The notes under the pieces: model-generated | What the model saw: only the letters and a program-made list of their open reading frames with translations | The model's database searches: none | Told to the model about the DNA's origin: nothing | IMG/VR virus record: IMGVR_UViG_3300046028_001478 | Coordinates: 1 to 23,019 of that record | Strand: one strand, 5' to 3' | DNA: 23,019 nt | Source: a virus | Shown: positions 1 to 23,019 of the stretch, in pieces | Layout of the letters: the number at the start of each line of letters is the position of its first letter | Position numbering within the stretch: position 1 is the stretch's first letter | Program-made: the position numbers and the translations under genes

Positions 1-2
1 AA

Positions 3-596
3 AGATATGTTCCGTATGGTGCATTCCAAGACGATACAGATCAGACTATTGCAAGCACGACAACTGCTTATCCAATGACGTATAACACTTTAGATTATGC
101 GTTAGGCGTGTCTGTAGTTAGCGGGTCAAGGGTAACGGTAGCTTATTCTGGCTTATGGAATATTCAATTTAGCTCACAGTTTTCAAATACAGACTCTCAA
201 ATTCAGGACGTTAGTATCTGGTTTAGACAGAACGGCGTAAACGTGCCTAAGTCAAATAGCGAATTTAGTATTAGTAACAGACATGGATCTACCGATGGCG
301 GCTTAATTGCAGCGCTTAATTTCTTTTTGCCAATGGCTAAAAATGATTACGTTGAGATTATGTGGCGTGCAAGCAATACATCAGTATCAATGCAGAATAT
401 TCCTGCTCAAACAAGCCCTACAAGGCCAGCAACGCCATCTGTGATTTTTACGATACAACACGTTTCCTCTAATGGATACACAACAAACACATTTGAAGAC
501 CCATATATCAGCTCAACGTCACAAGGTAGCGCTGTTATTTCACACGCAGCAAATGTAGTTGCAGGGAGAACCTACGATTATGTTATTGTTGGCTAA
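3..596 (+). CDS. Virion structural protein, C1q/jelly-roll-like (5' partial)
   Basis: The reading frame is open from base 3, so the N-terminus lies outside the window; the internal Met at 75 is not the natural start. The visible ~197 residues are rich in Ser, Asn, Thr and beta-prone segments. They carry the pattern PYGAFQD, a run of T/A ending in YPM, SVVSGSRVTVAYSGLWNIQF and QNIPAQTSPTRPATPSVIFT, which I recognise from C1q/TNF-like beta-sandwich virion proteins of marine and freshwater phages. Such proteins usually decorate the virion or form part of a fibre. The next gene starts on the last base of its stop codon (TAATG). The structural class is well supported; the exact position in the virion is not. 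Confidence 0.8.
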   Translation, partial: RYVPYGAFQDDTDQTIASTTTAYPMTYNTLDYALGVSVVSGSRVTVAYSGLWNIQFSSQFSNTDSQIQDVSIWFRQNGVNVPKSNSEFSISNRHGSTDGGLIAALNFFLPMAKNDYVEIMWRASNTSVSMQNIPAQTSPTRPATPSVIFTIQHVSSNGYTTNTFEDPYISSTSQGSAVISHAANVVAGRTYDYVIVG

Positions 597-994
597 TGGA
601 AACTAAATACATTACTCCGCAAGAGCTAAGGTCGTGGTGGCCTTCCGTTAGACCAGGACTAGAGAATGTTAAGAGGAAAAGCCCTGAAGATTGGATTGTT
701 GAAGATGTATATGTAGATTGCTATAACGGTAGATCGATGCTTTGGGCTTTGATTGATGAGAGCAGAGTTATAGGGTATTGGGTATTGCAGCCTGACGGTA
801 ATAAATTGCACGTTTGGGCTGGTTGGTCGTTAGAAAATAGACATGATAACCTTGAAAATGGATTAAAATACATAAAAGAGGTAGCACGTCAAGGTGGTGC
901 AAAATATATAACATTTTCCAGCCATCGAAAAGGCTGGATTAAGAGGGCTAAGAGTCTTGGATTTAGCCCTAGACTATGGATAAGTGAGGTTTAA
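596..994 (+). CDS. Small GNAT-acetyltransferase-like phage protein
   Basis: 132 residues with no close family that I can name firmly. The layout suggests a degenerate GNAT fold: an aromatic-rich N-terminus (ELRSWWPSVRPGLENV), a central strand pair (SMLWALIDESRVIGYWVLQ), a helix with GLKYIKEVARQGGAKYITF, and a C-terminal GFSPRLWISEV typical of the last GNAT strands. The canonical acetyl-CoA loop (Q/RxxGxG/A) is not evident, so catalysis is doubtful. It sits between virion genes and starts at the TAATG junction with the upstream gene, without a strong ribosome-binding site, suggesting translational coupling. Genes like this are common beside internal virion proteins in podovirus-like phages. 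Confidence 0.6.
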   Translation: METKYITPQELRSWWPSVRPGLENVKRKSPEDWIVEDVYVDCYNGRSMLWALIDESRVIGYWVLQPDGNKLHVWAGWSLENRHDNLENGLKYIKEVARQGGAKYITFSSHRKGWIKRAKSLGFSPRLWISEV

Positions 995-996
995 TT

Positions 997-2388
997 ATGG
1001 GTGGCCCATCGCAACAAAGTTTTACTCCGACTGAGACAAAACTCGATCCTACGCTGCGCCCTTATGTAGATACAGCGCTTAGTGAGGCTGAAAGATTGCG
1101 TAAAGAAGGTGGCCCCGCTTACTATAGTGGGGATACTTACGTTAGTCAAAGTGATCCTACAAAAATAGCGTTATATGCAGCGCAGCAGAGGGCAATTAAA
1201 GGCAATCCATTACTAGGTGAGGCTCAAGGTACTGTCAGTAATTTAATGACTACACAAAGCCCATACGAAGGCGATTACTCTAGTTTAGGAGGTAGGGCTA
1301 GTGACTATCGCTCTAAGTTTGACACTTTAGCAGGTCAAAAAAGTGGATATGGTTCTGTATTTGACCAGATTGGTCAGTCTGCTAGTCCGTATCAACAGCA
1401 ATTCTCTAACTTAGCTCAAAACGCTTACGTTGATCCTAATCAAGCCTTTTATGAGCAAATGCGTGGCGGGGCAATGCAGAATGAGGCATTGGCTGGTACT
1501 CGCGCAACATCACAAGGTGCTTACCTTGGTGGTAGTCCATATCTTCAGGGCGCATTAAGCCAGGCTAATCGTTTATCTGCTGAATCATTACAAGAAGGTA
1601 TCCGTGGTCTGCAAAGCAAAACATCAATGGCAGGTCGTTATGGTTCTGGTGCAGAGCAACAATTAGCTGGCAAGATGACTGATGCTGCGGCTAGGGCTTT
1701 GGCTGAACAGAATCAACAAGCATACCTGCAAAACTATCAACAAGAGCGTGGGCTACAAGAGCAAGCATTGCAGTCGCTTGGTGGTCTGTCGCAACAAAGT
1801 TTTGCCAATCAGCTCACAGGCGCTCAAGGTCTTGGTACTGCGGCACAGCAAGCCTATGCTAATCAAATGGCGGCTACACAAGCAGCTCAAGGTGTTTACG
1901 GCTCTGATCTTGCTAATCGTATGGCTGCTGCACAAGCAGGTCAAAATGTTTATCAGCAAGACTACGCTAACCAAATGGGTGCTACCCAAGCAGGTCAAGG
2001 TGTTTATCAGCAAGATTATGCTAATCAAATGGCTGCACTAGCTGGCGCTCAAGGCGCAAGAGGTGAAGATATAGCTACACGTATGGCTGCTGCTGGTATG
2101 GCTCCTGGCCTTGCTGCTGCTGACTACGCTGATCTTGATAGGTTGCTTGCTGCTGGTCAAGTTCGTGAGGGCTATACGGCGGCTCAACAAGCTGCTGATA
2201 AGGCTCGTTACGACTACACAGCACAGTTACCGTATCAAACGCTGCAAAACTACGGTGCGTTTATCACTGGCTTGCCGCGTGGTGGTATTACTCAAGAATA
2301 CGTTGCGCCTCAAACAGAAGCTGAAAAAGCAGCCGCTGCCGCTAGAAATACAACAGGCGGTATGGGTTATCAAAGTTATATTAGTTAA
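997..2388 (+). CDS. Internal virion/ejection-type protein with 18-residue tandem repeats
   Basis: 463 residues, rich in Gln, Ala, Gly and Tyr, with no predicted membrane segment. It begins MGGPSQQSFTPTETKLDPTLRPYVDTAL, a start common in phage internal or ejection-type proteins. Residues ~269-394 are consecutive 18-residue units, most beginning YANQM or a variant and ending in D or A. Eighteen residues equal five alpha-helical turns, so the region probably forms a long helix or coiled coil. GAGG lies just before the ATG. The position upstream of two more large low-complexity proteins suggests a role in the virion lumen or in DNA delivery; this is inferred from context and composition, not from a catalytic motif. 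Confidence 0.65.
   Translation: MGGPSQQSFTPTETKLDPTLRPYVDTALSEAERLRKEGGPAYYSGDTYVSQSDPTKIALYAAQQRAIKGNPLLGEAQGTVSNLMTTQSPYEGDYSSLGGRASDYRSKFDTLAGQKSGYGSVFDQIGQSASPYQQQFSNLAQNAYVDPNQAFYEQMRGGAMQNEALAGTRATSQGAYLGGSPYLQGALSQANRLSAESLQEGIRGLQSKTSMAGRYGSGAEQQLAGKMTDAAARALAEQNQQAYLQNYQQERGLQEQALQSLGGLSQQSFANQLTGAQGLGTAAQQAYANQMAATQAAQGVYGSDLANRMAAAQAGQNVYQQDYANQMGATQAGQGVYQQDYANQMAALAGAQGARGEDIATRMAAAGMAPGLAAADYADLDRLLAAGQVREGYTAAQQAADKARYDYTAQLPYQTLQNYGAFITGLPRGGITQEYVAPQTEAEKAAAAARNTTGGMGYQSYIS
1801..2178 (+). repeat. Seven in-frame 54-bp tandem units (18-aa repeats)
   Basis: Units begin at 1801, 1855, 1909, 1963, 2017, 2071 and 2125, each exactly 54 bp. Units 2 to 4 are the most alike (YANQM, LANRM, YANQM starts; VYGSD, VYQQD, VYQQD ends). 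The first unit (FANQL) and the last two are degenerate, as expected for an expanding and decaying coding repeat. No frame shifts occur within the array. Confidence 0.85.
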
Positions 2389-2398
2389 AGGAATTATT

Positions 2399-2965
2399 AT
2401 GGCCGCAGCAGCTATCCCCGCTTTAGCCGGAGCAATGTCAACGGCAGCACCAGCAATAGCAGGTAATGCTTTTCTTGCTTCACTCGCAGGTGGCGCAGCA
2501 ACTGGAACTTTACTTGCTCCTGCTGCTGCTGCCGCTATTCCAACGGCTGCTGCTGCCGCTATTCCAGCGGCTGCGGCTACTTTTGCTCCAGCAGTTGCTT
2601 TCCAAACGGCTTCTTCCCTTGCTCCTAGTATTGCTGCTCCAGCATCAGGTATTTTTGCAGCACCAAATTTAGCAGCATTATCAGGAACTCCTGCATATAC
2701 AGGAATGGGTATGGCTGGCGCTCCGCCTACATTTTCTCAATCTGTGATGAGTGCTGGCAGAAACATTCAGGGTTTAATGAATGAGAATCCTGCATTGACT
2801 AACATTGCTAAACAAGCTGGCGGTGCAATGATGCAGCCACCACCACCACCACAAGTATTGCAAGCACCACCAATTCAAAGTGGTCAATTCGCTCCAGTGG
2901 ACTTTATGAGCTTACTTAGCCAAAAGTCACCACAGATGCAGCGTCGCACTTCATTGTTAGGGTAG
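2399..2965 (+). CDS. Ala/Pro-rich hydrophobic virion-associated protein
   Basis: 188 residues starting at ATG 2399, chosen because AAAGGA lies 7 bases upstream and overlaps the previous stop; the frame is open further upstream but that part is inside the preceding gene. Residues 1-90 are almost only Ala, Ile, Leu, Pro and Gly, including two near-identical copies of AAAAAIP, and read like membrane-active or packed helical sequence. A five-proline run lies at about residues 142-146, and the C-terminus is polar (MSLLSQKSPQMQRRTSLLG). It sits between two large putative ejection proteins, so a small internal virion or pore-associated protein is likely. No named family recognised. Confidence 0.65.
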   Translation: MAAAAIPALAGAMSTAAPAIAGNAFLASLAGGAATGTLLAPAAAAAIPTAAAAAIPAAAATFAPAVAFQTASSLAPSIAAPASGIFAAPNLAALSGTPAYTGMGMAGAPPTFSQSVMSAGRNIQGLMNENPALTNIAKQAGGAMMQPPPPPQVLQAPPIQSGQFAPVDFMSLLSQKSPQMQRRTSLLG

Positions 2966-2968
2966 ATC

Positions 2969-4819
2969 ATGGATTTTCGATATATTGCTGATCAAATAAA
3001 CCAACAATCTGGTATCCCGCTTGGAACAGGTGTTCGCCAAAGGGGTATGGAAGGCGTAAGTAATGAGCCGTTTGTGTGGTCAAGTACATTGCAGAAATTT
3101 GTTCCAAATCCAAATCAATTTGATAGATTATCTCCAGCAGACCAAGCACAATATTTATTTAGTCAAACCAATCAATTTGGTAGTTCCTCATCAGATGCGC
3201 CAGTTTCACAAAGAATTACTCCAACTGTTCCATTTGACGTTAATACTGTAAATGTACAAGATATTCAACAAAATAACGCACCTAATGCTTCTGATAATGT
3301 AGATTATCAACCAATACAAACAGATAACAGGTCTGATTTACAGCCAAGTTTACTCGCAAAGTTATTTAAACCAGATTTAGCAGCACAATTTCCGAATCAA
3401 CAAAGTGCGCCTCAAAGTCAACCAAACGCGTCTAGGCAGAATATGGCACAAGATAATTCACCAAGTTTCATGCAAAATATCTTAGGTACTGTTCCTAGTT
3501 ATTATGGCGGTTTGCTTGGAGCTGAAGAAGCTAAAGCACTGCAAAGCAGAGCAAATACACAAGGCTTGCTAGGTGCTGCTATCGGCTTGCTAGGCGGTAT
3601 GGGTACGCGTGGCACTACTGCGGCACAAAATATTGCTGGTGCGCTTGGTGGTGGCTTACAAGCCTCACAAGGTGCTATTCAGCAAGGTATAACTAACTAC
3701 GGTCAACAGCAGCAACTAATGCTGCAACAAAGACAGCAAGCAGGTATTGCTGCAATGAAAATAAAGTATCCTGATCTTGCTGATGAGTTTGATACTAATC
3801 CTGCTGGCGCATTTAGAATTATCTCTGAACGTGAGGCTGCTGCCAATAAGCCTACAGTTGTATCTCAAGGTGGAACTTTAGTTGGACGCGATGGTAAAGT
3901 TTTGTACACATCTCCCGCTGCTGGTAAGGAACAAACAAAAATACTATCTCTTGATGAAATGAATAGTTTTGGTTTACCAACAAAAGATGGTCAAAAATAT
4001 CAAATGGATGGTAAAGGCGCAATTAGTTTAATTTCAGGTACTGGCGCAACTAGCAATAAAAAAACTGTCGTAGTTGGAGATTATTTGGTTGACAATGAAA
4101 CCGGAAAAATAATTTTTAAAGCAGCGTCAGGAAATAAACAAGAATCGTTATATTCAAAGCCAGTTGCAGATGCTAATGGTCGAATGGTGTATATGCCTGT
4201 TAAGCCAGGTTATCCTATTCTTGATTTAGAAGGAAAGCCAGTAACAGATTTTGCTGGAGCGATTTCACCAAAACCATTGCCACCAGTAATTCAAAAAGCG
4301 GAAGAAGAAGATTTTACGTCTGGAACTGCTGCAATTAACTTGGCTAATGATGCTAATAAATATTTATCTAGTATTACTCAAGGTCAAATTAAATTCGGAA
4401 GGTTAGATAAATTAAGCATTGCTGCGCGTAATGTTGCTGGCTCTAATGATCCTGATGTTGTTGCACGTAATGATTTTGAGAGATTTAAAACAACATTAGT
4501 TAATGAGTCTTTGCGTTTAAACAAAGGCACTCAAACAGAAGGTGATGCAGTTAGAGCAGCAAAAGAATTAGAAGGAGCTGAATCTGCTGCTGATGCTGGT
4601 AAAGCAATTCAAACTCTTAGAGATTTAAATGCTAGACGAGCAAATGATTATCAGTCTGCAATTATTCGCAGACGTAAAAATGCTAAATTTGGTGATCCAG
4701 AGGTAAGTTTGGATATTCCTAAATTTCTTCCTTATGTATTTACTGAGGCAGATTATGCGCGTTTACCAAAAGGCTCAGATTATATCGATCCAAAAGGTCT
4801 CAGAAAGGTGAAACCATAA
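2969..4819 (+). CDS. Large putative internal virion protein
   Basis: 616 residues. Residues 1-160 are polar and Gln/Asn/Pro rich with little predicted order. Residues ~191-234 form a Gly/Ala-rich hydrophobic stretch (GLLGAAIGLLGGMGTRG) that could interact with membrane. A beta-rich middle follows (VVSQGGTLVGRDGKVLYTS), then a helical C-terminal third (~450-590) with many charged residues. No catalytic motif is visible. The combination of disordered head, glycine-zipper-like patch and helical tail, next to other such proteins, resembles phage DNA-ejection proteins. It starts 3 bp after the preceding stop, with AGGGTAG upstream. The virion role is inferred from context. Confidence 0.6.
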   Translation: MDFRYIADQINQQSGIPLGTGVRQRGMEGVSNEPFVWSSTLQKFVPNPNQFDRLSPADQAQYLFSQTNQFGSSSSDAPVSQRITPTVPFDVNTVNVQDIQQNNAPNASDNVDYQPIQTDNRSDLQPSLLAKLFKPDLAAQFPNQQSAPQSQPNASRQNMAQDNSPSFMQNILGTVPSYYGGLLGAEEAKALQSRANTQGLLGAAIGLLGGMGTRGTTAAQNIAGALGGGLQASQGAIQQGITNYGQQQQLMLQQRQQAGIAAMKIKYPDLADEFDTNPAGAFRIISEREAAANKPTVVSQGGTLVGRDGKVLYTSPAAGKEQTKILSLDEMNSFGLPTKDGQKYQMDGKGAISLISGTGATSNKKTVVVGDYLVDNETGKIIFKAASGNKQESLYSKPVADANGRMVYMPVKPGYPILDLEGKPVTDFAGAISPKPLPPVIQKAEEEDFTSGTAAINLANDANKYLSSITQGQIKFGRLDKLSIAARNVAGSNDPDVVARNDFERFKTTLVNESLRLNKGTQTEGDAVRAAKELEGAESAADAGKAIQTLRDLNARRANDYQSAIIRRRKNAKFGDPEVSLDIPKFLPYVFTEADYARLPKGSDYIDPKGLRKVKP

Positions 4820-6681
4820 TGGCTAGTTGGGATAATGATCCTCTTTATGAGGAGCCTGCAAAGGATAATCTACAAGGTTCTGTGTTTAGACCTAAAGTGC
4901 CTTATTCTGGTTTGGCTGAGACTGTTCGTGCTTTTGCTCAAGGGCCAACATTTGGTTTTGGTGAGGAAATTGAAGCAGGTATTCGCGCTCCATTTTCTGA
5001 TAAAAGCTACACAGATATAAGAAATCAATTGCGTGGTCAACAATCGCAATTTAGACAAGACTATCCAAATGTAGCAACTCCTGTTGAATTGACAGGTGCT
5101 ATGGCTGGCCCAATGGCTGCATATAAAGCTCTTGGTTCTGCTGCTCCTGCGGTTCAGTCTATGGTGACAGGTGAGACTCTTGGAGGCCAGGCTGCGCGTG
5201 GTGTAGTAGCTGGTGGTGTTACTGGTGCATTAACTGGCGCTGGTACAGCAGAGCAAGATGTAGCAGGTAAAGCAATTCAAGCAGGAGTTGCTGGTGGTGT
5301 ATTGGGTGGTACTGTTCCTTTGGTACTCAAGGGTGCAGGAGCAATGGTCAAAAATATATTGACTGCATCTGGAGTAGGTGATCAACCTGCGGCTGCATCT
5401 AAAATGATTGCGGCTGCACTAAAAAAACAGGATTTAACTCCTGATGAAGCTGCTGATTTACTTGCTGAATTACAGCGAATTGGTGTGCCGCGTCCTGTCC
5501 TGGCTGATATTGGCAAGAATATGCAAGACCTTGCTTATTCTGCGTATGTAGTTCCATCTGGACAAAAAGCTGCTACAGCTAGATTTTTAGAATCACGCAT
5601 GGTTGACCAGCCCGATGAATTAGTTAAAGGATTGGCAAAAAAAGCAGGTATTGATAAAAATGTTAGCGGATATGAGTACCTTGATGCTTTAGCTAAAAAT
5701 CAACAAGCAGCAGCAAGCTCTAAGTATCCTTTAGCGTATAGCAAAGCTGTTGATGCAAGAGACTTTAGGAAGTATGTAGATCGACCTGTATTTATTGACG
5801 CATATCAAGAAGCTCAAAAACGCGCTGGTGTTTATGGTGAAACATTGCCTGATTTAGAGCAAATACGAAATGCTCAATTTGTTCCTACTGATGTGCTGCA
5901 TAAGATTAAGATTGGTTTAGATCGTATTGTAGAAGGTCAAACAGATTCTATTACTGGAAAAATGACCGCTTATGGCCGTGATGTTTCTAATGTAAAACGT
6001 GAGTTTAATGATTTAATTAAAGACAAAAATCCTATCTATGCAAAAGCTAATGCTGAGTTTGCAGACAATGAGCGTATTCGATCAGCATTTGAAACAGGCC
6101 AAAAATATCAAAAACTTGATACTAAGGAAGCATTAGATAAGCTAAAGAAAATGAATGACTCAGAAAAAGAGGCATTTAGACTTGGGATGATGGCAGACGT
6201 AAACTATCGTCTTGATAATTTTAAGGGTGGTGATTTTTCTCGCCAGATATTTAAAAGCGACAAACAAAAATCATTGCTTCGTTATGCTTTCACAGATCAA
6301 AACCAATACAAGCAATTTGCTGCTTATGTTGATGCGCTTGGTGAGCAATCTAAAACATCTAAGTCTCTTATGGGCAACTCGCTAACTGGTGAGAGACTTG
6401 CTACAAGTCAAGCTACGTCAGATTTAGGTCAGATTGCACAAAGTGCTGTTACAGGTGGATTAGCTGGTGCTGCTATGGCAACAGGCAGATCATTGCTTGC
6501 TCGAACTAGAGGCATAAGTAGCGAGACATCTGCTGAATTGCAAAAACGTCTATTTGCTGTTGATCCTATTGAGCAAAAAACTATTTTGGAAGAATTAAAA
6601 CGTAGAACGCAAAGTAAGCAAGTCGGTGTGGTTCCTGGCGCTGCTGCCACTGGCATGATTACTGGATTACTTGGGGATTAA
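4819..6681 (+). CDS. Large putative internal virion/ejection protein with glycine-zipper segments
   Basis: 620 residues. An N-terminal motif FAQGPTFGFGEEIEAGIRAP (~39-58) recurs in my recollection of large phage virion proteins. Residues ~93-175 and two C-terminal stretches (~540-560 and 602-620) are strings of small residues (GVVAGGVTGALTG, AGVAGGVLGGTVP), typical of membrane-inserting glycine zippers. Between them lies a long charged helical region, ~195-530. No peptidase or lytic transglycosylase signature seen. It starts on the last base of the previous stop (TAATG) with AAAGGTG upstream, so it is translated together with its neighbour. Together with the two preceding genes it probably forms the ejectosome; the precise role is uncertain. 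Confidence 0.62.
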   Translation: MASWDNDPLYEEPAKDNLQGSVFRPKVPYSGLAETVRAFAQGPTFGFGEEIEAGIRAPFSDKSYTDIRNQLRGQQSQFRQDYPNVATPVELTGAMAGPMAAYKALGSAAPAVQSMVTGETLGGQAARGVVAGGVTGALTGAGTAEQDVAGKAIQAGVAGGVLGGTVPLVLKGAGAMVKNILTASGVGDQPAAASKMIAAALKKQDLTPDEAADLLAELQRIGVPRPVLADIGKNMQDLAYSAYVVPSGQKAATARFLESRMVDQPDELVKGLAKKAGIDKNVSGYEYLDALAKNQQAAASSKYPLAYSKAVDARDFRKYVDRPVFIDAYQEAQKRAGVYGETLPDLEQIRNAQFVPTDVLHKIKIGLDRIVEGQTDSITGKMTAYGRDVSNVKREFNDLIKDKNPIYAKANAEFADNERIRSAFETGQKYQKLDTKEALDKLKKMNDSEKEAFRLGMMADVNYRLDNFKGGDFSRQIFKSDKQKSLLRYAFTDQNQYKQFAAYVDALGEQSKTSKSLMGNSLTGERLATSQATSDLGQIAQSAVTGGLAGAAMATGRSLLARTRGISSETSAELQKRLFAVDPIEQKTILEELKRRTQSKQVGVVPGAAATGMITGLLGD

Positions 6682-6683
6682 TT

Positions 6684-7331
6684 ATGGCAAAGACAAAGAT
6701 TAGTGAATTCGACACAAACCCTGCGCTAAATACTGATATTGACAGTATTAACATCGCGGAAGGTTGCGCTCCTAGCGGCATTAATAACGCTATCCGTGAG
6801 CTGATGTCGCAACTCAAGAATCAGCAGTCAGGTACAGATGGAGATAACTTTACTGTTGGCGGTAATCTTGTTGCCACTGGCACATTAACGGCAGATGGGC
6901 TTCTTTATCCAGCAACAGATGGAACGTCTGGTCAATTTCTTAAAACAAATGGCACTGGTACACTGAGTTTTTCTGGTGATTTGTCATCTTGCACTGCTGA
7001 TGGAACTAATAAGGTTGGCTATAGGAATATTCCATTATCAGGCATTAAAACATCTACATATAATCCTGTAGTTGGTGATGTTGGTAAATTTATTGAGCTT
7101 GGAACTGGTGGATCAGTAACAATTAATTCTGGTGTTTTTAGTGCTGGTGATGTATTTATGATTATCAATAATACATCGGCAACTATCACTTGTACCTGTT
7201 CTGCAATTACTACTGTATATAAAGCTGGAACTGACGCGGATGTAAGTACATTTGGAATTACTACGCGAGGAATAGCTACTGTTTTATTTGTAACTGCAAC
7301 TGTTGCAATAATCTCAGGGACAATTGTATGA
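6684..7331 (+). CDS. Tail fibre / tail appendage protein
   Basis: 215 residues. The N-terminus KISEFDTNPALNTDI followed by INIAEGCAPSGINNAIRELM is a highly recurrent start of phage tail-fibre proteins and probably anchors the fibre to the tail. A linker DGDNFTVGGNLVATGTLTADG is typical of fibre repeats. The rest is Thr/Ser/Gly-rich beta structure ending VATVAIISGTIV. GGGGAT lies 6 bases before the ATG. The stop overlaps the next start as ATGA, so the following Gly-rich protein is translationally coupled and probably forms the distal tip of the same appendage. Confidence 0.8.
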   Translation: MAKTKISEFDTNPALNTDIDSINIAEGCAPSGINNAIRELMSQLKNQQSGTDGDNFTVGGNLVATGTLTADGLLYPATDGTSGQFLKTNGTGTLSFSGDLSSCTADGTNKVGYRNIPLSGIKTSTYNPVVGDVGKFIELGTGGSVTINSGVFSAGDVFMIINNTSATITCTCSAITTVYKAGTDADVSTFGITTRGIATVLFVTATVAIISGTIV

Positions 7332-8185
7332 GTGGCATCATTCTTGGCATTAGTTCAGTTTATAGATCGTTTATTGATGCGTCTGCTACTGGCGCTACAG
7401 TAGTTACGGCTGGCGATTATAAGACTGCTACTTTTACAAGTTCAGGAAGTTTTACAGTTACTCCGTTTTCAGATGGCTCAATTAGCTCATCCGGTATTCA
7501 ATACACTGTAGTTGCTGGTGGCGGCGGTGGTGGTAGAGGTTTTGGTGTAACAAATAATACTGGCGGTGGTGGTGGCGGTGGAATGATAACGTCATCTTCT
7601 GCATCTATCATCCCAGGAACATATACAGTTACTGTTGGCGCTGGTGGTGCTGGTGTTTCCTCAAGCGGAACAGAAGATTATGGCTACAATGGTCAAGATT
7701 CAAGTATTGGCACGTTATATGTAGCATCTGGCGGTGGTGGTGGTGGTGGATACATTGTATATCCTCAACCTGGAAGATCAGGAGGCTCTGGCGGTGGTGG
7801 TGCAAGCGCACAAGCTGGTGGAGCAGGAATATCAGGTCAAGGTCAAAATGGTGGCGCTGGTTCTTCATCTAGCCCTAATTTTGCGGCTGGCGGTGGTGGT
7901 GGTAAAGCTAATCAAGGTAGCAGTGCAGTATCTAGTGACGTTGCTGGCGGCGGTGGTGATGGCGCGGCAGATACAATTTCTGGATCAACGTATGCTGGCG
8001 GTGGTGGTGGTAGCGGTCAAACTTCTGGCGCTGGTGGTAGCGGTGGTGGTGGCGCAGGTGCTAATTTAGCTAATGCGACATCTGGAACTGCAAACCTTGG
8101 TGGTGGTGGCGGTGGAACTACTGGATCATTTAATGCTGGATCAGGTGGGTCTGGAATTGTAATTATTAAATGGAAGTTTCAATAA
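7328..8185 (+). CDS. Glycine-rich tail fibre tip / adhesin-like protein
   Basis: 285 residues. After a ~55-residue N-terminal part come about 220 residues dominated by runs of 4-7 Gly separated by short Ser/Ala/Asn/Tyr linkers. The domain begins YTVVAGGGGGG and ends GSGGSGIVIIKWKFQ, which is the edge-strand signature of the phage glycine-rich domain. Related Gly-rich adhesins (such as the tip protein of T4-like phage S16) fold as packed polyglycine type II helices, with the variable linkers binding the receptor. Coupled by ATGA to the preceding fibre gene. A receptor-binding role is likely by family and position; the receptor is unknown. Confidence 0.75.
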   Translation: MSGIILGISSVYRSFIDASATGATVVTAGDYKTATFTSSGSFTVTPFSDGSISSSGIQYTVVAGGGGGGRGFGVTNNTGGGGGGGMITSSSASIIPGTYTVTVGAGGAGVSSSGTEDYGYNGQDSSIGTLYVASGGGGGGGYIVYPQPGRSGGSGGGGASAQAGGAGISGQGQNGGAGSSSSPNFAAGGGGGKANQGSSAVSSDVAGGGGDGAADTISGSTYAGGGGGSGQTSGAGGSGGGGAGANLANATSGTANLGGGGGGTTGSFNAGSGGSGIVIIKWKFQ

Positions 8186-8391
8186 TGTCAGACATCAATC
8201 CACAAGAATTCGGTGCATTACAGGCAGATGTTAAGACATTAACTTCTGAGATACATTTACTCCGCAAAGAGATGGCTGATGTAACTGCTATGCTTAACCA
8301 AGGTAAAGGTGGTCTATATACAATCATCTTTGCTGCTGGCGCACTTGGCTCCGTTATTACTTTAAGCGTTAAAAAAATATTCGGAGATTAA
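8185..8391 (+). CDS. Small coiled-coil plus one-TM membrane protein (holin/XhlA-like candidate)
   Basis: 68 residues from ATG 8185, which overlaps the stop of the fibre tip as TAATG; a start 15 bp earlier is possible but lies inside the previous gene. Residues ~8-45 form a heptad-like charged helix (LQADVKTLTSEIHLLRKEM). Residues ~47-62 are a single hydrophobic segment (LYTIIFAAGALGSVITL) followed by a KK anchor. The architecture resembles small phage lysis-associated membrane proteins of the XhlA type. It opens the lysis cluster, so it may be a holin partner or regulator. The ATG of the next gene directly follows the stop. Confidence 0.6.
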   Translation: MSDINPQEFGALQADVKTLTSEIHLLRKEMADVTAMLNQGKGGLYTIIFAAGALGSVITLSVKKIFGD

Positions 8392-8931
8392 ATGGATCCG
8401 TTAACTATCGGCGCAGCGGTTGCTATCGCTAAGACTGCTGTAGCCGGAGTTAAAGAGCTAATATCATTAGGTCACGAAATTCAAGACTGCTATCACGATA
8501 TAGCAACATTCTTCGATAAGCAAACAGAAGTAGAGCTTGCTGTCATCGAGCAAAAGAAGCAGAAACTCCAAGCTACTAAAGATGGCAAGCCACAACGTAG
8601 CGCTACCGCAGAGGCGTTAGAAGCTACCTTTGCACATAGAGAGATGATCCGGCTAGAAAAAGAGCTTAAAGAGGCTCTAATCTACGGCAGCCAGGAATCA
8701 GGTCTATACGACGAGATGTGTCATCGTCGAGATGCAATTATCCTAGAACGAAAACAAGAGATCGAAGATGCTGAACGCGAGGAGCGTATGCGTCTGGCTG
8801 AAATACGTCGCAAGAAAGAGCAAAAAATACAGAATATTCAGGAATGGTTAGCTGTAGTGCTAGGCGTTTCTATTAGTAGTTTCGTAATGTATGCAATATG
8901 GTGGATGTTTAAAAATGGGGGTAAAGACTAA
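8392..8931 (+). CDS. Coiled-coil protein with C-terminal membrane anchor, lysis-cluster associated
   Basis: 179 residues. An N-terminal amphipathic segment (LTIGAAVAIAKTAVAGVKEL) is followed by a long charged helix, ~45-145, very rich in Glu, Lys and Arg, and a C-terminal hydrophobic span (LAVVLGVSISSFVMYAIWWM) ending near the C-terminus. That gives a tail-anchored topology with a soluble coiled coil. It lies between a small membrane protein and the holin-like gene. It could be a lysis accessory factor. It does not look like a classic i-spanin, because Rz has its membrane span at the N-terminus. Function not established. Confidence 0.55.
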   Translation: MDPLTIGAAVAIAKTAVAGVKELISLGHEIQDCYHDIATFFDKQTEVELAVIEQKKQKLQATKDGKPQRSATAEALEATFAHREMIRLEKELKEALIYGSQESGLYDEMCHRRDAIILERKQEIEDAEREERMRLAEIRRKKEQKIQNIQEWLAVVLGVSISSFVMYAIWWMFKNGGKD

Positions 8932-9416
8932 TGATGACCTTAATTACTACGCTAATCTCTTTCTTATCTGGTGGCTTGCCTAAACTCTTGGATTTCTTTC
9001 AGGATAAGCAAGATAAGAAGCATGAGTTAGCACTTGCTCAATTGCAGATGGCGCAGCAGCTAGAGATGGCTAATAAGGGTTTTGAGGCTCAAGCGCACAT
9101 TGAAGATATTAAGACAGAGCAGATAGGCATCCAGACGCAAGCAGATGAACGTATAGCGTTGTATTCTCACGACATTGAGATTGGTAAGGGTGCATCGCAA
9201 TGGGTTGTTAATGCTCGCGCTATGGTCAGGCCAACAATTACGTATGGACTATTCCTGCTACTCGTTGCCATTGATATTGCTGGTGTCTGGTATGCCTGGA
9301 CACAAGACGCTCCATTTAAAGAGATGATGGCGCTAGTTTGGGATGACGACACGCAAACTATTTGGGCTTCTGTTATAAGTTTCTGGTTCGGCACACAGGC
9401 GTTTAGCAAGAAATGA
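8931..9416 (+). CDS. Holin-like protein of the three-TM (GTA_holin_3TM-type) group
   Basis: 161 residues. Hydrophobic segments lie at residues ~2-22, ~101-122 (TITYGLFLLLVAIDIAGVWY) and at the C-terminus (WASVISFWFGTQAFSKK). Between the first two is a charged helix rich in Gln, Lys and Glu. The ending FWFGTQAFSKK matches the W-x-F-G-[ST]-[RQ]-x-F pattern of the three-TM holin family found in gene transfer agents and phages. It immediately precedes and overlaps the lysozyme start (ATGA), the classic holin-endolysin order. It would permeabilise the inner membrane and release the endolysin. A second in-frame ATG at 8934 is an equally plausible start. Confidence 0.72.
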   Translation: MMTLITTLISFLSGGLPKLLDFFQDKQDKKHELALAQLQMAQQLEMANKGFEAQAHIEDIKTEQIGIQTQADERIALYSHDIEIGKGASQWVVNARAMVRPTITYGLFLLLVAIDIAGVWYAWTQDAPFKEMMALVWDDDTQTIWASVISFWFGTQAFSKK

Positions 9417-9889
9417 AAGTAAGCGACAAGGCACTTAAAACCATAATCCACCATGAGGGGGTAAGGTATAAGCCTTATCTCTGTCCTGCTGGATTGTGGA
9501 CTGTTGGTGTAGGCCATGTTTTATATCCCAAACAGGGACTATTACCAGTGGCAGAGAGAGGCTCTATAGGGCTGCGTGTTGAGGACTTTAGACAATTTAC
9601 GAAGGATGAGGTAGATGCGATTCTTAAGGCAGACTTGCAGCGTTTTGAGCGAGGTGTATTACGTTATTGCCCTAATTCTCTTACTCAAGGGCAATTCGAT
9701 GCTCTCGTCAGTTTTAGCTTTAATGTAGGGCTAGGTACTTTACAGCGTAGTACGTTGCGCCAAAAACACAACCGTGGTGACTTTGAGGGAGCTGGTAGTG
9801 AATTCATGAAATATACACGTGGCGGTGGTAAGGTTCTCAAGGGTTTAGTTAATCGTCGTAAAGATGAAAGAGCAATGTATGGTTACTAA
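9413..9889 (+). CDS. Endolysin, GH24 phage lysozyme
   Basis: 158 residues. Cleaves the MurNAc-GlcNAc bonds of peptidoglycan. The catalytic region is visible at residues 13-35: HHEG (E15), then LCPAGLWTVGVGH. The triad is E15, C24 and T30 with the spacing E-8-C-5-T, the variant in which Cys replaces the Asp of T4 lysozyme, as in P1 Lyz-type enzymes. LTQGQFDALVSFSFNVG (~91-107) and the C-terminal GLVNRRKDERAMY are also family hallmarks. No N-terminal hydrophobic or SAR segment is present, so it is a cytoplasmic enzyme that needs a holin. Its start overlaps the holin stop as ATGA. Confidence 0.95.
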   Translation: MKVSDKALKTIIHHEGVRYKPYLCPAGLWTVGVGHVLYPKQGLLPVAERGSIGLRVEDFRQFTKDEVDAILKADLQRFERGVLRYCPNSLTQGQFDALVSFSFNVGLGTLQRSTLRQKHNRGDFEGAGSEFMKYTRGGGKVLKGLVNRRKDERAMYGY

Positions 9890-10082
9890 GAAAATACCGC
9901 AAGACTGTATGCCGATGTGTCAATCATGCGCTTTCTTTGATCGTGAGAAGAACGATGAAGTTGGTCTATGCAGACGTTATCCTCCATCGATGTTCTTTCT
10001 TGGTGACGATGATTTCGAGAGTTTATTTCCGATTACTGGGATTAACGAATGGTGCGGTGAATTTAAAAGGCAGGTGTCATAA
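9879..10082 (+). CDS. Small Cys-rich putative zinc-binding protein
   Basis: 67 residues from ATG 9879, preferred because GAAAGAG sits just upstream; an in-frame ATG at 9864 would add five residues inside the lysozyme gene. Cysteines occur as CMPMCQSCAFFD, GLCRRYPP and EWCGEF, a four-to-five-Cys arrangement consistent with one zinc-binding knuckle. Small proteins with the CAFFD...GLCRRYPP...WCGEF pattern are familiar in proteobacterial phages without a known role. The final base of its TAA is the first base of the next ATG. Possibly a protein-protein adaptor; no function assigned. Confidence 0.65.
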   Translation: MVTKKIPQDCMPMCQSCAFFDREKNDEVGLCRRYPPSMFFLGDDDFESLFPITGINEWCGEFKRQVS

Positions 10083-11038
10083 TGACTCACCACGTAACAG
10101 ATGAGGAGTTTATAGCGGCATGGAACTCATGCGGCTCAGTTACTAAGGTAGCTGATATTCTAGGCATTAACCACAGATTTGTTAATCGCAAGCGTAGAGA
10201 CATCGAAAAGCGGCAAGGTGTCCAGTTGCTTGCCACTGCTAAAAACAGCCCTGATTTCAATGTAACTTTGCCAGCTAACGGAGTTCGAGTTAATGTTGGA
10301 TTGGAATCAGGTGTTGTTATCGTTGGCTCAGATGCTCACTACTGGCCTGGAATCATCTCCACAGCTCACAGGGCCTTTGTGGTGGCTGTTAAAGAGCTAA
10401 GCCCTAAGATGGTCATTATGAACGGTGATGCGTTTGACGGGGCTAATATCTCTCGTCATCCGCGTACAGGTTGGGAAGCCAGACCTAGCGTTAAGCAAGA
10501 GCTAGAGGCTTGCAGGGATCGTATCTGTGAGATTGAGGACGCTGCTGGCAATGCAAAACTGCACTGGACTTGGGGCAATCACGACATTCGTTGGAATAGC
10601 CGATTATCCTCACAGGCTCCTGAGTTTGAGGGTATCCACGGCATGAACTTGACGGATCACTTCCCGCGCTGGAAGTTCTCAACTTCGGTGATGGTAAATG
10701 ATCACACTCAGATCAAGCATCGCAACTATAACGGAGTTCACGCTGCTTATAACGCTGTTGTTAAATCTGGCGTGTCTACAGTTAATGGTCATCTACACTC
10801 TCTTAAAGTAACGCCTTGGACTGATCTGACAGGTACTCGCTACGGTGTCGATACAGGCTCTCTAGCAGATGTATGGGGCGCTCAATTTGAATACACAGAG
10901 GACGGTACTAGAAACCATCGAAGCGGCTTTGTAGTGCTGACATTCTACGAAGGCAAGTTGCTGCCTCCGGAGATGTTAGAAGTCATTGATGAGGATAAAG
11001 GTCTTGTGTGCTTTCGAGGACAGGTGATCGCGGTTTAA
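10082..11038 (+). CDS. Calcineurin-like metallophosphoesterase with N-terminal HTH
   Basis: 318 residues. Residues ~7-45 (EEFIAAWNSCGSVTKVADIL, NHRFVNRKRRDIE) look like a helix-turn-helix. The remainder is a binuclear metallophosphoesterase: D84-x-H86 (SDAHYW), G115-D116-x2-D119 (NGDAFDG), G165-N166-H167-D168 (WGNHDIRW) and G236-H237-x-H239 (NGHLHS), all metal ligands and catalytic positions in order. The N-terminal DNA-recognition-like segment suggests a nucleic-acid substrate, but that is inference. It is the last gene of the rightward late string. Its 3' end overlaps the oppositely oriented downstream gene by 56 bp. Confidence 0.88.
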   Translation: MTHHVTDEEFIAAWNSCGSVTKVADILGINHRFVNRKRRDIEKRQGVQLLATAKNSPDFNVTLPANGVRVNVGLESGVVIVGSDAHYWPGIISTAHRAFVVAVKELSPKMVIMNGDAFDGANISRHPRTGWEARPSVKQELEACRDRICEIEDAAGNAKLHWTWGNHDIRWNSRLSSQAPEFEGIHGMNLTDHFPRWKFSTSVMVNDHTQIKHRNYNGVHAAYNAVVKSGVSTVNGHLHSLKVTPWTDLTGTRYGVDTGSLADVWGAQFEYTEDGTRNHRSGFVVLTFYEGKLLPPEMLEVIDEDKGLVCFRGQVIAV

Positions 11039-11450
11039 TCCAGCTTGATGTCCAATCAGCCTTAACTGGTTGGAGTTTAGCCCTGCGTTTAGCTAGGAAT
11101 AAGTCTTTCTTGTCTATATCCTGGTTAAGTCTATTACGTGCTATTTGCGCTCTTTCTTTTGATGTAAGAGGCGCAGGTCTAGCAGCATCGTTATAGTTGC
11201 CAATGCAAAACACAGGCACATAGACTTCTTTTATATCTTTTTGTTCTTTTATCCAGCTATCAATATAGACGAGCTTGATCTTGCGTAAATGCTTGATATA
11301 ACCTTTCATCCACTTATTAGAGATAAAGAACTGCTTTTCTATCTCCGTGTATGTTGATGGTGTCTCAAGAATTTTGAGCAACTTAGCCATTCTTACTTCA
11401 GATGGCTTTGTGTTGTATTTCATTTCACTCATCTTTGACGAATACTCCAT
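10983..11450 (-). CDS. Winged-helix-like DNA-binding protein
   Basis: 155 residues. Residues ~19-75 (VRMAKLLKILETPSTYTEIE, then KWMKGYIKHLRKIKLVYIDSW) have the helix-helix-recognition helix-wing pattern of small winged-helix phage proteins. The C-terminal half is basic (RAQIARNRLNQDIDKKD, LAKRRAKLQPVK) and probably disordered. It is the last gene of the leftward operon. The start is uncertain: ATG 11450 lies inside the upstream gene, and in-frame ATGs at 11432 and 11423 lie at the junction, the last one 1 nt past the upstream stop. The 3' end overlaps the metallophosphoesterase gene on the other strand. Likely a regulator; target unknown. Confidence 0.6.
   Translation of the reverse strand: MEYSSKMSEMKYNTKPSEVRMAKLLKILETPSTYTEIEKQFFISNKWMKGYIKHLRKIKLVYIDSWIKEQKDIKEVYVPVFCIGNYNDAARPAPLTSKERAQIARNRLNQDIDKKDLFLAKRRAKLQPVKADWTSSWIKPRSPVLESTQDLYPHQ
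11051..11074 (+). terminator. Hairpin after the metallophosphoesterase gene, possible terminator
   Basis: TCCAATCAG pairs with CTGGTTGGA through nine base pairs with one T-G wobble, around a 6-nt loop, 13 bp beyond the rightward stop codon. Only GTTTAG follows, not a T run, so it is not a textbook intrinsic terminator. It lies inside the 3' coding part of the leftward gene. It could slow or end rightward transcription at the convergent junction. Confidence 0.3.
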
Positions 11451-11727
11451 TGCAATTTAAGAAACCTTTGCGGTCTTTAATTTCTGCATAAGCATCTTGC
11501 AAGCAGTGAACGATAGAGATGTCTTTGATCGCGCAGTAGATTATTAGCGTAACCAGCACATCTCCGACACCATCTCTAATCGCTGGCATATCGTCTTTGA
11601 TCTCAGCGTCGCATAGCTCACCTAGCTCACTCACAGTTTTCATGAGTTGAGTGCTGGCTTCAGCATTGGGAATGATTCCGCGAGCTTCTGCCCATCGGAT
11701 AACGTCAAGCTCTAGTGATGTCCACAT
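11425..11727 (-). CDS. MazG-like nucleotide pyrophosphohydrolase
   Basis: 100 residues, one all-alpha NTP-PPase domain. Metal-binding Glu/Asp are visible: KTVSELGELCDA gives E34-x2-E37, and DGVGDVLVTLIIYC gives D52-x3-D56, the form common in single-domain phage MazG-like proteins rather than strict ExxD. The C-terminal LQDAYAEIKDRKG is also typical. Such enzymes hydrolyse NTPs or dNTPs to monophosphates and may clean the nucleotide pool or lower (p)ppGpp signalling; the substrate here is unknown. AAGGAT precedes the start, which forms a TAATG overlap with the upstream gene. Read in the leftward early operon. Confidence 0.83.
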   Translation of the reverse strand: MWTSLELDVIRWAEARGIIPNAEASTQLMKTVSELGELCDAEIKDDMPAIRDGVGDVLVTLIIYCAIKDISIVHCLQDAYAEIKDRKGFLNCNGVFVKDE

Positions 11728-11930
11728 TATTTACATATCCTTTTCTTTGCATCTTTAAAGTTGGACTCGAACATCCATCCGACACACTGTTTGTCAATGT
11801 CTGGCGATGTGACTGACGCTACTCCTTCAGTAAATCCGCGATGGTATTCGTGTTGCAGTCTGTTCATGACACCTAACCCAATGCCAGGTATAGACGCAAC
11901 AACCACAATTAAGATCATTCCCCAACGCAT
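11727..11930 (-). CDS. Small membrane protein, unknown function
   Basis: 67 residues. An N-terminal hydrophobic stretch (MILIVVVASIPGIGLGVM, residues ~5-22) acts as a single membrane span or uncleaved signal anchor. The rest is soluble, with two Cys (C49, C66) and a basic end. The start overlaps the preceding regulator gene by 16 bp, with AGG 5 bases upstream, and the stop overlaps the MazG-like start. It has no recognisable family. Its place in the early operon suggests a role at the host membrane, for instance exclusion or host interference, but nothing in the sequence proves this. Confidence 0.55.
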   Translation of the reverse strand: MRWGMILIVVVASIPGIGLGVMNRLQHEYHRGFTEGVASVTSPDIDKQCVGWMFESNFKDAKKRICK

Positions 11931-12115
11931 AGCTGCCTAATCTTTTTGATATCAATGCCAAAAGTCTCATGCACTCGCAGGATGATTTCTGCTGACGGGA
12001 CTATCTTTTTGTTGCGAATCTTTGACAGTGTAGAGATACCGATACCCATATGTAGGGCAATGGCTCGATCATTCTTGAATCCATGATTTTTAATCAAATA
12101 GTCTAACAATTCCAT
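11915..12115 (-). CDS. XRE/Cro-type helix-turn-helix regulator
   Basis: 66 residues, essentially one HTH domain. The pattern DRAIALHMGIGISTLSKIRN (residues ~16-35), followed by PSAEIILRVHETFGIDIKKI, is a standard XRE/Cro-CI five-helix fold with the recognition helix at about 27-35. No C-terminal dimerisation or LexA-like peptidase domain, so it resembles Cro more than a full CI repressor. AAAGGA lies 6 nt before the ATG. It is encoded inside the leftward operon, so it would be made with the recombination genes and could feed back on the divergent region at 13735-13995. Target and phage lifestyle are inferred only. Confidence 0.8.
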   Translation of the reverse strand: MELLDYLIKNHGFKNDRAIALHMGIGISTLSKIRNKKIVPSAEIILRVHETFGIDIKKIRQLCVGE

Positions 12116-12135
12116 TTTTATCCTTTATAAGTAGT

Positions 12136-12208
12136 GCAGGGTCACCAGTTCGAGAATACATGAAGGAGAATCTGGCCCCTGCTGCCGGTGTTACTCGCCA
12201 CTACCGGC
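12136..12208 (-). promoter_or_regulatory. Two adjacent hairpins in the leader of the HTH gene
   Basis: The 107-bp gap between the SSB-tail protein and the HTH regulator holds two inverted repeats. The first pairs GCAGGG (12136-12141) with CCCTGC (12177-12182), continued inside by CCAG/CTGG and TTC/GAA. The second pairs GCCGGT (12184-12189) with ACCGGC (12203-12208) around a 13-nt loop. Neither ends in a U run on either strand. In the leftward transcript they lie between two genes, suited to act as processing, stability or translational-control elements. Function unknown. Confidence 0.5.
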
Positions 12209-12222
12209 TAGGCGTGCAAACT

Positions 12223-12459
12223 CTAAAAAGGGATGTCGTCAATATCTAACGGTTTTTCTTCTACTGTTTTCTTTGCTTCTTTCAGCTTAAATGAGCAGCT
12301 CATAAACTTGCCTGATTTACCATCTTTGAGCCAGGCTGATACATAGACTGCGTTACCGTTTAAGTCTTTGCCATCGCCTGAATAGTCAGGATGATTGTCT
12401 GATTGCTTTTGCTGATTCTTGAAAAGTGAGAAGCTGCCTGGTTTTGGATCGTATGCCAT
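12223..12459 (-). CDS. Small single-stranded-DNA-binding-like protein with SSB-type C-terminal tail
   Basis: 78 residues from ATG 12459, chosen because AAAGGT lies 7 bases upstream; a longer frame overlaps the ERF gene. The body (SFSLFKNQQKQSDNHPDYSG, then NAVYVSAWLKDGKSGKFMSCSFKLK) looks like a compact beta-barrel. The C-terminus LDIDDIPF closely matches the acidic tip of bacterial SSB (DDDIPF), which binds host repair and replication proteins through the last Phe. It is directly downstream of the ERF annealing protein, so an ssDNA-handling partner is likely. ssDNA binding itself is inferred; the barrel is much shorter than classical SSB. Confidence 0.65.
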   Translation of the reverse strand: MAYDPKPGSFSLFKNQQKQSDNHPDYSGDGKDLNGNAVYVSAWLKDGKSGKFMSCSFKLKEAKKTVEEKPLDIDDIPF

Positions 12460-12469
12460 AAATTTACCT

Positions 12470-13108
12470 TTATCGTGTGGTGAACTTCTTAATTGCACTG
12501 CGCTGCTTGCTATCAAACAAACTCCATAATGCTGTTTTGCTATCTGCATCTAAATCTAATTCGTTAATGAAATCGACTGCACTTTGTACGTCATTCTTTG
12601 CTAGAAATCCAATAACCACTACGCCGATGCTGCGTATAGTTTCTTGATCTTCCTCTGACATAGATTGAAACACGTCAACAGTAATCGGTTTAGCTGACAC
12701 AGGCTCGCTAGAATCGATTGCATCGTGTTCTACTATCTCAAGTGCTGTGACGTATAAGTAACGGCGGCTATAGGTCTCTACTGCGCCTAAATTCTGTATT
12801 GGGTGGCAGCCTTTTAGCTGCGCTTCTGCCATTGGGCTAGTAAACGTTACACAACCACCATTCTCAGTATCAATGATCCGCAATGTAGCCAGCTCAGTAC
12901 CAAACGATACAACTGGACAAAGTTTTAACTCAAAGAAAATTGACTGAATTGCCGGTAGAAAGTCGCCAAGCTCAAAGTATTTATATCCTGCAAACTTATT
13001 GTGGCCTGACTTCTTTAGCTCTGTATTCTGCAATTTGATACGCGCTTGTTGCAGTTTTTCGTAGACTAGCCATTGTTGCTGTTCTTCTTGCTCTTGTTGC
13101 TGGCGCAT
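12470..13108 (-). CDS. erf: ERF-family single-strand annealing protein
   Basis: 212 residues. After a Gln/Glu-rich N-terminus (residues 1-12) comes the ERF core: LQQARIKLQNTELKKSGHNK, KFAGYKYFELGDFLPAIQSI and GAVETYSRRYLYVTALEIVE (~residues 108-127), the most diagnostic segment of the family, ending HDAIDSS. ERF proteins form rings or filaments on ssDNA and anneal complementary strands in RecA-independent phage recombination, as P22 Erf does in genome circularisation. The C-terminal ~70 residues are acidic and helical. AAAGGT precedes the start. It is followed by the SSB-tail protein, giving a compact recombination pair. Confidence 0.9.
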   Translation of the reverse strand: MRQQQEQEEQQQWLVYEKLQQARIKLQNTELKKSGHNKFAGYKYFELGDFLPAIQSIFFELKLCPVVSFGTELATLRIIDTENGGCVTFTSPMAEAQLKGCHPIQNLGAVETYSRRYLYVTALEIVEHDAIDSSEPVSAKPITVDVFQSMSEEDQETIRSIGVVVIGFLAKNDVQSAVDFINELDLDADSKTALWSLFDSKQRSAIKKFTTR

Positions 13109-13120
13109 GATTATTTACCT

Positions 13121-13294
13121 TTATTTGAATTTTTTAACGATGACATTATTGAATGTCCGAACTTCCGATAGAGTTTGAATTTCCTTTGCTTTTGCTTGCT
13201 CCTTTCTAATACGGTTAAAAGTTTTCTCAAGATCAGTTTTACCTGCTGGCACATACTTGAACCTTGCGTCTAAGATTGATTTAAAGTCATCCAT
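13121..13294 (-). CDS. Small basic hypothetical protein
   Basis: 57 residues, with a start at ATG 13294 preceded by AGGAAA at good distance. The protein opens MDDFKSILDARFKYVPAGKT and continues as a charged helix (KTFNRIRKEQAKAKEIQ). The AGKTD...TF.RIRK arrangement recurs in small phage proteins next to ERF/SSB genes, as I recall, without a known role. The stop is 12 bp before the ERF start. No catalytic motif. Coding status is supported by the ribosome-binding site, the fit into the operon and the lack of a competing frame. Confidence 0.68.
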   Translation of the reverse strand: MDDFKSILDARFKYVPAGKTDLEKTFNRIRKEQAKAKEIQTLSEVRTFNNVIVKKFK

Positions 13295-13302
13295 TTATTT
13301 TC

Positions 13303-13401
13303 CTACGTCAACCATGAAACCAAAATATATCCTGAAAACAATATGATAGCAATGACTTTAGGGTGACGTGCAAGCCAATCATCGGTAGCTAAAAGTTTCA
13401 T
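13303..13401 (-). CDS. Very small single-TM membrane protein
   Basis: 32 residues, MKLLATDDWLARHPKVIAII then LFSGYILVSWLT. The C-terminal half is one hydrophobic membrane helix preceded by a charged cytoplasmic-type N-terminus. Its ATG overlaps the stop of the upstream gene (ATGA), which suggests coupled translation. It fills a gap of about 100 bp that would otherwise be unexplained in a packed operon. No family recognised. Small membrane peptides in early phage operons often interfere with host processes, but there is no direct evidence here. Confidence 0.5.
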   Translation of the reverse strand: MKLLATDDWLARHPKVIAIILFSGYILVSWLT

Positions 13402-13589
13402 TGTTGTTCTTCTTTCATCTTCATAAAGTTAGCAGTTGTATAAGGTACTCCAATCGTTGTTGCTTTGCGCTGAACATCCCACAAGTGATTGATGAACTGG
13501 CCTAGATTACGAAACTCAGTGCCTAGCTCCTCATTGATCTGATCTAGAGCTATCTTCATTCCTGCCTCAATTCCTTCAGAGTAAGTCAC
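13398..13589 (-). CDS. Small hypothetical protein, GTG start
   Basis: 63 residues, opening MTYSEGIEAGMKIALDQINE. It starts at GTG 13589, with GGAGG placed 8 bases upstream; a nearby ATG is in the frame of the upstream gene and encodes only its end. The product is mainly helical with mixed charge. No motif or family recognised. It overlaps the upstream gene by 14 bp and the downstream small membrane protein by 4 bp, so it belongs to the leftward early operon. Confidence 0.65.
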   Translation of the reverse strand: MTYSEGIEAGMKIALDQINEELGTEFRNLGQFINHLWDVQRKATTIGVPYTTANFMKMKEEQQ

Positions 13590-13734
13590 TTTTCATTCCT
13601 CCAAAAAACCATTTATCGAATTTTGCGTTATTAAATGCTTCGCTTGCTGCTTTTGCTTCTAACCAGATCGCGTCTGCCTCATCTTCTTGATATGCTGCCA
13701 GGCAAACTAGCAGGTCATCTAATTCTTCAATCAT
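13576..13734 (-). CDS. First gene of the leftward operon: small acidic hypothetical protein
   Basis: 52 residues, acidic and Ala-rich (MIEELDDLLVCLAAYQEDEA, then DAIWLEAKAASEAFNNAKF). Start ATG 13734 is preceded by GGAGAC with 7-base spacing. It is the first open frame after the leftward promoter at 13762-13790, with a leader of about 20 nt. The last codons contain the ribosome-binding site GGAGG of the next gene. No family recognised; as the promoter-proximal product it is probably made early and in quantity. Confidence 0.6.
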   Translation of the reverse strand: MIEELDDLLVCLAAYQEDEADAIWLEAKAASEAFNNAKFDKWFFGGMKSDLL

Positions 13735-13761
13735 CTCTGTCTCCGTCGTTGGTATGACTGA

Positions 13762-13790
13762 ACTATAGCGACATAAGTTATTCGCTGCAA
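13762..13790 (-). promoter_or_regulatory. Sigma70-type promoter of the leftward early operon
   Basis: On the minus strand, TTGCAG (13790-13785) and TATAGT (13767-13762) are separated by exactly 17 bp; the predicted start is near 13755, about 20 nt before the first ATG. The -10 box matches the consensus at five of six positions and the -35 at three. The same two hexamers at the same spacing occur upstream of the RNA at 14693, which strengthens the call. Confidence 0.65.
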
Positions 13791-13798
13791 GAAATACT

Positions 13799-13837
13799 TT
13801 TCTATTGATATTTGTTTACTGATAGAAATAATCAATA
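13799..13837. repeat. Two interlocked inverted repeats in an AT-rich segment
   Basis: TTTCTAT (13799-13805) is the reverse complement of ATAGAAA (13822-13828), and TATTGAT (13803-13809) is the reverse complement of ATCAATA (13831-13837). The left arms overlap by three bases. The spacing of about two helical turns suits a dimeric DNA-binding protein, or alternative cruciforms in an easily melted segment. Confidence 0.5.
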
Positions 13838-13907
13838 ACACAAAACTAGAAACTTGTATATTATTTAGCTGTCTACCCGCCTAATTAGGGTTTTTTAAGC
13901 GGGGGCA

Positions 13908-13934
13908 AAATAGCACAAATAGCGTAAATAGCAG
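13908..13934. repeat. Three 9-bp iterons AAATAGCNN
   Basis: AAATAGC starts at 13908, 13917 and 13926, a strict 9-bp period, followed by a degenerate fourth copy (TAGCAAGCA). Short, evenly phased direct repeats in a gene-free region are typical of initiator-binding iterons or cooperative operator sites. Confidence 0.65.
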
Positions 13935-13947
13935 TAGCAAGCAGGAC

Positions 13948-13965
13948 TTTTGTCAGTTTTGTCAG
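13948..13965. repeat. Two 9-bp tandem repeats TTTTGTCAG
   Basis: Two perfect head-to-tail copies, 13948-13956 and 13957-13965. Each contains TTGTCA, a five-of-six match to the -35 consensus. The second copy lies 17 bp before TTTAAG (13982-13987), a weak -10, so the repeat may double as the rightward early promoter -35 with an overlapping operator. Confidence 0.5.
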
Positions 13966-13995
13966 TACCTAACTAGCCTCATTTAAGGAATTACA

Positions 13996-14181
13996 ATGAG
14001 TTTATGGCGTAAAAGGAGAATAAAAATGCAAGAATTAGCTAGATGTTCAGATTGTGGTTGGATTGGTGACTCAGAAGATGTAGAGACAGGTATTTGCGAT
14101 ATGGTGTTTGCTGATCCTGTTGATATTTGCCCTGAATGTGGAAATCCAGATTGCATAGCACCATACGAGGAGACTAAATAA
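13996..14181 (+). CDS. Small zinc-ribbon protein
   Basis: 61 residues. Two Cys pairs (CSDCGWIGD and CPECGNPDC) form a rubredoxin or zinc-ribbon knuckle; C34 and the final Cys may add ligands. Two in-frame starts are plausible: ATG 13996 with AAGGAA, or ATG 14026 with the stronger AAGGAG at 7-base spacing, which would remove a basic leader (MSLWRKRRIK). The weak rightward promoter proposed just upstream would fit the second. It opens the rightward early operon. Zinc ribbons of this size often contact nucleic acid or RNA polymerase, but no target is evident. Confidence 0.7.
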   Translation: MSLWRKRRIKMQELARCSDCGWIGDSEDVETGICDMVFADPVDICPECGNPDCIAPYEETK

Positions 14182-14567
14182 TGGACTTGCCAAAGAAAGA
14201 CAGCCGTAGATACCAGATTTGTGTTGCTTTTGCTAACTCTGGAATGATGACGTTGCATAGCTTAGTTGAGGAGCATGGCTTGTTTGGTTTTAGAGACAAG
14301 CAGCGGCTTTCATCTGAGATGAATTACTTATGCACTACTGGCTGCATTAAAAAGCTCAAAGAGGCTTATATGCCTACCTATGAGCTGCGTCTGGCTATAC
14401 AGTCGTTTGATAAGCCTGGGCTAGTTAAATCACGAGAGCCAGTACCGTTTAAAGAATTATCTGACAAGTTTATGTTGCCAAAGGTTAGCCCACGGGGTGA
14501 GCCACTAAGGGACATTTCATATATCGGTTTAGGAGCAAGCATTGCTGAACACGTCTACCGTTTCTAG
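14181..14567 (+). CDS. Winged-helix-like hypothetical protein
   Basis: 128 residues. Residues ~8-70 (SRRYQICVAFANSGMMTLHS, then DKQRLSSEMNYLCTTGCIKK and a YMPTYEL strand) resemble a small winged-helix domain; the C-terminal half is Pro/Lys-rich without motifs. It starts on the last base of the preceding stop (TAATG) and its end contains the start and ribosome-binding site of a further small gene. It is probably regulatory, from its fold and from sitting between two zinc-ribbon genes. No family name can be given with confidence. Confidence 0.6.
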   Translation: MDLPKKDSRRYQICVAFANSGMMTLHSLVEEHGLFGFRDKQRLSSEMNYLCTTGCIKKLKEAYMPTYELRLAIQSFDKPGLVKSREPVPFKELSDKFMLPKVSPRGEPLRDISYIGLGASIAEHVYRF

Positions 14568-14685
14568 TCCTGACTATACGTTTAGGCAAAAGTTCTGCCC
14601 AGGCTGTAAACGGGCTAGATCAGAAAAGAACTTTAATGGCGGAGTTCTATGCAAGATTTGCAGACTGCGTAAAGTTAAGCTATAG
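14542..14685 (+). CDS. 47-residue zinc-ribbon protein with TTG start
   Basis: The frame is open from 14533 to the TAG at 14683-14685 and encodes CPGCKRARSEKNFNGG followed by VLCKICRLRKVKL: two C-x2-C pairs 16 residues apart with a basic tail, a clear treble-clef or zinc-ribbon signature. No ATG exists in the frame. TTG 14542 is preceded by AGGAG at 6-base spacing (14531-14535), so it is the likely start, overlapping the previous gene by 26 bp. The protein could bind nucleic acid through its Arg/Lys-rich end. The TATAGT box of the following RNA promoter overlaps its last codons. Confidence 0.7.
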   Translation: MLNTSTVSSPDYTFRQKFCPGCKRARSEKNFNGGVLCKICRLRKVKL

Positions 14686-14686
14686 T
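14658..14686 (+). promoter_or_regulatory. Putative sigma70 promoter of the structured RNA
   Basis: TTGCAG (14658-14663), 17-bp spacer, TATAGT (14681-14686), giving a predicted start near 14693. Both hexamers and the spacing are identical to the leftward promoter at 13762-13790, and in both the -10 box is preceded by GC. The start would fall four bases before the first paired base of the RNA. The promoter overlaps the end of the small zinc-ribbon gene. Confidence 0.6.
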
Positions 14687-14692
14687 AGCTAC

Positions 14693-14797
14693 GTGCTTGG
14701 CAGCGCGTAAACGAGTAAGCCTTAGATGGGACTCTGCTGGTTACTCACCAGTCTGCCAACGATCTTATGATCGAGAGTCTCACCTAGGGCTTTTTTT
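14693..14797 (+). ncRNA. Candidate phage structured RNA: three-way junction with pseudoknot and intrinsic terminator
   Basis: About 105 nt. P1 is an 18-bp stem (14718-14735 with 14774-14791; one A-C mismatch, two G-U pairs). Inside it are P2 (14736-14741 with 14747-14752, 5-nt loop) and P3 (14760-14764 with 14769-14773, loop TTAT). The only unpaired bases of the junction, CTGCCAA (14753-14759), are perfectly complementary to TTGGCAG (14697-14703) at the predicted 5' end. Seven T follow P1. The RNA may act in trans, or as a leader attenuating the replication operon whose first ATG is at 14810. It matches no family I can name. A tRNA was considered: the 7-bp helix abuts a 7-nt-loop arm, but T-loop, D-arm and CCA features are missing. 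Confidence 0.7.
14718..14797 (+). terminator. Intrinsic terminator formed by P1 and a T tract
   Basis: The long P1 stem ends in CTAGGGCT, whose last T begins the run of seven T (14791-14797), the usual rho-independent layout except that the hairpin loop is replaced by two internal hairpins. It lies 12 bp before the ATG of the replication operon, so full termination there would isolate that operon unless it is bypassed. Confidence 0.7.
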
Positions 14798-14809
14798 ATT
14801 GGAAAAGCT

Positions 14810-15463
14810 ATGCACTACTATCAATTTAATATTGGAGATTATGCTAGTCACACTAGGCATTTAACCATTGTCGAAGATGCAATTTATAGGCGATTGCTTG
14901 ATGCTTATTACCTGCATGAACATCCGTTGAACGCCTGTACAACGTCTGTTGCACGTCAGATCAACGCGAGAGAGTACGAGTCAGAAATTCAAACTATTTT
15001 GGAGGAATTTTTTGCATTAACGGAAGATGGTTGGGTCAATTTTCGTGCAGATAAAGAGATAAAACACTTCCATTCCAAGATAGAACAGGCTCAAAAGGCA
15101 GGCAGAGCCTCAGCTGTAGCAAGATTGAACAGACGTTCAACATTCGTACCAACGGATGTTCAACCAAACATAAAACAAGAAACAATAAACAATAAACATA
15201 GTATTAGCAAACCAGACGATGTAATCCTTTCAGTTTGGACTGACTTTGTAGCTCATCGAAAACTAAAGAAAGCAACTATTACCGAAACGGTAATTAATTC
15301 AATTCGCAAAGAAGCTAAAAAAGCTGGCATACCTTTTGAGGATGCTTTGGCTGAAACTTGCGCTAGAGGTTGGCAAGGCTTTAAGGCTGAGTGGTATAAA
15401 AAGCAAGAACCTGCAAAACCAGTATCAAAACTTAAATACTGGGAAAAAGGTTATCAGCCATGA
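14810..15463 (+). CDS. DUF1376 (YdaU-type) replication-associated protein
   Basis: 217 residues. The N-terminus MHYYQFNIGDYASHTRHLT, followed by VEDAIYRRLLDAYYLHEHPL, is the signature of DUF1376, found in phage replication modules and thought to act like an initiator or helicase-loading protein. A linker of ~40 polar residues (110-150) leads to a C-terminal helical domain (VWTDFVAHRKLKKATITETV, then GIPFEDALAETCARGWQGFK) that resembles the DnaT/DnaD-like tails of loaders. GGAAAAG lies upstream of the ATG, directly after the T tract. It is followed two genes later by the helicase. A loader role is inferred from context. Confidence 0.8.
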   Translation: MHYYQFNIGDYASHTRHLTIVEDAIYRRLLDAYYLHEHPLNACTTSVARQINAREYESEIQTILEEFFALTEDGWVNFRADKEIKHFHSKIEQAQKAGRASAVARLNRRSTFVPTDVQPNIKQETINNKHSISKPDDVILSVWTDFVAHRKLKKATITETVINSIRKEAKKAGIPFEDALAETCARGWQGFKAEWYKKQEPAKPVSKLKYWEKGYQP

Positions 15464-15810
15464 AAGGCCATGTAGAACTACTCAAGTTGCGTATAGAAGG
15501 TTTTAAACCAAGAGGCTTGTGGGTGTGCTACGGACATGATCCACTAAAGGGCTGGAATACTTGGTCTAAGGCTGGCGATACATTGGCATTTCCTGAAATT
15601 GAGATATTGCCGATAGAAAATATCAATCAACTAGACTTGCGGTTTGCTGTAGGATTAACTGTACACATTTCAAGTAATGAACCCCTTGCAAAACTAAAGA
15701 AAATTCATAACGCTTTTGTTTTTGCCAAGGCTAAATCGGTTTTCGTATCCACTAAAAAATGCTTAATCTTACCTTCAGGGAGCGTATTAGATGACTATGT
15801 TCCTGCGTGA
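15460..15810 (+). CDS. Hypothetical protein between replication genes
   Basis: 116 residues, alpha/beta with no catalytic motif I recognise. Start ATG overlaps the previous stop as ATGA, with AAAGG upstream. It begins MKGHVELLKLRIEGFKPRGL and contains VWVCYGH-like aromatic strands and a short Lys-rich helix (EPLAKLKKIHNAFVFAKAKS). The 3' end overlaps the helicase gene by 20 bp, so it is tightly coupled to it and probably works with the replication proteins. No family assignment is possible. Confidence 0.6.
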   Translation: MKGHVELLKLRIEGFKPRGLWVCYGHDPLKGWNTWSKAGDTLAFPEIEILPIENINQLDLRFAVGLTVHISSNEPLAKLKKIHNAFVFAKAKSVFVSTKKCLILPSGSVLDDYVPA

Positions 15811-16747
15811 AGATATTGATTTCTCAGCGTATCTGCGAGCTACCGATCTCAAGCAAAACGTCAAGGACGTATCGACATGGGTTGATGAGCTTACAGACAA
15901 TCTTGAAAATCCTGTTATCGAAAAATCTACTCCTATGGAATGGGAGTGTACAAAGAACTTTGCATTTAGACCTGGTGAGGTAACTGTTTGGGCAGGTTCC
16001 AATGGTGGCGGTAAGTCTTTGCTGACAGGCCAGATTGCACTAGGTTTAGTCAAGCGCGGCGAGAAAGTATGCGTTGCTAGCTTTGAGATGAAACCCAAAG
16101 TATCGATTAAACGGCTTATAAGGCAGTTTGCAGGCGAAAACGTCGAGCAGTTGGCATCCACACATGGACTGCCCTACAAACGCGCCTTGTATGACCGTTT
16201 TAAGGCTTTTGGTACTGGCAATATTTGGTTCTATGACCAACAGGGTACGGTGACAGCAGATCAGGTTATCTCGATGGCAAGATATTGCGCTGTTGAGTTA
16301 GGTGTAACTCATGTGTTTATTGATAGCTTGATGAAGTGCGTTGCTGGCGAGGATGACTACAACGGTCAAAAGCGCTTTGTTGATGAGATCACTGCATTGG
16401 CTAGAGATCACAATATCCATGTACATCTTGTCCACCATATTCGAAAATTGCAGTCTGACGAGTTGATGCCGAACAAAAATGATTTGCGCGGCAGTAGCTC
16501 TATCACGGATCAGGTTGACAATGTGTTTATCGTCTGGCGCAATAAGAAAAAAGAGAACGAAGTCAATAAAGGTATGGAGACAGATATGTCTGCGCCTGAC
16601 ATGATTTTAATGAACGAAAAGCAGCGAAACGGAGAGTCTACTGAGTGGTATCACATGTGGTTCCATTGGGAAAGTAGCCAGTTTATTGAGAAATGGCAGG
16701 GCTTTCCTAGTGACTTTGACAATAAAGGACGGTTTAGAGGTGCATGA
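15791..16747 (+). CDS. DnaB-type replicative helicase (RecA-fold, no primase domain)
   Basis: 318 residues, similar to the C-terminal motor of T7 gp4 and Twinkle. Walker A is GSNGGGKS at 69-76, the catalytic Glu is in SFEM (E99), Walker B is HVFIDSL (D178), and HHIRK (215-219) and DLRGSSSITDQVDNVFIVWR (231-250) match the later DnaB motifs and arginine-finger region. There is no zinc or TOPRIM primase region, so priming must come from the host or from a gene outside the window. GGGAG lies 8 bases before the start. It would be a ring-shaped 5'-3' unwinding enzyme at the phage fork. Confidence 0.88.
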   Translation: MTMFLREDIDFSAYLRATDLKQNVKDVSTWVDELTDNLENPVIEKSTPMEWECTKNFAFRPGEVTVWAGSNGGGKSLLTGQIALGLVKRGEKVCVASFEMKPKVSIKRLIRQFAGENVEQLASTHGLPYKRALYDRFKAFGTGNIWFYDQQGTVTADQVISMARYCAVELGVTHVFIDSLMKCVAGEDDYNGQKRFVDEITALARDHNIHVHLVHHIRKLQSDELMPNKNDLRGSSSITDQVDNVFIVWRNKKKENEVNKGMETDMSAPDMILMNEKQRNGESTEWYHMWFHWESSQFIEKWQGFPSDFDNKGRFRGA

Positions 16748-16943
16748 GTTTTTTGAAGAAGAACGGCATAGGTGTGAAGTCAGGCAGGTTATCAAGTGGC
16801 GAGTGCAAGACAGAAACAAAGCAATGGAGTACCTGCAAGCTGTAGCAAGCAAAAGAGGCCAGGAATCAGCGGACAGGTTAAGGAAGGATTCTGCTGACCA
16901 ATGGGAACGTAAAAACCGAGGATTGGAGGGAGATTGGAAATGA
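16740..16943 (+). CDS. Small conserved charged phage protein
   Basis: 67 residues from GTG 16740; an upstream TTG at 16686 is in frame but would overlap the helicase by 62 bp. It is highly charged: EFFEEERHRCEVRQVIKWRV, then KRGQESADRLRKDSADQWER, ending NRGLEGDWK. The end R(K)xNRGxxGDW and the CEVRxxI motif recur in short phage proteins of unknown function, as I recall (DUF7696-like). Translation overlaps the next gene through ATGA. A protein- or DNA-binding helical role is possible; nothing catalytic is visible. Confidence 0.62.
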   Translation: MHEFFEEERHRCEVRQVIKWRVQDRNKAMEYLQAVASKRGQESADRLRKDSADQWERKNRGLEGDWK

Positions 16944-17146
16944 TGACGCGGGATGAAACTAACCACGTTTTATTCATATTGGAAAAAATTGCAGAAGGTT
17001 GTACACAAGTTATAGAAGAAAAAGACGTAATTGAAAATGAAAAAATTATTGCCAAACTTATATTGGATGATCTTAAAATTCCAATAAAAATATTACATAC
17101 AGGATTACATCGTGGTTTTATAAAACAAGAGTCAAAAAAAATTTAA
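16940..17146 (+). CDS. Small AT-rich hypothetical protein
   Basis: 68 residues from ATG 16940, chosen because GGGAG lies 7 bases upstream and the start overlaps the previous stop as ATGA; a TTG two codons upstream is less likely. Helical, rich in Glu, Ile and Lys (FILEKIAEGCTQVIEEKDVI). Codons are clearly more AT-rich than in the helicase gene before it. No family recognised. It begins a short stretch of AT-rich genes that ends with the nuclease at 17926. Confidence 0.55.
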   Translation: MMTRDETNHVLFILEKIAEGCTQVIEEKDVIENEKIIAKLILDDLKIPIKILHTGLHRGFIKQESKKI

Positions 17147-17158
17147 AGGAGATTAAAA

Positions 17159-17395
17159 ATGAAACACAATGAGTTAGAAAATAGGGCATTAATAACATTA
17201 GTTGAATCACTTGATAAACAAATTGATAGATTAGAAATTATGAATGAAAAACAATTTGATAATATTAGTATATTAGTGGATTATATTTTTAAAACTCAAG
17301 GAATGGATAATCTTTATAACGTAGCAAAAGAAATTGATGAAAAAAATGGTAATGATGATTTTCAAACTTTTATTGCAGTATCTGTTCCTTTTTAA
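17159..17395 (+). CDS. Small AT-rich helical protein
   Basis: 78 residues with the strongest ribosome-binding site in the region (AAAGGAG, 7 bases before ATG). Residues ~5-50 are a continuous charged helix (NELENRALITLVESLDKQID, then RLEIMNEKQFDNISILVDYI), probably a coiled coil. No motif or family recognised. Base composition resembles its two neighbours, suggesting that the three genes arrived together. Confidence 0.6.
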   Translation: MKHNELENRALITLVESLDKQIDRLEIMNEKQFDNISILVDYIFKTQGMDNLYNVAKEIDEKNGNDDFQTFIAVSVPF

Positions 17396-17404
17396 TGAAA
17401 AAGA

Positions 17405-17926
17405 ATGGAAATAAATCTATCTTCTACTGACATTATTTTAGCTGCTCATTATGCTGGAACAATTGAGGATGCTAAAAATATAAATTCAGTTAAAAATAAT
17501 GGCAAATATAAAATGAATGGTTTTGCTGCTCATTATATTGGGATGCTTGGAGAGGTAGCCATTTGCAAGTATTTAAACATTAATGTGCAAAGCAATATTA
17601 CATTTGGTGGCGATGGTGGTGTTGATTTGATATATAAAAATCAGACTATCCAATTAAAAACAAGAGCCGGTGATAATCCAGAACCACGATATATTATTTT
17701 TGATAATCTTGATGAGTTTAAAACAGACTGGGCTATTTTATGTTCATTAAAATCTGCCACAGAAATTAAAATACATGGATTCACAAGCAAAGAAAGATTT
17801 ACTTTAAAGCATATAAATAAGAATTTTAGTTATGGCGATAGAGTTTGTTTGGATGAAAAGTATTTAACTGATATTTCAAAGTTTAACGAGGCTACAGAAT
17901 GGTATCTAAAAAATGAGAGCTGCTAG
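17405..17926 (+). CDS. Putative PD-(D/E)XK-type nuclease
   Basis: 173 residues. GMLGEVAICKYL places E50 in the usual first helix; GGDGGVDLIYKNQTIQLKTR gives D70/D74 and Q83-x-K85, the D...(E/Q)-x-K core of PD-(D/E)XK nucleases. The order and spacing fit restriction-endonuclease-like phage enzymes. The C-terminal half lacks further motifs. The gene is AT-rich, its end overlaps the next nuclease gene by 14 bp, and it may be a recent acquisition. It could be a homing, recombination or anti-host DNA nuclease; the substrate is unknown. Confidence 0.68.
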   Translation: MEINLSSTDIILAAHYAGTIEDAKNINSVKNNGKYKMNGFAAHYIGMLGEVAICKYLNINVQSNITFGGDGGVDLIYKNQTIQLKTRAGDNPEPRYIIFDNLDEFKTDWAILCSLKSATEIKIHGFTSKERFTLKHINKNFSYGDRVCLDEKYLTDISKFNEATEWYLKNESC

Positions 17927-18206
17927 AGTTGACGTAAATCAAAAGCATATTGTCAATTGCTTGCGTAAAGAGGGTTTTACTGTTCAGCACTTGCACCACG
18001 TCGGTGAAGGTTGTCCAGACATTTTAGTAGGCCACAAAGGACTCAATATACTTTTGGAGATCAAGGACGGTAGAAAACCTGAGTCGGAGCGCAAACTTAC
18101 AGCGCAGCAGATAATCTTTCACAAGATGTGGAAAGGCCAGGTTGAGGTGGTTATTAGTCCAGAGCAAGCAATTCTAGCTGTCTTGGCGCATACCAATGGC
18201 AAATAA
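17913..18206 (+). CDS. VRR-NUC / resolvase-like PD-(D/E)XK nuclease
   Basis: 97 residues. The core is GCPDILVGHKGLNILLEIKDG: D36, E49 and K51 form the PD...ExK active site, followed by LTAQQIIFHKMWKGQVEVV with the conserved Gln of VRR-NUC phage enzymes. The length fits stand-alone VRR-NUC nucleases that cut branched or flapped DNA. It lies near ERF and helicase functions, so a role in processing recombination or replication intermediates is likely. It overlaps both neighbouring genes, indicating co-translation. Confidence 0.82.
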   Translation: MRAARVDVNQKHIVNCLRKEGFTVQHLHHVGEGCPDILVGHKGLNILLEIKDGRKPESERKLTAQQIIFHKMWKGQVEVVISPEQAILAVLAHTNGK

Positions 18207-18654
18207 CAAAAAACCAAGAAAGCGGCATATTCCTCGCAGAAACATCTTGCCAATGACGATCCGACACAATGCACAAAGTGAGCAAACATTGCAGTTAGTA
18301 CCGCATACCGAACTAATGAAGTTTCGTGAGGGTGTAGGTGACGAGATAGGCTGGAATACCATCACAGCTCGATTAAACGTCGGGTTAGTGGCTGCATACC
18401 AAGCTGACTTTGATCCTGAGTATTACTTGCTAATGGATAGTTTAAAAGCAATTGTTAATGTGCGAGAGCGATTTTTAAATACTGGCAGGTGGGGATTATC
18501 TGGTGACGATCTTAAAAGCATTGGCGATGGTTTAGTTACTACTGATAATCTACAGCTATCAATAACAAGAAAGCAATTATCAAAAGCTATTGACTACGTA
18601 TTTAAAAACGCAGGAGCTTTAGACGATGTTTCTAACGTATACGTGCAAATATGA
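18196..18654 (+). CDS. Hypothetical protein conserved in phage replication regions
   Basis: 152 residues. A basic N-terminus (NNKKPRKRHIPRRNILPMTI) is followed by a helical body (FREGVGDEIGWNTITARLNV, YYLLMDSLKAIVNVRERF). The KKRxxPRRxxLPMT start recurs in phage proteins of unknown role. The basic leader suggests nucleic-acid contact. It overlaps the nuclease stop by 11 bp and the next start by 4 bp, so it is co-translated with both. Confidence 0.6.
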   Translation: MANNKKPRKRHIPRRNILPMTIRHNAQSEQTLQLVPHTELMKFREGVGDEIGWNTITARLNVGLVAAYQADFDPEYYLLMDSLKAIVNVRERFLNTGRWGLSGDDLKSIGDGLVTTDNLQLSITRKQLSKAIDYVFKNAGALDDVSNVYVQI

Positions 18655-18974
18655 TAAATCCTAATGAAGCAATAGATTACATAATCAAGCACTCACAGGC
18701 TTATGCTAAAGCTAAAGCTCAAGTTACTTATTTGACTGAGTATCGCAAGACTAAGAAAGCTATTTGTTTTCAATCAAGCCTAAGATCAACAATGGCAGAG
18801 AAAGAAGCAGATGCTTATGCTCATCCAGAGTACCAGGCTGTACTTGAAGGTCTTAGGGAGGCTGTAGAGGAGGCTGAGAGGCTTCGCTGGATGCTCATAG
18901 CAGCACAGGCTAGGGTTGATGTCTGGAGATCGTATGAGGCTTCTAATCGCAGCATAGATAAAAGAACACAATGA
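18651..18974 (+). CDS. Coiled-coil phage protein of unknown function
   Basis: 107 residues, nearly all helical. The segment AEKEADAYAHPEYQAVLEGL, followed by EAVEEAERLRWMLIAAQARV and WRSYEASNRSIDK, is a pattern I recognise as widely conserved in phages but without a defined role. Its start overlaps the previous stop and its stop overlaps the next start (both ATGA). A structural adaptor in the replication or recombination complex is possible. Confidence 0.65.
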   Translation: MINPNEAIDYIIKHSQAYAKAKAQVTYLTEYRKTKKAICFQSSLRSTMAEKEADAYAHPEYQAVLEGLREAVEEAERLRWMLIAAQARVDVWRSYEASNRSIDKRTQ

Positions 18975-19789
18975 AAAATCCATTTGTAATTGATGAGCCA
19001 ACAGTAATTTCATTTTCAGGTGGAAGAACATCTGGCTATATGCTTTGGCGTGTACTTGAGGCGAATGGTGGGACGTTACCAGAACAAGCAATTGTTTGTT
19101 TTGCTAATACAGGAAAGGAAGAAGAATCGACGCTACAATTTGTAAAAGATTGCGAGGAACAATGGAGCGTAAAAATTCATTGGGTTGAGTTTCGTGATGA
19201 TGATAATAAATTTGCAGAAGTCACTTTTGATACTGCAAGCAGAAATGGGGAGCCATTTGAGCAATTAATTATTAAAAAAAAATATTTGCCTAATCCTGTG
19301 ACTAGGTTTTGTACGATTGAATTAAAAATAAGAGCAATACATAAGTTTCTTAAAAGCAAAGGTTGGAAACATAATGAAAATATGGATTGGGTTGGCATAA
19401 GGGCAGATGAGCCAAGAAGGGCAGCAAAGATAGATCGGAGCAGGTTGCCACTTGTAGCTGCTGGTATTACATCAAAAGATGTTGGTAATTTTTGGCTTAA
19501 TCAAAGTTTTGACTTACAGTTGCCAAATATCAATGGGAAAACAATGCATGGAAACTGCGACTTATGTTTCCTGAAGGGTAGATCACAAACATTAAGCCTG
19601 ATTGCGGAAAAGCCAGATCGCGCTGTCTGGTGGGCAAAGATGGAAACTTTAGTGCAAACAAGCAATAAATCTTACGGTCAAGGCGCTAGGTTTAGAAAAG
19701 ATAGGCCAAGCTACGCAGATATGCACAAATATATCAATGAGCAAGATGATATGTTTGATGATTCAATTTCATGTTTTTGTGGTGATTAA
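18971..19789 (+). CDS. PAPS-reductase-like PP-loop protein with Cys cluster
   Basis: 272 residues of the adenine-nucleotide alpha-hydrolase fold. The PP-loop is SFSGGRTSG (14-22). Other marks are FANTGKEEE (44-52), RFCTIELK with C114, CDLCFLKG (C196, C199) and the C-terminal CFCGD (C268, C270). The five Cys could bind an iron-sulfur cluster as in sulfur-transferring members such as DndC or APS reductases. Phage homologues are common, yet the reaction is mostly unknown; DNA or tRNA thiolation or sulfonucleotide chemistry are options. Coupled by ATGA to the preceding gene; codon use is AT-rich. Confidence 0.78.
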   Translation: MKNPFVIDEPTVISFSGGRTSGYMLWRVLEANGGTLPEQAIVCFANTGKEEESTLQFVKDCEEQWSVKIHWVEFRDDDNKFAEVTFDTASRNGEPFEQLIIKKKYLPNPVTRFCTIELKIRAIHKFLKSKGWKHNENMDWVGIRADEPRRAAKIDRSRLPLVAAGITSKDVGNFWLNQSFDLQLPNINGKTMHGNCDLCFLKGRSQTLSLIAEKPDRAVWWAKMETLVQTSNKSYGQGARFRKDRPSYADMHKYINEQDDMFDDSISCFCGD

Positions 19790-19801
19790 ATAAAGGAAAC
19801 A

Positions 19802-19987
19802 ATGGATAAGAACGTGCAAGCAGTCAGGCAAAAACTGGCAGATCGAGCTGAGTTCGGCATGATGAAATATGGTGTCAGCACAGAGAGAACGGACTTGTCT
19901 GCAAAGCAATGGCTTATCCACGCACAAGAGGAAGCAATGGACTTAGCTGTATACCTGCAAAGACTTATAGACGATATTGATGACTAA
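19802..19987 (+). CDS. Small MazG-like / dNTP-hydrolase-type protein
   Basis: 61 residues. RAEFGMMKYGVSTERTDLSA followed by WLIHAQEEAMDLAVYLQRLI contains the E-E-x2-D metal-binding helix (E44-E45-x2-D48) and matches very small MazG-like proteins of phages. It lacks the second half of a full MazG domain, so it may act as an oligomer. AAAGGA lies before the ATG. It overlaps the following nuclease gene by 8 bp. Hydrolysis of (d)NTPs is inferred from the motif. Confidence 0.65.
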   Translation: MDKNVQAVRQKLADRAEFGMMKYGVSTERTDLSAKQWLIHAQEEAMDLAVYLQRLIDDIDD

Positions 19988-20276
19988 GGACGAAAAGAAA
20001 TATCTATCGAAATTGGTAGACATTGGTTGTATAATTTGCTATAGGAACGGCTATCCTCAGACACCAGCAGAAGTGCATCATGTTCGGGGATTAGGGCTAG
20101 GTATGGGTGTCAGAAGTGGGCATTACGACACTATTCCGCTTTGCCCAAGCCACCACAGAGGTAATGATGGGTATCACGGCATGGGTCGCAAAGCCTTTGA
20201 ACGGAAGTACCAGATAACTGAGATTGACTTACTTGTACAAGTTAAGGGGCTGCTGAATGAAAAAGACGAAAGCTGA
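19980..20276 (+). CDS. Ref-family / HNH-type nuclease
   Basis: 98 residues from ATG 19980. GCIICYRNG (C17, C20), AEVHHVRG (H33, H34), GHYDTIPLCPSHHRG (C55, H58, H59) and GYHGMGRKAFERKY match the P1 Ref / RecA-dependent nuclease family, a beta-beta-alpha-metal HNH variant with a structural zinc. P1 Ref cuts at RecA-made displacement loops. The length is close to the catalytic domain alone. Here it lies among recombination genes and overlaps the small MazG-like gene and the next small gene. Confidence 0.82.
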   Translation: MTKDEKKYLSKLVDIGCIICYRNGYPQTPAEVHHVRGLGLGMGVRSGHYDTIPLCPSHHRGNDGYHGMGRKAFERKYQITEIDLLVQVKGLLNEKDES

Positions 20277-20421
20277 AAAGAAGGTCAGTAAGGTGATGAC
20301 TGAGTTTAAGGGTGGAACATTGCACTCAGGCAAAGGTGGCCCAGTAGTAAAGAATCCTAAGCAAGCTATCGCAATTGCATTATCAGAGGCAAAAATTGCC
20401 AAGAAAGGGAAGAAAAAATGA
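20257..20421 (+). CDS. Small DUF6496-like protein
   Basis: 54 residues. KVMTEFKGGTLHSGKGGPVV followed by KNPKQAIAIALSEAKI is the DUF6496 signature, a short protein spread among bacteria and phages without a known function. It is rich in Lys (MKKTKAEKKVSK at the start, KIAKKGKKK at the end), which suggests nucleic-acid or acidic-protein binding. It overlaps the Ref gene by 20 bp and the next gene as ATGA. Confidence 0.75.
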   Translation: MKKTKAEKKVSKVMTEFKGGTLHSGKGGPVVKNPKQAIAIALSEAKIAKKGKKK

Positions 20422-20612
20422 AGGGTTTAAAAAGCTGCGGTAAATGCAAAGGCGGTGAGTGCAAGGGCGGTAAGGGTTGCATGAGAGAAGAAAAAGAAGA
20501 AAGCATGGAATATTCCAATAAAAATGGCAAAAAAGGCATGACTGTAGCAATTATGCTGGCTATGCCTAAACGTGGTCAGCGCACTGCTACTAACAAGGCG
20601 AAGAAGAAATGA
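20418..20612 (+). CDS. Small Cys/Lys-rich protein
   Basis: 64 residues. The N-terminus CGKCKGGECKGGKGC has four Cys in 15 residues, a metal-knuckle-like motif, followed by an acidic stretch (REEKEESMEYS) and a basic end (GQRTATNKAKKK). No family recognised. ATGA junctions join it to both neighbours. The strong Gly/Lys/Cys composition could chelate a metal ion. Confidence 0.6.
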   Translation: MKGLKSCGKCKGGECKGGKGCMREEKEESMEYSNKNGKKGMTVAIMLAMPKRGQRTATNKAKKK

Positions 20613-20758
20613 AGCCCGGACTTTACGCAAACATTAACGCAAAACGCAAGCGTATCGCTGAAGGATCAGGCGAAAAGATGCGTAAGGTAGGCGCTAAAGG
20701 CGCTCCGACCAAGGCTGATTTTAAAGAATCGGCTAAGACTGCAAAGAAAAAGAAATGA
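20609..20758 (+). CDS. Small basic phage protein of the KPGLYANI type
   Basis: 49 residues, MKPGLYANINAKRKRIAEGS, then GEKMRKVGAKGAPTKADFKE and a poly-Lys end. The MKPGLYANI...KRKRI...GSGEKMRK pattern is familiar from many phage genomes, typically beside DUF5872 and DUF6496 proteins, with unknown function. About a third of residues are Lys or Arg, fitting a DNA-binding or virion-internal basic peptide. ATGA junctions on both sides. Confidence 0.72.
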   Translation: MKPGLYANINAKRKRIAEGSGEKMRKVGAKGAPTKADFKESAKTAKKKK

Positions 20759-21006
20759 TTAAGCGTGGCAAAGAGGAGTTTGCTGGCTATAACAAACCTA
20801 AAAAGACACCTAATCATCCTACTAAAAGCCACGTTGTATTGGCTAAAGAGGGTGACGAGGTTAAGTTGATTAGGTTTGGTCAGCAGGGTGCTACAGGTAG
20901 CCCTGACGGTTCAAAGCGTAATGAGGCATTTAAGGCTCGTCATGCCAAGAACATAGAAAAGGGCAAGATGTCTGCTGCATTTTGGGCTAACAAAGTTAAG
21001 TGGTGA
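20755..21006 (+). CDS. DUF5872-like small phage protein
   Basis: 83 residues. GYNKPKKTPNHPTKSHVVLA, IRFGQQGATGSP and FKARHAKNIEKGKMSAAFWA, ending NKVKW, match the DUF5872-like group. It is linked by ATGA to the upstream basic protein and by GTGA to the acetyltransferase-like gene. No catalytic residues apparent. It is a recurring partner of the two preceding small proteins, implying a shared role that remains undefined. Confidence 0.75.
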   Translation: MIKRGKEEFAGYNKPKKTPNHPTKSHVVLAKEGDEVKLIRFGQQGATGSPDGSKRNEAFKARHAKNIEKGKMSAAFWANKVKW

Positions 21007-21512
21007 GATACACGTATGGCCTTGAGAACATCAAGGTAAGAGATTGGGGCGAGGGCGCTGATGTAAAAATTGGCTCATTTTGCTCTATTGCTGATAATGT
21101 AACTATATTTATTGGTGGAAACCATAGAACTGATTGGGTAACAACTTATCCATTTGGTCACATTAATCAAGACGTATTCCCGCATCATGGAGATGGACAC
21201 CCAGTAACTAAGGGTGATGTAGTTATTGGCAATGATGTATGGTTAGGATCAGGCTGTACGATAATGTCTGGCGTTACTATTGGTGATGGTGCGGTAGTTT
21301 CAGCTAGTTCGATGGTTGTAAAGGATGTTCCTCCGTATGCTATTGTTGGTGGCAATCCAGCAAAGGTACTGAAATATCGGTTTACTGAAAATCAGATAAA
21401 GAGATTGATTGATAAGCCGTGGTGGGAGCTACCAGATAGCCGTATAAACGATTTAATCCCACTTTTATGCTCTGATAATGTCGAGGATTTAATTGCTGCC
21501 AAAAACTCTTAA
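21003..21512 (+). CDS. Left-handed beta-helix O-acetyltransferase (CatB/XAT-like)
   Basis: 169 residues from GTG 21003, which overlaps the previous stop as GTGA; GTG 21000 is the alternative. Hexapeptide repeats (VKIGSFCSIADN, DVVIGNDVWLGSGCTIMSGV, TIGDGAVVSASSMV) define the beta-helix. The loop IGGNHRTDWVTTYPFGH carries the catalytic His (H41) of xenobiotic/sugar acetyltransferases, and VGGNPAKVLKYRF is the family C-terminal signature. It would move an acetyl group from acetyl-CoA to a sugar or small acceptor. It is followed by a methyltransferase and a glycosyltransferase, so a surface or virion glycan is the likely acceptor. Confidence 0.85.
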   Translation: MRYTYGLENIKVRDWGEGADVKIGSFCSIADNVTIFIGGNHRTDWVTTYPFGHINQDVFPHHGDGHPVTKGDVVIGNDVWLGSGCTIMSGVTIGDGAVVSASSMVVKDVPPYAIVGGNPAKVLKYRFTENQIKRLIDKPWWELPDSRINDLIPLLCSDNVEDLIAAKNS

Positions 21513-22032
21513 TTTAGGTTCTGGTAAGGATTGGAAAGATTCCTACTTTAACGCAGACATATTGCTTAGAGTCAATCCTGATTGGTGGGTAGATATATCT
21601 AAGGTTGAATTTGGTCAAGTCATTGATTCACCAAGATTCGGCAAAGTAAAGATTGAGAAAGGTATGTTTGAGACAATCGTCGCAAATGACGTGTTAGAGC
21701 ATATACCTGACTTAGTTAAAGCGATGTCAAACTGCAAAGATTTATTAGCAGATAAAGGTGAGTTTCATATTCATGTTCCCTACGAGTTATCTCTAGGAGC
21801 CTGGCAAGACCCTACTCATGTTCGAGCTTTTAACGAGAATAGTTGGCTGTACTATACGGATTGGCATTGGTATTTAGGTTGGGAAGATCGGTTTAATTTG
21901 AAATCATTAGAGTTTCAGTTGTCTGAATTTGGTCAGGAACTAATGGATAAAAATATTCCTATTGATGAGGAAGTTTTACGTATTCCACGGGCAATTGATT
22001 CTATGAAGGTGGTTTTGTGCAAGCAATCGTGA
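21493..22032 (+). CDS. SAM-dependent methyltransferase-like protein, TTG start
   Basis: 179 residues. TTG 21493 is the first in-frame start, with GAGG 6 bases upstream, overlapping the previous gene by 20 bp; no ATG lies near. Motif I LNLGSG (6-11), NADILL with D22 and ANDVLEHIPDLVKAMSN are class I methyltransferase features, close to the Methyltransf_11 pattern; HIHVPYE is the next strand. The fold continues to the C-terminus with aromatic-rich substrate segments (WLYYTDWHWYLGW). It sits between acetyl- and glycosyltransferase genes, suggesting it methylates the same glycan or its precursor. The substrate is inferred. Confidence 0.75.
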   Translation: MLPKTLNLGSGKDWKDSYFNADILLRVNPDWWVDISKVEFGQVIDSPRFGKVKIEKGMFETIVANDVLEHIPDLVKAMSNCKDLLADKGEFHIHVPYELSLGAWQDPTHVRAFNENSWLYYTDWHWYLGWEDRFNLKSLEFQLSEFGQELMDKNIPIDEEVLRIPRAIDSMKVVLCKQS

Positions 22033-22700
22033 TCTGTAGTACAGGGAATATAGGGCTGGCGGTATTGCTGACTTCATTAGAGGTTTATGCGCCACAGATA
22101 CCTATTTATCTTAGCTGCAATGCAACAAAGAAGTATGGCAAGCACATAAAGGTACTACCGAACATGGAGTCTAACTTCGGTGATGCCTACAATGTAGCTA
22201 CAGACTATGCGTTTAAGGATGGCTACGATTCAGTTATCCTGGCTAATGATGACGTAGTGCTAACACCTAGCACAGTCAATAGGATGTCGGTAGATTGGGC
22301 ATTGCTAGAGAACGCTGACTACAAACTAGGTTTCTTAGGTGCTAGATCAGACTTTGTATTGCCGGAACAGAATATACGTTTTCCTATCGTTGATGACGAT
22401 ATAGTAGGACTACGCTATCGCAGTGAGAACTTAATAAAGAAAGCCAATACCATTGCGCCAATATTCGCAGCGGTATCAAAGGAAGCCTGGCAAGTAGCTA
22501 AGTTTCCAAGCGTAAACTGGTATTCTGATAACATTATCTGCGATGACATGACTAAGGCTGGATTCACTCACTGGGTAAGCAGAGGATATGTGCATCACGC
22601 AGGAAGTCAGACAGTAGGTAATGACTTTGCTAAATGTCATGAGGATAGTAGGGCATGGATACGGCAGAATAGGCCGGATGTATACGATACGTATTATTAA
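22017..22700 (+). CDS. GT-A-type glycosyltransferase-like protein
   Basis: 227 residues from GTG 22017, with AAGGTGG a few bases upstream, overlapping the methyltransferase gene by 16 bp. Order of features: MQAIVICSTGNIG nucleotide-binding start, YNVATDYAFKDGYDSVILAN leading to DD (78-79) as the metal-binding acidic pair, FGFLGARSD-like middle, and a C-terminal VSRGYVHHAGSQTV typical of GT-A enzymes. It probably transfers an activated sugar to a surface, virion or DNA-linked acceptor. No membrane segment. It completes a three-gene modification cassette next to terminase. Confidence 0.7.
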   Translation: MQAIVICSTGNIGLAVLLTSLEVYAPQIPIYLSCNATKKYGKHIKVLPNMESNFGDAYNVATDYAFKDGYDSVILANDDVVLTPSTVNRMSVDWALLENADYKLGFLGARSDFVLPEQNIRFPIVDDDIVGLRYRSENLIKKANTIAPIFAAVSKEAWQVAKFPSVNWYSDNIICDDMTKAGFTHWVSRGYVHHAGSQTVGNDFAKCHEDSRAWIRQNRPDVYDTYY

Positions 22701-22727
22701 GCATGACACCTGAAAGGTAATGCAAAA

Positions 22728-23019
22728 ATGGAAACAGAAATCACCAAAGTGCAGGAAGATGCACGAATAGCTAATCTTACTAACATGGGTAAGGGTAGGA
22801 CTAAGGGAGTACCTAACAAGAGTACGCAGATAGTTAGGGAAGCCATTGCTAATCTACTAGAGCGTAATGCTCCAAACATGGACAGATGGCTCAATGAAGT
22901 AGCGCAAGAAGACCCGTATAAGGCACTAGACTTGATGAACAAGCTCAGTGAGTACCATATACCTAAACTGGCTAGGACAGAGGTAACAGGCGCAGACGGT
23001 GGAGCGCAACAACACGTAT
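22728..23019 (+). CDS. Terminase small subunit-like protein (3' partial)
   Basis: 97 visible residues; the frame runs off the window. After METEITKVQEDARIAN comes GKGRTKGVPNKSTQIVREAI, a basic, HTH-like start, then APNMDRWLNEVAQEDPYKAL and LSEYHIPKLARTEVTGADGG. This pattern is common in phage proteins annotated as terminase small subunit, which recognise the packaging site and load the large subunit. AAAGG lies upstream of ATG 22728. The gene for the large subunit would be expected just beyond the window. The family assignment is moderately secure, since related proteins are sometimes only called DNA-packaging proteins. Confidence 0.62.
   Translation, partial: METEITKVQEDARIANLTNMGKGRTKGVPNKSTQIVREAIANLLERNAPNMDRWLNEVAQEDPYKALDLMNKLSEYHIPKLARTEVTGADGGAQQHV

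Follow-up and report, generated by a model that had tools for sequence, protein, structure and literature searches.

A knotted RNA family in front of phage replication genes that probably controls when replication switches on

Which RNA is encoded at positions 14693-14797 of a 23,019-nucleotide viral DNA (IMG/VR record IMGVR_UViG_3300046028_001478; this whole stretch is called the window below), and what is its role at the entry to a replication operon? The region belongs to a family of 105-letter knotted RNAs that fronts replication genes in many freshwater and marine phages. It resembles no catalogued RNA family and is naturally interchanged with the int-alpA RNA, and it probably controls when phage replication switches on.

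Fold, promoter and terminator of the window RNA

All features of the element lie on the plus strand. It is preceded by a candidate sigma-70-like promoter, TTTGCA / N18 / TATAGT (14657-14686), recognised by -10 and -35 matches in the window and in homologues; its -10 box overlaps the stop codon of a small Cys-rich (Zn-finger-like) ORF (14542-14685). At the inferred transcript start there is a 5' hairpin, P0 (14691-14708), identified by pairing in homologues, and its loop is the 5' strand of the first pseudoknot, PK1 (TTGGCAG, 14697-14703). The 3' strand of PK1 (CTGCCAA, 14753-14759), assigned by covariation and by scans with the partner base left free, forms the junction between hairpins P2 (14736-14752, with a conserved G-U closing pair and a C-T-R-G stem) and P3 (14760-14773), both identified by covariation. 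The second pseudoknot, PK2, pairs GAGTA immediately 5' of P1 (14713-14717; loop-swap control and covariation scan) with TACTC in the P2 loop (14742-14746). The closing stem P1 pairs 14717-14735 with 14774-14792 (folding energy and covariation) and consists of a lower part of nine base pairs (5' strand 14717-14725), a mismatch at 14726 and an upper part of nine base pairs (5' strand 14727-14735). P1 is the terminator stem and is followed by the U-tract, recognised by sequence (14791-14797).

The initial annotation had correctly located the two hairpins, the perfectly complementary TTGGCAG and CTGCCAA strands, the run of seven T and the gene that starts 12 nt further downstream. Its closing stem is also present; however, what had been described as an 18-bp stem is composed of 9 + 8-9 bp around the mismatch. 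All the helices named there are real, but P0 and PK2 had been missed.

The minimum folding energy of the window RNA is -44.1 kcal/mol (z -4.75). Dinucleotide shuffles average -28.4 +/- 3.3, and none of 200 folds as well. By chance, the pattern TTGGCAG-N20..50-CTGCCAA would appear 0.01 times in a sequence such as the window; it is observed once. A stable GC-containing stem of 17-19 bp followed by U7 has the form of an intrinsic terminator. This stem and the -10 box conserved in homologues bear out the promoter and terminator initially ascribed to the RNA.

Homologues, covariation and gene context

The search with the downstream DUF1376 protein produced 80 viral loci. Their upstream regions carry at least two structured types, the window RNA (type A) and int-alpA, RF02996 (type B). 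Ten loci were scanned against Rfam, and three of them matched int-alpA above its gathering score and four below it. A motif scan yielded at least 120 stretches, mostly type A, from which at least 107 type A copies with 84 distinct sequences were collected. Since members were found by motif and retained if they had TTGGCRG and a T-run (T4 or more), PK1 and the U-tract are partly selected for in this set. The covariance model R1 scores 86-108 bits at each tested locus and about 60 bits in divergent members. About 150 copies with distinct flanks were observed in viral contigs. Bacterial copies were found in one Polynucleobacter isolate and one betaproteobacterial metagenome-assembled genome, together with one divergent copy (299 genomes of the family), and there was no further copy in 369 genomes of the class. 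A match in Hahella was rejected as coding-like. Only two relatives, both uncultured, were found in phage records, and a literature search with little subscription coverage returned no description of this RNA.

When 45 diverse homologues are aligned with MAFFT, 94.4% of the cells of a 42-pair structure are paired, compared to 77.0% in shuffled data, and double-sided changes occur at 31 pairs, including 17 of the 19 pairs of P1. With a covariation score of 0.519, the structure stands well above shuffled data (0.184) and slid partners (0.111 or less). Among the matches listed (84 distinct sequences), P0, PK1, PK2, P1, P2 and P3 are nearly always paired, with many double changes. All seven pairs of PK1 are formed in 84 of 84 sequences. 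The three loop-proximal pairs of P0 are likewise formed in all 84, with three to five pair types, and the fourth in 75. PK2 has on average 5.33 contiguous base pairs, compared to 2.66 when loops are swapped between sequences (n=84, 1000 shuffles, maximum 3.11); in 76 of the 84 sequences it occupies the P2 loop as far as the 3' end, leaving 1-2 nt on the 5' side, and it lengthens with the loop. When every pair of columns, up to 26 nt downstream, is scanned for covariation with no structure given, the known helices including PK2 are recovered; no other well-supported helix, and in particular no antiterminator helix, was observed. Covariation thus supports every helix of the predicted fold, as well as the initial suggestion of a conserved structured RNA with a real PK1. 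The domain enclosed by P1 and the U-tract, that is, P2, P3, the junction and the pseudoknot strands, is conserved.

The selection bias at PK1 was removed in scans set beforehand, with position 4, 5 or 6 of the 5' strand changed and the partner base unconstrained. At position 4, 56 matches were A:T and two were T:C. For one of the latter (L236), the full sequence shows a chance upstream match adjoining an intact TTGGCGG/CCGCCAA, and the other (L258), with the same spacing, is taken to be one too. At position 5, all 28 matches with a T-run were A:T or T:A; four further A:T matches and one G:G match had no T-run. The single match at position 6 was C:G. All of the approximately 85 real RNAs in these scans have the matching partner. 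Changes in PK1 without compensation, which according to the initial annotation would speak against the structure, were therefore sought here, and no real RNA with such a change was found. The family contains at least eight different compensated heptamer pairs, including TTGGTCG/CGACCAG in L080. Twelve further partner mismatches occur in the wider copy set, and we infer that these, like the G:G match, are chance upstream TTG matches or non-RNA. Taken as a sequence family, the window RNA and its homologues are close to certain to be a real structured RNA absent from Rfam.

A -10-like hexamer occurs at a fixed distance in the 84 homologues (mean match 4.88/6, shuffled 3.40), in most copies 10-13 nt 5' of TTGGC, and the -35 match is 3.31, compared to 2.54 in shuffled sequences. 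Because of this fixed distance, the transcription start is placed in the 5' strand of P0. A start codon in the sense direction lies 4-20 nt (mostly 8-13) 3' of the U-tract in 152 of 159 copies. In the window it belongs to the first gene of the replication operon (14810-15463), a member of the DUF1376 / primosomal-protein family (PF07120, E 1.8e-22; PHROG primosomal protein, E 3.8e-32) that starts 12 nt after the U-tract. The same operon encodes a DnaB-like replicative helicase (15791-16747; PF03796, E 4.5e-17), in agreement with the initial assignment of the RNA to the front of a replication operon. The window has a lambda-like early-region layout (11425-16747), with MazG-like (by eye), CI/Cro-like HTH and ERF genes leftward and small Zn-ribbon genes, the RNA, the primosomal protein and the DnaB-like helicase rightward.

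The gene following the RNA is usually the first replication gene; the families observed there are unrelated to one another: DUF1376/primosomal, O-like or DnaD-like, HNH (by eye) and small ORFs. The upstream genes vary as well and are often a Cro-like HTH gene ending there (by eye) or a small Zn-finger ORF; relatives of the small Cys-rich ORF of the window precede both type A and int-alpA RNAs. In six GC-rich loci (L107, L134, L171, L177, L178, L207) an HNH gene (NUMOD-like or AP2-like, by eye) directly 3' of the RNA replaces the replication gene, and in L207 the U-tract is lost.

In Polynucleobacter sp. UK-Kesae-W10 (L204:3033-3096) operator-like palindromes AACAANNNNTTGTT, two perfect and one imperfect, lie over the RNA promoter and adjoin a divergent gene for a CI-like repressor. 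This suggests that the promoter is under repressor control. Since operator-like sites are present, it is perhaps off in the lysogen.

The sequence following the U-tract is often complementary to the 3' end of P1 (14784-14809 in the window, and homologues), for example GCTTTT with AAAAGC, or TTAGCC with GGGCTAA in L185. The complementarity to the P1 3' strand is 12.5, compared to 11.6 for swapped sequences (maximum 12.0). A helix at this place was rejected, as the signal is weak, is influenced by the ribosome-binding sequences and by common descent, and shows no covariation in the scan.

Exchange with int-alpA and comparison with known RNAs

Type A and int-alpA RNAs replace each other in nature. 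A type A locus (L173) and an int-alpA locus (L070) are 98% identical over 735 bp ending 3 nt 5' of the RNA, share the -10 box, and then diverge completely. In another case (type A L063; int-alpA L042, L051 and L039) the flanks are homologous on both sides, and the homology comes as near to the RNA as approximately 13 nt upstream and 8 nt downstream. Both types lie between a promoter and a replication gene. As the flanks are homologous and the RNA is swapped, the two share one slot between the transcription start and the ribosome-binding site, and they are probably equivalent in function. At the int-alpA loci with swapped flanks no strong terminator is evident, and a promoter of the same type faces the same gene; for these reasons the slot looks like a leader.

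The two RNAs are alike in having a three-way junction closed by P1, two hairpins, a U-rich stretch after P1, a pseudoknot, transcription starting at the RNA, and the same slot before the same genes. However, the single pseudoknot of int-alpA involves a strand located 3' of P1, and int-alpA contains a GAAAAG/CCUG core, whereas the window RNA has two pseudoknots, formed by strands 5' of P1. There is no sequence match either way: in the int-alpA loci to which the R1 model was applied, nothing was found up to E 1.

The P3 loop of int-alpA complements its own pseudoknot arm (13.9, swapped 9.8) and, more weakly, the ribosome-binding region (11.5, swapped 10.1; 0/1000). The latter sites lie in the last approximately 50 nt before the DUF1376 start (L005, L009, L021, L051, L066, L077 and others), and such a second site hints at translational control, perhaps a translational switch, in int-alpA. 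A third, unrelated-looking structured leader was observed about 150 nt upstream of the DUF1376 gene in L036, L041, L053, L057, L058 and L060 (for example, GTGGAAAGC ... TTTCCAC plus further complementary segments). L053, the only one of these loci scanned against Rfam, had no RNA match at the leader and a tRNA elsewhere.

No Rfam family, including int-alpA and C4, was found at gathering thresholds in the window or at E up to 5 in the region 14600-14850, consistent with the initial statement that no known class could be named. The initial annotation had also pointed to a likeness to the acceptor/T-arm stack of tRNA, which is at odds with the ARAGORN result: it finds no tRNA or tmRNA cloverleaf. 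In the pistol ribozyme the loop of a 5' hairpin pairs with a junction strand, so that the P0/PK1 topology is pistol-like. However, the window RNA has an extra hairpin, a second pseudoknot and a long terminator stem, and neither an Rfam match to pistol or another self-cleaving ribozyme nor a conserved catalytic or other unpaired core was observed. A ribozyme or tRNA-like element is the least credible of the readings considered, being extremely improbable.

The CI / C4 RNAs of phage P4 are structured as well and lie in the leader of an operon for phage replication. They are immunity RNAs, whereas the operator-like sites at the Polynucleobacter promoter suggest that it is off in the lysogen; the C4 / P4 CI antisense RNA was rejected in the absence of a covariance-model match. 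A type III toxin-antitoxin RNA was rejected too: the pair of pseudoknot strands occurs once in the window, there are no tandem repeats, and the downstream gene encodes a replication protein, not a ToxN-like one. Among the tested loci, the only one with two R1 matches has one that is weak and on the reverse strand.

In the HMP-PP (thiS) riboswitch a conserved domain lies within an intrinsic terminator stem, with a pseudoknot possibly formed in an alternative fold (PMC6478431). A conserved domain embedded in the terminator is found in the window RNA as well. The two differ in sequence, size and gene context, and HMP-PP binds a ligand, whereas none is assigned to the window RNA. Furthermore, the two folds of HMP-PP are mutually exclusive at the base of the terminator (PMC6478431), whereas according to modelling those of the window RNA can coexist, and the covariation scan gave no mutually exclusive conserved antiterminator of the HMP-PP type. 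The small RNA IsrK of prophage Gifsy-1 is transcribed from a promoter of its own; some transcription passes its terminator and enters downstream genes, and IsrK acts in trans on this longer read-through transcript, to which it binds (PMC4825925). The layout of promoter and terminator is similar in the window RNA; no structural similarity is claimed. The RNA class itself has no known relative, and its likely mode of action has precedents, HMP-PP and IsrK for parts of it.

Possible mode of action

The initial annotation had proposed a switch in which the TTGGCAG/CTGCCAA pairing competes with the terminator stem. This does not agree with the fold: PK1 involves only the P0 loop and the junction strand, and no nucleotide of P1. 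Mutual exclusion of PK2 and P1 was rejected as well, as in coarse rigid-helix modelling all helices are accommodated without violation once P1 is left open at its two distal A-U pairs; with all 19 pairs closed the model fails. Since the helices fit together in this way, the mature RNA is most likely one compact knotted fold rather than two exclusive ones. With no covarying antiterminator, and PK2 coexisting with all but these two pairs, a classic two-state switch is not supported.

In our opinion the family is somewhat more probably than not a promoter-proximal leader and attenuator of the replication operon, acting in cis. Transcription would start at P0, and the first approximately 100 nt would fold as a compact three-way junction with two pseudoknots. 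The closing stem and the U-tract would form an intrinsic terminator, with the ribosome-binding site of the first replication gene immediately after it. The element would set in cis how much transcription from the early promoter enters the operon, and the terminated product would accumulate as a stable RNA of about 105 nt. When the window RNA is folded sequentially, the mutually nested PK1 and PK2 form before the 3' strand of P1 is available, and the terminator closes last. The mean helix energies are -10.8 (PK1), -6.4 (PK2) and -12.3 kcal/mol (lower P1). Both pseudoknots could thus pair before the 3' half of P1 is made, and the terminator would have to close in temporal competition with a nascent RNA that is knotted already. 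As PK2 pins the 5' end of P1 while RNA polymerase holds the 3' strand, P1 closure may be hindered until PK2 opens. Read-through could then be tuned by a metabolite, a protein or the state of RNA polymerase that stabilises or opens the knot. A bolder version, which we regard as unlikely, is a new class of riboregulator, a topological attenuator: the two nascent pseudoknots pin the 5' strand of the terminator, whose stem closes only when the knot is released, so that a conserved host signal is sensed and phage DNA replication is gated; int-alpA would be an unrelated RNA doing the same job, perhaps on translation.

The main competing explanation is an autonomous small RNA acting in trans by binding a host or phage protein, with the downstream gene read from other promoters; upstream promoters could indeed also feed the replication operon. 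The RNA has its own promoter, and its apparently strong terminator (17-19 bp, U7-9) would be just as suitable for a free small RNA. Every conserved nucleotide is paired, all helices are able to coexist, as in a stable RNP-type RNA, and the pseudoknots fill the junction and loop lengths exactly. However, a sense gene follows the U-tract by 4-20 nt in about 95% of copies, there is no exposed conserved seed for antisense pairing, and the slot is common to int-alpA, an apparent 5' leader. The evidence of position favours action in cis, and we consider the trans-acting RNA possible but doubtful, the cis-acting leader and attenuator being better supported.

It is rather improbable that the RNA is a protective or insulating leader with no regulatory role, stabilising the mRNA or blocking upstream transcription. 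Such a role agrees with the inferred pairing of the 5' end in P0 and with the position of the fold directly 5' of the ribosome-binding site. However, the PK1 sequence is conserved beyond pairing, two precise pseudoknots are kept where a plain hairpin would suffice, and a terminator would do little to stabilise the message that follows it.

The RNA family described here constitutes a widespread, well-defined RNA class, absent from Rfam, at the entry to phage replication operons. The natural swap with int-alpA, where each RNA can probably take over the task of the other at the same slot, provides a functional handle on an orphan family. The covariance model and the genome copy in Polynucleobacter strain UK-Kesae-W10 are starting points for further work. 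If the knotted terminator is regulated, it would represent a new way to gate phage replication.
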